Assembly: GCA_902798915.1 (NCBI GenBank)
Contig: CADBYM010000009.1
Coordinates: 1-64,000, forward strand
Reading direction: 5' to 3'
Origin: an uncultured Coriobacteriaceae bacterium
GTDB lineage: Bacteria > Actinomycetota > Coriobacteriia > Coriobacteriales > Atopobiaceae
DNA: 64,000 nt
Shown here: positions 1-64,000 of the stretch, one piece after another
Layout of the letters: the number at the start of each line of letters is the position of its first letter
How positions within the stretch are numbered: the stretch's first letter is position 1
Notes under the pieces: generated by a model
Database searches by the model: none
What the model was told of the DNA's origin: nothing
The model's input: only the letters and a program-made list of their open reading frames with translations
Position numbers and translations under genes: made by a program

Positions 1-306
1 GACCACCATCCTGACCTGCCTCTCCGGGTGCTGCGCCCAGTCGGTCGACTGCACGTACGCCTCGAACGCGCCGCCGTGCCCGAAGAAGAGCATCTTGGCA
101 AGTTCCGCATTCCTCGACCGCGGCACGAAGCCGATCTTGACCTTTCCGCACCACACCGACACCGCGTTGGGGTCGTAGGGGTTGTCCGGCTCGCTCCTGA
201 GCTTGAGCTTCTTGCCAGGGCGCAGCTTCTCCGCAACCTGCGGCCCGTACCAGTGGCCGAACCCCGCCACGTGGCACGACATGAACTCGCGTGACATCTC
301 GTACAT
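1..306 (-). CDS. HIRAN-domain protein (N-terminal part, runs off window)
   Basis: The reverse strand reads openly from an ATG at 306 to the window edge (102 codons), so the C-terminus is missing. AGGAGG lies just before the ATG. The N-terminus matches the HIRAN fold: CHVAGFGHWYG, then KLRSEPDNPYDPNAV, then KIGFVPRSRN. HIRAN domains (as in eukaryotic HLTF) bind DNA ends and in bacteria occur alone or fused to nucleases or helicases. Whether a catalytic domain follows cannot be seen. A decayed second copy of the central motif lies at 833-952, which suggests local duplication. Confidence 0.8.
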   Translation of the reverse strand, partial: MYEMSREFMSCHVAGFGHWYGPQVAEKLRPGKKLKLRSEPDNPYDPNAVSVWCGKVKIGFVPRSRNAELAKMLFFGHGGAFEAYVQSTDWAQHPERQVRMVV

Positions 307-495
307 GGTTCCTCCTCGCCTCCTCGCGGACCCTTCTCCGCGCTTGGGCCCAGCATACGGGGCGTGCGGGACAACAATTGGTCCGCGCGCCATCCGCAGT
401 GACGTGCCATAGAATGGGGCGGTGCGGAGAGGACAAGGCCACGGCCAAGTCAGACGCGCAAGGCCTCGCCGCTGACCAAAGAAGAAACGCTCCCG

Positions 496-525
496 TTGAC
501 TGAGGCCAGCGGAAGCGGGTAGAAT
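496..525 (+). promoter_or_regulatory. Promoter of the small antisense RNA
   Basis: TTGACT at 496-501 and TAGAAT at 520-525 are separated by 18 bp, a good match to the housekeeping sigma consensus. No credible ORF follows within 100 bp. Instead a terminator hairpin appears at 588-616, so the promoter most likely makes a short RNA that points at the 3' end of the toxin-like gene on the other strand. Confidence 0.6.
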
Positions 526-531
526 ACGACT

Positions 532-627
532 GACGGCAGCCTAGTCGTTGTAAGGTGTAGCTAGGCAACGCCGTCGGGGTTTCGACTAGGGCCTATGGCG
601 CGGCAACGCCGGCCCTATTCTTTTGTC
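532..627 (+). ncRNA. Putative antitoxin small RNA of a type I toxin-antitoxin locus
   Basis: The segment runs from about 7 bases after a strong promoter to a T-rich tract behind a terminator hairpin and has no good reading frame. It is convergent with the small membrane-peptide gene at 628-777. If that gene's mRNA extends past its stop codon, the two transcripts pair over this segment. This is the layout known for TxpA/RatA-like and other holin-like type I systems in Gram-positive bacteria. The RNA itself is inferred; no family-level match was tested. Confidence 0.5.
588..624 (+). terminator. Intrinsic terminator of the small RNA
   Basis: AGGGCC (588-593) pairs with GGCCCT (611-616), extended inside by GGCG/CGCC, and is followed by ATTCTTTT. 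It closes the short transcript started at about 532. Confidence 0.6.
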
Positions 628-777
628 TCAACCCCTTAGGTGCTTTGGCCTGTGGTCATCATCGCGTGCATCGGGATGGTCATCCTCCTCCTTCCCCGAG
701 CCCTTGAGCTCGAAGTATGCCTTCAGTACCCCTAGGAGCACTATCAGCAGCTGCAGAACAGCAAGTAGAACTTCCAT
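628..777 (-). CDS. Small holin-like membrane peptide, probable type I toxin (49 aa)
   Basis: This 49-codon frame starts at ATG 777 behind AAAGGAG with 5-base spacing. Residues 3-20 form one very hydrophobic helix (LLAVLQLLIVLLGVL), followed by a charged, Asp/Lys/His-rich tail ending KHLRG. Size, single helix and polar tail fit the holin-like or Fst/TxpA-type toxins that damage the membrane when their antisense RNA is lost. The convergent promoter-terminator pair at 496-624 supports that reading. Sequence similarity to a named toxin family is not claimed; it could also be a small membrane protein of another kind. Confidence 0.6.
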   Translation of the reverse strand: MEVLLAVLQLLIVLLGVLKAYFELKGSGKEEDDHPDARDDDHRPKHLRG

Positions 778-832
778 GGCAACTCCTTTCTAACGTAGCA
801 AAGGCGCTGCCTAGCACTGACAAGGCTAACCG

Positions 833-952
833 TCAGCCGGAGGTACATCTTACACCCATGACGGGCGACACCGCGTTGGGGTCGTAGGGGTTGTCCGGCT
901 CGCCTCTGAGCCTGAGCCTCTTGTCCGGGCGCAGTCCTCTCTGGTCAACCAT
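833..952 (-). pseudogene. Fragment of a second HIRAN-domain gene
   Basis: Read from 952 leftwards, a 39-codon frame contains LRPDKRLRLRGEPDNPYDP, nearly identical to the LRPGKKLKLRSEPDNPYDP stretch of the HIRAN gene at 1-306. The DNA at 866-944 matches 158-236 almost base for base. Sequences before and after the shared block do not continue the domain and a stop follows quickly, so this is a remnant. The upstream region of the toxin gene lies over its broken 3' end. Confidence 0.65.
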
Positions 953-1041
953 GCGGAACAGAACTGCCGCGGAGAGTTGTTCCGCGTGCCGTAGAATGGA
1001 GCGGTGCGGCAGACCGGAAGCTGCAACGGGGGAGAGTGGTT

Positions 1042-1482
1042 GTGAAGAGGGGATTGCGCGTCTTGTACTTTGCCACGGTTGCGATCAGCGCCCTGGTGGG
1101 GCTCTGGCACTTCTTCGTGCCGTGGATGTTCCAGTGGTACGACTATCTACCGACGCAGTACGAGAATCTAATAGTCGGCATCGACTACACAAACTACTGC
1201 TTCTCGCTGCTGCTCTTTGGCCTGAGCGCGATGCTCATCGTTTTGGGGAGAAAGGCGCTGTCTCTGAATCGCGAGGTAATCTTCTTCTACTTCTTCCTCA
1301 CGCTCGTCTGGGTCTTCCGGGCCTGCCTCGCCAGCTTCATCGAGCCTTGGCCGCTGCAGCCGATACCGGCAGCCGCCATCGGGCAGCTCATTGCATCCGA
1401 CACGCTCGCAATAGCGATGGTGACGATGAGCGTTTGCTTTATCAGGGAACTCCAAAACGTAGGGCACGGCCCAGAGGGTTGA
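1042..1482 (+). CDS. Four-helix integral membrane protein, unknown function
   Basis: Of two in-frame GTG codons, 1042 is preferred because GGGGGAGA then sits 6-8 bases upstream; the other (1036) abuts that motif. The product is about 146 aa with four hydrophobic segments (near residues 5-25, 50-70, 80-100 and 112-132) and short polar loops. Aromatic residues cluster near the first loop (WHFFVPWMFQWYDY). No catalytic motif or family is recognised. It stands alone between the broken HIRAN copy and the convergent Nif11-type precursor. Confidence 0.6.
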   Translation: MKRGLRVLYFATVAISALVGLWHFFVPWMFQWYDYLPTQYENLIVGIDYTNYCFSLLLFGLSAMLIVLGRKALSLNREVIFFYFFLTLVWVFRACLASFIEPWPLQPIPAAAIGQLIASDTLAIAMVTMSVCFIRELQNVGHGPEG

Positions 1483-1517
1483 CGCGAGATCGGCCACCAA
1501 TACGTTACGAAGGGGGT

Positions 1518-1937
1518 TTACACGCTGCGATCCTTGGTTGCTCCGCAGCGAGAGCACTTAAGGAGGTCGTACCCGCGAGTCCACGCCCAGAACATCCACC
1601 GCTCCTCGTGGCCGACCACTACCCAATCATGTAATGGACCACTGAGCTTGCCATAGCAATGATTGGCCGTATCGCGGTCTGATTCCCTTCGGTGTTTACG
1701 TAGCTCGAATTCACTGATGCGTTGATTATTCATGCCACCCACTAACGAATCAAGTTCGTGAGAGGTAAGCTCCTGGCCCTCGTTCATGACTTCTTCCAGC
1801 TCCTCGGTTGTGAAGTCGTAGCCCATCTCCGTCGCGATTGGCAATAGTTCCTTGGGCTCCAACTTCGCCGTGCGCTCGCGAAGCTCATTGTCTTCCATCA
1901 CTGCCTGGGCGAACTCCGCTGCTGATTCTTTGGACAT
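1518..1937 (-). CDS. Nif11-like leader peptide RiPP precursor
   Basis: The 139-aa product begins at ATG 1937 behind AAGGAGA. Residues 1-68 match the Nif11-derived leader type: an N-terminal FAQAVMEDNELRE helix, then LLPIATEMGYDFTTEELEE, ending in the double-glycine site ELDSLVGG. After the cleavage site come 71 residues with three cysteines (C94, C128, C131, the last two as CSRC) and many aromatic and basic residues. Such leaders direct ribosomally made peptides to modifying enzymes and a peptidase-transporter. No modifying enzyme lies next to it; the only candidate in the window is the YcaO protein near 61.7-63.5 kb. Base composition is more AT-rich than its surroundings. Confidence 0.8.
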   Translation of the reverse strand: MSKESAAEFAQAVMEDNELRERTAKLEPKELLPIATEMGYDFTTEELEEVMNEGQELTSHELDSLVGGMNNQRISEFELRKHRRESDRDTANHCYGKLSGPLHDWVVVGHEERWMFWAWTRGYDLLKCSRCGATKDRSV

Positions 1938-1979
1938 AATCCTGTTCTCCTTGTGCAAAATGTAATAACAAATTCGAAC

Positions 1980-1998
1980 ATTATAACACGATACGTGT
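1980..1998 (-). promoter_or_regulatory. Promoter -10 and palindromic site upstream of the Nif11 precursor
   Basis: On the reverse strand TATAAT (1980-1985) lies 43 bases before the start codon. It abuts the perfect inverted repeat ACACG-ATA-CGTGT (1986-1998), a possible operator. The -35 box is poor, which would fit activation or other control. Confidence 0.4.
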
Positions 1999-2163
1999 GA
2001 CAAAATGCCCTGCATGATTTTCCTGAGGCAGTGTGTCGGGAAGCTTTCGGGAGATTATCGTAGGCCAAAGCACTTGAAGGGTTGAGACATGCGCGACAAA
2101 GTGCCACGGCAATTGCTCTGCGTGATGTATCCTGCAAAAAAACCTTACGAGACGGAGGCGAGC

Positions 2164-3486
2164 ATGGAAGGGCCCAACACATGGAAATGCCCGACCGGTA
2201 CCTTTGTGGGATACGTAGATAGGGGATGCCAGCAGGTCAGGGGCATCCGCTACGCGAGCTCCGAGCGCTATGGCGCGCCTGTCCCGTACGTCTACGGACC
2301 GGGCGCGCACGAATGCATCGAGCCGGCGCCGTTTGCCGTGCAACTGCGCTCTGATGTCGAGACCTTCCTGGCAGGCATCGCCTACGAGAGCTTCCCCCAA
2401 GAGGAGAGCTGCCAGTATCTCTCGCTCGCGACACCTGGCAACGCTTGCCCGGGAGACGCGCTCCCCGTCATGGTGTGGATTCACGGTGGCGCATACCGAA
2501 ACGGCGGCTGCGATAGCCCGAGCTACGACCGCGTGCCGCTCGTGAGCGAGAACAACGTGATACTCGTCGCCGTGAACTACCGCCTCTCGCTCCTCGGCTT
2601 TGTCCGCGACCAGCAGGGCGGCTTTGCCAACAACGGGCTTCTGGACGTGATCGAGGCGCTCAGGTGGATACAGACGAACATAGCCTCCTTTGGGGGTGAC
2701 CCCTCCAACGTGACCATCTTTGGCCAGTCTGCGGGTGCCGACTGCGTTCGCTGCATCATGCTCGCCGAGGGAACGGACGGCCTGTACCGGCGTGCCATCA
2801 TGCAGAGCGATCCCCTCGGCACTTTGGACGGTCGCGACGACATGGAGCGCAAGATCCTCGACGAGCTCAATGAGTTGCCAGTCGATGCCTCGCTCGACGA
2901 GATTCGCAGCGCCCAGGTGCGCATCACTGCCAACGTCACAGAGAAGGGCAACGCCAAGTACATGATCTTTGGGCCGCACTTCGGGGTTCATCCCTTGCCG
3001 GCGAAGTCGCAGATAGCAGCGCGCATACGGCAGGTGGCCCCCTCTCACGAGCTGCTCTGCGGTAGCAATGCGCGAGAGGTCTCCGCATACATTGGCTCAA
3101 ACCGCACCTTGATGGCCTTGCATGGGTGCTTCCTCACGAGGTGGATTGTGGAGCTGGTGGTCAAGAGAAAGAGCGCCGCCATCTTCACCGCAGCCGACGA
3201 CGCGTTTGCGAGGAGCTACGCCGAGGCTGGCGGAAGGGTGTGGCGCTACCTGTTCAGCTGGGGTCTGGGTCGCTCACCCATCGGTGCCTGTCATGCCATG
3301 GATTGCGTCCCGCTGTTTGGTCTGAGGGGAGGGGCTGACGTCCCCATAGCCATGGGCTATACCGAGGAAGATGTCCGTCGTCAAGGTTTGCCAATGCGGC
3401 GCATCTGGGCGGACTTTGCAAAGACGGGGGTCGTGACCTCATCTGGCGTCGAGGACATGATCGAGATAGCCAATTGGACAAGGTAG
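2164..3486 (+). CDS. Type-B carboxylesterase (alpha/beta-hydrolase)
   Basis: The 440-aa product starts at ATG 2164 behind GGAGG; an earlier in-frame ATG at 2089 has a weaker site. The oxyanion-hole motif IHGGAY (residues 106-111) and the nucleophile elbow FGQSAG (Ser189) are typical of the carboxylesterase/lipase family. The segment FGGDPSNVTIFGQSAGA is diagnostic. The catalytic His is probably the one in GACHAMD near residue 379. There is no signal peptide, so a cytoplasmic ester hydrolase of unknown substrate is likely. It is somewhat shorter than the usual 480-550 aa of the family. Confidence 0.88.
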   Translation: MEGPNTWKCPTGTFVGYVDRGCQQVRGIRYASSERYGAPVPYVYGPGAHECIEPAPFAVQLRSDVETFLAGIAYESFPQEESCQYLSLATPGNACPGDALPVMVWIHGGAYRNGGCDSPSYDRVPLVSENNVILVAVNYRLSLLGFVRDQQGGFANNGLLDVIEALRWIQTNIASFGGDPSNVTIFGQSAGADCVRCIMLAEGTDGLYRRAIMQSDPLGTLDGRDDMERKILDELNELPVDASLDEIRSAQVRITANVTEKGNAKYMIFGPHFGVHPLPAKSQIAARIRQVAPSHELLCGSNAREVSAYIGSNRTLMALHGCFLTRWIVELVVKRKSAAIFTAADDAFARSYAEAGGRVWRYLFSWGLGRSPIGACHAMDCVPLFGLRGGADVPIAMGYTEEDVRRQGLPMRRIWADFAKTGVVTSSGVEDMIEIANWTR

Positions 3487-3566
3487 CCCTGCGCTGCTCG
3501 GCAGTCAACGACTTGGCCTGCGGTACCTTCGCGGGATTACCTAGAGCGCATACCGTGTCTCGGACA

Positions 3567-3572
3567 TATAAT
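3567..3572 (+). promoter_or_regulatory. -10 box upstream of the membrane protein gene
   Basis: A perfect TATAAT lies 55 bases before the ATG at 3627. No good -35 is seen at the expected distance. Confidence 0.35.
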
Positions 3573-3626
3573 GGCCGCATGGGTCGTTTACGCACGACGG
3601 GCAGTCCGACGTACCGAGGAGGGGCC

Positions 3627-4295
3627 ATGTTCAAGTTCTGGGGAGACGGGTCGCAGCAAGCCAAGGACCTCGTGGATGCCATCGTGGTCCGCAGCACAGA
3701 GAACTTCAACTGGACGTTCATCTTCATCCTCGCTGTGGTCTTCTATGTGTACTGGAGCGAGTTCCACAAAGGAGAGTTCAAGGTCATCTTTGCCGGTTTT
3801 GCCCTCTACGGCGTGCACTGGTTCTACGAAATCTGCAATGCCATCATCGGGCATTTCGCGGGGTACCCGCTGTGGTCGGTGAGCAACGAGTCCACCACCT
3901 TCATTCTGCTCGTGGGCGTGTGCTGGGAGTTGTCGATGATGTTCTCCCTTGCGGGAATCATCTCGTACAAGATGTTGCCTGCCGACCCACGGACCCGCTA
4001 CTTTGCCAAGGACGGCAAGGGTGGCGTGAGTGCCAAACTAGTTGGTGCCATCAGCATGGCGCTTCTCTTTGCCTTGGTGGAGAGCTTCCTTGCCGCGACG
4101 AGCAACCACTCCTTCATCTGGGTTTACCCGTGGTGGGGCGTGCTGCCCGTGTTCGTGACGACGTACATCCCCTTCTTCCTGGCGTGCAACTACGTGCCGG
4201 ACTGGGAGCCCAAGCGGCGCACGCGGTTCTTGCTGGGCATATGGGGCGTCGACGCGCTTCTTTTGGCGACGCTGATCCCGCTGGGAATCATCTAA
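3627..4295 (+). CDS. Polytopic membrane protein, unknown function
   Basis: The 222-aa product starts at ATG 3627 behind GAGGAGGGG. About six hydrophobic segments are visible, starting near residue 25 (FIFILAVVFYVYW) and ending with LLLATLIPLGII at the C-terminus. The loop HWFYEICNAIIGHFAGYPLW and a polar loop with KDGKGG are its most distinctive parts. I do not recognise the family. The lipoprotein gene 47 bp downstream may be cotranscribed. Confidence 0.7.
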   Translation: MFKFWGDGSQQAKDLVDAIVVRSTENFNWTFIFILAVVFYVYWSEFHKGEFKVIFAGFALYGVHWFYEICNAIIGHFAGYPLWSVSNESTTFILLVGVCWELSMMFSLAGIISYKMLPADPRTRYFAKDGKGGVSAKLVGAISMALLFALVESFLAATSNHSFIWVYPWWGVLPVFVTTYIPFFLACNYVPDWEPKRRTRFLLGIWGVDALLLATLIPLGII

Positions 4296-4342
4296 AACAG
4301 AGCCGTTCCTGCACGTGCAGACCTAGGCAAGGAGGCGCGCAC

Positions 4343-5377
4343 ATGGTCGACAAAATCGAGTCCGTCGTCGTGAGGGCGTTGCTCGCCGTGGCAATGGCGA
4401 TCGTCTTGGTCGGCTGCGCGCAGGGCACGCTACAACCGGAGGAAGCTGTCCCCAAGAGTGAGCCCACCGCGGAGGAGGTCCACCTCGCCGCCCCCGTTAC
4501 CGTTACCGACAGGGAGCCCAGTGGGCAATGGAACGCCTCCGATGGCCCGACATGGCTGGAGATGTATGACGTGGGCGCCGGTGAGGAGATGGAGTTTGAG
4601 GAGATAGATGCCATCTGCAACTACTTTGATCTCAAGGAATACGATACCAAGAGCGGCGAACACGACTATCCAGATAGCCTGCACGTCGCGCTTTCGGACG
4701 GTACCGAGGGAAGCATCACAAATCGGGACGTAATCAACGACTTATGGGGACGCGTCCTCTACATGCGCCTGTCCCCGGACTTGGCGATGGCCGATTCGGG
4801 CGCGCTCTACACGAACGAGCTCGTCTTTTCTTGGGATGACGGGCGCACCCAGACCTTCACCTTCAAAGGTCAGACCGCCTTGGCCGTCGACGACGTACTC
4901 TTTCCCATTATCGAGGACGTCTACACGGGTGCCGAGGTCTTTAGTGGCTACTCCGTTTCGCGGTTGGAGAACGATAAGTACCCTGGCACTGTCTTTGACA
5001 TCGCACGCATGGTGATAGAGGACGGCCTCGGCAAGCGAAAGGCCTTCATCATCAAGAGCGGCACGACGAGGATGCGCTATTCGAGGGACTCCTTCGATTG
5101 GGATGCCGCGAATGACGGTATCGTGGAGACCTATAGTGTTAAGAGCATCAAGGAGAGTGATGGCACCAAGTGTCGCGTGCGCATCAAGGAGGCGAACGCG
5201 AGCAACCAGCCGTCATGCAACATCGAGGGCGCGGAGCGGATCTACGTTGTGGAGATGAAGCGTGACGACGCGGGCTACACCTATCCCGAAATCACCTATC
5301 AGCTCCAAGACAGCGAGGACAGGGCTACCTGTTCCATCAAGATGGAGAAGAACGGGCTTGTCGTAAGCTATCAATAG
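4343..5377 (+). CDS. Secreted lipoprotein, unknown function
   Basis: The 344-aa product starts at ATG 4343 behind AAGGAGG. A signal peptide (residues 1-24, hydrophobic LLAVAMAIVLVG) ends at a lipobox LVGC, so Cys25 would be lipidated and the protein anchored outside the membrane. The mature part is acidic, with no recognised catalytic motif. It contains two similar-looking stretches about ordered beta structure (SDGTEGSITNRD and SWDDGRTQTFTFKG). It follows the membrane protein gene in the same direction. Confidence 0.75.
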   Translation: MVDKIESVVVRALLAVAMAIVLVGCAQGTLQPEEAVPKSEPTAEEVHLAAPVTVTDREPSGQWNASDGPTWLEMYDVGAGEEMEFEEIDAICNYFDLKEYDTKSGEHDYPDSLHVALSDGTEGSITNRDVINDLWGRVLYMRLSPDLAMADSGALYTNELVFSWDDGRTQTFTFKGQTALAVDDVLFPIIEDVYTGAEVFSGYSVSRLENDKYPGTVFDIARMVIEDGLGKRKAFIIKSGTTRMRYSRDSFDWDAANDGIVETYSVKSIKESDGTKCRVRIKEANASNQPSCNIEGAERIYVVEMKRDDAGYTYPEITYQLQDSEDRATCSIKMEKNGLVVSYQ

Positions 5378-5400
5378 CGGCTGGGGGAGGCCAAAGCTAC

Positions 5401-5444
5401 CGCACAACGAGCTCGTACCTGCCCCCATGCCGCTCGATGCGCCA
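5401..5444. repeat. Left copy of a 44-bp direct repeat (ABC-F gene 3' end)
   Basis: This block matches 6953-6996 at 43 of 44 positions. On the reverse strand it still encodes the last residues of the ABC-F protein, RYELVVR then a stop. It bounds the toxin-antitoxin pair on the left. Confidence 0.85.
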
Positions 5445-5500
5445 CTCAATAGGAGGCATGTCACCTGTTCATTAACGCTGTAATGTGCGAAGTCATTCTC

Positions 5501-5540
5501 TTGCTTTTCTCGTTTTGTCATCATATAATGACAAAACGAG
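5501..5540 (+). promoter_or_regulatory. Toxin-antitoxin promoter with palindromic operator
   Basis: TTGCTT (5501-5506) and TATAAT (5524-5529) are spaced by 17 bp. A perfect inverted repeat with 13-bp arms, CTCGTTTTGTCAT (5509-5521) and ATGACAAAACGAG (5528-5540), spans the -10 box. The antitoxin downstream carries a helix-turn-helix domain, so binding here would shut off its own operon. The toxin ATG follows 13 bases later behind AAGGAGGGG. Confidence 0.75.
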
Positions 5541-5553
5541 ATGAAGGAGGGGT

Positions 5554-5904
5554 ATGAGACCAACAGCGTTTATCAAACTCTACCTTCGGCAGCTTAAGGA
5601 ATTCGTGGAAAAGAACTCATTCATCTTGGTGGATCGGGAAGCAACAAGACAGTTCATGGCAAGCAGGGGCATATCTATGGGCATGCTCACGGACGTGATT
5701 CTTTCACTCAAACCCGAAGATTGCTTCGATGGTCCGGAGGCTGATCGAGACCCTAAGTACGCAAAAGAGTGGACAGTTGCCGAGTTTGCTCCAGACTACC
5801 ATGGTGAAACACTCTATTTAAAGATGTCCATACGAATCGATGCTGAACGTGTGAAGTGCCTGTCAGTCAAAGCTTATATTGGAAGAAGAGACGCTGATGA
5901 ATAA
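5554..5904 (+). CDS. MqsR-family type II toxin (putative mRNA interferase)
   Basis: The 116-aa product resembles MqsR in length and layout. An N-terminal helix (KLYLRQLKEFVEKN) is followed by MLTDVILSLKPEDCF, which corresponds to the VIxGLxxxDF region. It ends with LYLKMSIRIDAERVKCLSVKAY, like the C-terminal beta strands of MqsR. MqsR cleaves mRNA and is held inactive by MqsA. The toxin gene comes first and overlaps the antitoxin ATG by 8 bases, the same order as mqsRA in E. coli. The pair sits under a palindromic operator-promoter and is more AT-rich than its neighbours. Confidence 0.78.
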   Translation: MRPTAFIKLYLRQLKEFVEKNSFILVDREATRQFMASRGISMGMLTDVILSLKPEDCFDGPEADRDPKYAKEWTVAEFAPDYHGETLYLKMSIRIDAERVKCLSVKAYIGRRDADE

Positions 5905-6934
5905 TTACGTGGACACCTATTGCCCCGAGTGCGATGCCGAAGTTCACGCTCACATCCGTATGCAGCAGGCGGTCCTCGTCGTTCGCGGCGAGGATGTTGT
6001 CTACAACGAATCTATTGCCGTATGTCCTGCTTGCGGCACTATTATTGGCGATGCACGAATTGAGGAGGCAAACCTCGATCGGGCGTACGACGTGTACCGT
6101 TCTTGTCATGGAATCATGTCCCCAGACGAGATACGGAATCTTCGAGCTTCATATGGGCTCTCGTTGCGAGAGTTCAGCAGGTTCTTGGGTTTTGGCGAGC
6201 AAACTGCGTACCGTTACGAGCGGGGTGATCTTCCCGACCAAACTCACGGTAATACGCTGCGATCCGCCTCAACTATCAGTGGGGCGCGGCTTCTGCTATC
6301 TCAAAACAGGAGAAAGCTGAGTGATAGGTCTGTCGGCAGGATTGAGCAACGCATACAAGCGATGGAAGGTGGCGCTGCCAAAGAGTTCGAAATACGGCTC
6401 ACCTTGGAGGATCGTGAGGCGAGCAGTCCCTCGGCTGTCAACGGTTACAGGAGGCTAAGCCTCGAGCGCGTCGTTGCACTGGCATTCATCCTTGCCGAGA
6501 AATGCAAGGAACTGTATTGGACAAAGTTCCAAAAGGCCACATTCTTTGTTGACATGGCTTACTTCGATAAGACCAGCCAATCACTCACTGGGTTGACTTA
6601 CGCTCATGCAACATATGGCCCGGTTATCGATTGCAAGGAGGAGGTCCGCTTTATCCTTGCGGAACGAGGTGTCGTAGACTTCATTGAGTATGGTTACGGG
6701 GAAATACTCACGCCACTGAGATGCGAAAACATGCCCTTTTCGGATGAAGAGCTGTCCTTCATCGACGAGATGACACAATTCGTAAACACGTTTGGTAGCG
6801 CTACCGACCTTTCCGATTATTCGCACAAATTGAGTTGCTGGATCGGTAGCAATGATGGGGAGACTATCGAGTACACACGAACCGACGGGGAAGTGACGCA
6901 GGCGATAAACGATCGATTGGCAGCCATCCATTGA
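5897..6934 (+). CDS. MqsA-type antitoxin fused to a Panacea (SocA-like, DUF4065) domain
   Basis: The start is ATG 5897, overlapping the toxin stop; a TTG 18 bases earlier is less likely. Three parts are visible in the 345-aa protein. A zinc site with CPEC (C9, C12) and CPAC (C43, C46) comes first. A helix-turn-helix follows near residues 73-105 (SLREFSRFLGFGEQTAYRYERG), as in MqsA. A C-terminal region from about 190 contains KFQKATFFVDMAYF and THATYGP-like TYAHATYGPVID, typical of the Panacea/SocA-like domain. It probably neutralises the toxin and represses the operon through the palindrome at 5509-5540. E. coli MqsA is only 131 aa and lacks the third domain. Confidence 0.8.
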   Translation: MNNYVDTYCPECDAEVHAHIRMQQAVLVVRGEDVVYNESIAVCPACGTIIGDARIEEANLDRAYDVYRSCHGIMSPDEIRNLRASYGLSLREFSRFLGFGEQTAYRYERGDLPDQTHGNTLRSASTISGARLLLSQNRRKLSDRSVGRIEQRIQAMEGGAAKEFEIRLTLEDREASSPSAVNGYRRLSLERVVALAFILAEKCKELYWTKFQKATFFVDMAYFDKTSQSLTGLTYAHATYGPVIDCKEEVRFILAERGVVDFIEYGYGEILTPLRCENMPFSDEELSFIDEMTQFVNTFGSATDLSDYSHKLSCWIGSNDGETIEYTRTDGEVTQAINDRLAAIH

Positions 6935-6948
6935 GGCTCGGCGAGACA

Positions 6949-8436
6949 TTATCGCACAACGAGCTCGTACCTGCTCCCATGCCGCTCGATGCGCCATGCG
7001 ATGTGGCTGCCTGCCTCGATGAGCGCCGCGTCGTGCGACACCAGAAGAAGCGCGCCGGGATACGCCATGAGCACGCGCTCGAGCGCCTCGGTTGAGCCGA
7101 TGTCCAGGTGGTTGGTGGGCTCGTCCATGATGATAAGCTCCGGCTCGTCAAGGATTCCGAGCGCAAGCATGAGCTTGCGCATCTCCCCGGGACTGATGGT
7201 GCCGCCCTCCAAGATGCGTTCCGGCTCGGAGTTGAGCTGCGCTACGATGGAGAGCGCCCGTCCTCGTCGTCCGCTGGGAAGGTCGCGCAGCGTCGTGATG
7301 GCGGAGCTTTTCTGCTCCTCGTCGGGCTCTTGCGGTATGTAGAGTGTCCGCGTGTTCCTGGGCAGGCTTGCCATGATGTGCTTGACCAGCGTTGTCTTGC
7401 CGGTGCCGTTGTCGCCTGTTAGGCCGATGTGGTCCGTGTTGGCAATGTGCAGCGCCGGTACGCTCAGCGCCTCGCCCCCTAGGGACAGAAGCTGCGGCTC
7501 CATGCGAAGGAGTACCTTGCGCCTGCTGGGCGTGGCATCGAGCCACACGTCGGCGTCGTAGCGCTTTTCCACGCGTGTTGCCGCAAGCTTTGCCCCAGCG
7601 GTTTGCAACCTGCTTTCCATGCGGGACGAGAGCCTGCCCGCTTGTCCATCCTTGCCAGAGACAACCGCCACGCGCCTCCTGTGTCGCGCGTCGCCGTCGT
7701 GCTTGTTCACGCCTCGCAGGCTCCGCTTGCCGGCGGCGCGTGACGCCTCCTCGCGGCGTCGCTGTGTCTCGCGCTCTATACGTGCTTTTTCCTTCTTCGC
7801 AGTTTCCCTCGCATGCATTGCGGTCGACCGTTCCAACGTTGCCTGCGACGACGCCTGCGAATACCCTCCCGGGCGCATGGTTGCCTTTCCGTCAGACACA
7901 AACAGGCACTGTGAGCAGAGGGCGTCGAGCAGCTCGCGGTCGTGTGAGATCAGTAGCCCCACGCCACGGAACGTCTTGAGCGTGGCCGAAATCGCCCTTC
8001 TCGTGGCGGCGTCAACATGGTTCGTCGGCTCGTCCACCGCAAGCACGTCGGGATCTGCCCAAAGGGCGCATGCCACTTGGAGTCGCTTCTGTTGGCCGCC
8101 CGAGAGCGTGCGGTAGCGCCATGGCCAGTCGTCCTCTATGCCGAGGTCGCGACGCAGGCGGACAGCGCGGCCATTGTACGCGAGCGCGAAGTCTTCCAGG
8201 TTGCTTGGCGGGTCGGTCGCGTCCTGCGCGCAGTAGAGGGTGAGGAGCAGGGGAGAGACGGATCCCGCATCGGGTTGCAGGATTCCACAGGCTACCAAGG
8301 CGAGCGTCGTCTTGCCGCCTCCGTTGTCACCCACGATGCCGGTCCAACCCTGAGGAAACGTGGCAGTCACGCCACGCAGGGCGGGTTCCACCGCGGTGGG
8401 GTACGTGTACTCGATGCTCGAGAGGTTGAGCTGCAT
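6949..8436 (-). CDS. ABC-F family ATPase (ribosome-associated, possible antibiotic resistance)
   Basis: The 495-aa protein has two ABC domains and no membrane segment. Domain 1 has GDNGGGKTT, LSGGQQKR and DEPTNHVD. Domain 2 has GDNGTGKTT, ISPGEMRK and IMDEPTNHLD. A highly charged linker rich in Arg, Lys and Glu joins them. ABC-F proteins bind the ribosomal E site; those of this compact type often displace antibiotics (Msr/Lsa/Vga-like). Target drug cannot be told from sequence. I chose ATG 8436 because the protein then begins with the strand QLNLSSIEYTY usual for the family. The second signature motif is SPGE rather than SGGE. Confidence 0.88.
   Translation of the reverse strand: MQLNLSSIEYTYPTAVEPALRGVTATFPQGWTGIVGDNGGGKTTLALVACGILQPDAGSVSPLLLTLYCAQDATDPPSNLEDFALAYNGRAVRLRRDLGIEDDWPWRYRTLSGGQQKRLQVACALWADPDVLAVDEPTNHVDAATRRAISATLKTFRGVGLLISHDRELLDALCSQCLFVSDGKATMRPGGYSQASSQATLERSTAMHARETAKKEKARIERETQRRREEASRAAGKRSLRGVNKHDGDARHRRRVAVVSGKDGQAGRLSSRMESRLQTAGAKLAATRVEKRYDADVWLDATPSRRKVLLRMEPQLLSLGGEALSVPALHIANTDHIGLTGDNGTGKTTLVKHIMASLPRNTRTLYIPQEPDEEQKSSAITTLRDLPSGRRGRALSIVAQLNSEPERILEGGTISPGEMRKLMLALGILDEPELIIMDEPTNHLDIGSTEALERVLMAYPGALLLVSHDAALIEAGSHIAWRIERHGSRYELVVR
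6953..6996. repeat. Right copy of the 44-bp direct repeat
   Basis: This copy lies inside the intact 3' end of the ABC-F gene and differs from 5401-5444 at one position. The two copies frame the toxin-antitoxin pair, as expected for insertion with duplication of the gene end. Confidence 0.85.
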
Positions 8437-8551
8437 GACGATTCCGCTTCTGTGAGATATCATGCGGACAACAAGGCGAGGTCCATTGACGGGCCAAGGC
8501 ACAGGCCTCTGGATGACGATTGAGGCCATTATAGCAACGGCGCGGAAGGGA

Positions 8552-8584
8552 GGAGCCCCGGACGAATCATCCGTCCGGGGCTCC
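8552..8584 (-). terminator. Strong hairpin terminator after the DUF5692-like gene
   Basis: GGAGCCCCGGAC (8552-8563) pairs perfectly with GTCCGGGGCTCC (8573-8584). It lies downstream of the reverse-strand gene ending at 8673 and upstream of the ABC-F gene on the same strand. The run after it is only moderately T-rich. Confidence 0.65.
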
Positions 8585-8672
8585 CTGCTAGTTCAAGTGT
8601 CCATAGAGGCAAACTGTCGCGTGGCACAAGGCTTGCGACAATGGACCAGTGGCCGCTACGCGGTGATTGCGG

Positions 8673-9731
8673 CTACGCGGTGATCGCGGGGTCGAGCGCG
8701 GGGCTCTCGCGACGTGCGGTTGCCTGCTCCCAGTCGCGCGTGCCCACGAAGACGTCGCTCTTGTACGGGTTGACGCCGAGCTTCTTGGCGCGGTAGGCGA
8801 TGTAGGCGATTGCGGCGACGTTGACGACGAAGGCGGCGATGGCGATGGCATTGGTGATGGCGGGGTTCTGCACGGAGATGGTGCGGAACATCGACTCCTC
8901 CTGGAACCACGGGAAGACCTGCGCAAACATGCACCAGGTGGCAAGCGTGTTGGCGCGGTTCTGGATCCAGCCGCCCTTGTTCCAGATCGCGTTGGCGACG
9001 GTGGGGGCGAGCAGCAGCGCGAAGCCGCAGAAGAACGAGTGCGTGGGCAGACAGTTGTAGGTGTAGCAGAAGTTCCAGATGTCGTATGCCACGATGTAGA
9101 CCCATGTCATGTCGGGCCAGAGCATGTCCTCCTCGCCCTTGCCGGCGTAGACGCTCCACCAGGCCGTCATGCAGAAGATGTTGATGAGGCCGGCCAGTCC
9201 GTTGAAGAGGTTGTTGATGCCGCAGAGCTGCCAGACGCCCTCGCTCGTGAGCCACACCGGGGCACCGACGGCGGCATACTGCTCGAGCTCGCTGCCAGCT
9301 GTCACGATGGTGTAGTCACCGCTGGTGAAGTGCAGGAAGCTCTCGAAGTCCGAGACCACGGCGATGAGGATGTTGATGGCAACGATCACGAACGGGAAGG
9401 CGCGGAACCAATGGGCACGCCCCAATGCACCCCACTTGTACTTGATGGCCATAAAGCCGATGCAGCCGGTGAGCGCGGCGTAGACCTTTGCGTAGTGGAA
9501 CCAGCCGTTCTGGTAGATGTGCGTGGGGTTGTTGAGTGCCCATTCCGCGCCGTTGGCGACGCCGATGCCGATGGCGATGCAGTAGATGGTCATGAGGATG
9601 GGCAGGCCCACAAAGAAGATGAGCCCGCCGAGCTTGCTGCGACGCTCGATTTCGTTGGTGACGATGAGTCCCACAAAGACCAGCAGCCAGCCAAGCCATT
9701 GGATGGGGGACGAGGCATTGAACAAGAGCAT
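8673..9731 (-). CDS. Polytopic membrane protein, DUF5692-like
   Basis: The 352-aa product starts at ATG 9731 behind AAAGGA. Around ten hydrophobic helices alternate with aromatic-rich loops such as CMTAWWSVYAG, VAYDIWNFCYTYNCLP and FPWFQEESMF. The C-terminal 45 residues are polar and cytosolic in style. It resembles the family I know as DUF5692, common in anaerobic Gram-positives and Bacteroidetes, but that name is from memory and should be tested. Function is unknown. It is divergent from the phosphatase gene across 172 bp and is followed by a strong terminator. Confidence 0.72.
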   Translation of the reverse strand: MLLFNASSPIQWLGWLLVFVGLIVTNEIERRSKLGGLIFFVGLPILMTIYCIAIGIGVANGAEWALNNPTHIYQNGWFHYAKVYAALTGCIGFMAIKYKWGALGRAHWFRAFPFVIVAINILIAVVSDFESFLHFTSGDYTIVTAGSELEQYAAVGAPVWLTSEGVWQLCGINNLFNGLAGLINIFCMTAWWSVYAGKGEEDMLWPDMTWVYIVAYDIWNFCYTYNCLPTHSFFCGFALLLAPTVANAIWNKGGWIQNRANTLATWCMFAQVFPWFQEESMFRTISVQNPAITNAIAIAAFVVNVAAIAYIAYRAKKLGVNPYKSDVFVGTRDWEQATARRESPALDPAITA

Positions 9732-9903
9732 GGGAGTCCTTTCAATGTTGACAATGAATAAAACAAGGATAGTATAGCCCAAGCTCATTGCAGTATGAGC
9801 ATTGCAACTACCAGCGGCTACTTCCCATCCGCTATGGTGACTACGCTTCCCGCGCAACCATTCTGGCCTATACTTCCATGAGAAGGAGCGCAAGGAGGTC
9901 GCG

Positions 9904-10368
9904 ATGCCCACACGCATACTGTTCGTCTGCCACGGAAACATCTGCCGGTCCACTATGGCCGAGTATGTGATGCGCCACCTCGTGCGCGAGGCAGGACTGG
10001 AAGGTCGAATCGTCGCTGATTCGGCTGCCGCGACGCGCGATGCCCTGGGATGGGGTGTGCATCCCGGCACGCAGGAGGTGCTGCGCAAGCATGGCATTCG
10101 GTGCGGCGGGCATCGCTCGACGGCGATGACGAGGGCCGACTACGAGCGATACGACCTCATCGTGGGCATGGACAGAGAAAACCGCCGCGACATGATGCGC
10201 ATTCTCAGGCGCGACCCCGAGCACAAGGTGCGCCTGCTGCTTGACTGGACGGACGAGCCGCGTGAGATTGACGATCCCTGGTACACCAACGACTACGACA
10301 CCACCTATGCCGACGTGCGGCGCGGCTGCGAGGCGCTGCTGGCGGCCATCGTGCGAAAGGGGCGCTAG
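9904..10368 (+). CDS. Low-molecular-weight protein-tyrosine phosphatase
   Basis: The 154-aa protein starts at ATG 9904 behind AAGGAGG. Its N-terminal loop CHGNICRS (residues 10-17) is the C(X)5R(S/T) active site of the family, with Cys10 as nucleophile and Arg16 binding phosphate. The C-terminal LDWTDEPREIDDPWY has the general-acid Asp followed by Pro-Trp-Tyr, as in bacterial members. It removes phosphate from tyrosine on proteins, often in control of capsule or stress pathways. The helicase gene begins 3 bp after its stop, so they are cotranscribed. Confidence 0.92.
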   Translation: MPTRILFVCHGNICRSTMAEYVMRHLVREAGLEGRIVADSAAATRDALGWGVHPGTQEVLRKHGIRCGGHRSTAMTRADYERYDLIVGMDRENRRDMMRILRRDPEHKVRLLLDWTDEPREIDDPWYTNDYDTTYADVRRGCEALLAAIVRKGR

Positions 10369-10371
10369 CCG

Positions 10372-12693
10372 ATGTCCGACGTCTTCAGCAGGTTTGCGCC
10401 GTTCGTCCAAGACTTCATCTACGCGAACGATTGGGAGTCCCTGCGCGGCATTCAGGTCGCAGCGGCCGAGGCCATCTTCGATACGGACGAGCACGTGCTG
10501 CTCACCTCATCCACCGCATCGGGCAAGACGGAGGCGGCGTTCTTCCCGATTCTTACGCTCTTTGACGAGGACCCGCCCGCGACGGTGGGCGCCATCTACG
10601 TGGGTCCGCTCAAGGCGCTCATCAACGACCAGTTCTATCGGCTCACGGATCTCTGCCTGGAGGCCGACATTCCCGTGTGGCACTGGCACGGAGACGTGAG
10701 CGCTTCTCACAAGGCTCGTCTCATGAAGAAGCCGCGCGGCATACTGCAGATAACGCCTGAGTCGCTTGAGGCCATGCTGCTGCATCGTCACTCGGCCATC
10801 CCGCGCCTCTTTGGTGACCTGCGCTTCGTGGTGATCGACGAGGTGCACTCGTTGCTTCGAGGCGATCGCGGGGGACAGACGCTCTGCCTGCTCGAGCGGC
10901 TCTCGCGCATGGCAGGGTGCAACCCGCGCCGCATCGGGCTTTCGGCGACGATTGGCGACCCCGAGGCGACGGGCGCGCTGCTCGCGCAGGGAACCGGGCG
11001 CACGACCGTGGTCCCTCGCGTGGCGGCGGCAGGGCAGACGTGGCGCATTTCCATGGAGCACTTCTACACGTATGGGCGGCAGGCGAGCGAGACCAGCCGG
11101 GGCGACACCCACGTCGATGCCATCGTCGAGGCCGTGGACGACCATGCCCTGCCTGCACCTGCGCTCATGGGGAGCGAGTCCAATCCGACACCCGCGTTGC
11201 AGAGTCCCGACCTTCTGGAAGACGATGCGACCGATGCCGCTCCGCCGAACGCCGACCCAGGTATCGGTTACATATATGAGCACACACGGGGGCGCAAGTG
11301 CCTCGTCTTCTCCAACTCGCGCGAGGACTGCGAAGCCGTGACCACCACGTTGCGCAGCTACTGTGAGGCGAACGGCGAGCCGGACCGCTTCCTCATCCAT
11401 CACGGTAACCTCAGCGCGAGCTTTCGCGAGACGGCCGAGGAGCTCATGCGAGACGATGACCTCGCCCTCACCACCTGCACCACGGCCACGCTCGAACTCG
11501 GCATCGACATCGGGCGACTGGAGCGCGCGTTTCAGATAGACGCGCCCTTCACCGTGAGCGCCTTTCTGCAGCGCATGGGCCGCACGGGCAGACGCAGTGC
11601 CCCGCCCGAGATGTGGTTCGTCATGCGAGAGGACCCACCCGAACCGCGCGCCATGGTGAGCGAGACGATGCCGTGGAAGCTGCTCCAGGGCATCGCGCTC
11701 GTTCAGCTCTACCTTGAGGAGCGCTGGGTCGAGCCGCCGCGTCTGGACCGGTTGCCCTACAGCCTGCTCTACCACCAGACGATGGCCACACTCGCGTCGG
11801 GTGGCGAGATGAGTCCCGCCGCACTGGCAGGCCGTGTGCTGAGCTTGGCCTACTTCCATCGCGTTGATGCCGATGACTATCGCGTTCTGCTGCGCCACCT
11901 GCTCGAGATTGGCCACATCGAGCAGACCGAGACGGGCGGGCTCATCGTGGGGCTTGCGGGCGAGCGCGTCACCAACAACTTCCGCTTCTACGGCGTCTTC
12001 GTCGAGAGTGAGGAGTACACGGTGCGCAGCGAATCGCAAGAGCTCGGCACCGTGGTGCAGCCACCGCCGGTGGGCGAGAAGCTTGCCATTGCTGGGCATG
12101 TGTGGATCGTCGAGGAGATCGACCACAAGCGTCGGCTCGTATACTGCACACAGGTGCGCGGCAAGGTGCCGGCGTACTTCGGCGAGTGTCCTGGCGACAT
12201 CAACACGCGCGTGCTCGAGCGCATGCGGCAGGTGCTCGTGGAGGCGCGCGACTATCCGTACCTGCGCGACAACGCCCGCGCGCGGCTTGCGCACGCGCGG
12301 ACCGTGGCGATGAACGCCGGTATCGGCCGCGATCCGCTCATCAACTTGGGCGGCGACATGTGGGCGCTCTTCCCGTGGCTGGGGACGTATGCCTTCCTTG
12401 CGCTGGAACGGCTCATCAAGTTGCGGCTTCCCAAGGATTTGGGCGTCAAGGGCGTGGACGTGAGCAGGCCGTACTTCATCCAGTTCCGCATGCGGGCGAG
12501 CGCGGAGGACTTCATGGACGCGCTGCAGACGGCCGCCGCCGAGGAGTTCGATCCCTTGGAGCTGGTGTATCCCGCCGAAGTGCCCGTCTTCGACAAGTAC
12601 GACGAGTTCGTGCCCGAGGAGCTCGTGCGCAAGGGCTTTGCCTACGGCGTGCTCGACATCGAGGGCATGCGCGACCGCGTCCTCGGGTGGTAA
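10372..12693 (+). CDS. Lhr-like DEAD/DEAH-box helicase
   Basis: The 773-aa protein has the superfamily-2 motifs in order. They are SSTASGKTEAA (motif I, near residue 45), PESLEAML, VIDEVHS (motif II, DEVH), GLSATIGDP (motif III), an inserted acidic region near 250-300, LELGIDIGRL and RMGRTGRR (motif VI). The remainder after residue 430 resembles the winged-helix and core part of Lhr-type helicases, but it is much shorter than full Lhr (about 1500 aa). Such enzymes move along single-stranded DNA and act in repair. It follows the phosphatase with 3 bp spacing. Confidence 0.88.
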   Translation: MSDVFSRFAPFVQDFIYANDWESLRGIQVAAAEAIFDTDEHVLLTSSTASGKTEAAFFPILTLFDEDPPATVGAIYVGPLKALINDQFYRLTDLCLEADIPVWHWHGDVSASHKARLMKKPRGILQITPESLEAMLLHRHSAIPRLFGDLRFVVIDEVHSLLRGDRGGQTLCLLERLSRMAGCNPRRIGLSATIGDPEATGALLAQGTGRTTVVPRVAAAGQTWRISMEHFYTYGRQASETSRGDTHVDAIVEAVDDHALPAPALMGSESNPTPALQSPDLLEDDATDAAPPNADPGIGYIYEHTRGRKCLVFSNSREDCEAVTTTLRSYCEANGEPDRFLIHHGNLSASFRETAEELMRDDDLALTTCTTATLELGIDIGRLERAFQIDAPFTVSAFLQRMGRTGRRSAPPEMWFVMREDPPEPRAMVSETMPWKLLQGIALVQLYLEERWVEPPRLDRLPYSLLYHQTMATLASGGEMSPAALAGRVLSLAYFHRVDADDYRVLLRHLLEIGHIEQTETGGLIVGLAGERVTNNFRFYGVFVESEEYTVRSESQELGTVVQPPPVGEKLAIAGHVWIVEEIDHKRRLVYCTQVRGKVPAYFGECPGDINTRVLERMRQVLVEARDYPYLRDNARARLAHARTVAMNAGIGRDPLINLGGDMWALFPWLGTYAFLALERLIKLRLPKDLGVKGVDVSRPYFIQFRMRASAEDFMDALQTAAAEEFDPLELVYPAEVPVFDKYDEFVPEELVRKGFAYGVLDIEGMRDRVLGW

Positions 12694-12706
12694 CGAACGA
12701 AGTCGC

Positions 12707-12868
12707 TCACTCCTCACCCAGAAGTGTGGTGTTGACGATGGTGGTGTCTAACTCCGCGAGGATGACGGTCTCTGTCTTTAGGTGCTCGGCGAGGAGCCAG
12801 AACTTCCCGTCGTGAGCGACGGCCGCCAGCAATTGTTGTCCCTGCCTCCTGAGACAATCATGCCAAAG
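12707..12868 (-). pseudogene. C-terminal fragment of an unidentified gene
   Basis: The reverse strand carries a 53-codon open stretch ending at TGA 12707-12709 with protein-like composition, including LLAAVAHDGKFWLLAEHL and TETVILAELDTTIVN. There is no start codon with a ribosome site, and upstream the frame runs into the opposite-strand gene. It looks like the leftover end of a gene cut off when the large unknown gene arrived. The identity is not recognised and coding by chance is possible. Confidence 0.35.
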
Positions 12869-12907
12869 CAAGTTGCGCTGTTTGCGCGTGGCGTTGGGAG
12901 GGGTCGT

Positions 12908-14923
12908 ATGCTGAGCTCCGAGCTCGTCAATCTAAAGGTGTACGATTGGGTAATGCTCAAAAACGGAAACACCGTATGCATTTCCAAAGTCATCGTACCG
13001 GGCGAGAAGTACCTGTATTGGGATGAGCCTGGAATGGACCCCACTGACGAGGTGCCTCCCCAAAGAACGGTCACGGCGGAGAAGATCGATCATGTCGTGC
13101 GGCAGGCTTCGGCGCCCTCCGTGTGTTCTAGCGACGGGTGCCGGTGGATCGTCGGAGACATTGCAGAGGAGGGCATGGCATATCCTTATGGGATTGGCCG
13201 TGGATACCGTGTGAGCGGAAGGCTATTCCGGGAGGCCGCGTCTATCGATCCTGGTCTCTTTGGAGGCGCGCCTTGGAGGGAGCTCTTTCTGAAGGCCTTC
13301 CACAGCGAGCATCCCACTTACGATCCATGGGAGATTGCCCGTTCCCACGTCAGAGAATGGGAGCGGAGTAACACTGCGTACGAGAAAAGAGAACGTGAAT
13401 TTATCCATGACGTCCCTGGAGTTACGGAATGCCTTCGCGTCATCGATACGGCAGACCGTCGTGCGATGCTGGAGATGCGGCGAGCGTTCAATACACAAAA
13501 GGGTGATGTAATCACTGACGAGCGTGGGCGGAGACTCTTGGTCGTCACAGCTCCATCGGACATCTCTCCAACAACAGGGCTCATTAGCGTCATCGAGATT
13601 AACGAGCGCATGGAGGCCGTCAAGCCCATGGCGCCGGATTTAGTGCACGTGATCGACGTAGTATCCGTCATACAACGTGGTGCCATGTCGCGGGAGGAGG
13701 TTGCTCGGTTCACGACGGAGACAATCGTAGCCTACGTTTTGCGGAAAACCGAGTTGTGGCGACAAGCCGAGGAGGAGGCTGAACGTGCGGCTCGCATTGA
13801 AGCAGATACTGGGGAAACAGGTTCTGATGCCATAGTGGCGTCCTCCGTGTTGCATGAACCCGATGAGGAAGAGCCTGTTGTCGAGCCAACATGGATTTGG
13901 TGTCTTGTCGCGAACGTTGTCTCGGATACTCCCATCGGGCGAGGGAGGTCGAAAGGCGCTGGCACGAAGATGTTCCCAGCCGGTGCCAAACTCTACGTGT
14001 ATCCGAGATTCCATGAGAATGGCGAGCGAATGCTCGTGCTCGGTCAGCCGAGGAACAGGAGGGGTTTGCGAAGAGTGTTTATCTCTCGCTCTCACGTAAC
14101 CAATTACCGATTGCTTCGAGTCCATGACCCCATGGTCGTCCATGCCATGTGCAGCGGAGAGTGGCCTCCCGGATCCGGGAGATGTGGTGCGAGGGGATGG
14201 GACAATTCCGAAGACTTACGGAGGCGCATTGAGGGCTATCTCGCTTGGCTTACCCTTTCACCCGAATCCCGAGATCGATACGACACGCTGCTCATGTGCT
14301 CAAAGCTGCGCATCACGTGTTGGTACGAAGGAGTTGCTCGCCCCATGATGGAAGTCGTCATTGAACCTCAGCCAAGCGAGAAGGATTGGACCTATCGCTG
14401 GGTTGCGGTCGTCAACTTGGAGGGCGTCTGGAAGTCTATGAGGGTGGATCTCGCGCAGGACTTCTCATCTCGAAGGCTTTGCGAGTTAGGCTTACATCTG
14501 TGGGATGGACAATTCGGGGATACCGCGCAGGGCGAGTCCACCTTTGGATGGCGCTTGGAAGTGCATGGGTCCAGAATGTGCCTTCTTTACGGAGGGTATG
14601 GTGGTATGCCGGACCCGCTTTTCCGTTTAATCTCGCTCCTTGAGTCCTGCGGGTTGCCGCATCTATTCGACAAAGCGACGGGCAGGCTGCTTGAATTGGG
14701 CGTCACTGGTAGTGACGCGGAGTTCGCCGATGCCATGCGCATGATAGAGGGTGATGAGGACGTGGCGGTTTTGCTCGTGAGAGCGATGGCTACGATGGGA
14801 GAGCCGTCGCGCGCGGCACTTCTCAAATTGCTCCGCATGGAAGAATGCGACAATGCCTGCACGTTGTTCACTGCGGAAGAGAGGGCATTGGTGGCTCGTG
14901 CGTGGCTCTCAAGTGCGCATTAG
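12908..14923 (+). CDS. Large cytoplasmic protein of unknown function
   Basis: I chose ATG 12908, which has GGGAGGGG 4-8 bases upstream; in-frame GTG 12782 and ATG 12860 have no such site and overlap gene debris. The 671-aa product has no signal peptide or membrane helix. It begins with a beta-rich stretch (SSELVNLKVYDWVMLKNGN), has an acidic helical part near 290-330 (WRQAEEEAERAARIEAD) and a second beta-rich half. Cysteines are scattered without a clear metal motif. Codon use is more AT-rich than adjacent core genes. No family is recognised. It converges with the NUDIX gene, sharing 4 bases at the stops. Confidence 0.65.
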   Translation: MLSSELVNLKVYDWVMLKNGNTVCISKVIVPGEKYLYWDEPGMDPTDEVPPQRTVTAEKIDHVVRQASAPSVCSSDGCRWIVGDIAEEGMAYPYGIGRGYRVSGRLFREAASIDPGLFGGAPWRELFLKAFHSEHPTYDPWEIARSHVREWERSNTAYEKREREFIHDVPGVTECLRVIDTADRRAMLEMRRAFNTQKGDVITDERGRRLLVVTAPSDISPTTGLISVIEINERMEAVKPMAPDLVHVIDVVSVIQRGAMSREEVARFTTETIVAYVLRKTELWRQAEEEAERAARIEADTGETGSDAIVASSVLHEPDEEEPVVEPTWIWCLVANVVSDTPIGRGRSKGAGTKMFPAGAKLYVYPRFHENGERMLVLGQPRNRRGLRRVFISRSHVTNYRLLRVHDPMVVHAMCSGEWPPGSGRCGARGWDNSEDLRRRIEGYLAWLTLSPESRDRYDTLLMCSKLRITCWYEGVARPMMEVVIEPQPSEKDWTYRWVAVVNLEGVWKSMRVDLAQDFSSRRLCELGLHLWDGQFGDTAQGESTFGWRLEVHGSRMCLLYGGYGGMPDPLFRLISLLESCGLPHLFDKATGRLLELGVTGSDAEFADAMRMIEGDEDVAVLLVRAMATMGEPSRAALLKLLRMEECDNACTLFTAEERALVARAWLSSAH

Positions 14924-15312
14924 ACCACGCCCTGTTCCTTGAGCGCGTCCACGACGAGCACGTCGGCGGGAAGCCAGTCCACCGAGTCAATCGCCTCGGG
15001 AGCGAGCCAGCGCGCCGCCTCGTGCTCGAGCAGGTGGGGCGTGCCCTCTACGACGCCACAGAGGAAGCAGGCCATCTCCAGGTGGAAGGTGGGGTAGTCA
15101 TAGGTGACGTCCGTCACGTGGCGCTCGACCGCGATATCCATGGCGAGCTCCTCGCGGATTTCGCGCACGAGCGCCTCCTCGGGCGTCTCGCCGGGCTCGA
15201 CCTTGCCGCCGGGGAACTCCCAGCCGTCCTTGTGCTCGCCGTATCCGCGCTGCGTGGCGAGTAGCTTGCCCTCGCGCTGGATTATCGCTGCGACCACATG
15301 GTACGTCTTCAT
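14920..15312 (-). CDS. NUDIX hydrolase, MutT-type
   Basis: The 130-aa protein carries the Nudix box as GGKVEPGETPEEALVREIREEL (GX5EX7REUXEEXGU pattern, here ending EELAM) at about residues 35-56. The N-terminus AAIIQREGKLLATQRGYGEHKDGWEFPGG fits MutT and related oxidised-nucleotide pyrophosphohydrolases. These remove 8-oxo-dGTP or similar and protect against mutation. ATG 15312 is preceded by AAGGAGGC. The gene is alone on its strand. Confidence 0.9.
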   Translation of the reverse strand: MKTYHVVAAIIQREGKLLATQRGYGEHKDGWEFPGGKVEPGETPEEALVREIREELAMDIAVERHVTDVTYDYPTFHLEMACFLCGVVEGTPHLLEHEAARWLAPEAIDSVDWLPADVLVVDALKEQGVV

Positions 15313-15413
15313 GCCTTTGCCTCCTTGAAATCTGTCCCTGGGATTGTAAGTGATCAGCTGCGTTAGGTCTACAGACTCGTTTTCCTAGGGTATTTCAGCA
15401 ACAGAAGCGCTTC

Positions 15414-15569
15414 CGTTGGCTGAAAATGCGTTTTCTGAACTCGATTTCGCGCCTCTGCTGAGTATCTAACCGTTCGCCCGTGCGTTTTCGCAGGTCAGAA
15501 GCTTTCAGGAAAGGACCATACTTCGGTATGTCGTAGATTTGAGTTCAAATAACGCATTTTCAGCCAACG
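15414..15569. repeat. 156-bp element with 19-bp perfect terminal inverted repeats
   Basis: CGTTGGCTGAAAATGCGTT (15414-15432) recurs as its exact reverse complement at 15551-15569. A few bases further in, TGAACTC and GAGTTCA also pair, giving arms of about 30 bp. No ORF lies inside; a small CATAC-TTCG-GTATG hairpin does. It fills most of the 445-bp gap between the NUDIX and DUF4428 genes. It could be a MITE-like or other dispersed element, or a structured RNA. No target duplication was found at its ends. Confidence 0.7.
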
Positions 15570-15757
15570 ACTGCCTTTCAGAGAGGGTCCGATGACTTCA
15601 AGAAGGGATTAGATGCCCCCAACATGCGGCCCGTCGGGTATCTCTGGCGGGTATCTTGAAACGGCGCTCGCCGAATGTGTTCTGCCAACGTTCAGTGCGT
15701 GACGTGCTCTGTAGCATAATCGCCTATGTAACAAGTGCGGGACGTCGGGAGGTTCGT

Positions 15758-16498
15758 ATGGGGCTCTTTGCCAGGCTCTTCGAGAAGGAGTACTGCGCGG
15801 TCTGCGAGGCTGAGACAGGCATACTGGGTAGGCGCAGGATTGAGGACGGTTGTCTGTGCATTGCGTGCGCCAGGAAGCTCTCTCCCTACTTTGAGGGTCG
15901 ACGCCACGCCACGACCGCGCAAATTAAGGAGCAGTTGGCGTATCGCGAGGAGAACAAGAAGGCCGTTGCGGCGTTCAGCCCTACGAAGAGCATCGGAACC
16001 GTCGCCTTGGGCCTTGGTGGGCGGACGCAGGTCATTCTCGACGAGGACGCAGGTACGTTCATCGTGACGGACAACCCCGAGTGGCACGATGCGAATCCCG
16101 ATGTCTTTGACGTCAGTCTAGTGACGGGCTGCGACTTTGAGGTGGACGAGAACCGCACCGAGGTTCTGCGGAAGAACGGCAGAGGCGAGGAGGTCAGCTA
16201 CGACCCGCCGCGCTTCGACTCGGCGTACGACTTCCACGTAACGATTCGCCTCGAGCATCCCTACGTGTCCACGATTCGCTTCAAGGCGAACCAGGAGCCG
16301 ATCGAGCGACGCGACTCTACGGATTACCGACGTACCGAGGAGGTCTGCCGCCAGATTCGTGCGGCGCTCGCGCAGGAAGGGGAAGGCACGCGCGTGGCGG
16401 AGGAGCCCAAGATTCCCGTGCAGTGCCCGCATTGCATGGCGACCACGATACTCGACGCCAACGGCTGCTGCGAATACTGTGGTAGTCCGTTGTCGTAG
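15758..16498 (+). CDS. DUF4428 zinc-binding protein
   Basis: The 246-aa protein starts at ATG 15758 behind GGGAGG. Residues 10-45 hold CAVCEAETGILGRRRIEDG and CIACARKLSPYF, the four-cysteine pattern of DUF4428. A middle beta-rich region follows. The C-terminus is a second zinc ribbon, CPHC and CEYCGSPLS. The adjacent gene 86 bp downstream encodes an SPFH protein that also ends in zinc ribbons, so the two may act together. The biochemical role is unknown. Confidence 0.8.
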   Translation: MGLFARLFEKEYCAVCEAETGILGRRRIEDGCLCIACARKLSPYFEGRRHATTAQIKEQLAYREENKKAVAAFSPTKSIGTVALGLGGRTQVILDEDAGTFIVTDNPEWHDANPDVFDVSLVTGCDFEVDENRTEVLRKNGRGEEVSYDPPRFDSAYDFHVTIRLEHPYVSTIRFKANQEPIERRDSTDYRRTEEVCRQIRAALAQEGEGTRVAEEPKIPVQCPHCMATTILDANGCCEYCGSPLS

Positions 16499-16520
16499 TT
16501 TCGTTTAGACAGGGCATCCG

Positions 16521-16549
16521 CTGCCTTGCGGTCCTCGTTTGGCTATACT
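16521..16549 (+). promoter_or_regulatory. Promoter of the SPFH gene
   Basis: CTGCCT (16521-16526) and TATACT (16544-16549) are spaced by 17 bp. The start codon follows 35 bases later behind TAGGAGGA. Confidence 0.45.
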
Positions 16550-16584
16550 GACTGTAGGTGTTCCCAACATAGGAGGAAGACAAC

Positions 16585-17877
16585 ATGGGACTTATCAGCA
16601 TGGGCATCTCCGCTGTCAAGAGTTCGCTTTCGGACCAGTTCCTCGAGTATTTCTATTGCGAGTCGCTGCCGTCTGACGTGCTCATGTCGAAGGGCGTGCA
16701 CCAAAAGAAGAAGACCAGGGACTCGTCGAACATCATCTCCAACGGCTCCATCATCGCCGTCAACGAGGGTCAGTGCATGCTCATTGTGCAACAGGGCGAG
16801 ATTGTGGACGTCTGCGCGGAGCCTGGCGCATACAAGTTCGATGCCAGCACCGAGCCGAGCATCTTCTGCGGTCGTCTGGGCGAGGGCATCAAGAACACCT
16901 TTGCCACGATTGGTCGCCGCTTCACCTTTGGTGGTGGTACGGGCAACGACCAGCGCGTGTATTACGTCAACACCAAGGAAATCATGGGCAACAAGTACGG
17001 GACTCCATCACCGGTGCCCTTCCGTGTAGTTGACGCCAACATCGGGCTCGACATCGACATCTCCGTGCGCTGCAACGGTGAGTACTCGTACAAGATCGTC
17101 GACCCGCTGCTCTTCTACAAGAACGTTGCCGGCAACGTGGAGAGCGACTACACGCGCAACAAGCTGGACAGCCAGCTCAAGAGCGAGCTTCTCACCTCGC
17201 TGCAGCCCGCATTTGCGCGCATCTCTGAGCAGGGCATTCGTTACAGCGCAGTGCCCGGCCACACCCTAGAGCTGCGCGACGCCCTGCGCACGGAGCTCTC
17301 CGAGGACTGGGAGAAGCGCCGCGGCATCCGCATCGAGCAGGTGGGTGTCAACTCCATCACGGCGAACCCCGAGGACGAGGAGCGCATCAAGACCCTGCAG
17401 GCAACGGCTGTCATGCGCGATCCCAACATGCGCGCCGCAAACGCGAGCATGGCCACGGCCGATGCCATGAGGACGGCTGCGGGCAATAGCGCCGGTGCCA
17501 TGACGGGCTTCATGGGCATGAACATGGCGGGCATGGGCATGAATCAGCCCGGCATGTACGATGGCGTGGGTCAGCCGTACCAGCAGCCGCAGAACCAGTA
17601 CGCCGTCTCCCAGCAGGGCCAGTATCGTCAGGCGGGCGGATGGACCTGCTCGTGCGGTGCCACCAACACAGGCAAGTTCTGCCAGGAGTGCGGCAAGCCC
17701 AAGCCTGAACCCAAGCCTGCGGGCGGGTGGACGTGCCCGAAGTGCGGCGCCTCCAACTCTGGCAAGTTCTGTGCCGAGTGCGGCACGCCGAAGCCTGCCG
17801 ACGGATCTTGGATCTGCTCGTGTGGTACCGAGAACAAAGGCAAGTTCTGTGCCAACTGCGGAAAGCCGCGCGCGTAA
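16585..17877 (+). CDS. SPFH-domain protein with three C-terminal zinc ribbons
   Basis: The 430-aa protein starts at ATG 16585 behind AGGAGG. Residues 1-290 match the SPFH (stomatin/prohibitin-like, YdjL or virion-core-like) type, with FLEYFYCESLPSDVLM near the start and VNEGQCMLIVQQGEIVDVCAEPG. A Met/Gly/Gln-rich linker follows. Three tandem zinc ribbons end the protein: CSCGATNTGKFCQECG, CPKCGASNSGKFCAECG and CSCGTENKGKFCANCG. Such proteins assemble as membrane-associated scaffolds, but this one has no membrane helix. Its client is unknown. A terminator follows at 17900-17935. Confidence 0.85.
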   Translation: MGLISMGISAVKSSLSDQFLEYFYCESLPSDVLMSKGVHQKKKTRDSSNIISNGSIIAVNEGQCMLIVQQGEIVDVCAEPGAYKFDASTEPSIFCGRLGEGIKNTFATIGRRFTFGGGTGNDQRVYYVNTKEIMGNKYGTPSPVPFRVVDANIGLDIDISVRCNGEYSYKIVDPLLFYKNVAGNVESDYTRNKLDSQLKSELLTSLQPAFARISEQGIRYSAVPGHTLELRDALRTELSEDWEKRRGIRIEQVGVNSITANPEDEERIKTLQATAVMRDPNMRAANASMATADAMRTAAGNSAGAMTGFMGMNMAGMGMNQPGMYDGVGQPYQQPQNQYAVSQQGQYRQAGGWTCSCGATNTGKFCQECGKPKPEPKPAGGWTCPKCGASNSGKFCAECGTPKPADGSWICSCGTENKGKFCANCGKPRA

Positions 17878-17899
17878 CCATTCAAGCGCAACATGGCAA

Positions 17900-17935
17900 G
17901 GGGTCTCTCCGTTCACAACGGGGAGGCCCATTTTT
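17900..17935 (+). terminator. Intrinsic terminator after the SPFH gene
   Basis: GGGGTCTCTCCGTT (17900-17913) pairs with AACGGGGAGGCCC (17917-17929) with a short loop, followed by ATTTTTG. Confidence 0.8.
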
Positions 17936-18012
17936 GTGCCTACGTGCCCCAGGGGGATGCAGGCACGCTGCCACTGCCTCATCGGCATAACCCGTCCCGT
18001 CGTTCTGCTACC

Positions 18013-20331
18013 ATGGCTCGCATGAGATACGCATCAGTTGTTTTGGACATAACCACACGGGCCTTGGACGAGGCCTTCACGTATGCGATTCCGCCGTCGA
18101 TGGGCGAGGCAGTCGCCGTCGGGTCGACGGTGCTCGTCTCGTTCTCGCATCGCGCGGCCGTCGGGTACGTGGTCGAATTGTCGGACGAGGCGCCCACGGG
18201 CATCGCGCCAGATCGCATCCTCGCCGTGGAGCGGGTGCTTGCCCCTCCTGCCTTCGACGAGGTTGGCGCACGTTTGGCGCAATGGATGGCTCGCGAATAT
18301 GCCTGTACGCTTGCCGATGCAATCCATCCGCTCCTTCCGCCTGGCAAGAAGATGCGGGTGCGCAAGGCCGCAGACGGTACATGGGAGCTTGTGAGCGATG
18401 CGATGGCGCCTTACGACGACCGCTGGGCAGAACTTGCCGAAGGCGGTGCGAGCTTCGAGCCGAAGGCGGCGGCCACGAGGCAACGTAAGGTATTGGAGGC
18501 ACTTGGTGCCGGCCCCATGCGCATGGCGGAGCTCGGTGCACTCGTAGAGGGGGCGTCATCCACGATTCGCTCGCTCGAGAAGCGCGGGGTCGTGCGAGTA
18601 TTTGCTCGGCGGCATGTGAGGGGGGTAGTAGACACGTCGCTCTCGTCCGCCGCTGCACCAGCGCCACAGCACCTCACGCAGGGGCAGTTGAACGCTCTCG
18701 AGGCAATCCGAGACGCCCGAAGCGCAGGCGTGGGTGACGTAGTCGTCGTGGATGGCGTGACGGGCTCTGGCAAGACGGAGGTGTATCTCCAGGCAATCGA
18801 GGAGGCCCTCGCGCAAGGGCGTGGCGCAATCGTGCTCGTGCCCGAGATTTCCCTCACCGCCCAGACGGTGGGGCGCTTCCGATCGAGGTTCGGGGAGCGT
18901 GTTGCGGTCCTACACTCACGGCTCAGCGACGGGGAGCGTTACGACCAGTGGAACCTCGTACGACAAGGTGTTGCCCGCGTCGTGGTGGGCGCACGCTCTG
19001 CGCTGTTCGCGCCGCTCAGCGATCCCGGCCTCATCGTCATCGACGAGGAACACGAAGGCTCCTACAAGCAAGACGGTCCCCCGCGCTATCACGCGCGCGA
19101 GGTTGCCGCACGTCTGGCGCAGATGCGAGGCTGTGCGCTCGTCCTTGGTTCGGCCACCCCTTCGCTCGAGAGTATCGGCAGGTGTGCGCAGGGCTCGTGG
19201 CGAGGCGCGACGTGGACGCGCGTCGAGATGCCCGAACGTCCTGGTGAGGCACGACTGCCTGAGGTGGTGGTGGTGGACATGGCGGCCGAGTTCCGCAAGG
19301 GCGGTCGCTCGGTCTTCTCCTCACCGCTCGCCGCGGCCCTGCTCGATGTGGCAAGAAGCAAACGCAAAGCCGTGCTGCTGCACAACCGGAGGGGCTTTGC
19401 GAGCTTCGTGATGTGCAGGGAGTGCGGGTGCGTACCAGAGTGTCCGCACTGCTCCACGTCGCTCACCTATCACGAACGCACCCATTCGCTGGCGTGCCAC
19501 ACGTGCGGCACAAGCTGGCCCGTGCGAGCGTATCCGGACCCGTCCGCCTGTTGTCCGAACTGTGGTAGCCGCTACATGGGTGCCTATGGGGTGGGTACGC
19601 AGCGCGTGGAGGATGAGCTCGTCCTGCTCTTTGCGAACGAGGGGCTCGACGTGGACGTCATCCGCATGGACGCGGACACCACGAAGGGCAGGCAGGCGCA
19701 CCAGCGGCTGCTCGAGCGCTTCGATGCCTCTGAGTGCGCGGTGCTCGTCGGCACACAGATGATCGCCAAGGGGCTCGACTTTCCCGAGGTGACGCTCGTG
19801 GGCGTGATAAACGCAGACACGACGCTCAAGCTTCCCGACTTCCGTGCCGCCGAGCGTACATATGCCCTGCTCGAGCAGGTGGCTGGTCGTGCTGGCAGGG
19901 GAGAGCTAGCGGGCAAGGTCATCGTCCAGTCGTACTGGGCGAGCCACCCCGCCATCCAGGCGGTGGTGCGCCACGATCGTGAGGTGTTTCTCTCCTCCGA
20001 TCTGCAGGAGCGGCAGCTTGCGGGATACCCGCCCTATATGCGTCTCTCGAACATGGTGGTCTCGGGTAGGGATGAGGTGCGCGTGAGGGCGGTGACGGAT
20101 GCCATCGCGGCTCAGGTCCGGGGGCGTGTTGGCGAGGCGGAGGGTTGGGAGGTGCTCGGCCCCGCCGAGTGTGTGCGCAAGCGCGTCAAGGATCGCGTGC
20201 GTAGGCACGTGGTGGTGAAGGCCCCGTCGGATGCGGAGGTGGGCGAGCTTCTCTCTGCCTGCGTCCGCGACGCGAATGTGTCTGCGGGGGTCTCGGTCTC
20301 CATCGACGTTGATGCGCGCGACATGATGTAG
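18013..20331 (+). CDS. priA: Primosomal protein N' (replication restart helicase)
   Basis: The 772-aa product has the PriA layout. An N-terminal DNA-binding domain begins RYASVVLDITTRALDEAFTYAIP. Walker A GVTGSGKTEVYL, DEEHEGSYKQ and GSATPSLES are helicase motifs. The zinc module has CRECGCVPECPHC, CHTCGTSW and CCPNCGS, and VGTQMIAKGLDFPEV and EQVAGRAGRGE follow. PriA reloads the replisome at stalled forks. ATG 18013 is the first codon giving the usual N-terminus; ATG 18022 is also possible, and neither has a strong ribosome site. The family often precedes def-fmt-rsmB as here. Confidence 0.95.
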   Translation: MARMRYASVVLDITTRALDEAFTYAIPPSMGEAVAVGSTVLVSFSHRAAVGYVVELSDEAPTGIAPDRILAVERVLAPPAFDEVGARLAQWMAREYACTLADAIHPLLPPGKKMRVRKAADGTWELVSDAMAPYDDRWAELAEGGASFEPKAAATRQRKVLEALGAGPMRMAELGALVEGASSTIRSLEKRGVVRVFARRHVRGVVDTSLSSAAAPAPQHLTQGQLNALEAIRDARSAGVGDVVVVDGVTGSGKTEVYLQAIEEALAQGRGAIVLVPEISLTAQTVGRFRSRFGERVAVLHSRLSDGERYDQWNLVRQGVARVVVGARSALFAPLSDPGLIVIDEEHEGSYKQDGPPRYHAREVAARLAQMRGCALVLGSATPSLESIGRCAQGSWRGATWTRVEMPERPGEARLPEVVVVDMAAEFRKGGRSVFSSPLAAALLDVARSKRKAVLLHNRRGFASFVMCRECGCVPECPHCSTSLTYHERTHSLACHTCGTSWPVRAYPDPSACCPNCGSRYMGAYGVGTQRVEDELVLLFANEGLDVDVIRMDADTTKGRQAHQRLLERFDASECAVLVGTQMIAKGLDFPEVTLVGVINADTTLKLPDFRAAERTYALLEQVAGRAGRGELAGKVIVQSYWASHPAIQAVVRHDREVFLSSDLQERQLAGYPPYMRLSNMVVSGRDEVRVRAVTDAIAAQVRGRVGEAEGWEVLGPAECVRKRVKDRVRRHVVVKAPSDAEVGELLSACVRDANVSAGVSVSIDVDARDMM

Positions 20332-20432
20332 GAGCTATCGGAGCGATTCTCGGGCAATGCTGGGGAGGAATGCTGGGTTTGACCATTCTCTAGGGGCGTG
20401 GTGGCGAGGCTTTCGCCGTGATGGAAACCGGG

Positions 20433-20438
20433 TACAAT
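20433..20438 (+). promoter_or_regulatory. -10 box upstream of def
   Basis: TACAAT lies 36 bases before the def start. No clear -35 is seen. It could let def-fmt-rsmB be transcribed apart from priA. Confidence 0.35.
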
Positions 20439-20473
20439 GATTTGGATTGTGCCTGTGAAACGGAGGATAGAGG

Positions 20474-21016
20474 ATGGTATCAGTAGACGACATCGTGGTC
20501 GCGCCCGACAAGCGCCTTGCGACCGAGTGTGCCCCCATCGAGGAGATTACCGACGATATTCGCGCCCTGGCGAATCACATGCTGGAGGACATGTACGCGA
20601 CGGAAGGCTGCGGCTTGGCAGCCCCGCAGGTGGGGGAGCTGCTGCAGCTCGTTGTGGTGGACGTGGACTACACCAAGGGCAAGCGGCATCCCTATGTGCT
20701 GGTCAACCCGCGCATCATCGTTGCCGACGGCGAGGAGCGCGAGACGGGTGAGGGATGCCTCTCGTTTCCCGGCATCAGCGTGCGGGTGAGTCGCCCGAGC
20801 CACGTGGTGGTGGAGGCTCGCAACCTCGAGGGCGACCTCATGCGCTACGAGGCCAAAGACAACCTGATGGCCGTGTGCCTGCAGCACGAGATCGACCACT
20901 TGCATGGTGTCACGATGCTCGACCACCTTCGTCCCCTGCAGCGCGCAAAGATGATGCGCGAGTATCAGACGGCGCTCGCCAATGGCGCGCGTCCTGGCGA
21001 GACGGGCGACGAGTAG
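20474..21016 (+). CDS. def: Peptide deformylase
   Basis: The 180-aa protein has all three motifs of the family. GCGLAAPQ (motif 1) is near residue 46, EGCLSFP (motif 2, Cys metal ligand) near 94, and QHEIDHL (motif 3, HExxH metal ligands) near 137. It removes the formyl group from the N-terminus of new proteins. Fmt, which adds that formyl group to Met-tRNA, is encoded 9 bp downstream, so the two opposing steps are cotranscribed. Confidence 0.96.
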   Translation: MVSVDDIVVAPDKRLATECAPIEEITDDIRALANHMLEDMYATEGCGLAAPQVGELLQLVVVDVDYTKGKRHPYVLVNPRIIVADGEERETGEGCLSFPGISVRVSRPSHVVVEARNLEGDLMRYEAKDNLMAVCLQHEIDHLHGVTMLDHLRPLQRAKMMREYQTALANGARPGETGDE

Positions 21017-21025
21017 GGGGTAACC

Positions 21026-21940
21026 ATGCGAATCGTCTTCATGGGGACGCCGGACTTCGCCGTCCCCTCCCTGCGTGAGCTCGCGAAGCGCCATGAGGTC
21101 GTGCTCGTTGTGACGCGACCCGACGCCGTGCGCGGAAGGGGGCGCAAGCTCGTGCCGTCCGCCGTCAAGGCTGCCGCGCTCGAGCTGGGACTGCCCGTGT
21201 ACGAGGCGCACCGCGCCGACGAGCAAATGGTTGCTACTGTAGTGGCTGCGCATCCTGACGTGGTGTGCGTCGCTGCCTACGGGGCGCTGCTGCCCGATTC
21301 GCTTTTGTCCTGCGCGCCCTACGGCTGCATTAACGTGCATGCGTCATTGCTCCCGAAGGGCCGCGGTGCCGCGCCCATTCAGCGTGCTTTGCTCGACGGA
21401 GACGAACTCGTTGGTGTGAGCATCATGCGTCTGGTGCGTGGCATGGATGCCGGCCCCTATTGCCGGCAGGCGTCACTTGCGGTTGGCGAGCAGAACTGCC
21501 CCGAGGTCATGGCACGACTTGCAGAGCTTGGTGCACAGGAGCTGGTCGTTGCGCTGGACGAGATGGTGTCAGGCGATGCCGTTTGGGTTGAGCAGGACGA
21601 GGCGGAGGCGACCTATGTCGCAAAGGTCGAGAAGCACGAGATGCTCCTTGATCCTGCAGACTCCGTGCTCACGAATCGTCGTCGCGTGCAGGCGTCGCTC
21701 GATGCCGCGCCGGCACGCCTTTCCGTTGCGGGACGTGGGCTGCGTGCCCTCGATGCGCGAGTTGTTGAGGACCGGGTGGAGCCTGGGCTTGTGTGTGTGG
21801 AACGGCGGCGCGTGATGTTGGGATGCGGCGACGGTACCCTCGAGTTGCTTCGCGTCAAGCCGGACGGCAAGCGCGAGATGGACGTCGCGGCATGGTCGGC
21901 GGGCCTGCGTGGTAATGCCATCACTTGGGGGCGTGCGTAG
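21026..21940 (+). CDS. fmt: Methionyl-tRNA formyltransferase
   Basis: The 304-aa protein begins MRIVFMGTPDFAVPSL, the standard Fmt start, and has INVHASLLPKGRGAAPIQ with the catalytic Asn and His. The Asp of the triad is probably the one in RGMDAGPY. It moves a formyl group from 10-formyltetrahydrofolate to initiator Met-tRNA. The C-terminal OB-like domain is present. The gene lies between def and rsmB with very short gaps. Confidence 0.96.
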   Translation: MRIVFMGTPDFAVPSLRELAKRHEVVLVVTRPDAVRGRGRKLVPSAVKAAALELGLPVYEAHRADEQMVATVVAAHPDVVCVAAYGALLPDSLLSCAPYGCINVHASLLPKGRGAAPIQRALLDGDELVGVSIMRLVRGMDAGPYCRQASLAVGEQNCPEVMARLAELGAQELVVALDEMVSGDAVWVEQDEAEATYVAKVEKHEMLLDPADSVLTNRRRVQASLDAAPARLSVAGRGLRALDARVVEDRVEPGLVCVERRRVMLGCGDGTLELLRVKPDGKREMDVAAWSAGLRGNAITWGRA

Positions 21941-21942
21941 GA

Positions 21943-23271
21943 GTGGCTAAGGTCACCGTCGCACGGCGCACTGCCTGCGAGCTGCTCGGCGAGGTCAGAA
22001 GGCGCGACGCACGGGCGCGTGACGTCATGCGCTCGTCTGAGCGGATGGCGCGTCTTGATGAGCGTGACCGTGCCTTCGTGACTCGGCTGGTATTGGGCGT
22101 CATCGGCACACGCGGGTTGCTGGACGAGCGTCTCGAGGCGCACATGCGGGGCAAGTGCGAGCCAAAGGTGCGCGATGCACTGCGACTCTCGGCCTTTGAG
22201 CTGCTCTTCCTTGGCACGCCCGAGGCTGCCGCTGTCAGTCAGGGCGTGGAGCTGGTCCGTGGCATCCGTCCGCGGGCGGCGGGCTTGGCGAATGCGGTGC
22301 TGCGCAAGGTCGTGTCCGAGGACGTTCCCACTCGCGCGGCCGCTGTGGACGTAGTCGCATCTGGTGCTGCTCCGGTAGGGCTGAGCGATTTGGAGTGGGT
22401 CTCGGGATATCCTGCATGGCTGCTCGAACGTGTGGGCGCGATTCGAGAGGACGTTGCACGGTCTGCCTTGGAGCCGGCACCTGTCTATGTCGCCACGAAT
22501 CGTGCCTGCCACGACGATGACGAGACCTTCCGCCTGCTTGCCGAGAAGGGCCTCGAACCACATTTCTGCGACCTTGCGGGGTCGTTCGAGCTTGGCCGTC
22601 CTGCAGGCTTGGCCGGTTCTGGGCTGGTGGAGCATGCCGATGTGGTTGTTGCCGACCTCTCTGCGCAGCGGATTGCGAGTATGGTTGGGGTGCGTCCGGG
22701 GGAGCGCGTGCTCGAGGTCGGGCAGGGAAGGGGCACGAAGACCCTGCTCATTGAGTCTTGCGCCCTTCGGGCGGGTGGCACGGCACCGTTGGTGGGCATA
22801 GATTCCGTTGACTTCAAGTCGCGCGTCGCTTCGAGGCGTATGGAAATGGCCGGACTTGGTGATGTGGTCAGTTGTCTGTGCTATGACGCCACACGTCTGG
22901 ATGCGGATGACCTGCCCTTGGAGCTTGGGACGGAGTTTGACGTGGTCTTTGTGGATGCGCCGTGCTCGGGCACGGGTACCCTGCGTCGCCATCCCGAGAT
23001 TGCGTGGACCCTTACCTGCGCGGACGTCGAATCGTTGTGCGCCCTGCAACTGCGCATGTTGGGGGCGGCATCGACGCGCGTTGCTCCGGGAGGAAGGCTC
23101 TGGTACGCTACCTGCTCATTGCTCGGGGAAGAGAATGAGGGTGTAGTGGAGGCGTTTCTGGGCACCTCACAAGGCGACCGGTTTGTCCTTACGGGCGATT
23201 TGCTTCGCAGCCATCCCACGCTTGGCGGACCAGACGGTCACTACACCGCCTGCCTGCGCCGCGTCTGCTAG
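21943..23271 (+). CDS. rsmB: 16S rRNA cytosine-967 C5-methyltransferase, RsmB-type
   Basis: I chose GTG 21943, two bases after the fmt stop; the preceding TTG 21925 overlaps fmt. The 442-aa product has an N-terminal NusB-like helical domain (LGEVRRRDARARDVM to about residue 135) and a C-terminal Rossmann methyltransferase. VDAPCSGTGTLRRHPEI and YATCSLLGEENE carry the two catalytic cysteines of the family. It methylates C967 of 16S rRNA in other bacteria. The motif that binds S-adenosylmethionine is VLEVGQGRGTKT, slightly altered from the usual DxCAxPGGKT. Confidence 0.92.
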   Translation: MAKVTVARRTACELLGEVRRRDARARDVMRSSERMARLDERDRAFVTRLVLGVIGTRGLLDERLEAHMRGKCEPKVRDALRLSAFELLFLGTPEAAAVSQGVELVRGIRPRAAGLANAVLRKVVSEDVPTRAAAVDVVASGAAPVGLSDLEWVSGYPAWLLERVGAIREDVARSALEPAPVYVATNRACHDDDETFRLLAEKGLEPHFCDLAGSFELGRPAGLAGSGLVEHADVVVADLSAQRIASMVGVRPGERVLEVGQGRGTKTLLIESCALRAGGTAPLVGIDSVDFKSRVASRRMEMAGLGDVVSCLCYDATRLDADDLPLELGTEFDVVFVDAPCSGTGTLRRHPEIAWTLTCADVESLCALQLRMLGAASTRVAPGGRLWYATCSLLGEENEGVVEAFLGTSQGDRFVLTGDLLRSHPTLGGPDGHYTACLRRVC

Positions 23272-23558
23272 TCGGCCTTCTTGGGCGCGTTTGCGGACGT
23301 GCCCTCAGACTTGGACTCGCTCTTGCTCGCGCCTTCGGACTTCGACGCCGAGCTCGTTGAGCTCGTGGCTGACGAGCCTTTGTCGCGTTGGTCGGTGTTG
23401 TAGAAGCCCGAGCCCTTGAAGACGATGCCGGATGCGCCAAACACCTGGTTCGCCACCTCACCGCATTCGGGGCACACGATCGTCGGACGCTCGGACATGG
23501 GGTGTTCGACCTCAAACTCGGTGCCACATGCAGGACATTTGTAATCGTAGCGTGCCAT
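23268..23558 (-). CDS. FmdB-family zinc-ribbon regulatory protein
   Basis: The 96-aa product begins MARYDYKCPACGTEFEVEHPM and continues VCPECGEVANQVF, the four-Cys ribbon of the FmdB family. The tail from residue 62 is a low-complexity Ser/Lys/Glu stretch ending PKKAD. Its role is uncertain; members are often listed as putative regulatory proteins. It converges with rsmB, overlapping it by 4 bases. Confidence 0.88.
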   Translation of the reverse strand: MARYDYKCPACGTEFEVEHPMSERPTIVCPECGEVANQVFGASGIVFKGSGFYNTDQRDKGSSATSSTSSASKSEGASKSESKSEGTSANAPKKAD

Positions 23559-23872
23559 GCTGGAATCCCTTCCGACGAGTCATCGTTTTTGCGACCCTAT
23601 ACCTTACCACAACGCTGTCCGCGGCACTTCACGGGGACGGGCGCGCCACACTCGGCATAACTGCGCCACCCCGCCCCGCGCCATCGCGCCGCCTCGATCC
23701 ACCTCGCTCTCCTAGACTTTTTTGGACTTGCGGCACGCATAAATGTCCTTCTCAGCGAGGTGTTTATAATCCAGCTCGTTTGACGGGACAACTTGATGGG
23801 TGCAAAGCAATCGTAATGTCCCATTTGACGAGGTGGAGTGAGTTTATAACGACGAGCCCGCGCCGAGGTCTG
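23559..23872. other. 314-bp gap without a recognised gene
   Basis: No ORF with a ribosome site fits. It contains two TTTGACG sites and two TTTATAA sites and is locally more AT-rich on its right half. Nothing else is recognised. No terminator was seen for the reverse-strand gene that ends at 23873. Confidence 0.5.
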
Positions 23873-25027
23873 CTAGGCGCACCGCGTCTTTTGGTCGCGC
23901 GGAATGCGGCCGTCGCTTTTGATCACGCCTTTGCTGCGCAGTCGGGTCAAATCGTAAAGCAGCACGTGCAGCGTGCCGCCATTGACGGAGAGGCTTTGTT
24001 GGTTCGGGTGCAGCCTGCGCAAATCATAGTTAACGACGTCGGCGACGTCTGCTACGGGAGGAACTGCTTGGTCGCGGGGAATGCCAAATGACGAGAGAAG
24101 CCCAGCGAACTTGTAGGTGTCCAAGACATCGGCAAACGAAAACCGCATGACCTTTGCTCCTGTCGCGCTCAGGTGGGACTCGCGAAGGCGCTCGTCTGCC
24201 ATTACGTCCACGATGGAGCGTCCGTTGGTCATAGTGGGATCCACGTACTTTTGGCGTCCGTCCAGTTCGCCGACAACGCGCCCACTGGGCAGGTTCCAGC
24301 AAAAGTCGACGCGAAACCAGCGGCCCCTCTCTACGGGATCGTCGATTCGCTGCTGTAGTATGGGTGGCATGAATCCGAGCTGAATCATCTTTGCACGCGC
24401 TATTGATTCGCCCCCGCTCTCGCTGAGCTCATTACACAGCGCGGCGATGTCCACGGCGCGAGATTTCTCGCGATGCGATCCGTGATACGTCTGGAACCGT
24501 TCGATCAACTCGTTGCTGGAGATTGACAGAAGCCGGAGCGTAGAGTCGCCGATTGCCAATGATGAGCAGAAGTCGTAATTGCGCATGTAGTCAAAAGCAG
24601 TCCGTGCCAACGACGTGACGGAAATGCCGTTTGTGGTCGTGAAGGTGTCGTCGGTGATGAGTATGCGGTCGACGTCGGGACTTGCGCTTGAGTGTGCCTT
24701 GGGCGTGGTCGCCACGTGTATGGCGCCCATCAGGCGATTCGGAACGAACATGCCATGGAGCACAGCTGCGGACGCCTCAGCAAAGACCCAGGTTGGATGC
24801 AACGATGCGAGGGCTCGTAGCTTCTGGAGCTCACGTTGGCGACAACTCAGCGTGTTCCATACACCGGGCAGCGCGTAGATGCGTGGGGCAGGCGACAACA
24901 CGTCGCCTCTGCGGAACGCGCGCAGGAGTCGCTTTGCATCCGAAGGAGACTCGGGTATGAGACAAGTACCTCTTTTGTGCGCCTGCTCGAACCGAGTTCT
25001 CAGATCTGCGCGAATCCCATTGCCCAT
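23873..25027 (-). CDS. AbiEi-like protein with a nuclease-like (PD-(D/E)XK/Vsr-type) C-terminus
   Basis: ATG 25027 sits behind AAGGAGG with ideal spacing, giving 384 aa. The N-terminal half, with FRRGDVLSPAPRIYALPGVW and a following HPTWVFAEASAAVLHGM, resembles the winged-helix start of AbiEi-type antitoxin proteins. The C-terminal half has RVDFCWNLPSG, VVGELDGRQKY, ERLRESHL and GAKVMRFSFADV. These match the D...ExxG..K...R pattern of DUF559/Vsr-like nucleases, which are also found fused to AbiEi-like domains in actinobacteria. No AbiEii partner lies beside it. Function is unknown; a defence or DNA-binding role is possible. Confidence 0.6.
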   Translation of the reverse strand: MGNGIRADLRTRFEQAHKRGTCLIPESPSDAKRLLRAFRRGDVLSPAPRIYALPGVWNTLSCRQRELQKLRALASLHPTWVFAEASAAVLHGMFVPNRLMGAIHVATTPKAHSSASPDVDRILITDDTFTTTNGISVTSLARTAFDYMRNYDFCSSLAIGDSTLRLLSISSNELIERFQTYHGSHREKSRAVDIAALCNELSESGGESIARAKMIQLGFMPPILQQRIDDPVERGRWFRVDFCWNLPSGRVVGELDGRQKYVDPTMTNGRSIVDVMADERLRESHLSATGAKVMRFSFADVLDTYKFAGLLSSFGIPRDQAVPPVADVADVVNYDLRRLHPNQQSLSVNGGTLHVLLYDLTRLRSKGVIKSDGRIPRDQKTRCA

Positions 25028-25325
25028 AGATGCCTCCTTGTCCAAACTGTTGGATGTGTATGGTACCTACCCATGCACAAGACGCTCCAATCGTGGCAGT
25101 GCATATGACGCGGCCGGTGGTACGGCATTGTGCGAAGGTATTGGCTCATTTCCTGGCTGGTCGTGAATCCGCCTCGTCAACCGAGACATTTGCGTGCGGG
25201 TCGGTGCTGCAAGTGTCCCGTGGGGCGAGCCGGACGCGGCACCGGCGGCCGTGGGGAGAGCCGAACGCGACGCAAGGTTTACAATCGAAGCCGCACGCGA
25301 GGTAGCACGAGGTGAGGGGGATGCC

Positions 25326-26645
25326 ATGCCGGTGCGTGGTGCCATATTCGACTGCGACGGAACGATTCTGGACTCCATGCCCATGTGGACGGAGACCTGC
25401 GTGGAGCTGCTGAGAAACTACGGGGTCGCAGACGCGGAGCGCATCTTTGCCGAGCACGAGTCGCTGGACATGGACAAGAAGTGCTACTGGTACCACGACC
25501 ACCTGGGGATTGGCAGCAGCGGCGATGCCCTGTACCGCGAGCTGTGGGCTATGGTCGAGCAAGCCTATGCCGAGCGTGTGGCGCCTTTCGAGGGGTGTGC
25601 CGCATTCCTGCAAGAGCTTCGGTCCGCGGGTGTTTCCATGGTCATAGCCAGCTCGACGCCTACCGAGATGCTTCGCTACGCTCTGGGGGCGCACGGGCTG
25701 TTGGAGTATTTCGACGAAATCATCTTTGCGGGCGATGTTGGGCGAGGCAAGGAGCACCCCGACGTGTATCTCGCGGCGCAGGAGCGTCTCGGCACGCCGA
25801 GAGGGGAGACCTGGGTGTTTGAGGACGCGCCCTTTGGCGTTCGCTCGGCGGCGCGTGTGGGCTTTCCCGTGGTCGCGATCCTCAACGACCATGACGGTCG
25901 CGACGAGTCGTTTTTGCAGACGTGGGCGACGGTGGTGTCGTACGGTTACGAGGGGCTGAGCCTTGCATCGTTGCATGACCTGCAGCCCAAGACGTTTGGC
26001 GCGCTCATCGTGGGCGGCTCCCCGGAGCCGAGTTCTGCCGAACTGGTCCGAAGACTGGCGCAGAAGGCGGAGTATGTGATCGCGGCAGATGCCGGTGCGG
26101 ACGTGCTCATGGCCGCTGGTGTCACGCCCGATCTCTTTTGTGGCGACGAGGACTCGGTGAGTGATGCCGTGCGGTGCTGGGCAGAGGCAAATGCGGGCTT
26201 CGTCGAGCGGTATCCGGCCGAGAAGGATGACTCAGACCTTGGGCTGGCGTTCTCGTTGGCGAGGCGGGAGGCAGAGCGTCGTGGCGCGTGCATGCGTGTC
26301 GTCGTGACTTGCGTGAGCGGGGGCAGACCCGATCACGCGCTTGGCGTGTGGGGGGTGCTCGCTCGCCATGCGGACGTGGCTCCCCGCGTCGTGGAGGACG
26401 GCTTCGAGTGCCGCATCCTCTCCAGGGAGGGTGTCCCCGTGTGGCGACGCCCGGCGAGCGTGGGACAGACGGTATCTGCCATCGCACTGGTGAGCGACGC
26501 GGTGGTGAGCGAAGTGGGATTTCGCTGGGCACTCGATCACGATCGCCTGGCCCCACTCTCGGATCTCGGAATCTCAAACAAAGCCGTCACGAACGAGTGT
26601 GTGGTCAGTTGTCACGCCGGAACATTGGCGGTGTTCCGAGTATGA
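25326..26645 (+). CDS. HAD phosphatase fused to thiamine pyrophosphokinase
   Basis: ATG 25326 has GAGGGGG 5 bases upstream. Residues 1-215 form a HAD hydrolase with FDCDGTILDS (motif I), IASSTP (motif II), GKEHPDVY (motif III) and FEDAPFGVRSA (motif IV). Residues from about 225 begin a thiamine pyrophosphokinase with VGGSPEPS, IAADAGADVLMAAG, FCGDEDSV (instead of the usual GDFDS) and YPAEKDDSDLGLAF. The second domain makes thiamine diphosphate from thiamine and ATP. The phosphatase half could act on thiamine monophosphate or a sugar phosphate. No TPP riboswitch was found upstream. A TACAAT box lies about 44 bp before the start. Confidence 0.85.
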   Translation: MPVRGAIFDCDGTILDSMPMWTETCVELLRNYGVADAERIFAEHESLDMDKKCYWYHDHLGIGSSGDALYRELWAMVEQAYAERVAPFEGCAAFLQELRSAGVSMVIASSTPTEMLRYALGAHGLLEYFDEIIFAGDVGRGKEHPDVYLAAQERLGTPRGETWVFEDAPFGVRSAARVGFPVVAILNDHDGRDESFLQTWATVVSYGYEGLSLASLHDLQPKTFGALIVGGSPEPSSAELVRRLAQKAEYVIAADAGADVLMAAGVTPDLFCGDEDSVSDAVRCWAEANAGFVERYPAEKDDSDLGLAFSLARREAERRGACMRVVVTCVSGGRPDHALGVWGVLARHADVAPRVVEDGFECRILSREGVPVWRRPASVGQTVSAIALVSDAVVSEVGFRWALDHDRLAPLSDLGISNKAVTNECVVSCHAGTLAVFRV

Positions 26646-26713
26646 TCTGTGGTGTCGGTCCTGTCCTTTTGCACATTTGGGCTGTTTCTTGCGCAACATC
26701 CAATATCTTGTGG

Positions 26714-26719
26714 TATAGT
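26714..26719 (+). promoter_or_regulatory. -10 box of the rpmB promoter
   Basis: TATAGT lies 70 bases before the rpmB start. The same TGTGGTATAGT string precedes rpmF. A TTGCGC is 19 bp upstream, too far for a standard -35. Confidence 0.4.
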
Positions 26720-26788
26720 CATTGCGTTTTGTGAGTAGTGCGCCTACGGCCATCCCTTCGCCAAGGCGCCGCCAATGGAGGTTCTGTC

Positions 26789-26977
26789 ATGTCCAAAGTC
26801 TGTGAGATTTGCGGCAAGCACCCCGTTGCCGGACGTTCCATTTCCCACTCGTTCCGCACGGTTAACCGCAAGTTCCGTCCCAACATTCAGCGTGTCACCA
26901 TCGTGAAGGATGGTCACAAGCGCAAGATGAACGTTTGCACTCGCTGCCTCAAGAAGGGAAATCTCGCTCGCAGCTAA
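26789..26977 (+). CDS. rpmB: Ribosomal protein bL28
   Basis: The 62-aa protein starts MSKVCEICGKHPVAGRSISH and continues FRPNIQRV, ending KKGNLARS, the usual L28 pattern. It carries a CxxC and a C-terminal CTRC, so it is the zinc-binding form. ATG 26789 has AATGGAGG upstream. It is part of the large ribosomal subunit. A strong hairpin follows at 27002-27034. Confidence 0.97.
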   Translation: MSKVCEICGKHPVAGRSISHSFRTVNRKFRPNIQRVTIVKDGHKRKMNVCTRCLKKGNLARS

Positions 26978-27001
26978 TGCGTTTGCCATAGAAGGCGGAG
27001 C

Positions 27002-27034
27002 GCAGGACGGCCACCGCCGTGGTGGCCGTCCTGC
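27002..27034 (+). terminator. Hairpin after rpmB
   Basis: GCAGGACGGCCACC (27002-27015) pairs perfectly with GGTGGCCGTCCTGC (27021-27034). The tail is only weakly T-rich (ATATTG). Confidence 0.65.
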
Positions 27035-27071
27035 ATATTGTGGTTGTTTCCCCACTGGTGGCGGATGCTGC

Positions 27072-27077
27072 TATAAT
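27072..27077 (+). promoter_or_regulatory. -10 box upstream of the Asp23-family gene
   Basis: A perfect TATAAT lies 33 bases before the GTG start at 27110. No clear -35 is present at 17 bp. Confidence 0.4.
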
Positions 27078-27109
27078 CACGTCGATTCATCAATCGAAAG
27101 GGGGCTCAC

Positions 27110-27454
27110 GTGGCAACTACTGTCCCGGGTAAGCTAAGGGTTTCAAACGATGTAATAGCCGACCTTGCGGGCTACGCTGCTCTTGAGTGCTACGGTGTCG
27201 TGGGAATGGCGCTTACGGACGAGGAGCAGGGTGTTGCTCGGCTGCTGCCCATCCATCGCCTTCGGAAGGGCATTGAGGTGTCCTTGGAAGACGGGCACAT
27301 AACCGTGGACCTTCACGTGATACTCGAGCAGGGTGTGAACATGTCGTCGGTGGCCACTAACCTCGTGAGTACGGTCAAGTTCATTCTCGACCAGATAGCC
27401 GAACTCAAGCAGGTCGTGGTCCGCGTCCATGTAGAGGGCATGCGCACTCATTAG
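27110..27454 (+). CDS. Asp23/Gls24 (DUF322) family envelope-stress protein
   Basis: The 114-aa protein has the compact Asp23 pattern. GKLRVSNDVIADLAGYAALECYGVVGM forms the first part, then GIEVSLEDGHITVDLHVILEQG, then VVVRVHVEGMR at the end. Members in Firmicutes sit at the cell membrane or act in envelope stress. In this position, just before a FakA-type gene, the family is conserved in many Gram-positives. The start is GTG 27110 behind AAAGGGGG. Confidence 0.9.
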   Translation: MATTVPGKLRVSNDVIADLAGYAALECYGVVGMALTDEEQGVARLLPIHRLRKGIEVSLEDGHITVDLHVILEQGVNMSSVATNLVSTVKFILDQIAELKQVVVRVHVEGMRTH

Positions 27455-27505
27455 TGTCACTCTTTGGTGCTCTGTACGTATTCTAGGAACCGAGGTCTCA
27501 GTCCC

Positions 27506-29173
27506 ATGATATCGACCGTTATCCGCACTTGCTTCCCTGTGGCTGCTGGCGTTCTGCACGAGAAGGCGGACGAAATCAACAAGCTCAACGTCTTTCCCGT
27601 ACCAGATGGCGACACCGGCACGAACATGTCGCTCACCTTGGCGACGGTTGTGCACGAGGTTGAGTCGCTGCCCGACAGCGCCTCCATGGAGGACGTGGCG
27701 CACGCGATAACGCATGGTTCGCTCATGGGTGCGCGCGGCAACTCCGGCGTCATCACGAGTCAGATTCTGCGCGGCATCGCAGAGGGCCTGATTCCCGCAA
27801 AGGGTGAGCATGCGACGCCTGCCGACATCGCCTCCGCCCTGCGCAACGGCGTTTCGGTGGCGTTCAAGGCGGTGCGCAAGCCCGTCGAGGGTACGATTCT
27901 CACGGTTCTGCGGGATGTCTCGACTAAGGCAGACGCCTTGGCAAAGACGCGCGACATGACGACGGACGACATGCTGGACCAAATCGTGGTCGCTGCCTAC
28001 GAGTCGGTCGCGCGCACACCCGATCTGCTTCCCGTGCTCAAGGAGAACGGCGTGGTGGACTCGGGTGCGTATGGCCTGGCCACCTTTATCGAGGCGTTCG
28101 TCAATGCCTATCGGGGTCGTGGCGAGGACCTGACGGATTTCCAGACGCGTGTGGGTGCAAATGATGCGAAGTCTCAAGTCGCAAACGTCGTCGACATCGA
28201 GATAAACGACGACTGGGAGGGCTCTGAGTTCCGCTACTGCACCGAGTTCCTCTTCCATGCAGATTCCCCGGTTTTCGACGAGGACGCGTGTTTGCGCTAC
28301 TTCGCCTCTATGGGCGATTGCGAGCTGCTCGTGGGTTCGAACCCCGACTACAAGTGTCACGTGCACACCAATCGCCCGGACCGCGTCATTCGTCACATGC
28401 TGCACAGAGGACAAGTCTTCAACGTCTTTGTGCACAACATGGACTTGGAGGCGCAGGAGCGCACGGAGTCCATCAGGTCCGACAAACAGACGTCAGATGC
28501 TCCCCGTAAGCCGTTGGGCTTCGTCGCGGTGGCAGCCGGCGCCGGTGAGGCAGACATCCTGTCCTCGCTTGGCGTGGACGTTGTGGTTCAGGGTGGGCAG
28601 ACCATGAACCCATCGACGGCGGACATTCTGGATGCAATCCAGTCATGCAATGCCGACGATGTTATCGTGCTTCCCGATAACGGCAACATACGTATGGCGG
28701 CTGAGGCCGCTGCCTCGGCGTGTGAGTCATGCACGGCCCACGTGGTCGGCACGCGGAGCGTCCTTCAGGCGTTTGCCGCGATGCTGGCGGTCGATATCGA
28801 CGCAAGTGTCACAGAGAATACCGAGGCCATGAGTGAGGCGATCGAGGGCGTGCGCGATGGTGAGGTCACCACCGCAGTGCGTGATTCTCAGGCTGCGGAC
28901 GGCTCGCCCATTCATGCGGGTGACGTCATGGGCATTCAGGACGGAGAAATCAGTGTCGTTGGGTCCGACGTCACGGAGGTCACGCTCCGGCTCATTGACT
29001 TTATGCAGCAAGAGGAAGAAGGAGACACGCTCACTATCCTTGCCGGAAGCGACATGGATGACGATGCCTTCGTTGAGCTGCAGGACGCCATTGCCGAGGC
29101 GCAACCGGACTTGGAGATTGATGCGCACCGAGGTGAGCAGCCGCTCTATCCCGTCATTTTCTCCATCGAGTAG
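27506..29173 (+). CDS. fakA: Fatty-acid kinase subunit A (DAK2/DhaL-domain protein)
   Basis: The 555-aa product begins with a DhaL/DAK2 domain. NKLNVFPVPDGDTGTNMSLT, GARGNSGVITSQILRG and a GVVDSGAYGL element bind ATP and metal. The rest matches the FakA C-terminal regions, ending PLYPVIFSIE. FakA phosphorylates fatty acids held by FakB so that they enter phospholipid synthesis via PlsX/PlsY. PlsX is encoded in the same run. No FakB (DegV) gene is in the window. ATG 27506 has GAGGT nearby. Confidence 0.93.
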   Translation: MISTVIRTCFPVAAGVLHEKADEINKLNVFPVPDGDTGTNMSLTLATVVHEVESLPDSASMEDVAHAITHGSLMGARGNSGVITSQILRGIAEGLIPAKGEHATPADIASALRNGVSVAFKAVRKPVEGTILTVLRDVSTKADALAKTRDMTTDDMLDQIVVAAYESVARTPDLLPVLKENGVVDSGAYGLATFIEAFVNAYRGRGEDLTDFQTRVGANDAKSQVANVVDIEINDDWEGSEFRYCTEFLFHADSPVFDEDACLRYFASMGDCELLVGSNPDYKCHVHTNRPDRVIRHMLHRGQVFNVFVHNMDLEAQERTESIRSDKQTSDAPRKPLGFVAVAAGAGEADILSSLGVDVVVQGGQTMNPSTADILDAIQSCNADDVIVLPDNGNIRMAAEAAASACESCTAHVVGTRSVLQAFAAMLAVDIDASVTENTEAMSEAIEGVRDGEVTTAVRDSQAADGSPIHAGDVMGIQDGEISVVGSDVTEVTLRLIDFMQQEEEGDTLTILAGSDMDDDAFVELQDAIAEAQPDLEIDAHRGEQPLYPVIFSIE

Positions 29174-29197
29174 CGCATCGCGCGTGCGGACGTTAGC

Positions 29198-31348
29198 GTG
29201 ACAAGCGCGAATGAGGTTGCAGGTAGGGTTCAGCGTACGTGCCGTCTGGATGAGGGTGCGAGTCGACTGCGGTATGTAACGGGCAAGCGCGTGGATGCGC
29301 TGCGCCGTTTGGGGTTGCGGCTGGTACGCGACGTTCTTTACCACCTGCCGAGTCGCTACCTTGACTTCACGCGCGTCATGCCGATTGGATACTGCGAGGT
29401 TGGTGCCGACGCCACCGTTGTAGGTCGCGTGGACAAGGTGGAGCTCAAGCGTCCCAAACCTCGTCTGCAGCTCGTAGAGGTTGCGGTCATTGACGACACG
29501 GGTGTGCTCTTTGCTACGTTCTTTCGGCAACCTTGGATTGCAGAGCAGCTCCATCCCGGCGACTTGGTTGCCCTCTCGGGCAAAGTTACCTTCTCGTATG
29601 GCTTCAAACGCATGACGCCTACCTTCCATGAGGTGTTAGGGGCAGGTGAGGCGGCAAGTTACGCACGCATCCTGCCCGTATATCCGGTGGGTGAGGGCAT
29701 CAGCGTTCCTTGGATGCGTCGCATCGTCTCCGCCGCTCTTTGTGACGTGGGCGATGTGTGCGATGTCGTTCCGGCTTCGATTGTGGCCGATCGGTCCCTG
29801 ATGTCGCTCGGTCGTGCGCTACGCGAGGTCCACTTTCCCACGAGCTTATATGCTGCAGAAGAGGCACGCAGGCGCCTTGCCTACGACGAGTTGCTCCTGC
29901 TCCAGCTCATGCTCCATGCACGACAGCGCATTGAGTTGGCTGGTGCCGTTCCGGTCGAGCACGTGACGGATGGCACTCACCTTCATTCGCTCGTTGAGGC
30001 GCTGCCCTTCACACTCTCGGAGGAGCAGCGGGTAGCTCTCGACGAGGTGCTAGCCGATATGGCGGCACCGCAGGTGATGAACCGATTGCTGTTGGGTGAC
30101 GTGGGTACGGGCAAGACGGTCGTGGCCGCCGCGGCGATTGCTGCCGTGGCCGATACGGGCACACAGGCGGCCATGATGGCACCGACTTCCGTGCTCGCAC
30201 GGCAGTACGCGGAGGGCGTGGGTCCCTTGCTCGACGCTGCTGACGTCCCCTGGTCGTTGCTTACGGGGGCGACGCCGGCGGCAGAGCGGAATGAGGCATT
30301 GCGGATGTTGGCCGCAGGGGAGCTCTGTTGCCTCTTTGGGACGACGGCGCTCTTGACGGAAGACGTCGAGTTCAAGCATCTGAGTCTGGTGGTCATTGAC
30401 GAGCAGCATCGCTTTGGCGTCAACCAGCGCGTCTCGCTTAGGCAAAAGGGCGCCGGCGCGGACCTCCTCTCGATGTCGGCGACACCCATCCCGCGGACGC
30501 TTGCCCTCTCGCTCTATGGCGACATGGCGTGCTCCCGCATTCGGCATCGGCCTGTGGCGGGCGCGGGCGTGGTGACGAAGGTGCTTGCACCGGAGAACAG
30601 CGACCTTGCCTACGGGGCGATTCGCGATGCGGTGGCGGCGGGTCACCAAGCGTACGTGATTTGTCCGCTCGTGGACGAGCGTGATGACGGGAGCGACCTC
30701 GATGACGTGCCCGAGCGCTCGCAGGCACAGGTCCGACGGTTGCATGCCGCGACGAGCACGCTCGAGGAGCTCTCACATGGGCCGCTCAGGGGATTGCGGC
30801 TTGATCTCCTTACGGGCAGAATGAGCGCAGACGACAAGGACGCCGCAATGACGCGATTCCGTTCTCGCGAGACGGACGTGTTGGTGGCGACCACGGTCGT
30901 GGAAGTTGGTGTGGACGTTCCCAACGCTACCGTCATGCTTGTGTTCGACGCCGACCGCTTTGGGCTTGCGACGCTCCATCAGCTCCGTGGACGCGTGGGC
31001 CGAGGCAGGGATGCCGGTCTGGTCTACCTCTCATGCGCGGCTGGCCCGCGTTCGCCCGCGCGTAAGCGGCTCTCTGCGTTGGAAGCGACATCGGATGGGT
31101 TTGAGCTGGCGGAGCTCGACCTGAGCCTGCGGCGCGAGGGCGAAGTGCTGGGATACCGTCAGCACGGAGGCGTGGTGCTCAAGGTGTGTGACCTCTCGTC
31201 CGACAAAGCCCTCGTGGAGGCCGCCCATGCGGATGCCAATGCGCTCGCACAAACCGATCCGGAGCTTCGCGAGCCATTGCATGCAGCCTTGGCGCTTGAG
31301 TGCCGACAACGCTACCGGGCGTACTTCGAGGAGGTCGAGCGCGCGTGA
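29198..31348 (+). CDS. recG: ATP-dependent DNA helicase RecG
   Basis: The 716-aa protein starts at GTG 29198. It has the N-terminal wedge domain with an OB fold (VGRVDKVELKRPKPRLQLVEV). The helicase motifs are LLGDVGTGKTVVA, DEQHRFGV (DEQH), SATPIPRTL, TTVVEVGVDVPNATVM and QLRGRVGRG. RecG remodels stalled forks and Holliday junctions. It overlaps the rsmD start by 4 bases. Confidence 0.96.
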   Translation: MTSANEVAGRVQRTCRLDEGASRLRYVTGKRVDALRRLGLRLVRDVLYHLPSRYLDFTRVMPIGYCEVGADATVVGRVDKVELKRPKPRLQLVEVAVIDDTGVLFATFFRQPWIAEQLHPGDLVALSGKVTFSYGFKRMTPTFHEVLGAGEAASYARILPVYPVGEGISVPWMRRIVSAALCDVGDVCDVVPASIVADRSLMSLGRALREVHFPTSLYAAEEARRRLAYDELLLLQLMLHARQRIELAGAVPVEHVTDGTHLHSLVEALPFTLSEEQRVALDEVLADMAAPQVMNRLLLGDVGTGKTVVAAAAIAAVADTGTQAAMMAPTSVLARQYAEGVGPLLDAADVPWSLLTGATPAAERNEALRMLAAGELCCLFGTTALLTEDVEFKHLSLVVIDEQHRFGVNQRVSLRQKGAGADLLSMSATPIPRTLALSLYGDMACSRIRHRPVAGAGVVTKVLAPENSDLAYGAIRDAVAAGHQAYVICPLVDERDDGSDLDDVPERSQAQVRRLHAATSTLEELSHGPLRGLRLDLLTGRMSADDKDAAMTRFRSRETDVLVATTVVEVGVDVPNATVMLVFDADRFGLATLHQLRGRVGRGRDAGLVYLSCAAGPRSPARKRLSALEATSDGFELAELDLSLRREGEVLGYRQHGGVVLKVCDLSSDKALVEAAHADANALAQTDPELREPLHAALALECRQRYRAYFEEVERA

Positions 31349-31920
31349 GGATCGTGGGTGGTACGTGGCGAAACAGGACCATCGAGGCACCGGCGGGACG
31401 TGGCACCCGTCCGACGACCGACCGCATGCGCGAGACCATCGCGTCAATGGTTCTCTCTGCGAAGGGACTCGACCTCGGAGGTACTGCGGTGCTCGATGCG
31501 TTTGCGGGCTCGGGCGGTGTGGGCTTAGAGCTCCTCTCGCGTGGTGCCGCAAGCTGCACGTTCTGTGAGCGGGACCGGCGCGCGGCTGCGCTTGTGCGCA
31601 CGAACTGCGAGCGTCTGGACGCCGAGGCGGAAACGTGGCGCGTCGTTTGTGGTGACGTCACGAAGATTGTTGTGCGAGGCCTTTGGGGTGCTCCGTTCGG
31701 CGTGGTGTTCCTCGATCCCCCGTACGCGATGGGTGCCGAGAAGGTTTCGGAGCTCGTGCGTTCACTTGCGCGCACGGGCCAGCTTGCGCCGGAATGCCTT
31801 GTGGTGTACGAACGATCGGAGCGCGGGGCGAAGCTGACACTGGACGGAGCTCGCGAGCTGAGGTCGCGCTCAATGGCCGCGAGCTGCATAGACTTGCTTG
31901 AGATGGGGGAGGCGCTATGA
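31345..31920 (+). CDS. rsmD: 16S rRNA guanine-966 N2-methyltransferase
   Basis: GTG 31345 overlaps the recG stop and gives the family's usual start MRIVGGTWRNRTIEAP. The 191-aa protein has LDAFAGSGGVGLELLSRGA, the SAM-binding motif, and FLDPPYAMG, the DPPY motif of N-methyltransferases. It methylates G966 of 16S rRNA in E. coli. It overlaps the coaD start by 4 bases. Confidence 0.93.
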   Translation: MRIVGGTWRNRTIEAPAGRGTRPTTDRMRETIASMVLSAKGLDLGGTAVLDAFAGSGGVGLELLSRGAASCTFCERDRRAAALVRTNCERLDAEAETWRVVCGDVTKIVVRGLWGAPFGVVFLDPPYAMGAEKVSELVRSLARTGQLAPECLVVYERSERGAKLTLDGARELRSRSMAASCIDLLEMGEAL

Positions 31921-32420
31921 ACTCAAAGATGACGCATGTCGTGCTGCCTGGTACCTATGACCCCATAACACTGGGGCATTTGGATGTCGTGGCGCGTTCG
32001 TGCAAGCTATTTGGCAAGGTGACGGTGGGGGTTGCGGCGTCGCGGATGAAGCATGGCGTCGGGACGGCGTTCACCTTGGATGAGCGTGTGGACATGATTC
32101 GCGAGGCGCTTCTCGAGCGCAGGATTGAGGGTGTTGACGTGCTGCCCTTCGAGGGCCTTCTGGTTGACTTCTGTCGCAGCGTGGGAGCGCAGGGTGTCGT
32201 CAAGGGGCTTCGCGCCATGACGGACTTCGAGTACGAGCTTCAGCAGGCGGACCTCAACGCTCATCTGGCACCCGACCTCGAGAGCGTCTTCGTGATGGCG
32301 AGTCCTGCGTTCGGCTATGTATCCTCATCCATCGTGCGCGAGCTTGCGTCGCTGGGATCGCCGGTGGACGGTCTCGTACCCGAATGCATAGCCCGCCGTC
32401 TCGCCGACCACTTTCGGTAG
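31917..32420 (+). CDS. coaD: Phosphopantetheine adenylyltransferase
   Basis: The 167-aa protein begins with GTYDPITLGHLDVV (the TxGH nucleotidyltransferase motif). It has RAMTDFEYELQQADLNAHL and FGYVSSSIVRELASLGS, the second ATP-binding motif with SSS. It makes dephospho-CoA from 4'-phosphopantetheine in coenzyme A synthesis. rsmD-coaD order is common in Gram-positives. No terminator is evident between it and the peptide gene downstream. Confidence 0.96.
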   Translation: MNSKMTHVVLPGTYDPITLGHLDVVARSCKLFGKVTVGVAASRMKHGVGTAFTLDERVDMIREALLERRIEGVDVLPFEGLLVDFCRSVGAQGVVKGLRAMTDFEYELQQADLNAHLAPDLESVFVMASPAFGYVSSSIVRELASLGSPVDGLVPECIARRLADHFR

Positions 32421-32470
32421 GGCAGAATTCACCACCCCGATGCTGACGAAATGCGGAAGGCGTTATCGAA

Positions 32471-32490
32471 GCGGTAGCGACAAGGCGCGC
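32471..32490. repeat. Left copy of a 20-bp imperfect direct repeat flanking the Nif11 gene
   Basis: GCGGTAGCGACAAGGCGCGC recurs at 33061-33080 with 17 of 20 bases identical. The two copies lie on either side of the Nif11 precursor and its promoter. Confidence 0.45.
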
Positions 32491-32537
32491 CTGACGTCTT
32501 GTCTCGCCCTTGGATGGCGGGTAGTCCGGTCCGCGGC

Positions 32538-32565
32538 TTGACAGCGCCTATCAGTGGACTAGAGT
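32538..32565 (+). promoter_or_regulatory. Promoter of the second Nif11-type precursor
   Basis: TTGACA (32538-32543) and TAGAGT (32560-32565) are spaced by 16 bp. It is the best promoter in this part of the gene run and lies 54 bp before the ATG. Confidence 0.65.
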
Positions 32566-32619
32566 ATTACGCAGAATGCAATCCATAGGGGATATGCGAT
32601 GGCAGAGAGGGAGGACAAC

Positions 32620-33033
32620 ATGGCAGTCAGCAACGAGCTGAGGCGCTTCGAGGCGGACCTTGCGGAGAACGAGGACCTCAGGGCGCAGGTGGAGGAGATC
32701 ATGCGTCGGATTGCGGAGTCCGGCGAGGCCAAGAGCGACGGCGAGGCGCTGTCGCAGGTAGCCTCCGAGCTCGGCTACGCGGTGGGCGCGGCTGACTTCG
32801 AGCGCGCCAGCGCGGAAGCGGAGAGCGAGGCGCCCGACCTCGATGACCTGGAGTCGGCTGCCGGCGGCATGTTTGGGATAGCAGCAGATGCGGAGGACGG
32901 GCACGAGGCATGGTGCCTCGGGACCTACTACTGCTTCACCGCATTGGTGCACGGCCACGACAAAGCGAAGAATCGCGCCTGTCTCTCTGACTATGTCACT
33001 GTGGGTAACGTCCTTAAGAGGGCATTTGGTTAG
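32620..33033 (+). CDS. Nif11-like leader peptide RiPP precursor
   Basis: ATG 32620 has GGGAGG 5 bases upstream; ATG 32599 does not. The 137-aa product has a Nif11-style leader (residues 1-83). It starts with LRRFEADLAENEDLRAQVEE, then ALSQVASELGYAV, and ends DLDDLESAAGG. The 54-residue tail has three cysteines (C99, C105, C121), in WCLGTYYCF and RACL, and ends LKRAFG. The gene has its own promoter and terminator and interrupts an otherwise housekeeping run between coaD and a coiled-coil gene. No modifying enzyme is adjacent. Confidence 0.78.
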   Translation: MAVSNELRRFEADLAENEDLRAQVEEIMRRIAESGEAKSDGEALSQVASELGYAVGAADFERASAEAESEAPDLDDLESAAGGMFGIAADAEDGHEAWCLGTYYCFTALVHGHDKAKNRACLSDYVTVGNVLKRAFG

Positions 33034-33060
33034 GATATAGGTCTACAGGCCCTTTGCGCG

Positions 33061-33080
33061 GCGGCAACGACAAGGTGCGC
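33061..33080. repeat. Right copy of the 20-bp imperfect direct repeat
   Basis: GCGGCAACGACAAGGTGCGC matches 32471-32490 at 17 of 20 positions. It is downstream of the peptide gene. Confidence 0.45.
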
Positions 33081-33134
33081 GGCCGCTTGCTGCGTTTGAT
33101 TCGTACGCGCTCGGTGATTGGCTTACTCGGTTTT

Positions 33135-33170
33135 GGGCACCCTACTGCGTCTTCGGCCAGTGGGGTGTCC
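33135..33170 (+). terminator. Hairpin terminator after the Nif11 precursor
   Basis: GGGCACCCTACTG pairs, with one G-T pair and one mismatch, with CCAGTGGGGTGTCC; TTCT follows. The rest of the 327-bp gap 33034-33360 holds only the direct repeat and no ORF. Confidence 0.5.
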
Positions 33171-33360
33171 TTCTAGTTGGTGGGTAAACAGTAGCCTGTT
33201 CTTGTCGCCTTGCTTTCACGCGCATCCGCGACGTGTGATATGAACTGTAACTGCCATAATGGAACCAGGTACCGTTTTGCCCCATTGTGCCTGCCCACGG
33301 TCGCACATAATCTGCTAACATAAGGGACGCTGAACCGCGCCATCACGAAAGGAGTTCCGA

Positions 33361-33858
33361 ATGGAGCCAGGAGAGGAAATCCAAGCCCTGGTCGACGAGC
33401 TCGAGCAGATTGTTGCCGACGCGAAGTCGCCCTTCGGTGGCGGCATGCACCGCAAGGTCGTCGACGAGCAGGAGATCTACGAGATTCTCGACGAGATGCG
33501 TCAAGTCTTTCCGAGGGAGTTTGCAGATGCGCGCCGCATCATCCGCGAGGAAGGCGAGATGCTCGACCGTGCGCAACGGCAGGCCGACTCGGTCATCGCG
33601 GACGCGCAGCAGCAGGCGATGGTCATAGCGGGCGATCAGGAGATTGTGCGAATTGCGCAGCAGCAGGCGGACAACATTCGCGACGCAGCGCAGCAGTACG
33701 AGCGCGACACGCGCTACAACGCCGAAGAGTATGCCGATACCGTCCTCGCTCACCTGGAGGATACCTTGCGTTCAATGACGGGGACGGTCACGCGTGTGCG
33801 CCAGACCCTCAACGAGAACTCTGGCGTCAACAACCAGTCGAATAGCGTGAGCTGGTAG
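33361..33858 (+). CDS. Coiled-coil protein (ATP synthase B/DivIVA-like)
   Basis: The 165-aa product starts at ATG 33361 behind AAAGGAG. Residues 40-150 form a long helix with a run of QADSVIADAQQQA and QQQADNIRDAAQQYERD heptads, like ATP synthase subunit B or DivIVA-type proteins, but with no membrane helix. Homologues sit before yceD in many actinobacteria and have no proven job; a link to membrane or cell-envelope organisation is a guess. It is 13 bp upstream of yceD. Confidence 0.72.
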   Translation: MEPGEEIQALVDELEQIVADAKSPFGGGMHRKVVDEQEIYEILDEMRQVFPREFADARRIIREEGEMLDRAQRQADSVIADAQQQAMVIAGDQEIVRIAQQQADNIRDAAQQYERDTRYNAEEYADTVLAHLEDTLRSMTGTVTRVRQTLNENSGVNNQSNSVSW

Positions 33859-33871
33859 TTTTGGGGTCCGT

Positions 33872-34432
33872 ATGGAAAGCATCATAGTTTCGCTCGACGC
33901 CCGTTTGGCCGAGGTGGGCGATTCCATTGATTTGGTTGCGCATCTTGACGAGCCGCGCTTCTCCTTGGGGGAGCGCTCCTTCGTGTTGCCCGAGGGTATG
34001 GATTACGACGTCATCCTGACGAATGCCGGCGAGGGCATCCTTGCATCCGGTGTGGTGCGCGCTCACGTTGAGGCGACCTGCGATCGTTGTCTCGACGAGA
34101 CTTCGTTCGACGTCGTCGGCGAGGTGAACGAATACTATCTGTTCCACGAGCCGGATCCGGGCGTTCTGGAGGAAGACGAGGAGGAGGGTGCGGACTTCTC
34201 GCTCGTAGGGCAGGATTCGACTATAGATTTGACCGATGCCGTATACTCTGCCGTTGCCATGGAGCTTCCCTACGTCGTCCTGTGCAAAGACGACTGCGCA
34301 GGACTCTGCCCAGTATGTGGCGAGAATCTCAACCGCGTCGATTGTGGCCACGCGGAACAGATTGCCAAGGAGGCCGAGGAGGCGCGCATCGCAAACAGCC
34401 CGTTTGCTGCATTGCGAGACCTGAAGTTATAG
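33872..34432 (+). CDS. yceD: YceD family (DUF177) protein
   Basis: The 186-aa protein has the DUF177 signature CDRCLDETSFDV near residue 71 and LCKDDCAGLCPVCGENLN near residue 140, a four-cysteine zinc-like site. A highly acidic stretch (EEDEEEGAD) lies between. It is linked to 23S rRNA accumulation in plants and E. coli. It precedes rpmF in most bacteria, as here, and may be cotranslated with it. Confidence 0.9.
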   Translation: MESIIVSLDARLAEVGDSIDLVAHLDEPRFSLGERSFVLPEGMDYDVILTNAGEGILASGVVRAHVEATCDRCLDETSFDVVGEVNEYYLFHEPDPGVLEEDEEEGADFSLVGQDSTIDLTDAVYSAVAMELPYVVLCKDDCAGLCPVCGENLNRVDCGHAEQIAKEAEEARIANSPFAALRDLKL

Positions 34433-34525
34433 CGACTGGTGACGCGCGGGTTCAGTATCCTGCGCGTCACTTTATCGTATGTTGTGTAGCGCGTGCCTTT
34501 TGTGTCATGAATCCCCACAATGTGG

Positions 34526-34531
34526 TATAGT
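34526..34531 (+). promoter_or_regulatory. -10 box upstream of rpmF
   Basis: TATAGT lies 73 bases before the rpmF start in the string TGTGGTATAGT. The same 11-mer appears before rpmB. Confidence 0.4.
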
Positions 34532-34603
34532 ATCTTCTTGCGTGCGTTTGGCAAGACCGCCCGCTCTCGTAGGCGGGCGCGCAAGGACAAGAGAGGTCTT
34601 ACG

Positions 34604-34783
34604 ATGGCAGTTCCCAAGCAAAAGAAGGGTCGCGGCGCAACCCACACCCGCCGCTCGGCTAACAGCAAGCTTGCTACCCCCGGTCGCTCCGAGTGCCCAC
34701 GTTGTGGTGCTCCCAAGCTTCCGCACCACGTGTGCCCGAGCTGTGGGTACTACAAGGATCGCGAGATTGTGGTCGTAGAGTAG
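34604..34783 (+). CDS. rpmF: Ribosomal protein bL32
   Basis: The 59-aa protein begins MAVPKQKKGRGATHTRRSAN, then CPRCGAPKLPHHVCPSCGYY, which is the four-cysteine zinc ribbon of L32. It is a component of the large ribosomal subunit. The gene lies between yceD and plsX, its usual neighbours. ATG 34604 follows GAGAGG. Confidence 0.97.
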   Translation: MAVPKQKKGRGATHTRRSANSKLATPGRSECPRCGAPKLPHHVCPSCGYYKDREIVVVE

Positions 34784-34804
34784 CAGGTGCATGCAGCCTG
34801 CCTG

Positions 34805-34834
34805 GGAGGTCGGTCCCTTCTGGGGTCGGCCTCC
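34805..34834 (+). terminator. Intrinsic terminator after rpmF
   Basis: GGAGGTCGGTCCC pairs through a TTCT loop with GGGGTCGGCCTCC, with one or two irregular pairs, followed by TTTGTTT. Confidence 0.7.
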
Positions 34835-34862
34835 TTTGTTTATGTAGACTGAGGGGGTAAAG

Positions 34863-35855
34863 ATGACACGGGTATGCGTCGATGCCATGGGTGGCGACGA
34901 GACTCCCCAAGTTGTGTGCGAGGGAATTGCCCTTGCGCTCGAGAATGATCCCACGCTCGAGGTGCTCGTTGCCGGCGTGGAGGAGGTTGTCGTTCCGTTC
35001 TGCGAATCGCACGATCGCGCGACGCCGCTGGTAGCGACCGAGGTTATCGGTATGGATGAGCATCCAGCCGAGGCGGTGAGGAAGAAGAAGGACTCCAGCA
35101 TCGTGCGCGGCTGTGCTGCCGTTCGCGCGGGTGAGGCGGAGGCGTTCTTCTCCGCAGGCTCGACTGGCGCGGTGTTTGCCGCGGCGACCATGGGCGTTGG
35201 GCGTATACGGGGGATCAAGCGGCCCGCGCTGGCGACGCCGTTGCCTGGTTTGAACGGGCACAACACGGTGTTCTTGGACTTGGGCGCGAACGCAGACGTG
35301 CGGCCTGAAGCCATCGTGCAGTTCGCGCGGATGGGCTCAGCCTATGCACGCGTAGTTCTAGGCGTAGAAGAGCCTCGCGTTGCACTGCTGTGCAACGGGG
35401 AGGAGGAGACCAAGGGCAATGAGGTTGCGCTGGCCTACCACGCGGCGCTTGCGGATGCCGATTGCGGTTTCGTGGGCAATGCGGAGGGCTCCGACCTATT
35501 GATGGGCGACTTCGACGTCATCGTGACGGATGGCTTCACGGGCAATGTCGCGCTCAAAACACTCGAGGGTACCGCCAAGTTCATCCTTGCCACGCTCAAG
35601 GAGCAGATATCCCACTCTGCGCGGGGGAAGGCGGGTGCCCTGCTGCTCAAGCCGGGCCTCAAGTCCCTCAAGGATCTTCTCTCGGGCGATGCCTATGGCG
35701 GTGCCGTTCTGCTCGGCCTCAAGGCGCCCGTCTTCATCGGACACGGCGCAACGAGTGTGACGGCAATTGCGTCGGGCACCGCTGCGGCTGCGGGTGCCGT
35801 TCGCGGCGGGCTTGTGGACAAAGTGGCCGAGAGCTTCAATCAAATGGAGCAATAG
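34863..35855 (+). CDS. plsX: Phosphate acyltransferase PlsX
   Basis: The 330-aa protein begins TRVCVDAMGGDETPQV. It has ASSTGAVFAAA-like SAGSTGAVFAAATMGV and NVALKTLEG..FI motifs of PlsX. It converts acyl-ACP to acyl-phosphate at the membrane for phospholipid synthesis. AcpP, its substrate carrier, is encoded next, and FakA in the same run feeds the same pool. ATG 34863 is behind GGGGGTAAAG. Confidence 0.96.
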   Translation: MTRVCVDAMGGDETPQVVCEGIALALENDPTLEVLVAGVEEVVVPFCESHDRATPLVATEVIGMDEHPAEAVRKKKDSSIVRGCAAVRAGEAEAFFSAGSTGAVFAAATMGVGRIRGIKRPALATPLPGLNGHNTVFLDLGANADVRPEAIVQFARMGSAYARVVLGVEEPRVALLCNGEEETKGNEVALAYHAALADADCGFVGNAEGSDLLMGDFDVIVTDGFTGNVALKTLEGTAKFILATLKEQISHSARGKAGALLLKPGLKSLKDLLSGDAYGGAVLLGLKAPVFIGHGATSVTAIASGTAAAAGAVRGGLVDKVAESFNQMEQ

Positions 35856-35932
35856 TACAATCAACGTTACTGTTTGGATGATGGGGCGCGGCGGGTTCCG
35901 CGCTTCGCGACAAAGGTCAATGAGGAGTAAAC

Positions 35933-36169
35933 ATGGACCGCGCTGCTATTCGTTCCAAGGTAATCGAGCTCGTTGCAGAGACGCTCGAGTGCGACGCCGA
36001 CGAACTGACCGACGAGACGGCTTTCGAGAGCCTGGGCGCCGATTCCTTTGACTTGCTTGAGCTCGTGACGGCCTTCGAGGACGAGTTTGGCTTCTCGATG
36101 GACGATGAGGTTCTTCAGCAGATCAAGACCATCGGTGACTCGGTCGAGGCGATTGCCGACGCACAGTGA
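35933..36169 (+). CDS. acpP: Acyl carrier protein
   Basis: The 78-aa acidic protein has LGADSFDLLELVTAFEDEFG with the phosphopantetheine serine (Ser37). The usual DSLD is DSFD here. It carries acyl chains in fatty-acid synthesis. The gene is 77 bp after plsX and overlaps rnc by 4 bases. Confidence 0.96.
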   Translation: MDRAAIRSKVIELVAETLECDADELTDETAFESLGADSFDLLELVTAFEDEFGFSMDDEVLQQIKTIGDSVEAIADAQ

Positions 36170-36888
36170 AGCTCTACGCACGAGTCCACGAGATAGAGCG
36201 CATCTGCGACCATGAGTTCGAGGACAAGGAGCTGGTGGTCTCGGCCATCACGCACTCGTCTGCTGCGGAAGGCCTGCCCGTAACCGCCTCTTATGAGCGG
36301 CTCGAGTTCTTGGGTGATTCCGTTCTCGGTACGCTGGTCGCGCGCTCGCTCTACAGTCAATTCCCCCGAATGGACGAGGGTGGCCTCACTCGGGTCAAGA
36401 CGGCACTCATCGCGGGCAAGACGCTTGCGAAGGTGGCGGAGGGTCTGGGTGTCGCACCGCTCATTAGGTTTGGTGTATCCGAGCTGGGCACAGGTACGCG
36501 GGGTATGCGCAAGGCGCTCGAGGACGTGTACGAGGCGCTGGTGGGCGCGTTGTACATCGATGGCGGGGTGGATGCCGCCGCCGCGTTCGTCGAGCGCACG
36601 CTCATGCCGTTGATGGATCCCTCCCTGGCGAAGCATCCGCTCTCCGCCAAGTCTCGACTCCAGGAGGTTGCGCAGCGCGACTACCACTGCGGGCCAGAGT
36701 ACAAGATCGTCTCGCAGGAGGGGCCGGCGCACACGCCCACCTTCACGGCGGTGGCCATGGTTGAGGGGAGACGCGTGGGCCGCGGAAGGGGCACCTCGAA
36801 GAAGGACGCCGAAGGTTCGGCTGCCCTCGACGCCCTCAAGAACATGGGCTATCTGCTCGACGAGGCAGAAGAGGCGTCCGGGGAGTAG
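36166..36888 (+). CDS. rnc: Ribonuclease III
   Basis: The 240-aa product starts at GTG 36166, overlapping the acpP stop. YERLEFLGDSVLG is the signature with the catalytic acidic residues; EDVYEALVGALYIDGG supplies the second set. A dsRNA-binding domain covers the C-terminus (SAKSRLQEVAQ to KDAEGSAALDAL). It processes rRNA precursors and other double-stranded RNA. The smc gene begins 9 bp later. Confidence 0.96.
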   Translation: MKLYARVHEIERICDHEFEDKELVVSAITHSSAAEGLPVTASYERLEFLGDSVLGTLVARSLYSQFPRMDEGGLTRVKTALIAGKTLAKVAEGLGVAPLIRFGVSELGTGTRGMRKALEDVYEALVGALYIDGGVDAAAAFVERTLMPLMDPSLAKHPLSAKSRLQEVAQRDYHCGPEYKIVSQEGPAHTPTFTAVAMVEGRRVGRGRGTSKKDAEGSAALDALKNMGYLLDEAEEASGE

Positions 36889-36897
36889 GGGGAGCGC

Positions 36898-39800
36898 ATG
36901 TACCTTAAGTCGCTCACACTGCGGGGCTTCAAATCCTTTGCCGACAAGACCACCATGCTCTTTGATCCCGGCCTCACGGTCGTGGTGGGACCGAACGGAT
37001 CGGGCAAGTCAAACATCTCCGATGCGATTCTGTGGGTCTTGGGTGAGCAGAGTGCAAAGATGCTGCGCGGGCAGGCGATGGAGGACATCATCTTCTCGGG
37101 TTCGTCGGCTCGCAGTCCAGTGAGCATGGCTGAGGTCACCCTCGTGCTCGACAACACCGACGGCACGCTGCCGGTCGAGTACACCGAGGTCGCCGTTACG
37201 AGGCGCATGTACCGATCGGGCGAGTCCGAGTACCTCATCAACGGCGCCGCCAGCAGGCTGATGGACGTGACGGACATCCTGCACGATTCTGGTCTGGGGC
37301 GCGAGATGCACTCCATCATCAGCCAGGGCAACCTGGACTCCATCCTCTCGAGCCGGCCTGAGGACCGTCGCGAACTCATTGAGGAGGCGGCGGGCATCTC
37401 CAAGCACCGTCGTCGAAAGGCGCGCTCAGAGCGAAAGCTCAAGAGCATGGACGAGAACCTCGTTCGTGCGAAGGACGTCAGCCGCGAGATCATGCGGCAG
37501 CTGCGCCCGCTCGAACGCCAGGTAGGCAAGGCCCAGCAGGCGCGCGAGATTCAGGACCGCCTTAACGAGCTCATGCTCTCGCTTGCCGTCGATGACCTCC
37601 GCAAGCTCCAGGAGCGCCACGGCGCCCTTAGTGCGCACTCACATGAGGCAGAGGCGGCGGCGTCTTTGGCCAAGCTTCGTCTGGACGAGCGGAGCAAGGA
37701 ATTGGAACGCTACCAGAGCCTCCTCGAGGAGAAGGGCATCTTCGTGGGCGACCTCGGCGCGCAACGTGCGCGTCTGGCAGACCAGTTGGTGCGGTTGCAA
37801 GCGGATGAGCGTCTCCTCAAGGAGAAGGATCGCAACATGCGGGCACGCATCGTCGACCTCGAGTCGGGCGTGACCACCTCGCGCAGGGACCGCGAGCAGG
37901 CCCGCGAGGAACTCGAGCGTGTGAGTGACGAGCTCACCGAGGCTCGCGCGAGCTGGGACGAGCTCAAGCGTCAGGTGGATGAGCTGATTCCCGTCGCGCG
38001 CAAGGCTAAGGCCGAGCGCAAGGAGCAGGGACGCCAGCTGGCGCAGGCGCAGGCGGACCAGCGCTCCGCACAGCGAACTGCCGACCAAGAGACGCTCGCC
38101 TATGCCAAGCTGCGCGATCAGGTGGGCAACGCTGAGGTCGAGGACAACCTGCTCAGGAACCGACTCGCCCAGATCGACGAGCAGATCTTGACGTGCAAGG
38201 ATCGGCTGAGCGAGCGTCAGGGACGCAGGGACGAGGTCTCGGGAGCGCTCGATGAGGCAAAGGCGGCCATGGATGCCTCATCCTCGGAAGAGAAGCGTCT
38301 CGGTGACGTCCTGCGTCGAGTGCGCGGAGAGCAGCGGACAGCCCGCGAGGAGCTTGAAGGACAGCGCGCGTCACTCTCCGCCCTCAAGAGGGTTGACGAG
38401 CAGGCGGAACAGACGAGTCCGCTGGTAAAGGCCGTGCTTGGCGATAAGTCTGCATCCTCGCTCGTGAAGTGTCGTCTGGCAGACCTCGTGGAGGCGCCGC
38501 AAGGACTCGAGAACGCGATCGAGGCCCTTCTCGGCGACGACCTTGCGAGCCTCGTCGTCGATGGTGTCGACGAAGCCGGACGCATCGTGGGCGTCGCGCA
38601 GCGCGTGCGTCGGGCAAACGGTACGGTGACGATACTCGCTCGCGCAGAGGTTACCGATGACGCCGACGGGCGGGACGTGCCCGAAGCGCCTGGCGATGCG
38701 CTCCTGAGCGCGCTGACTGTCGCGTCTGGCTCTGAGGGATTGGCACAAAAGCTCTTCGGAGGCATACGCGTGGTGGCGACGGCGGATGACGCGCTGCGCG
38801 CGCATGAGGTCGAGCCGTCCTTCACCTACGTGGCCAAGGACGGATCCTATGTGCTCGCGGACGGTAGGATTGTGGTGGGCGAGCGCTCGAGCGCCGAACG
38901 CGGTGCCTTGGAGCGGAAGCGCTCGATGCGCGCAATCAGCGAGGAGCTGCCCGCGTTGGAAAGCCGGCTTGAGGAGGCGGAGGCGCGCGTCCAGGCTTGT
39001 GAGCGCGACTTGGCGAGCGTGCGCGACTCCGCCGCCCGCGCGCGTCAGGATCGCGCGCGTCTCTCGGGCGAGCTCTCCTCGTTGGATGCGGAGATGAAGC
39101 GCCTGCGTTCGCAGCTCGACTCGGCGCAGGCGGAGCACGGGCGTGTGGAGAAGCAACGCCGTGACGCTGCCAGCAAGGCCGAGTCGGCGCGCCAGGCAAT
39201 CGAGCGACACCGGAAGGCGGCCGAGGAGGCGACCGCACGTGCCGCTGAGGCAGCCGCGCTTGCCGAGGAGGCCACGGCGCGTAGGGCCGAGGCGTCGCGC
39301 GCGGAGGACGAGGCGGAGCGCAAGGTCTCGTCTGTGCGTCTGCGCCTCGCCACGGTGCAGGAGCGCAAGAACAACCTCATTGTGCGCTCCGACGATCTGC
39401 GGGCGCGGTTGACGCGCCTCGAGCGCTCGTCTGAATCCGCGGAGCGTGACGTGCGTGACCTCAAGGCAAAGTGCCTGCGCGTCGCGCCGCTCGAGCAGCA
39501 GTACGAGCAGATTCGCGCACGGGCACTCGAGTGGTCGGCGCGACTCGAAGACCGTGCCTCTCTTGCCGAGGCGGACTCCGAGGAGCTCAAGCAGACCATC
39601 GGCGACGCGCGCCGCGCCGTCGACCAGATGCGCACGGAGCTGGACCGCACGCAGTCGCGTGCTGGTGAGCTGCGCGTCGAGCTGGGCAAGGTCGAGGTCC
39701 AGGTAGAGGCTGCCGTCTCCACCCTTGAGGAGATGGGTGCGGACCTCGCGCAGGCACTGCAGATTCCCGCACCAGAGGATCGCGAGGCCAGCGAGGCGGA

Positions 39801-40449
39801 GGTTGCCGACCTCAAGCGGAGGCTGCATGCGCTGGGTCCGGTAAACGAGGTCGCGATGGACGAGTACACGCGGCTCAAACAACGTGCAGACTACATCAGC
39901 GAGCAGGTAGCCGATTTGGAGTCCGCTCGCAAGTCCTTGGCAAAGATAACGGCGGCCATCGAGCGCAGGATGCGTCGGCAGTTCCTCGTCATCTTCGACC
40001 AGGTGAACGCGAACTTCTCTGAGGTGTTCTCGCTGCTCTTCCCGGGCGGGCAGGCGCATCTGGAGATGACGGACGCGGATCACGTCTTCGAGACGGGCAT
40101 AGAGATCATCGCTCAACCCCGTGGCAAGAAGATCCAAAAGATGATGCTTATGAGTGGTGGCGAGAAGAGCCTCACGGCGCTTGCGCTCCTCTTTGCCGTA
40201 TATAAGACAAGGACCGTGCCGTTCTACGTGTTTGACGAGGTCGAGGCGGCGCTCGATGACGCAAACCTCGGCAAGCTCCTCGCCGCGATGGAAGAGCTGC
40301 ACAAGACGACGCAGCTCATCGTGATTTCTCATCAGCGTAGGACCATGGAACAGGCGGACGTGCTCTATGGCGTGTCCATGCAGGCCGACGGCGTGAGCCA
40401 CGTGGTGTCTCAACGCCTCGATCAATCCGGAAGGGTGGTGGATGCCTAA
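36898..40449 (+). CDS. smc: Chromosome segregation ATPase SMC
   Basis: The 1183-aa protein has an N-terminal Walker A VVGPNGSGKSNISDAI, and two long coiled coils divided by a hinge near residues 500-650. The C-terminal head has LMSGGEKSLTALALLFAVY (signature) and FYVFDEVEAALDD (Walker B). SMC dimers with ScpA/ScpB form the condensin that compacts the chromosome. Its length is normal. It overlaps ftsY by 8 bases. Confidence 0.97.
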   Translation: MYLKSLTLRGFKSFADKTTMLFDPGLTVVVGPNGSGKSNISDAILWVLGEQSAKMLRGQAMEDIIFSGSSARSPVSMAEVTLVLDNTDGTLPVEYTEVAVTRRMYRSGESEYLINGAASRLMDVTDILHDSGLGREMHSIISQGNLDSILSSRPEDRRELIEEAAGISKHRRRKARSERKLKSMDENLVRAKDVSREIMRQLRPLERQVGKAQQAREIQDRLNELMLSLAVDDLRKLQERHGALSAHSHEAEAAASLAKLRLDERSKELERYQSLLEEKGIFVGDLGAQRARLADQLVRLQADERLLKEKDRNMRARIVDLESGVTTSRRDREQAREELERVSDELTEARASWDELKRQVDELIPVARKAKAERKEQGRQLAQAQADQRSAQRTADQETLAYAKLRDQVGNAEVEDNLLRNRLAQIDEQILTCKDRLSERQGRRDEVSGALDEAKAAMDASSSEEKRLGDVLRRVRGEQRTAREELEGQRASLSALKRVDEQAEQTSPLVKAVLGDKSASSLVKCRLADLVEAPQGLENAIEALLGDDLASLVVDGVDEAGRIVGVAQRVRRANGTVTILARAEVTDDADGRDVPEAPGDALLSALTVASGSEGLAQKLFGGIRVVATADDALRAHEVEPSFTYVAKDGSYVLADGRIVVGERSSAERGALERKRSMRAISEELPALESRLEEAEARVQACERDLASVRDSAARARQDRARLSGELSSLDAEMKRLRSQLDSAQAEHGRVEKQRRDAASKAESARQAIERHRKAAEEATARAAEAAALAEEATARRAEASRAEDEAERKVSSVRLRLATVQERKNNLIVRSDDLRARLTRLERSSESAERDVRDLKAKCLRVAPLEQQYEQIRARALEWSARLEDRASLAEADSEELKQTIGDARRAVDQMRTELDRTQSRAGELRVELGKVEVQVEAAVSTLEEMGADLAQALQIPAPEDREASEAEVADLKRRLHALGPVNEVAMDEYTRLKQRADYISEQVADLESARKSLAKITAAIERRMRRQFLVIFDQVNANFSEVFSLLFPGGQAHLEMTDADHVFETGIEIIAQPRGKKIQKMMLMSGGEKSLTALALLFAVYKTRTVPFYVFDEVEAALDDANLGKLLAAMEELHKTTQLIVISHQRRTMEQADVLYGVSMQADGVSHVVSQRLDQSGRVVDA

Positions 40450-41344
40450 GATGGCTCTCTTCGACCGACTCAAGGACGGACTCTCCAAGTCCCGTCAGAC
40501 GATGAACGAGATTTTCTATCTTGGTGGTGAGGTAGATGACGAGTTCTGGGAAGATCTCGAGGACACGCTCGTCATGGGCGACATGGGCGCGGAGGTTGCC
40601 TTTGCGGTTGCAGATGACCTGCGCGAGCAGGCTGCGCGCGAGGGGCTGACCCGTGCCGACCAGATTCGCGAGGCACTTGCACAGCGCATCGCGAAGGAGT
40701 TTACGCCCAAGACGTGGGATCCATTCGTATACCTGCCTTCCTGCGTGCTCTTCGTGGGAATCAACGGTGCGGGTAAGACGACGACCGTGGGCAAGCTGGC
40801 AAACGTCGCGCACAATCAGGGCGTCAAGTGCCTGATTGGCGGCGCGGACACGTTTCGTGCGGCCGCCATCGAGCAGCTCGACGTGTGGGCCGATCGCGCC
40901 GGCATAGAGATGGTCACGCGTGAGCGTGGTGCCGATCCCGCAAGCGTGTGCTTCGAGGTGTTGGAGCGCGGAGAGCAGATCGGCGCTCAGCTCACTCTCA
41001 TCGACACGGCGGGTCGCCTGCACACCTCTGCCGACCTCATGAGCGAGCTTGGCAAGGTCGTGCGCGTCACACGCAAGCGTGCGAAGTGCAAGGTCTTTGT
41101 CGTGCTTGTCATAGACGCGACGACCGGTCAGAACGGCTTGGCGCAGGCCAAGGAGTTCAACGACGCGCTCGACCTCGACGGCATCATCATCACCAAGCTT
41201 GACGGCACCGCCAAAGGTGGCATTGCCGTGGCGATATCGCACGACCTCAAGCTGCCCATCCTGCGCGTGGGTGTGGGAGAGGGCATCGAGGACCTGCAAC
41301 AGTTCAATGCAAAGGACTTCGCCCGCGCGCTCGTGGGCGCATAG
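40442..41344 (+). CDS. ftsY: Signal recognition particle receptor FtsY
   Basis: The 300-aa protein has the SRP GTPase NG domain without a long acidic N-terminal extension. GINGAGKTTTVGKLA (G1), GGADTFRAAAIEQL, DTAGRLHTS (G3) and ITKLDGTAKGG (G4 region) are visible. It docks ribosome-SRP complexes at the membrane. ATG 40442 is followed in frame by ATG 40451; both are possible. ffh follows 14 bp later, so receptor and particle protein are made together. Confidence 0.95.
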   Translation: MPKMALFDRLKDGLSKSRQTMNEIFYLGGEVDDEFWEDLEDTLVMGDMGAEVAFAVADDLREQAAREGLTRADQIREALAQRIAKEFTPKTWDPFVYLPSCVLFVGINGAGKTTTVGKLANVAHNQGVKCLIGGADTFRAAAIEQLDVWADRAGIEMVTRERGADPASVCFEVLERGEQIGAQLTLIDTAGRLHTSADLMSELGKVVRVTRKRAKCKVFVVLVIDATTGQNGLAQAKEFNDALDLDGIIITKLDGTAKGGIAVAISHDLKLPILRVGVGEGIEDLQQFNAKDFARALVGA

Positions 41345-41358
41345 AGGGAGGATGGGCA

Positions 41359-42846
41359 ATGGCAGTGTTTGGCAGCCTTTCTGATCGTTTACAAGACACC
41401 TTCGACAAGCTCAGTGGCAAGGGGCGTCTTACCGAGGACGACATCAATGTTGCGATGCGCGAGATTCGGCTGGCGCTCCTTGAGGCTGACGTCAACTTCA
41501 AGGTGGTGCGCGCGTTCGTGGCACGGTGCCGTGAGCAGTGCCTCGAGGCCGAGGTGCTGAGCTCGCTCAACCCGACGCAGAATGTCGTCCGAATCGTGCT
41601 CAATGAGCTGGTCAAGCTGCTTGGTTCCACGGATGCGGAGCTGCAGCTGCCCGAGACGCGCAAGCCTAACGTGATCATGCTCGTCGGTCTTCAGGGCTCA
41701 GGCAAGACGACCGCAGCCTCAAAGCTCGCCTATCTGCTTAAGGGCAAGGGCCGCAGGCCGCTTCTGGCCGCATGCGACGTGCATCGTCCCGCTGCTGCCG
41801 ACCAACTCGAGACCTTGGGCGCCGAGGTGGGCGTGCCCGTGTGGCGTGGGGACGGCAAGGATGCCGTGGTCATCGCGCGTGAGGCGGTCGAACGCGTTGC
41901 CAAGATGCGCAACTGCGATCTGGTAATCGTAGACACCGCCGGTCGTCTGCAGATTGACGAGGTCATGATGCAGGAGGCCGTTGACATCCGCGATGCGGTA
42001 AGGCCCGACCAGATCCTCATGGTGGTGGACGCCATGACGGGTCAGGACATCGTGAGCGTGGTCACCGAGTTCAACGAGCGCATGGACTTCGATGGCGTGA
42101 TTATGTCCAAGCTCGATGGCGACGCGCGTGGCGGCGGCGCACTCTCCGTGCGTGAGGTCACTGGCAAGCCCATCATGTTCGTAAGCCAGGGCGAGAAGCC
42201 CGACTCGCTCGAGGTGTTCCACCCCGACCGCATGGCACGCCGCATCCTCGGCATGGGTGACGTCGTGGGCATCATCGAGCAGGCGGAGAAGCTCTCCGAC
42301 GAGCAGAGCCTTGCCGATGCGGAGCGCATGCTCATGGAGGGCTTCACGATGGACGACATGCTTGCGCAGTTCGCTCAGCTGCGCAAGATGGGTGGCCTTC
42401 GCAAGCTCGCCGGCATGATTCCGGGTGTGGATCGCGCCATTGCCCAGAGTGGTCACGATATCTCCGACGATCAACTCATTCCCATTGAGGCAATGATTCA
42501 CTCGATGACAAAGGAGGAACGCGCTCGCCCGCGCATCATCAATGGACAGCGTCGCAAACGCATTGCCGCAGGCTCTGGCCGTACCGTGCAGGAGGTGAAC
42601 AACCTCATCAAGCAGTGGGAACAGATGGATAAGATGATGGGCTCGCTGCGAGGCATGGCGATGGGTGGTAGCCGTCAGATGGGTCGCGGTATGGCCGACA
42701 TGATGCGCAACATGGGCGTGGATCCGGCCGAGGCAAACAAGCTCGCGCGTTCAGCTAGCGCGGGTGGCATGCCAACGGGTGCTGGCAACCGCCAGCAACG
42801 TAGGGCACGTCCCAAGAAGAAGGGCAAGCAGAAGCGCCGTCGCTAA
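41359..42846 (+). CDS. ffh: Signal recognition particle protein Ffh
   Basis: The 495-aa protein has the NG GTPase domain with GLQGSGKTTAASKLA, CDVHRPAAADQL, DTAGRLQIDEVMM and SKLDGDARGGGALS. It also has a Met-rich M domain (DKMMGSLRGMAMGG, MADMMRNMGV) that binds signal peptides and SRP RNA. It ends in a basic tail (KKKGKQKRRR). The SRP RNA gene was not found in this window. Confidence 0.97.
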   Translation: MAVFGSLSDRLQDTFDKLSGKGRLTEDDINVAMREIRLALLEADVNFKVVRAFVARCREQCLEAEVLSSLNPTQNVVRIVLNELVKLLGSTDAELQLPETRKPNVIMLVGLQGSGKTTAASKLAYLLKGKGRRPLLAACDVHRPAAADQLETLGAEVGVPVWRGDGKDAVVIAREAVERVAKMRNCDLVIVDTAGRLQIDEVMMQEAVDIRDAVRPDQILMVVDAMTGQDIVSVVTEFNERMDFDGVIMSKLDGDARGGGALSVREVTGKPIMFVSQGEKPDSLEVFHPDRMARRILGMGDVVGIIEQAEKLSDEQSLADAERMLMEGFTMDDMLAQFAQLRKMGGLRKLAGMIPGVDRAIAQSGHDISDDQLIPIEAMIHSMTKEERARPRIINGQRRKRIAAGSGRTVQEVNNLIKQWEQMDKMMGSLRGMAMGGSRQMGRGMADMMRNMGVDPAEANKLARSASAGGMPTGAGNRQQRRARPKKKGKQKRRR

Positions 42847-42869
42847 GGCACCTGACTAGGGCAAAGCAG

Positions 42870-42918
42870 AAGGGCGGTCCCCTTCACGGCCATTTTGGAC
42901 GTGGAGGGGACCGCCCTT
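42870..42918 (+). terminator. Terminator after ffh
   Basis: AAGGGCGGTCCCC pairs with GGGGACCGCCCTT, extended by TTCACG/CGTGGA, around a loop containing CATTTT. It ends the ffh transcript; the T-run is weak. Confidence 0.7.
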
Positions 42919-42962
42919 CCGTTGCCTCGCTGTGTGGAGCCCAACATAGAGCCCAAAAGAAG

Positions 42963-42991
42963 AAGGGACCGTCCGTGGGGGACGGTCCCTT
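42963..42991 (-). terminator. Terminator of the L,D-transpeptidase gene
   Basis: AAGGGACCGTCC and GGACGGTCCCTT pair perfectly around GTGGG. Read on the reverse strand a run TTCTTCTTTTG follows the stem, as expected for the gene ending at 43020. Confidence 0.7.
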
Positions 42992-43019
42992 GGCAGTAGT
43001 GTCGCTCTGCCGTGTGGGC

Positions 43020-45029
43020 CTACCAGTGGACCACCACGATATCGCCCACATGGCTCCAGTCAAAGAGCTGTGCGGCGGCGTCGCTGGGCAGGTTGACGCA
43101 TCCGTGACTGCCGTCATACTGCCAGATGTCGCCACCGAAGCCATAGCGCCAGTAGGCGTCGTGCAGACCTTGTCCGCCGTTGAACGGCATCCAGTAGCTG
43201 ACGGGCGTCTCGTAGTCAGGCTGGCCGTCGCCGTTGTAGTCGAGGCCGACGAGCGTCATGTTGGGCGTATGCTCGAAGATGCTGTACACGCCCTCGTCGG
43301 TCGCGTGGTAGGGGATGCCCGTGACGCAGGGAGTCTCGAGTACGATCTGTGAGTTCTCGTCGTAGACGCGCACGTACTGCTCGGTCATGTCCACGTCGAT
43401 GTAGCGTTTGCCCCAGTCTGCGCCGCCCGGATTCCACTCAACGGCGGTGGCCTTCATGGGAACGTCAATGGGTGCGGTGTTGTCCGACTGGAGGTTGGCC
43501 GCGATGAGGTTTGCCAAGGCCTCGCCGTCCAGGTTCCATCCGTAGTCTCCGCCAGTGACGGTGACCTGCTTGCCGTCGGGGCGCGTGTACTTGCGCTCGG
43601 TGCCCACGGTGTCGAACTGCCTGGAAAGGTCGCCCTGCGCCCACTCCTTGACGTTGTCAACGTTTACGACGAGGTCACAGTTCTCGTTGGTGGTGAACCA
43701 GTGCTTCATGAGGTTGACGTCGATGGATCCCGCATCGCGTCCGGCGATGCGCATGGGGATGTTCGTCTGCAGGAGCCTGTTTGCCCGCTCGATGACGGCG
43801 GCGAGGCGCTCGTCGTCAACGCGCACCGTGGGCTGCTTGAGCTCGGCATCGCCAAGGTTCAGCTCGCTCTGCAGGGTGCGAATGCTCTCTGCGGCTGCGT
43901 CGATGGTGTTGCTGCGGTCTACCATGGTGCCAAGCATGTCGGGCACCGGAACGAACGCCTGCTGAGACTCATCGAACGACATGGTGGCATTGGTGGGCGG
44001 TTGTGCGCCGGTGTTGATGCCGTCGACAGCGGCGCCGACAATGGCCTCGAGCTTTGCCTCGTCAAAGGTGATGCCGGTGCTCGCATAGAGGTCATGAGAA
44101 CCAAAGATCTTTACGGGCCACTTCCAAGGGTCAATTTGCGTTGAGGCCTCGAGGCCGTATGCGGTGCCGTCGTACTTGAGGTTAATGTCGGGCGCGGCGA
44201 TGGTGATGTCGAGGCCGTCTCCCACGATGTGGTCCTGATACGCGGCTCCGAGCTCGGTGACGTGTGTCGCGAGGTCGTCAACCGACATCAGCGATACGTC
44301 CTCGCCGTTGACTCTCGTGTTGGGCATGAAGTGGGATGTGAAGAACAGTCCACCGATGCCATAGACCACGAGAAGCGATCCCGAGACGATGCCTATTACT
44401 TTCAGGGCACGACGGCTCTTGGTGCCTTTGGCGAAGAGCTTGGGCTTCTCCTCGGGCACATCGATGCCTGGAGTGTCAAACTGTTCGTCGTAGGCATCCT
44501 CCTCGGCGTAGTCTTCGCCATTGTCGGAGTAGTCGTAATCCTCGTCGTATGTGGACTCGAAGGAATCCGCATCGACCTCGGGGACGTCGTCGATGCTGGG
44601 AAGCGTGAGGAGGCCGCTTCGCAGCGACGGAATCTGCGACTCCTGCGGAGTGCCATCGATTTGCGGCGTCGAATGCGCGATGCTGTAAAGAACCGTCGCG
44701 TCTGGGTCCGTCGTTGTCGTGTCGTCCTCAGGTGCGGATTCCGTCTCCTCGGCATCAAGCTCGTCCTCGGTGGGCTCGGCTTCATCCTCGTCATCGCCGG
44801 CCTGTGCGGGCACGTCATCCGGGACTACGGTTACTTCACCGCTTTCGACTGAATCCTCGACCTCGTTGAGTCGCCGGTTCAGTGCGTCGCGATCCAGTAC
44901 GCCCGTCGTCCCAAGACCATCGTAGTCGCTGTCGTCGTCTGCAAAGGTGTCTTCTGCCATGCGCCCCTCGAGCGATACATCGGTGTCGTCGAGCCCGTCA
45001 TTTGTTGTCGTGTGTTCGTCTGTGGTCAT
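43020..45029 (-). CDS. L,D-transpeptidase, membrane-anchored
   Basis: The 669-aa protein starts at ATG 45029 behind AAGGG. The first 200 residues are a very acidic, disordered-looking cytoplasmic region (EDEAEPTEDELDAEETES). One membrane helix near residue 215-235 (ALKVIGIVSGSLLVVYGIGG) follows. Next come VanW/PG-binding-type modules, with DGLDITIAAPDI and a repeat of the same style. The C-terminal YkuD domain has GSHGCVNLP with catalytic Cys near residue 645. It probably makes 3-3 cross-links in peptidoglycan or attaches proteins to it. Confidence 0.9.
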   Translation of the reverse strand: MTTDEHTTTNDGLDDTDVSLEGRMAEDTFADDDSDYDGLGTTGVLDRDALNRRLNEVEDSVESGEVTVVPDDVPAQAGDDEDEAEPTEDELDAEETESAPEDDTTTTDPDATVLYSIAHSTPQIDGTPQESQIPSLRSGLLTLPSIDDVPEVDADSFESTYDEDYDYSDNGEDYAEEDAYDEQFDTPGIDVPEEKPKLFAKGTKSRRALKVIGIVSGSLLVVYGIGGLFFTSHFMPNTRVNGEDVSLMSVDDLATHVTELGAAYQDHIVGDGLDITIAAPDINLKYDGTAYGLEASTQIDPWKWPVKIFGSHDLYASTGITFDEAKLEAIVGAAVDGINTGAQPPTNATMSFDESQQAFVPVPDMLGTMVDRSNTIDAAAESIRTLQSELNLGDAELKQPTVRVDDERLAAVIERANRLLQTNIPMRIAGRDAGSIDVNLMKHWFTTNENCDLVVNVDNVKEWAQGDLSRQFDTVGTERKYTRPDGKQVTVTGGDYGWNLDGEALANLIAANLQSDNTAPIDVPMKATAVEWNPGGADWGKRYIDVDMTEQYVRVYDENSQIVLETPCVTGIPYHATDEGVYSIFEHTPNMTLVGLDYNGDGQPDYETPVSYWMPFNGGQGLHDAYWRYGFGGDIWQYDGSHGCVNLPSDAAAQLFDWSHVGDIVVVHW

Positions 45030-45138
45030 AACCACACCCTTCATAGCGTCTCGTGCAATTGCGAGCGGCATGTTCATTAGTGCAAGCGGTATATTACCCC
45101 AAAGGGGAGTCTTACATCGAAAAAAGGGCTTTGTGTTC

Positions 45139-45954
45139 ATGACAACCATACGAGTGCTTGACGCCGACGATGCTCGGCTTGACATGTTTACCAGTTTGAC
45201 GAACCATCAGCTTAGGAATCGGCTTGATCCTGGCAGGGGTATCCTCGTCGCTGAGTCCGAGATTGCGATTCGTGTCGCGTTGGAGGAGGGTGTCGAGCCG
45301 CTGGCATTCCTCTTAGACGAGAGGAAGCTCCGCGCGATGGGAGACATCCTCGAGGGTGTGAGAGATGACGTCCCGGTGTATGTGCTCGCGCCGGAGGAGG
45401 CTGAACGCCTTACGGGGTACCGCGTCACGCGCGGTGCGCTCTGCGCCATGCGACGTCCACTCAATCCGGACCTTGAGTCTTTGCTTAAGAGGGCACGTCG
45501 AGTCGTGGTTCTCGAAGGACTCACGGACGCCTCCAACGTGGGTGCGGCGTTTCGCAATGCGGCGGCACTCGGTGCCGATGCGGTGTTGGTTGCCCCGACC
45601 TGTGCCGACCCGCTGTGTCGTCGTGCGGTGCGCGTCTCCATGGGCAACGTGTTCCGGGTGCCATGGACGTTGGCACCGCGTCCGTGGCCGGGCGTGCTGG
45701 CAGACGCGCTGGGGGAGGAGGGGTTCGTTCGGCTCGCACTCGCGCTCGGCGACGATGCCGTCTCTTTGCGGGAGGCGGCTGGGCTCGTGGGACCCGACGG
45801 CAAGGTGGCGCTGTTCCTGGGTGCCGAGGGCCCGGGGCTCACGTCGGAGGTCATCGAGGGGTGCGACGCGAGTGTGATCATACCCATGGCACGCGGTACC
45901 GACTCGCTCAACGTTGCCGCTGCCTCTGCCGTCGCCATGTGGGAGCTCTTCTAG
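45139..45954 (+). CDS. SpoU/TrmH-family RNA 2'-O-methyltransferase
   Basis: The 271-aa protein starts at ATG 45139. It has the N-terminal substrate-binding part (NRLDPGRGILVAESEIAI). The knotted SPOUT domain has VVVLEGLTDASNVGAAFRNAAALGADAV, FLGAEGPGLTSEV and IPMARGTDSLNVAAASAVAMWEL, all three family motifs. It methylates ribose in rRNA or tRNA; the site cannot be told. It diverges from the L,D-transpeptidase gene across about 110 bp. Confidence 0.9.
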   Translation: MTTIRVLDADDARLDMFTSLTNHQLRNRLDPGRGILVAESEIAIRVALEEGVEPLAFLLDERKLRAMGDILEGVRDDVPVYVLAPEEAERLTGYRVTRGALCAMRRPLNPDLESLLKRARRVVVLEGLTDASNVGAAFRNAAALGADAVLVAPTCADPLCRRAVRVSMGNVFRVPWTLAPRPWPGVLADALGEEGFVRLALALGDDAVSLREAAGLVGPDGKVALFLGAEGPGLTSEVIEGCDASVIIPMARGTDSLNVAAASAVAMWELF

Positions 45955-46029
45955 GGCCGGCGGGGCTCCGCTTGCGTTGATTGTATTCGTATTGGACGCT
46001 GGCCATAGGTGACGTGTGGCGGCGTGGAG

Positions 46030-46035
46030 TACAAT
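46030..46035 (+). promoter_or_regulatory. -10 box upstream of the peptide transporter operon
   Basis: TACAAT lies 43 bases before the substrate-binding protein ATG; the -35 is not clear. Confidence 0.35.
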
Positions 46036-46078
46036 GCGCGACGGGCACAACCGAGCCGAACGATAGGAAGCTGGTCCC

Positions 46079-47611
46079 ATGAGCAATCTCACACGCAGGT
46101 CACTCCTCTCTCTATCCGCACTCTCGGCGGCGGGGCTCGTCGCTTGCGGTTCCGGTCAAGGAGGCAGCCAGGGAGGGGCAACTGCCGATACCGATACCCT
46201 CACTTGTGGTATGACGCAGGACATCGACTCGATGGATCCCGTGAAGGCGGAGTCGGCTGCCACGCGCGAGCTCCTCTTCAATGTGTATGAAGGCCTTGTC
46301 AAGCCGGACGTCGAGGGCAATCTCAACCCCGCGGTCGCCTCGGACGTGAGCGTCTCGTCCGATGGAACCACCTACTCATTCACGCTGCGGGAGGGAGTCA
46401 AGTTCCACAACGGTGAGGTGGTGACACCCGAGGACGTCAAGTACTCCATCGAGCGGTACCGTGACTCTACGACGGGAGGCTCGCTGGTATCCGCCTTTGC
46501 TGCCGTCGATCACGTCGATGTCGTGGACGACTCGCACGTCGACGTCGTGCTCAAAGAACCCGACACCGACTTCCTGGCGTACTTTGCCATCGGCATCACG
46601 CCTGCCTCGGTGGCGGACCTTGAGGCCGATCCCGTTGGGTGTGGCCCGTACAAGTTTTCCTCGCGCTCTCCGCTCGAGAAGGTCGTGCTCGAGAAGTTCG
46701 ATGACTATTGGGACGCCGAGGGCGCGGCTCACATACCGACCGTTGTCTTCAAGGTGACCACAAACACCGATTCCATCGGCATGGAGCTCGCCGGCGGATC
46801 GCTTGACCTCTTCTATCGGATGCCCGAGGCCCAACTCTCGCAGCTTTCCGAGGACGCCTTCACCGTCTATGAGGGCGGCATGAACCTCGTGCAGGCGCTC
46901 TATCTCAACAATGCGGTGAAGCCGTTCGATGACGTGCGCGTCCGCCAGGCGCTCGCCTATGCCATAGATCCGCAACAGATCATGGACTACGTCTCTGGCG
47001 GCAAGGGCGCAGAGGTCGGATCGAGCATGTACCCCGCCTTTGCCAAGTACTTTATGCCCGAGCTCAACGACGTCTACAACCAAGACGTCGACCGCGCCCG
47101 CAAGCTCCTCGACGAGGCGGGTCTCAAGGACGGCTTCAGCTTTACCATCCAGGTTTCGAATGCGCACCCGCAGCACATCGAGACCGCCGAGGTTCTCAAG
47201 GAGCAGCTCGCGGTCATCAACGTTGCCGTCGACATCCAGCAGATCGAATGGTCGAGCTGGCTTTCTGACGTATACACCGGCAGAAAGTTCGAGGGGACCG
47301 TCGTAGGGGTGGACGCCAGTGCGCTCAACGCGCCATCCATGCTCTCGCGCTTTGCCAGCGACGCCGACAACAACTTCGTGAACTTCTCGAGCCCCGCCTA
47401 CGACAAGACCTACGCAAGCGCCCGCGCGGCAACTGACGATGCCGAGAAGACCGAGCTCTACAAGGAGTGCGAGCGTATCCTCGCTGAGGAGTGCGCCAGC
47501 GTCTACATTCAGGACCTGCCGAGCTTCGTCGCGCTCGCCAAGCGCTTCACGGGGTACGAGTACTACCCGCTCTACGCACAGAACGTCGCTACCATCCGCC
47601 CTGCCGAGTAG
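46079..47611 (+). CDS. Peptide/nickel-type ABC transporter substrate-binding lipoprotein
   Basis: The 510-aa protein has a lipoprotein signal with RRSLLSLSALSAAGLVAC, so Cys23 is the lipid anchor; the twin Arg could allow Tat export. The mature part is of the SBP_bac_5 (DppA/OppA) family, with EDVKYSIERYRD and QALAYAIDPQQI. It captures short peptides or similar solutes outside the membrane. It is the first of five genes for one importer (46.1-51.0 kb). Confidence 0.92.
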   Translation: MSNLTRRSLLSLSALSAAGLVACGSGQGGSQGGATADTDTLTCGMTQDIDSMDPVKAESAATRELLFNVYEGLVKPDVEGNLNPAVASDVSVSSDGTTYSFTLREGVKFHNGEVVTPEDVKYSIERYRDSTTGGSLVSAFAAVDHVDVVDDSHVDVVLKEPDTDFLAYFAIGITPASVADLEADPVGCGPYKFSSRSPLEKVVLEKFDDYWDAEGAAHIPTVVFKVTTNTDSIGMELAGGSLDLFYRMPEAQLSQLSEDAFTVYEGGMNLVQALYLNNAVKPFDDVRVRQALAYAIDPQQIMDYVSGGKGAEVGSSMYPAFAKYFMPELNDVYNQDVDRARKLLDEAGLKDGFSFTIQVSNAHPQHIETAEVLKEQLAVINVAVDIQQIEWSSWLSDVYTGRKFEGTVVGVDASALNAPSMLSRFASDADNNFVNFSSPAYDKTYASARAATDDAEKTELYKECERILAEECASVYIQDLPSFVALAKRFTGYEYYPLYAQNVATIRPAE

Positions 47612-47629
47612 GGCTTCGGCAACCAGGCC

Positions 47630-48571
47630 ATGAGATACGCGCTCAAGAAGATTGCGACTACGCTCGCCACTCTCCTGGTGGTGAGCATGTTGCTATTTGC
47701 GGCGTTTCAACTCATCTCCGGCGATCCTGCCACCCACATCTTGGGCACGGGTGCCACGCCCGAGCGCCTCGAGGCGCTCCGCGCCGAGTTGGGTCTCGAC
47801 CAGCCCCTACCCGCTCGCTATCTCATGTGGCTTTCGTCCTTCGTGTGTGGCGACGCTGGCGTCTCCTATGTCTACCACCAGCCTGTGTCCTCGCTGCTTG
47901 CCGCCAAGATTCCCGTGACGTTCGTGCTTGCGACGATGTCGTTCGTGCTTATGTGCGCCATTGGGCTTCCTACGGGCATCGCCTGCGCGAAGCATGCGGG
48001 GTCGCCGATAGACCGCGCCGTCATGGTCGCGAACCAGATCGTCATGGCGATTCCGCCATTCTTCGGGGGCATCCTGATCAGCTGGGCGTTTGGGATGGGG
48101 CTGCACCTCTTTATGCCGGGGGGTTACGTCTCGTACGAGACGAGCATCCCGCACTTCCTCGGATACCTCGTCTTTCCTTCCGTAGCCATCGCGTTGCCCC
48201 GTGCGGCGCAGCTTGCCAAGCTCTTGCGTGGGTCACTCCTTGAGGAGGCGGGCAAGAACTACGCGCGCACCGCCTACAGTCGTGGCAACGATACGAGCGG
48301 CGTGCTCTATGGTCACCTGCTCAAGAACGCCTTCCTCCCCGCGCTCACGTTCTTGGGCATGAGTCTGGGCACCATGCTTGCCGGATCACTCGTGATCGAG
48401 CGCGTATTCAGCATTCCTGGCATTTCGAGCATTCTGCTCGCGTCCATAGGCAACCGTGACTATCCCGTCGTGCTCGCCGCAGTGATGCTCATCGCAGCGT
48501 TCATCATCTTTGTGAACCTGCTCGTTGACATTCTCTATAAGGTGCTCGACCCCAGGATCGACGAGGAGTGA
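47630..48571 (+). CDS. ABC transporter permease, DppB/OppB type
   Basis: The 313-aa membrane protein begins MRYALKKIATTLATLLVVSMLLFAAFQLISGDPA, the typical first helix and periplasmic loop of DppB-type permeases. It has about six helices and a binding-protein-dependent EAGKNYARTAYSRG loop (the EAA motif) that meets the ATPase. It forms the channel together with the next gene. Confidence 0.93.
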   Translation: MRYALKKIATTLATLLVVSMLLFAAFQLISGDPATHILGTGATPERLEALRAELGLDQPLPARYLMWLSSFVCGDAGVSYVYHQPVSSLLAAKIPVTFVLATMSFVLMCAIGLPTGIACAKHAGSPIDRAVMVANQIVMAIPPFFGGILISWAFGMGLHLFMPGGYVSYETSIPHFLGYLVFPSVAIALPRAAQLAKLLRGSLLEEAGKNYARTAYSRGNDTSGVLYGHLLKNAFLPALTFLGMSLGTMLAGSLVIERVFSIPGISSILLASIGNRDYPVVLAAVMLIAAFIIFVNLLVDILYKVLDPRIDEE

Positions 48572-48576
48572 GTGCC

Positions 48577-49413
48577 ATGGCAACCATTCGCACCCGTTCC
48601 CTTCTGGCACGCATTCCCAATCCCCGGCTCTTTTGCGTTGGTGCCCTCATCATGCTTGCGGTCATAGCGCTCATTGTCGTCGGGATGGTCTGGATGCCCT
48701 ACGAGCCCACGGCCATGAGTCCTGACCGCCTGCAGGGTGTCTCGGCGGCGCATCTGTTGGGTACCGACAAGATGGGTCGCGACATTCTCTCACGCGTGAT
48801 GTACGGCAGTCGCATCACCTTCTTGGTTGCGCTCGGCACGATGGCCATAGGTGCGGGCCTCGGAATCCTCATCGGTTCCGTGACGGGCTACTATGGCGGC
48901 TTGGTCGACGAGGTCGTGATGCGCGTGACGGACGGCCTCTTCGCATTCCCGACCGTGCTGCTCGCCCTGGTGATCGTTTCGTTGTTTGGCTCGAGCACCC
49001 TCAACGTGATGTGGGCGCTTGGCATCGCGTTCGTTCCCAGCTTCATCCGCGTCGCTCGTAGCGAGGTCATCCGCTGCAAGCATCTGGACTATGTGAAGAA
49101 TGCGCGGCTCATGGGCGTGCGCGACGCGCGTGTGATCTTTGTCCACATCCTGCCCAACGTGAGCGGCGTCGTCATGTCCAACGTCATGATCGGCTTCAAC
49201 AATGCGGTGCTCTCTGAGGCGGGTCTCTCGTACCTCGGCATTGGCTCCCAGCCTCCGTTTGCCTCGCTCGGTCAGATGATTTCGGAAGCGCAGGAGATCT
49301 TCTTCACGGTGCCCAGCGCGGTCCTTGGCCCGGGCTTGGTGATCGTGCTCATGGTGCTGGGCTTCTCGCTTATGGGCGAGGGGCTGCGTGCGGCAGAGAG
49401 GAGGATGGCCTAG
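48577..49413 (+). CDS. ABC transporter permease, DppC/OppC type
   Basis: ATG 48577 has GAGGAG about 8 bases upstream; the GTG 9 bases earlier overlaps the preceding stop. The 278-aa protein has the DppC pattern: an N-terminal helix, then HLLGTDKMGRDILSRVMYGSR, and a cytoplasmic EAA loop DYVKNARLMGVRDARVIFVHIL. It pairs with the DppB-type permease. Confidence 0.92.
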   Translation: MATIRTRSLLARIPNPRLFCVGALIMLAVIALIVVGMVWMPYEPTAMSPDRLQGVSAAHLLGTDKMGRDILSRVMYGSRITFLVALGTMAIGAGLGILIGSVTGYYGGLVDEVVMRVTDGLFAFPTVLLALVIVSLFGSSTLNVMWALGIAFVPSFIRVARSEVIRCKHLDYVKNARLMGVRDARVIFVHILPNVSGVVMSNVMIGFNNAVLSEAGLSYLGIGSQPPFASLGQMISEAQEIFFTVPSAVLGPGLVIVLMVLGFSLMGEGLRAAERRMA

Positions 49414-49414
49414 C

Positions 49415-50233
49415 ATGCGACGTGCGTCCACGGCGGCCGATGAGCCGATTCTCCGAATCCGCAACCTCCATCTCGAGTTCCACGACCACGGACGTCCTGA
49501 GGTTGTCGTAGAGGACCTGAGCCTTACGCTTCATCATGGGGAGATTCTTGGGATCGTGGGGGAGTCGGGATCGGGTAAGAGCATGACCGCGCTTGCCATC
49601 GCGGGTCTCTTGAACCGTCATGCGCTCGATTGCGGTGGCGAGATTCTCTTCGATGGGATTGACCTGCTCCATTGTGGCCGCGCCACCTTGCGTCGGTATC
49701 AGGGCGACGAGATTTCGATGATCTTCCAGGAGCCCATGACTTCGCTTGACCCGCTGCAGCGGATTGGCATGCAGGTTGAGGAGGCGCTGAGAATTCACCA
49801 CAAGGTGCTCTCGGCCGCCGAGCGCAAAGAGGCTGCGATTCGTGCGCTGGGTGCTGCTGGCCTTGCTGAGCCCGAGCAGGTGTATGCAATGTACCCACAC
49901 GAGCTTTCGGGAGGAATGCGCCAGCGCGTGATGATTGCGGCGGCAACGGTCTCCCGGCCCCAGATCCTCATCGCGGACGAGCCCACCACGGCGCTTGACG
50001 TCACCACGCAGGCGCAAATCATCGCTTTGCTGCGACGCATCAACGACGAGGATGGAACGGCGATCGTCTTCATCAGTCACGACCTCTCACTCGTTCGTCA
50101 ACTCTGCCATCGGGTCATCGTGATGCGACGTGGCGTGGTCGTGGAGACGGGAAGCTCGGACGAGGTGTTTCTCAACCCGCGGCATGCCTACACGCAGTCG
50201 CTCGTCGATGCGATTCCCAAGGTGGTGCTGTAG
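49415..50233 (+). CDS. ABC transporter ATP-binding protein, DppD/OppD type
   Basis: ATG 49415 follows the permease stop directly. The 272-aa ATPase has Walker A GESGSGKSMTA, signature LSGGMRQRV and Walker B LIADEPTTALDVT. It lacks most of the C-terminal iron-sulfur/peptide-family extension but ends near AYTQSLVDAIP, as usual. It drives import with its partner encoded next. Confidence 0.93.
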   Translation: MRRASTAADEPILRIRNLHLEFHDHGRPEVVVEDLSLTLHHGEILGIVGESGSGKSMTALAIAGLLNRHALDCGGEILFDGIDLLHCGRATLRRYQGDEISMIFQEPMTSLDPLQRIGMQVEEALRIHHKVLSAAERKEAAIRALGAAGLAEPEQVYAMYPHELSGGMRQRVMIAAATVSRPQILIADEPTTALDVTTQAQIIALLRRINDEDGTAIVFISHDLSLVRQLCHRVIVMRRGVVVETGSSDEVFLNPRHAYTQSLVDAIPKVVL

Positions 50234-50235
50234 CG

Positions 50236-51033
<798 letters not shown>

Positions 51034-51173
51034 CGGGCGACATGCGGCAAGGGGTCATTTGTCTTTCTTTCCGCGCGGGTGAGACGTGGCCACCTATGGT
51101 GCGTATTACCTGCGTCAACGAAAAGGCGGTCTCGCACAGGGCCGATAACGAAGGAACGAGAGGAACAAAGACC

Positions 51174-51449
51174 ATGAGCTACGAACTTAACCTTACCGAG
51201 GACCAGCAGCGTCGCATCGAGGAGGCGCAGACTCCCGAGGAGAAGGCGCACATCCTCGCTGGAGTTGCCGAGGCCATGCTTGAAGGGGCAGAGCTCTCTG
51301 ATGGGGACCTTGATGCTGTGAGCGGTGGTGTGACCAAACGGATGAGCGCGCAGGAGAAGCGCAAGGCGGAGGAGGCCGTTCAGGAGATACTGGAAGCGTA
51401 TGGCCCCGAAGTCGCGCAGATTGCCGCTGAGGAATTGGGACTCTGCTAA
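51174..51449 (+). CDS. Small GG-leader peptide, possible RiPP precursor
   Basis: The 91-aa product starts at ATG 51174 behind GAGAGGAA. The leader-like half (1-52) is helical and acidic and ends DGDLDAVSGG, the same type of double-glycine site as in the two Nif11 precursors. The following 39 residues are a charged helix with a single cysteine at the very C-terminus (ELGLC). The N-terminus is less Nif11-like than the other two. It follows the peptide ABC transporter, which is an importer type and not the usual GG-peptidase exporter. A non-RiPP small protein is also possible. Confidence 0.55.
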   Translation: MSYELNLTEDQQRRIEEAQTPEEKAHILAGVAEAMLEGAELSDGDLDAVSGGVTKRMSAQEKRKAEEAVQEILEAYGPEVAQIAAEELGLC

Positions 51450-51805
51450 CTGTCAGTGACCACTGTGCGGAGCCTCGGGGCGTGTCTGCTTCTCTCGGCG
51501 AGGATCGTGCGCGGTAAGGCTGGTGCCGGGCGGAGAGACAGGCATCCGTAAGCCAGCCCTTCTCATCGTCCCATCGTGCGAGCCCGCGATAGTAGAAGAA
51601 CGAAGGGACGAGGACACGTCAACGACAGCCTGAGGGAGGGACCGGCTGTGTTACGAGTGGTCTCGTTCGGTGCGGGAGCACTGCCGTAGTCCCGTCTATG
51701 AGAAATCAATAAGAAGCGCTAATGATTTAGCCCACGAAGTCGAATTGAACATCTGCTCCCCTTAATGCAAAATGAAGCTACGACCAAGTAGAGGGGAGTG
51801 GGGGC
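51450..51805. other. 356-bp gap without a recognised gene
   Basis: No ORF with a ribosome site is supported. It is GC-rich on the left and AT-rich on the right, where a TTGAAC and a TTAATG precede the dehydrogenase gene. No known riboswitch core was recognised. Confidence 0.4.
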
Positions 51806-52666
51806 ATGACCAACACAAAGAAGAACGTTGCCGTACTGGTTGGCGCCGGCGGCATCGGCATCGCGATTGCGCGCAGGGTGGCGCAAGGCAAACATCTCGT
51901 GGTGACGAGCCTCACGCAGGAGGAAACCGACCGCGTCGCCGAGCGATTGAGGATGGACGGCTTCGACGTCACGGGCGTCGCCTGCGACCTGAGCAGCCGC
52001 GCCGACATCGTGGCGGTCATCGAACATGCCCGGCAGTTCGGCCCCATCACCAACGTCATCTGCGCGGGCGGCGTGAGCCCCAGCCAGGCGCCCATCGCCC
52101 AGATTTTGCGCGTGGATCTCTATGGGACCAGCGTCCTGCTTGAGGAGTTCGGCAAAGTCATCGCTCCCGGCGGCTCGGGTGTCGTCGTCTCTAGCCAGTC
52201 GGGTCATCGCCTGCCGGCCCTTACGCAGGAGCAGAACTGGGCGCTCGCCATGACGCCCACCGAGGAGCTGCTCGACCTCGACTTCCTCTCCGAGGAGGCT
52301 ATCGGCACCACCCTGCGCGCCTACCAGTACGCCAAGCGCTGCAACGTGCTGCGCGTGCAGGCGCAGGCGTGCGAGTGGGGAAGGAGGGGAGCGCGCGTCT
52401 TCTCCATCAGCCCCGGCATCATTATGACCCCGCTCGCCTTCGACGAGCTCAACGGACCGCGTGGCGAGGGCTACCGCAAGATGCTCGACCTCATGCCCGC
52501 CAAGCGCGCCGGCACCGTGGACGAGATGGGGGCGCTCGTGGCCTTCCTCATGGGGCCGGAGGCCACCTTCATCACTGGCACCGACATCCTGTGCGACGGT
52601 GGCTCCACGGCGGCCTACTGGTATGGTGACCTGCAGTATCTGCAAGAGAACTGGTCCAAGTCCTAG
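51806..52666 (+). CDS. Short-chain dehydrogenase/reductase (SDR)
   Basis: The 286-aa protein has the nucleotide-binding GAGGIGIAIAR (TGxxxGxG type) near residue 13. The catalytic Ser and YxxxK are in VSSQSGHR and AYQYAKRCN, and ISPGIIMTPLAF is the loop after the active site. It reduces or oxidises a carbonyl or alcohol with NAD(P)H; the substrate is unknown. There is an insertion of about 25 residues between Ser and Tyr. ATG 51806 follows GAGGGGAGTGGGGGC. Confidence 0.9.
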   Translation: MTNTKKNVAVLVGAGGIGIAIARRVAQGKHLVVTSLTQEETDRVAERLRMDGFDVTGVACDLSSRADIVAVIEHARQFGPITNVICAGGVSPSQAPIAQILRVDLYGTSVLLEEFGKVIAPGGSGVVVSSQSGHRLPALTQEQNWALAMTPTEELLDLDFLSEEAIGTTLRAYQYAKRCNVLRVQAQACEWGRRGARVFSISPGIIMTPLAFDELNGPRGEGYRKMLDLMPAKRAGTVDEMGALVAFLMGPEATFITGTDILCDGGSTAAYWYGDLQYLQENWSKS

Positions 52667-52699
52667 CAAGAGATTCGATACAGAGTGCCTCTCTGACAG

Positions 52700-52729
52700 A
52701 TAAGCGGCCATCTTCCCATGGTCGCTTAT
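52700..52729 (+). terminator. Hairpin after the SDR gene
   Basis: ATAAGCGGCCAT pairs with ATGGTCGCTTAT with one G-T pair. There is no T-run, so it could be Rho-linked or a structural hairpin. Confidence 0.4.
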
Positions 52730-52793
52730 GTAGCCCCATCTAGGGGGCAAGACTGCGTGGTGTAACATAAGGGCGATGCAAAGGAGGGGCACG

Positions 52794-54371
52794 ATGAGGG
52801 AGTTCAACACCACGGGACTGTGCGTGCCCGAGAGGCACTACATGGTGGATATATCCGGGCGCGTCGCACAGATGCGCGCGATGGTGGAGAGGGGCGATTA
52901 CTTCTGCGTGAACCGCGCGCGACAGTACGGCAAGACCACGACGCTGGCGGCGCTCGAGGACGCGCTCGCGGAGGACTTCACAGTCGCGAGCCTGGACTTC
53001 CAAGCGCTCGGCCACGCCGACTTCGCCACCGAGGGTACCTTCGCAGGGGCGCTCGCCCAGACGCTGCTCGACAGGCTTGCGCCCGACCTTCCCGAGGTCG
53101 CTGACAAGGCGCTGGAGGACCTTGCGGATCGCGACCCAGGGGCACTCTCGCTGAGGTTGCTCTTCCGCGCGCTGCGCCTCTGGCTCGACGCGTCGCAAAG
53201 GCCCGTGGTCCTCATCGTGGACGAGGTGGACAGCGCCACGAACAACCAGGTGTTCCTCGACTTCCTGGCGCAGCTGCGCCTGCAGTACCTCACGCGCCAG
53301 AGAAACCCCTCGGCCCCTGCCTTTCGCTCGGTCGTCCTTGCCGGGGTCACCGACGTCAAGCACCTCAAGGCGAGGATCCGACCGGGCGAGGCGACCAAGG
53401 TCAACAGCCCGTGGAACATCGCTGCCGACTTCGACGTGGACATGTCTTTCTCGGCGGCCGATGTGGCGGGCATGCTCGCGGACTACGAGGCCGACCACGC
53501 CACGGGTATGGACGTCCGCGCCGTGGCGGAAGAGGTCGTGGCCTGGACCGCGGGCTACCCCTTCCTCGTGAGTCGCGTCTGCCAGCTCGTGGACAAACAC
53601 GATCTCGGCTGGGACGGCGGTGGCGTGGACGCGGCGGTGGGGCTGCTGCTCGTCGAACGCAACACCCTCTTCGACTCGCTTGTCGGCAAACTCGAGGACT
53701 ATCCAGAGCTCAAGGCCAGCCTGCGCAGCCTGCTAATGGAGGGCCGTGAGGTTGCCTACAACCCCGACCAGGAGGAAATGTCGCAGCTCGCGATGTATGG
53801 TTTCGTCAAGAACCGTGGAGGGCGTGTCGTGGTTGCCAACCGCATCTTCGAGACGAGGCTCTACAATCTGTTCCTCTCCGACGAGGAGCTGCGCGGAGGC
53901 CGCAGCGCTCGCGTGGGCGATGCCGCGAGCCTCGACCGCGGCCTGTTCGTCGAGGGCGGACGCCTTAACATGCGCGCCGTGCTGGAGGGCTTCCGCCGCA
54001 CCTACACGGAGGTGTACGGCCCGCTCGAGGAGGGTGGCCGCTTTGCGGAAAAGGACGGGCGCGAGCCCTTCCTCATGTACCTCAAGCCTATCATCAACGG
54101 GACCGGCAACTACTACGTGGAGGCGCAGACCCGCGACCAGACGCGCACCGACGTCATCATGGACTACCTCGGCGAGCGGTTCGTGGTGGAGCTCAAGATC
54201 TGGCGCGGGCTGCGCTACAACGAGGCCGGCGAGCGACAGGTATCGGGGTATCTGGACTACTTCGGACTCTCGGTGGGCTACATGCTGAGCTTTAACTTCA
54301 ACAAGCGCAAGGAGACCGGCTTGAGCCGGGTGGCCGTGGGGGACAAGGTCCTCTGGGAGGAGACCATCTGA
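52794..54371 (+). CDS. AAA-like ATPase with PD-(D/E)XK-type C-terminus
   Basis: ATG 52794 is behind AAAGGAGGGG; ATG 52776 is not. The 525-aa protein has NRARQYGKTTT (phosphate-binding loop, residues 40-50) and VVLIVDEVDS (Walker B, near 140). It ends with DVIMDYLGERFVVELKIWRG, the metal-binding D...ExK pattern of PD-(D/E)XK nucleases. Such two-domain proteins are spread as families of many copies in anaerobes; the role is unknown, with mobile DNA or defence as guesses. A second unlike copy lies at 55.4-57.0 kb. Confidence 0.78.
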   Translation: MREFNTTGLCVPERHYMVDISGRVAQMRAMVERGDYFCVNRARQYGKTTTLAALEDALAEDFTVASLDFQALGHADFATEGTFAGALAQTLLDRLAPDLPEVADKALEDLADRDPGALSLRLLFRALRLWLDASQRPVVLIVDEVDSATNNQVFLDFLAQLRLQYLTRQRNPSAPAFRSVVLAGVTDVKHLKARIRPGEATKVNSPWNIAADFDVDMSFSAADVAGMLADYEADHATGMDVRAVAEEVVAWTAGYPFLVSRVCQLVDKHDLGWDGGGVDAAVGLLLVERNTLFDSLVGKLEDYPELKASLRSLLMEGREVAYNPDQEEMSQLAMYGFVKNRGGRVVVANRIFETRLYNLFLSDEELRGGRSARVGDAASLDRGLFVEGGRLNMRAVLEGFRRTYTEVYGPLEEGGRFAEKDGREPFLMYLKPIINGTGNYYVEAQTRDQTRTDVIMDYLGERFVVELKIWRGLRYNEAGERQVSGYLDYFGLSVGYMLSFNFNKRKETGLSRVAVGDKVLWEETI

Positions 54372-54402
54372 TGACGAGGACGTGGCAACGGTGAGGGTGT
54401 TG

Positions 54403-54939
54403 TCACCCGCATACTGTGATGAGTCCCGTCATGAGTCCGGCGAGCACCAGTGGTATCGCCCCGTCTATGAAGGCAGCCATGCCATCGAATGCGTAAAACG
54501 CCAGGTAGCAGACGATGCTGACGGTAGCGCCAACCAAGCAAAGTGCAGCAAGTATCCAGCCCAACCATAGCGCGATGGACCCCAAGGCCACGAGCGTGTT
54601 TATCTCCAAAAGGACGACGGTCGTCCAAAGGACGATGATAAAGAGCTCTGAGGTTACGGGGCGATACAGCTTGCGGCTTGAGATGATAAGGAGCGCTACG
54701 TAGCTTACTATGCCGCCGATCACCAAGGCAATGCCCGGCACGAGGCCAATCGAGAAGTCGAGTCCCTGCCAGATGTCGTAAAGAGCCAGGACACCAAGTA
54801 TGACTGCGGGAATGAGCAACCAGCCACTCTTCAGGCCACGAATTGGTCGCCACGGGTTGAAGCCTACGACCCACCAAGCAAGATAAATGGCAAAGCAGAA
54901 CAGCAGCTTGATGTTTCCCGTCTTGATGTATTCTGCCAT
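54403..54939 (-). CDS. Polytopic membrane protein, unknown function
   Basis: ATG 54939 has GAGGAGGAGA upstream. The 178-aa product has five or six hydrophobic helices, starting LLFCFAIYLAWWVVGF and ending PLVLAGLMTGLITVCG. No functional motif is seen. It converges with the AAA-like gene, ending 32 bp from it, and has its own TATAAT box on the reverse strand. Confidence 0.65.
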   Translation of the reverse strand: MAEYIKTGNIKLLFCFAIYLAWWVVGFNPWRPIRGLKSGWLLIPAVILGVLALYDIWQGLDFSIGLVPGIALVIGGIVSYVALLIISSRKLYRPVTSELFIIVLWTTVVLLEINTLVALGSIALWLGWILAALCLVGATVSIVCYLAFYAFDGMAAFIDGAIPLVLAGLMTGLITVCG

Positions 54940-54993
54940 CGTCTCCTCCTCTTGCATGCCGACTCTCAGTCATCGAGACACTGCTCTTCGTGA

Positions 54994-54999
54994 ATTATA
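54994..54999 (-). promoter_or_regulatory. -10 box of the membrane protein gene
   Basis: TATAAT on the reverse strand lies about 55 bases before the ATG at 54939. Confidence 0.35.
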
Positions 55000-55180
55000 C
55001 GTTGAAGGAGGTGGCAGGCAGGTGCGTATTGGGAACCGGTGTCGCATGGGCATTGTCCCTCTCGCTCGACATCAACCTGCAATTGCCGCTCCAGATTACA
55101 ACAGGGTTAGATTGAGCTAACATAGTTCACAGAACGGAGGCTCAAAAGAGCTTCGAGCCGAATGGCGTGGGCGGCGCAAC

Positions 55181-55372
55181 ATGGAATTCGCGGAGATGGG
55201 ACTGGCAAGCTGGCAAGCGGCAAGACCCTGATTCAAGGGCTTCTTCGAGATGAGCGACGAGACGGCAGACCGGTTCATGGAGTGCTTTGCGAGATTCAGC
55301 CCGGAGTCCATCAAGAACGAGCATTACACCGACCTGCTCACCTGGTATGGAACTGACGACGGGATAGGCAAT
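55181..55372 (+). pseudogene. Disrupted small gene between the two AAA-like genes
   Basis: Frame 55181 reads MEFAEMGLASWQAARP, then TGA (55229), and then continues as FKGFFEMSDETADRFMECFARFSPESIKNEHYTDLL in the same frame. The pieces look like one protein with a stop codon in it, and no ribosome site leads into the second part. After about 55372 the frame runs into the leader of the next gene. No family is recognised. The left part of the gap (54940-55180) shows nothing else. Confidence 0.4.
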
Positions 55373-55428
55373 CTAGCAGTGCCGCTTGACTGTGTTACCC
55401 TATATGCGGCGAAGAGAAGGACGCATGT

Positions 55429-57006
55429 ATGGGTACCTATATCAATCCTGGCAATCAGGGTTTCCGACGGGCACGCCGCGGCGAGTACGTGGATAAGACC
55501 GGGCTCATTGCCCTCGTAAATGGTGCCTTGTGCAGTCCAAAGATGCTCATCTGCGTGAGTCGCCCCCGGCGTTTTGGCAAGTCTTACGCGGCTGAGATGC
55601 TCTGCGCGTACTACTCGCGGGGCTGCGACTCCCGCGACCTGTTCGAGGATCTTGCCATCGCGCAGGACCCCTCCTTTGAGGATAATCTCAACGCCCATAA
55701 CGTCATTCGTCTCGACATGACAGACCTCCTGCATCGAGGTAACGATGTTGCTGAGACCGCGACGAGGCTCATTGTCGGAGAGTTACACGAAGAGTATCCC
55801 ATCATCGTGAAGCCTTCCGACTATTATGCCGATGCCATACTTGCTGTTGTGCGCTATACTGGCAGGCCGTTCGTCTTCCTCATCGACGAGTGGGACGTGC
55901 CTATTCGCGAGCGTGGTGAGGAAGAGACGCGTCGCTATGTCGACTTCCTGCGCGCATTGTTCAAGAACGCGAGCTTCACATCCGAGGCGGTGGCGGCTGC
56001 GTATATGACGGGCATCCTGCCCATTAAGCGCTACCACACACAGTCCGCCATCTCGGAGTTTCGCGAGTACACCATGCTGAGTCCCGAGCGCTACGCCCCA
56101 TACGTGGGCTTTACCGAGGACGAGGTACGGGAGCTATGTGATCGCCATGGCCTAGACTTTGCTGAGGCGAAGCGCTGGTACGATGGCTATGAGCTGCCGA
56201 ATCCGGACGGAGGCGCGCAACTACATCTGTATGCGCCCTTCTCTGTTATGCGGGCCATGGAGAGTGGACGCTTTGCTTCGTATTGGACGAGTACCGCTGC
56301 ATACGACTCGCTGCTCACCTATATAGAACGTGACTTCGACGGCCTGCAAGACAAGGTTGCTGATTTGGTCGCAGGTGAGCGGCTTGCCATAAACCCACGC
56401 AAGTTTGACAACGACATGCGCGAGGTCAACGACGCCGATGACGTCTTTACCGTGCTGGCGCACTTGGGCTACGTCGCCTACGACGAGGAATCGGATACCG
56501 TGCGTGTGCCCAATGAGGAAGTACGCATGGAGTTCGTAGCCACTTTGGAGCGCGGATCGCATCCCGAGGTTCGGCGATTGGTTGAGGCAGCGGACAACAC
56601 TTTGCGAGCGACGTTCGCGGAAGACGCCGAGGCGGTTGCTGCCGCGGTGGCGGCGGCCCACGATTCGCGCGTGGGGCCCGACTGGTACAACGACGAACAG
56701 TCCTTGCGCTTTGCGGTGAAGCTCGCCTATCTCACTGCTATCGAGAAGTATGCCGAGGTGGAGGAGCTGCCCAGCGGGCACGGGTTTGCCGACGTCATCT
56801 ATCTGCCCAAGAGATACGCACGCATTCCTGCGCTGGTGGTGGAGCTCAAGTGGAACAAGCCGGTTGATTCGGCTCTTGAGCAGATTCGCAGTCGCAACTA
56901 CCCCAAAGTGCTCCAAGACTATGGTGGACCCGTGCTGCTCGTCGGTATTACCTATGATCGAGTGACCAAGGCTCACAATGCCGTCATCGAGCGCATCTGC
57001 AAGTAG
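55429..57006 (+). CDS. Predicted AAA-ATPase with PD-(D/E)XK nuclease domain (DUF1703-type)
   Basis: The 525-aa product starts at ATG 55429. It has FRRARRGEYVDKTGLI, SRPRRFGKSYAAEML (P-loop, residues 44-58), VFLIDEWDVPI and a long middle region. It ends with GFADVIYLPKRYARIPALVVELKWNK, the nuclease metal site. This matches the predicted AAA-ATPase/PD-(D/E)XK family. It shares architecture but little sequence with the protein at 52.8-54.4 kb. The function is unknown; members are often multi-copy. Confidence 0.85.
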   Translation: MGTYINPGNQGFRRARRGEYVDKTGLIALVNGALCSPKMLICVSRPRRFGKSYAAEMLCAYYSRGCDSRDLFEDLAIAQDPSFEDNLNAHNVIRLDMTDLLHRGNDVAETATRLIVGELHEEYPIIVKPSDYYADAILAVVRYTGRPFVFLIDEWDVPIRERGEEETRRYVDFLRALFKNASFTSEAVAAAYMTGILPIKRYHTQSAISEFREYTMLSPERYAPYVGFTEDEVRELCDRHGLDFAEAKRWYDGYELPNPDGGAQLHLYAPFSVMRAMESGRFASYWTSTAAYDSLLTYIERDFDGLQDKVADLVAGERLAINPRKFDNDMREVNDADDVFTVLAHLGYVAYDEESDTVRVPNEEVRMEFVATLERGSHPEVRRLVEAADNTLRATFAEDAEAVAAAVAAAHDSRVGPDWYNDEQSLRFAVKLAYLTAIEKYAEVEELPSGHGFADVIYLPKRYARIPALVVELKWNKPVDSALEQIRSRNYPKVLQDYGGPVLLVGITYDRVTKAHNAVIERICK

Positions 57007-57236
57007 ACGGGGTGTAGGGAGCCGGCCGACGCGAAGGCCCTGTGTCCAAATGCTACGTTTGTTTTGCTCGTGGGCCGTCGGGTGTTCCGGCAGCCGCGGT
57101 GCCACGGAGTCCCAGGCGCAACTAGTCTATTACCAGTGAGTGACAATTGCACGGAAAGTATGGCGCTCTTCTTTACGCTCTCGTACCGTATTAGCATTTG
57201 CACTTGTACGAACTCTTTTGGGGGAAAGGAGTGTGC

Positions 57237-57737
57237 ATGCGTACGTTGGCACCAGTGGACCTGTCGCTGATAAAGCCCGCGCTCGACACCTATGCCGATA
57301 CTCCCGGCAGCCTCATCACCATCTTGCAGGAGACGCAGGAGATTTATGGCTACCTGCCCATGGATGTGATGGAGCACATTGCGGAGCGTACCGGGACGCC
57401 CATCGCTACCATCGTGGGCGTGGCGACGTTTTATGCCCAGTTCAGGCTCGAGCCGGTGGGCAAGTACCTGATCATGCTGTGTCAGGGAACGGCTTGTCAC
57501 GTGAACGGATCGGAGCTCATCTCGGCGGCCATCTCCGACGAACTGGGCATCGAGAATGGCCAAACCACAGCAGATGGCCTGTTCTCTCTTGAGCACGTGG
57601 CTTGCTTGGGCTGCTGCTCTTTGTCGCCCGTCATGATGATCAACGGGCGCACCTACGGTCGCCTTACGCCCGACAAGGCTCGCAAGATCCTGCGTGGTCT
57701 GGCGGCCGAGGAGAATGAGGGAGGCGAGGCCAAATGA
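57237..57737 (+). CDS. NuoE-like [2Fe-2S] subunit of a flavoprotein complex
   Basis: ATG 57237 is behind GGAAAGGAG. The 166-aa protein is of the 24-kDa thioredoxin-like family. LCQGTACHVNGS and EHVACLGCCSLSP supply the four cysteines for a [2Fe-2S] cluster, and the helical N-terminus has LQETQEIYGYLP. It overlaps the NuoF-like gene by 4 bases. With the next two genes it forms a three-subunit complex; see the genes at 57.7 and 59.5 kb. Confidence 0.93.
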   Translation: MRTLAPVDLSLIKPALDTYADTPGSLITILQETQEIYGYLPMDVMEHIAERTGTPIATIVGVATFYAQFRLEPVGKYLIMLCQGTACHVNGSELISAAISDELGIENGQTTADGLFSLEHVACLGCCSLSPVMMINGRTYGRLTPDKARKILRGLAAEENEGGEAK

Positions 57738-59494
57738 GAATCGTCATCGGAGAGGGTAGCTGCGGGCTGGCCGCCGGGGCTGGGGCCGTCCACACCAAGC
57801 TTGAGGAGCTGCTTGCCACGGACAATCCCAAGGGTGTGGAGCTGGGCATCACCGGCTGCATCGGCATGTGCTTCCTCGAGCCCATCGTGGATGTGTACGA
57901 GGACGATGGTACGCTGCACCGTCTGGTCAGGGTGCAGGAGAAAGACGCCCAGGCCATCTACGACGCGGCCATGGGTGGCGACCTGGCGCTGCTCGACAAG
58001 CTGCTCATCTCACCCGAGGAAGAGCAGTTCCTCGCCAAGCAGACGCGCGTGGCCTTGCGCGACTGCGGCATCATCGACCCGGAGAGCATCGACGACTATC
58101 TCGCGCACGGTGGCTATCAGGCCATCACCAAGGTGTTGACTACTGGTATGAGCCAAGAGGATGTCATCCAGCAGATCGACATTGCCGGACTACGCGGCCG
58201 TGGCGGCGCGGGATTCTCCACGGCATTCAAATGGCGCGCCGCGCGTGACGCACAGGGCGACCAGAAGTACCTCATCTGCAATGCGGACGAGGGCGACCCC
58301 GGTGCCTTCATGGACCGCGCCGTCATCGAGGGCGACCCGCACAGCCTTATCGAGGGTATGCTCATCGGCGCCTACAGCATCGGTGCCAGTGAGGCCATCG
58401 TCTACGTGCGCGCCGAGTACCCGCTGGCCATCACCCGCCTGCGCAAGGCTATTGTGGACGCTACCGCACGTGGGTATCTCGGCGAGAACATCTGTGGGAG
58501 CGACTTCTCGTGCACGCTGCGCATCAAGGCGGGCGCAGGCGCGTTCGTGTGCGGTGAGGAGACGGCCCTTATCGAGTCGCTTGAGGGCAAGCGTGGCATG
58601 CCGCGCTTGAAGCCGCCCTTCCCGGCGCAGGCGGGCTACTGGCTCAAGCCTTCGAACATCAACAACGTGGAGACCTACGCGAACGTGGCATGGATCATCC
58701 AAAACGGTGGCGCAGCCTTCGCCGCCATGGGCACCGAGGGCTCCAAGGGAACCAAGGTGTTTGCGCTTTCCGGCAAGATTGCCCGTGGCGGCCTGGTAGA
58801 GGTTCCCATGGGCACCACGCTGCGCGAGGTCATCTTCGACATCGGCGGCGGCATCCGCGACAACAAGGAGTTCAAGGCCGTCCAGCTGGGCGGACCTTCC
58901 GGTGGCTGCGTACCTGCAAGCAAGCTCGACACCGTCATTGACTACAACGAGCTGTCTGCCACCGGCGCCATCATGGGTTCCGGCGGCATGGTGGTCATGG
59001 ACGAGACCACCTGCATGGTCAGCATGGCGCGCTTCTTCCTCGACTTCACCGCCAAGGAGAGCTGTGGCAAGTGCGTTCACTGCCGTCTGGGCACCAAGCG
59101 CATGCTGGAGATCCTCGACCGCATCGTGGCGGGCAAGGGCGAGCCGGGCGACATCGAGAAGCTCGAGGACCTGTGCTATGCCATCAAGGACGGCGCGCTC
59201 TGCGGTCTGGGGCAGACGGCCCCCAACCCGGTGCTCACCACCATCCGCTACTTCCGCGACGAGCTCGAGGCGCACATCGACGAGCGTCGCTGCCCTGCTG
59301 GCGAATGCCGTGAGCTCATCTCCTATTCCATCGACAAGTCCGTATGCATCGGCTGCACAGCCTGCGCACGGCAATGTCCCGTGGGTGCCATCTCCGGCGA
59401 GCGCAAGTCGCCGCATGAGATTGACCCGCAGCTGTGCATCAAGTGCGGCAATTGCAAGACTGCCTGCCGCTTCGGTGCGGTCCAGGTCGCGTAG
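57734..59494 (+). CDS. NuoF-like FMN/NAD(H)-binding subunit
   Basis: The 586-aa protein has an N-terminal thioredoxin-like part (EGSCGLAAGAG, TGCIGMC). The FMN/NAD domain has GRGGAGFSTAFKW, CNADEGDPGAFMDR and CGEETALIESLEG. The iron-sulfur motif is ESCGKCVHCRLG, and a C-terminal two-cluster ferredoxin has CIGCTACARQCPVGA and CIKCGNCKTACRFGA. This is the layout of HydB, HndC and Stn-type subunits, which pass electrons from or to NADH. The gene overlaps the NuoE-like gene and precedes a GltD-like fusion. Confidence 0.94.
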   Translation: MRIVIGEGSCGLAAGAGAVHTKLEELLATDNPKGVELGITGCIGMCFLEPIVDVYEDDGTLHRLVRVQEKDAQAIYDAAMGGDLALLDKLLISPEEEQFLAKQTRVALRDCGIIDPESIDDYLAHGGYQAITKVLTTGMSQEDVIQQIDIAGLRGRGGAGFSTAFKWRAARDAQGDQKYLICNADEGDPGAFMDRAVIEGDPHSLIEGMLIGAYSIGASEAIVYVRAEYPLAITRLRKAIVDATARGYLGENICGSDFSCTLRIKAGAGAFVCGEETALIESLEGKRGMPRLKPPFPAQAGYWLKPSNINNVETYANVAWIIQNGGAAFAAMGTEGSKGTKVFALSGKIARGGLVEVPMGTTLREVIFDIGGGIRDNKEFKAVQLGGPSGGCVPASKLDTVIDYNELSATGAIMGSGGMVVMDETTCMVSMARFFLDFTAKESCGKCVHCRLGTKRMLEILDRIVAGKGEPGDIEKLEDLCYAIKDGALCGLGQTAPNPVLTTIRYFRDELEAHIDERRCPAGECRELISYSIDKSVCIGCTACARQCPVGAISGERKSPHEIDPQLCIKCGNCKTACRFGAVQVA

Positions 59495-59512
59495 GGAAAG
59501 GGGGATCCGACT

Positions 59513-61567
59513 ATGTCCATCACATACACCATCGACGGCGTGAAGGTCGTGGCAGAGCCTTCCGATACCATTCTCACGTCGGCAACGCGGGCGGGGATAG
59601 AGATTCCCACCCTGTGCTTCGACAAGCGCACCGCCATCTACGGCGCCTGTGGCCTCTGTCTCGTTGAGGTGGAGGGCGTGCCCAAGCTTCTGCGCGCCTG
59701 CTCGGCGCGGCCGCAGGAGGGCTACGTGGTGCACCTGCATAGCAAGCGCGTGGATCGTGCGCGCAAGACGGCTCTGGAGCTGCTGCTCTCGGACCACACT
59801 GGCGACTGCCGCGGACCCTGCAAGCTCAACTGCCCAGCCATGACCGACTGCCAGAAGTACGTGGGCGAGATTCGCGGGGGTCGCTACAAGGACGCAGTCT
59901 CCACGATCTACGAGGCGTTCCCGTTGCCCGCATCCATCGGTCGCGTCTGCCCGCATCCCTGCGAGGACGCGTGCCGTCGCAAGATGGTCGAGGAGCCCAT
60001 CTCCATCGCGTTCCTCAAGGCCTTTGCCGCCGACAAGGTTGAGGCTGACGGCGATCCCTACGAAGTGGCGTGCGAGCCCAGCACTGGCAAGCGCGTGGCC
60101 ATTGTGGGTGGCGGCCCCGCCGGTCTCACGGCGGCCTACTTCCTGCGTCGCTACGGCCATGCGGTCACCATCTACGACAAGCAGCCCAAGCTGGGTGGCA
60201 TGCTGCGCTACGGCATCCCCGAGTATCGCCTGCCCAAGGCCGTGCTCGACCGCGAGATCGAAATCATCCTGAACGCGGGCGTTGAGGTGCACACCAACAC
60301 CCAGTTGGGGCGCGACATCGACTTTAACGATCTGCGCGAGCGCTATGATGCCGTGCTGCTTGCCCTTGGTGCCTGGAGGTCCATGTCCATGCGCGTGCCG
60401 GGCGAGGACTTGGAAGGCGTGTTTGGCGGCATTGACTTCCTGGAGCGATTGGGCTTGGGCGAGCGCCCCGTGCTGGGCGAGCGCGTGGCTGTGTGTGGTG
60501 GCGGCAACACCGCCATGGACTGCTGCCGCACCGCCGTGCGCCTGGGTGCCAAGGAAGTCTACGTGGTGTACCGGCGTACGCGCAACGAGATGCCCGCGGC
60601 CGACATCGAGATCGAAGAGGCCGAGGAAGAGGGCGTCACCTTCAAGTTCCTCACCAACCCCATCGAGTTCTACGGCGAGGATGGGCATGTGACCGGCATG
60701 AAGCTGCAGGTCATGGAGCTGGGCGAGCCCGATGCCTCCGGACGTCGTCGTCCGGTTCCCGTGGAGGGTGCCACCGAGGACATCGCCATCGACAACGTGC
60801 TCATGGCCATCGGTCAGGGCGCCAACTGCGAGGGCGTCGACTCGGACCTGCTTACGCAGCGCGGCACCATCGCCTGCGACGAGCTCACCTTCCGCACGAG
60901 CATCGAGAACGTGTTTGCGGCGGGTGACGTGACCAACCGTGGCGCCGGCATCGCCATCCAGGCCATCGCCGAGGCGCAGAAGGCTGCCCTGTGCATCAAC
61001 AACTACCTTGAGGGCGATGAGGTGCGTGCCCGCGTCCCGTACTTCGTCGAACAGGAGAAGACACCTGAGGACTTCGAGGATGAGCCGAAGCAGAAGCGCG
61101 AGAAGATGCCCGGACTCACGCCCGAGCAGCGTCGCGACAACTTCGAACCCATCTACTTCGGATTCACTGAGGAGCAAGCTCGTCGCGAGGCGTCGAGGTG
61201 CCTGGAGTGCGGCTGCCATGACTACTACGACTGCCGCCTCATCCGCTATGCCAACGCCTTCGACATCGATCCCGAGCACTTTGCGGGCGAGATGCACAAG
61301 CGCGAGGACAAGCCCGTGGTCTCTGAGGTTATCATGCACAATCCGGACAAGTGCGTCCTCTGCGGTTTGTGTTATCGCATCTGCGACCAGGAGGTGGGCA
61401 AGACGTTCCTCGGCCTGTACAACCGCGGCTTCTCAACCGTGGTCAACCCGATGGTACCAGACGAGGCGCGCGCCTTCTGTGCCAGCTGCCTCAAGTGCGT
61501 GGAAGCATGTCCCACCGGTGCCATGCAGAGCATCCCCGCATGTGAGCGCGTGACTCAGATTCTGTAG
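59513..61567 (+). CDS. NuoG-N/GltD-like FAD oxidoreductase fusion with ferredoxin domains
   Basis: The 684-aa protein begins with a [2Fe-2S] ferredoxin (CFDKRTAIYGACGLCLVEVEG). HTGDCRGPCKLNCPA and RVCPHPCEDACRR follow. A GltD-like domain comes next with FAD motif VAIVGGGPAGLTAAYF and NAD(P) motif VAVCGGGNTAMDCC. The C-terminus has two [4Fe-4S] sites (CVLCGLCYRIC, CASCLKCVEACPTG). No hydrogenase H-cluster motif is present. NuoE, NuoF and this fusion match in size and order the StnABC (Sporomusa-type Nfn) transhydrogenase, which couples NADH, NADPH and ferredoxin. That assignment is an inference. Confidence 0.88.
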   Translation: MSITYTIDGVKVVAEPSDTILTSATRAGIEIPTLCFDKRTAIYGACGLCLVEVEGVPKLLRACSARPQEGYVVHLHSKRVDRARKTALELLLSDHTGDCRGPCKLNCPAMTDCQKYVGEIRGGRYKDAVSTIYEAFPLPASIGRVCPHPCEDACRRKMVEEPISIAFLKAFAADKVEADGDPYEVACEPSTGKRVAIVGGGPAGLTAAYFLRRYGHAVTIYDKQPKLGGMLRYGIPEYRLPKAVLDREIEIILNAGVEVHTNTQLGRDIDFNDLRERYDAVLLALGAWRSMSMRVPGEDLEGVFGGIDFLERLGLGERPVLGERVAVCGGGNTAMDCCRTAVRLGAKEVYVVYRRTRNEMPAADIEIEEAEEEGVTFKFLTNPIEFYGEDGHVTGMKLQVMELGEPDASGRRRPVPVEGATEDIAIDNVLMAIGQGANCEGVDSDLLTQRGTIACDELTFRTSIENVFAAGDVTNRGAGIAIQAIAEAQKAALCINNYLEGDEVRARVPYFVEQEKTPEDFEDEPKQKREKMPGLTPEQRRDNFEPIYFGFTEEQARREASRCLECGCHDYYDCRLIRYANAFDIDPEHFAGEMHKREDKPVVSEVIMHNPDKCVLCGLCYRICDQEVGKTFLGLYNRGFSTVVNPMVPDEARAFCASCLKCVEACPTGAMQSIPACERVTQIL

Positions 61568-61587
61568 CAGTCGCAATGAGAGCATGG

Positions 61588-61625
61588 GCAGTCCCCCAGC
61601 GACGAATCCGCCGCTGGGGGACTGT
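61588..61625 (+). terminator. Terminator after the flavoprotein operon
   Basis: CAGTCCCCCAGCG (61589-61601) pairs perfectly with CGCTGGGGGACTG (61612-61624), followed by TCTC. Confidence 0.75.
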
Positions 61626-61728
61626 CTCGCAACGGGAGCGTGACAACGGGGACGGAGCGTGTCGCCACGTATTCTGATGCGGGAGTCGCACGCAGCAAGG
61701 ACAAAAGCCGACTAAGGGGGCCCGAACC

Positions 61729-63537
61729 GTGAGCAAGGACTACTCCAAGCACAAGGAGCGCGACCCGAAGGATACGGTCGCCGTCATACGCGACATCCTC
61801 GAGCGTGCGGGCGTGGGCACAGAGCTGCGATGGTGCAAACGCGACTGTGAGGGACTGTACTCGAACTACGTGAGTATTCCGGGGACGATGCTGACGGTGA
61901 GCGGCAAGGGGACCACCGAGGACTACGCCTGCGCGAGCGGCTATGCCGAGCTCATTGAGCGTATTCAGAACGGCATCCTCGCCCTGTACCCGCCCGACGG
62001 TCCAGAGACGTACGCAGCCAACGGCTTTTTGTCGGCGCCTGATGAGCGGTACTCACCTGCGGAGAGCATCGTCGCACGGCATTGTTCCGTGCTGGAGGCT
62101 TGGCTCGCGTCGCTGGGTGTCACCACCGATGAGGAGCGCCTTTCATTGTTCGAACTGTTTCCCAAATTGCGCTACGAACGCGGGGACGGAGCGGTCGCGG
62201 AGGTTCCCTTCGCCGACCCTGTGGGTGGGGAAGTGGTGTGGCTTCCCGCCGCTCTGGTTGCCTATAGCTGTGGCTCGAATGGCATGGCTGCTGGCAACAC
62301 TGCCGAGGAGGCCCTCGTCCAGGGACTCTCCGAGGTGCTCGAGCGCTTCGTGGCTCGCAAGGTCCTGCGTGGGGAGGCAATCCCGCCGCGGATTCCTCGC
62401 AGGGTGTTGCAGGACTGTGGCGTGTCCAGCCTCATCGCACGCATCGAGAGCGGGGGACGCTACGAGGTCCGCGTGAATGACGCTTCGCTCGGCCGTGGCT
62501 ACCCGGTGGTCATGACGACGCTGGTGGACCGCCAGCGCGCGACCTTCGGCGTGAGGTTTGGCGCGCATCCGTCGCTGCCCATCGCCGTCGAACGCACGCT
62601 GACCGAAGCCTTTCAGGGCCGAAGCATTCAGGTGTGTACAGACATGAATCGCTTTGCAAGTCTGCAGAGAGCCGCGGCCATCGACAACGTGACGAGCATG
62701 TTCACGAGCGGCCTTGGCTCCTTGCCCTTTGTTGCTCTCTCTGGCGAGGCCGGATGGGATGTCGTTCCTTGGCCCTCGTGGGAAGGGGCGGCAAACGGCG
62801 AGATGCTGGGCTTCATGCTGGCACTGTTGCTTAGGGATGGATACCGTCCCCTTGTGCGCGACGTGTCGCATCTGGGGTTCCCGTCCTATCAGATCGTCGT
62901 GCCGGGGATGAGCGATGTGTTCGCACCGCACATCGGTCTGTGCGAGCGCCTTGCTGCCAAGCGGCAGGCGAAGCGTGCGCTCAAAGACTTCCCGCTCTTG
63001 TCTCCTGAAGGGCAGGGGCATCTCCTTGAGCTCGAGCCCTCGGACCTCGTACATACGGCCCCGAGCATGTTCGGCTTACCCATCACGGATGGGAGGATGC
63101 ATCCCTGCCGCGTCTTTGGGTTCTTACATCTCGCGCGCGGGGAGCATGCGGCAGCGCAGAGGTGCTTCGAGACCTTCTCGTCGCTCACCGGGGAGATAGG
63201 CCAGCGACACTGGCGGGCGATGGCGTGCTATGCCGATTGTCGCGCGAAGGGGCTCGGCCACGAGGAGGCCATGCAAATCGTGTGCTTCCTCAACCCTCCT
63301 GACGTTGCCTGGCGCGTTGGGCGCGAGGCCGTAGATGCCAGTGAGAATCCCGGCAGGTTGTTCCCTCAGATGAGGTGCCCCGACTGCACGCATTGCGAGC
63401 TTCTCGCCTGCGGCGGATGTGCGGGACTCGCCCACACGAACGAGGTCCTCAGGAAGATTGCACGTGCGATGCAGTGCACTTCGGTGACGCAGGAGTCGGT
63501 GTTGAGCCTTTTGCAGGATGGTCTTTGTCGTCGATAA
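61729..63537 (+). CDS. YcaO-domain protein, possible RiPP-modifying enzyme
   Basis: The 602-aa protein starts at GTG 61729. It carries the YcaO patterns CASGYAELIERIQNG, AEEALVQGLSEVLERFVARKV and VERTLTEAFQGR, which bind ATP and Mg. The C-terminus has CPDCTHC (C550, C553, C556) and CGGC (C561, C564), a metal or cluster site. YcaO enzymes cyclise Cys/Ser/Thr in peptides, or make thioamides, often with an E1-like or TfuA partner. No partner lies nearby; the GG-leader precursors at 1.5, 32.6 and 51.2 kb are the only substrates visible. A housekeeping YcaO role is the alternative. Confidence 0.82.
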   Translation: MSKDYSKHKERDPKDTVAVIRDILERAGVGTELRWCKRDCEGLYSNYVSIPGTMLTVSGKGTTEDYACASGYAELIERIQNGILALYPPDGPETYAANGFLSAPDERYSPAESIVARHCSVLEAWLASLGVTTDEERLSLFELFPKLRYERGDGAVAEVPFADPVGGEVVWLPAALVAYSCGSNGMAAGNTAEEALVQGLSEVLERFVARKVLRGEAIPPRIPRRVLQDCGVSSLIARIESGGRYEVRVNDASLGRGYPVVMTTLVDRQRATFGVRFGAHPSLPIAVERTLTEAFQGRSIQVCTDMNRFASLQRAAAIDNVTSMFTSGLGSLPFVALSGEAGWDVVPWPSWEGAANGEMLGFMLALLLRDGYRPLVRDVSHLGFPSYQIVVPGMSDVFAPHIGLCERLAAKRQAKRALKDFPLLSPEGQGHLLELEPSDLVHTAPSMFGLPITDGRMHPCRVFGFLHLARGEHAAAQRCFETFSSLTGEIGQRHWRAMACYADCRAKGLGHEEAMQIVCFLNPPDVAWRVGREAVDASENPGRLFPQMRCPDCTHCELLACGGCAGLAHTNEVLRKIARAMQCTSVTQESVLSLLQDGLCRR

Positions 63538-63543
63538 TGCCGT

Positions 63544-63580
63544 CGGCCCGTTCCTCTATGTGAAGAACAGGCCGTCTTTG
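63544..63580 (+). terminator. Terminator after the YcaO gene
   Basis: CGGCCCGTTC pairs with GAACAGGCCG with one mismatch, followed by TCTTTGG and later a T-rich run. Confidence 0.5.
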
Positions 63581-63631
63581 GTTGCTCGGCTTTTGTGAAT
63601 CCTTAGGAGCGTGGACACAGGCGTAAAGGCA

Positions 63632-64000
63632 CTACTGCTCTGGTTCCGCTTCCTCTGCGCCTTCTTGTGTCGGGCAGGCAACGTCCTCTGGCACCTCGGG
63701 AGTGGATTCCGGCTCGGGAGCTGGTTCCGGTTCGGGGGCGAGAGTGGGAGTGGGAGCGGGTTCCGGTTGGGGTGCGACCGTGGGGGTCGATGTGGACGCT
63801 AGCTCAGGGGTGACCTCCGATTCGGGGCCAGTCTCTGGCGCAGGTGCGGGTTGTGCCGCGGGTGCAGACACGGACGTGACCTCCGGCTCAGGCGTTGGCA
63901 TCGGTTCGCTCGCGGTCGTGGAATTGGGCGCGACCTCTGCTTCCGGTCCTGACGTGGCATCTGTCCCGGAAGTGGCCGCCTCAGGAACGGAATCCGGTTG
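63632..64000 (-). CDS. C-terminal Pro/Glu-rich tail of a protein (N-terminus outside window)
   Basis: The reverse strand reads without a stop from the window edge to TAG at 63632, 122 codons, so the start and any folded domain are missing. The tail is almost only Pro, Glu, Ala, Thr, Ser and Val with repeats of PEPEPAP and APEP, ending GAEEAEPEQ. One cysteine (DVACPTQ) occurs. This kind of linker is common in surface-exposed or cell-wall-spanning proteins. No domain can be named. Confidence 0.65.
   Translation of the reverse strand, partial: QPDSVPEAATSGTDATSGPEAEVAPNSTTASEPMPTPEPEVTSVSAPAAQPAPAPETGPESEVTPELASTSTPTVAPQPEPAPTPTLAPEPEPAPEPESTPEVPEDVACPTQEGAEEAEPEQ

Follow-up and report, generated by a model that had tools for sequence, protein, structure and literature searches.

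A lah-type stand-alone YcaO and scattered GG-leader peptides in the genome of an uncultured Atopobiaceae bacterium

Analysis of the window, which is the whole stretch of 64,000 nucleotides examined here, showed a YcaO gene near its right end and three open reading frames for GG-leader peptides upstream of it. The genes and features are given below.

1518 to 1937, minus strand, ORF opening at 2015: Nif11-leader peptide (TIGR03798 46.8 bits, cut-off 32.3, E 2.6e-12; domain from residue 27)
32620 to 33033, plus strand: Nif11-like GG peptide (Pfam Nif11 E 0.0017; 16.3 bits, under the cut-off)
51174 to 51449, plus strand: GG-leader peptide with a long tail (GG leader; no family match over the cut-off)
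61586 to 61627, plus strand: strong hairpin in the gap that separates YcaO from the oxidoreductase gene upstream (-39.3 kcal/mol, z -4.7)
61729 to 63537, plus strand: YcaO, lah-type, stand-alone, 602 aa, GTG start (ORF; Pfam YcaO E 2.1e-50)
61900 to 62913, plus strand: YcaO catalytic/ATP-binding domain (domain limits; residue comparison with E. coli YcaO)
62938 to 63348, plus strand: helical C-terminal region, positioned like the C-terminal domain of E. coli YcaO (AF2 model; full-length Foldseek alignment)
63376 to 63420, plus strand: cysteine motif C-x2-C-x2-C-x7-C (C550, C553, C556 and C564, all four invariant in an eight-member family alignment)

Genes were called with a simple codon model. 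The Pfam YcaO match covered residues 58-395 of the window protein, which keeps the equivalents of E. coli K9, E75, E78, N187, E191, E199, E202, R203, R286 and E290 and has T in place of the S of E. coli YcaO at residue 16. The closest solved structure, both by sequence and by predicted fold, was E. coli YcaO, and the AF2 model of the window protein (mean pLDDT 91.8) matched it (4q86) as a full-length fold in Foldseek (E 5e-29). Judged by its residues, the window YcaO is a real, full-length and catalytically intact enzyme. The cysteine motif, conserved throughout the lah-type clade described below and missing in E. coli YcaO, is a probable metal or Fe-S site; the preliminary description of this DNA had likewise reported a YcaO with a C-terminal cysteine-rich site. 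The dN/dS of the gene against four orthologues was about 0.16-0.23, so the gene is maintained under purifying selection, and it evolves about four times faster than the housekeeping neighbour genes (0.02-0.06).

Both contig ends lie at least 25 kb away from the window YcaO, and the window contained no classical cluster, as had been described. The hairpin at 61586 to 61627 has no T-tail and was absent from the listing of a simple terminator scan; its position and stability suggest that YcaO forms a separate transcription unit. The upstream NADH-dependent oxidoreductase genes (57237-61567) were considered as partners of YcaO and rejected, since this linkage occurred among the orthologues in G014 only and the strong hairpin lies between. 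The orthologues (70-86% identity) were found in a single-gene setting with shifting neighbours. No GG precursor was found within 10 kb of the window YcaO, the nearest one being 10.3 kb upstream with a distribution independent of YcaO, and a precursor lay nearby in one of the four closest orthologues (L045, two precursors). A guessed interspersed repeat motif was searched for and gave no match.

The three GG-leader precursors that had been described as spread over 50 kb all exist as ORFs, and the one at 1518-2015 alone scored above a curated cut-off. The family of the peptide at 51174-51449 (relatives include L026:7595-7987, L032:6633-7031 and L033:5911-6294) has a long, conserved tail with motifs like SEMRAWMHRELDG; this tail is not hypervariable, which is unusual for the core of a RiPP.

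When 84,980 species genomes were scanned with a profile, 80 related YcaO loci were obtained, and a tree was built from 66 YcaOs. The window YcaO grouped with good support among Cys-tailed YcaOs from Atopobiaceae and Clostridia; the starred clades nested there, of 18-20 rows, also contained the YcaOs that belong to the lah lanthipeptide cluster in Lachnospiraceae bacterium C6A11 (locus L057), the published system of LahA/LahT (PMC6363468) and LahSB (PMC11285071). The Pseudomonadota and E. coli uL16-type YcaOs stood apart in a clade of their own (100*). E. coli YcaO alone thioamidates the ribosomal protein uL16, without TfuA, and its group is strongly acidic (PMC13063428). The pI was 5.94 for the window YcaO and 4.38 for E. 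coli YcaO, and the window protein scored 175.6 bits with NF040716 (uL16-modifying YcaO, cut-off 700) and 44.2 bits with TIGR03604 (TOMM cyclodehydratase D protein, cut-off 219.25), which is below the cut-off in both cases. The phylogeny that the preliminary description had called for thus placed the window YcaO with YcaOs of RiPP clusters and not with ribosomal or housekeeping ones, and the outcome named there as refuting did not occur; the non-acidic pI and the score below the NF040716 cut-off agree with this placement.

The Clostridia members of this clade were found in RiPP clusters with Nif11/GG precursors, LanM, a radical SAM protein, flavoproteins, C39 exporters and a SAM methyltransferase. 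With a leader profile trained on peptides of the window's own genome only, 10 of the 18 lah-type YcaO loci were seen to have a GG precursor no more than 10 kb away, against none of the 22 Pseudomonadota loci (p 5e-5); counted per genome, the figures were 9/15 and 0/22, respectively (p 4e-5). Homologues of LahSB repeatedly adjoin lah-type YcaOs, and three proteins of Clostridia are natural fusions in which a LahSB-like methyltransferase and a YcaO form one chain (L078:7571-10360, L085:7251-9962 and L086:8969-11695). The RiPP association of the clade of the window YcaO is well supported by gene neighbourhood, because its Clostridia members are clustered with Nif11/GG precursors, LanM and LahSB-type methyltransferases and because of the three fusions. 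The cores of the lah-type clusters are Ala-rich with few Cys, and in core sets collected by hand 15/17 lah-type cores ended in a small residue followed by Ile, Val or Leu, against 0/15 cores near the protein X described below. Such features would suit a C-terminal methyltransferase and a backbone-modifying YcaO.

The named relatives within the genus are ruminant Atopobiaceae MAGs. The genome that holds the window contained two YcaOs, five LanM on four contigs and seven C39 exporters. A search of the same genome for TfuA gave none, in agreement with the missing TfuA partner of the preliminary description, and TfuA-dependent thioamidation was rejected for this reason. Profile searches found 11 members of the 51174 family (E below 0.001), 19 GG-leader loci with the short-leader profile and 27 with the lah-leader profile; these sets overlap and are profile counts from draft genomes rather than a full listing of all ORFs. 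The recurrence of such peptides goes beyond chance. Next to a LahSB homologue (3.6e-116 to PDB 6UAK) lies the second YcaO (contig C52; L029:8244-11029), whose ATP site is degenerate (E75R, E78A, N187T, E290Q); it may serve as a partner without catalysis of its own or may be in decay. A general pairing of an active with an inactive YcaO was rejected for Clostridia, where both copies are intact; the C52 copy alone is degenerate. The LanM nearest the lah LanM in this genome lies on contig C40 amid lah-type precursors and exporters, and LahSB and LanM both occur on contigs other than that of the window YcaO. All component types of lah occur in this genome, and the lah set is therefore present but scattered.

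Genes for PP2C/SpoIIE-type phosphatases recur by LanM, YcaO or precursor genes in Atopobiaceae and Clostridia, several with an adjoining STAS protein (L029:11066-13024, L142:18069-19999, L143:9911-11554, L049:4579-6174 and L051:19053-21074), which suggests a partner-switching control of the peptides.

Co-distribution was analysed in 60 relatives, and genomes with two or more short-leader GG peptides (24/60) were taken as GG-positive. YcaO was present in 5 of the about 23-24 GG-peptide genomes, and all YcaO-bearing genomes (5/5) had GG peptides. Within the genus YcaO was patchy (4/16 genomes) and independent of the 51174-type peptide (p 0.6), which occurred in four members without YcaO and was missing from three YcaO-bearing genomes; co-distribution thus gave no support to 51174-type peptides as YcaO substrates, and the earlier grouping of the three window peptides and YcaO as one set was not confirmed. 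No peptide family that tracks the window YcaO was identified among the relatives. LanM occurred in 12 of the 60 genomes and LahSB in the window's own genome only. In the other YcaO-bearing relatives LahSB was not found, and LahSB/LanM were absent or partial there; G006 had two YcaOs and no LanM. The protein X was present in 23 genomes, all of them GG-positive (23/23 against 1/37, p 1e-15, counted as genomes and not as independent events, in genera that span several families). X is therefore the more likely constant enzyme partner of the GG peptides, rather than YcaO. Of the dispersed RiPP system put forward in the preliminary description, the scattered GG-leader peptides hold genome-wide (19-27 loci), and YcaO as the constant enzyme or hub is not supported, given the few GG genomes that carry it, the independent 51174-type peptide and the peptides being tracked by X instead.

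X is an unannotated protein of about 335 aa to which neither Pfam nor NCBIfam gave a name. Its AF2 model (pLDDT 81.5) matched ABBA aromatic prenyltransferases in all of the 50 Foldseek matches listed (best E 1.2e-6), and in a fold comparison CymD scored Z 17.1 and the cyanobactin enzyme PatF 14.2. Residues E61, Y169, R176, R182, K309-x-K/R/Y/H311 and K321-x-Y323 were 97-100% conserved in 35 sequences and may include the basic and Tyr residues that bind the diphosphate on the strands of such enzymes. X is accordingly described here as a predicted ABBA prenyltransferase-like protein. Members of the family include the following.

L040:6518-7561: X family member
L039:9397-10449: X family member
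L027:7392-8402: X family member
L142:6764-7759: X family member
L142:11364-12359: X family member
L203:11354-13377: X family member

The genes for X mostly adjoin GG peptides, often as tandem pairs and sometimes followed by LanM. Trp was found within the first five core residues of 14/15 near-X cores and 2/17 lah-type cores, in the same hand-collected sets; precursor cores adjoining X include DSWWCPTATSCPNYEVMR and SWYNCMNETW. YcaO adjoins X in 2/7 Atopobiaceae loci (p ~7e-4), together with a GG precursor at G004:C106 and with two LanM at G016:C74. Cyanobacteria are known to have an ABBA prenyltransferase, MppC, that modifies a Nif11 lanthipeptide precursor in a leader-dependent manner (PMC12715784), and the mechanism proposed for X therefore has a precedent. 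X resembles MppC in the predicted ABBA fold, the Nif11-type leader and the proposed Trp target (the activity of X being predicted from its fold), and differs from it in having no Pfam or NCBIfam match, in occurring in Coriobacteriia and in its frequent tandem pairs (PMC12715784). The family and its setting appear to be new.

Two further observations were made on X loci. One tandem X pair looks damaged (G000:C45:25723-27644; L026:9871-12257), with an in-frame stop in one copy and an unrelated N-terminal extension in the other. A near-identical GG peptide with the core DS(W/F)WCPTATSCPNYE(V/I)MR lies by X in five genomes of two genera (L203:10986-11177, L205:1133-1324, L208:3700-3891, L209:197-388 and L210:1453-1644), unlike the usual variable RiPP core; in a sixth, L206, this core occurs within a longer gene call.

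On balance, the window YcaO is probably an active member of the lah-type clade that has become detached from its cluster. As an accessory enzyme it would modify, in trans, the backbone of one or a few scattered GG peptides, most likely by TfuA-independent thioamidation. From clade, residues and gene context, we infer the trans action, the substrate, the chemistry and the role of the cysteine site as follows. The substrates of the clade would be Nif11/GG-leader RiPP precursors; the window YcaO, no longer part of its cluster and expressed on its own, would bind one or a few of the dispersed GG precursors in trans and use ATP to phosphorylate and so activate a backbone amide, a thioamide rather than an azoline would be installed, a C39 transporter would then cleave at GG and export the product, and the Cys4 tail would serve as a structural metal site. 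TfuA-free thioamidation is taken as the most likely chemistry because E. coli YcaO, the closest relative with known biochemistry, needs no partner for it, and because the cores of lah-type clusters are rich in Ala and poor in Cys.

The main alternative concerns the chemistry. A stand-alone YcaO forming azolines or azoles on GG peptides by cyclodehydration of Cys, Ser or Thr, as for bottromycin and klebsazolicin, would accord with the known stand-alone azoline-forming YcaOs (PMC4603692) and with the Cys in many GG cores of the genus; it is nevertheless unlikely, since there is no SagD-type score (44 bits against a cut-off of 219), the core QDYWDAAAQATADPRV adjacent to a YcaO has no Cys or Ser, and lah-type cores are poor in Cys. 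A quite improbable alternative is a domesticated gene that left a lah-type cluster and now modifies a non-RiPP protein. The single-gene orthologues with changing neighbours, the purifying selection at 70-86% identity and the genomes without LahSB or LanM would all fit such a gene, but its dN/dS is about four times that of housekeeping neighbours and YcaO occurs solely in GG-peptide genomes (5/5).

The two remaining alternatives are very unlikely. That a single YcaO modifies the entire scattered GG-peptide set, in the manner of ProcM and the prochlorosins, draws on a genome that holds one intact YcaO alongside numerous scattered GG peptides; it is opposed by the minority of GG-peptide genomes that have YcaO, by the independence of YcaO and the 51174-type peptide, and by X, which tracks the peptides in 23/23 genomes. 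A housekeeping YcaO that thioamidates uL16 as in E. coli has in its favour that the nearest solved structure is that of the TfuA-free E. coli enzyme (PMC13063428), and was rejected on the tree, the non-acidic pI, the curated score (175 bits against 700) and the patchy distribution, with the RiPP context of its own clade also speaking against it.

More tentatively, the Atopobiaceae of the ruminant gut may possess a chromosome-wide combinatorial RiPP network, in which dozens of single, scattered GG-leader peptides would have as constant partner undescribed ABBA-fold prenyltransferases acting on the Trp at the core start, while LanM, radical SAM proteins, YcaO and C39 exporters would be exchangeable trans modules; the window YcaO would be one such module, possibly heteromeric with the degenerate YcaO beside LahSB. 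If these proposals are true, genome mining based on clusters misses most chemistry of this kind, because enzymes and peptides are encoded apart, and the function of lah-type YcaOs reaches beyond compact clusters. They would also offer a TfuA-free YcaO for tests of peptide backbone thioamidation and extend the known peptide prenyltransferases by a family from outside the cyanobacteria, in ruminant-gut Actinomycetota.

Comparison with known systems showed that the window's genome shares with the lah cluster the YcaO clade and Cys4 tail, Nif11 GG leaders, LanM, the LahSB methyltransferase and a C39 exporter (PMC6363468, PMC11285071). It differs in that its genes are spread over many contigs, with the window YcaO alone and LahSB beside the degenerate YcaO, and its own cores do not have the small-residue-[I/V] tail of the Clostridial lah-type cores. 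The window YcaO resembles E. coli YcaO in the full-length fold, all ATP-site residues and the lack of TfuA (PMC13063428), while it belongs to a separate clade and has the Cys motif, and E. coli YcaO has an acidic pI, a ribosomal substrate and no small-ORF context. Heterocycloanthracin-type systems likewise have a YcaO enzyme whose precursors are distally encoded; they use a recognisable azoline-forming cyclodehydratase, whereas the window YcaO does not score as one (PMC4603692). The dehydrazoles, hybrids of LanM and YcaO, likewise combine both enzymes in one RiPP pathway, but with other YcaO and LanM types, NHLP leaders and compact clusters with a dehydrogenase (PMC10676384). The prochlorosin/Nif11 systems of Synechococcus that have a YcaO share scattered Nif11 GG precursors, LanM and an occasional YcaO; their constant enzyme is one LanM, and they carry a cyanobactin-type YcaO with SagB, whereas in the present case a lah-type YcaO occurs, with a predicted prenyltransferase as the constant partner (PMC10783134).
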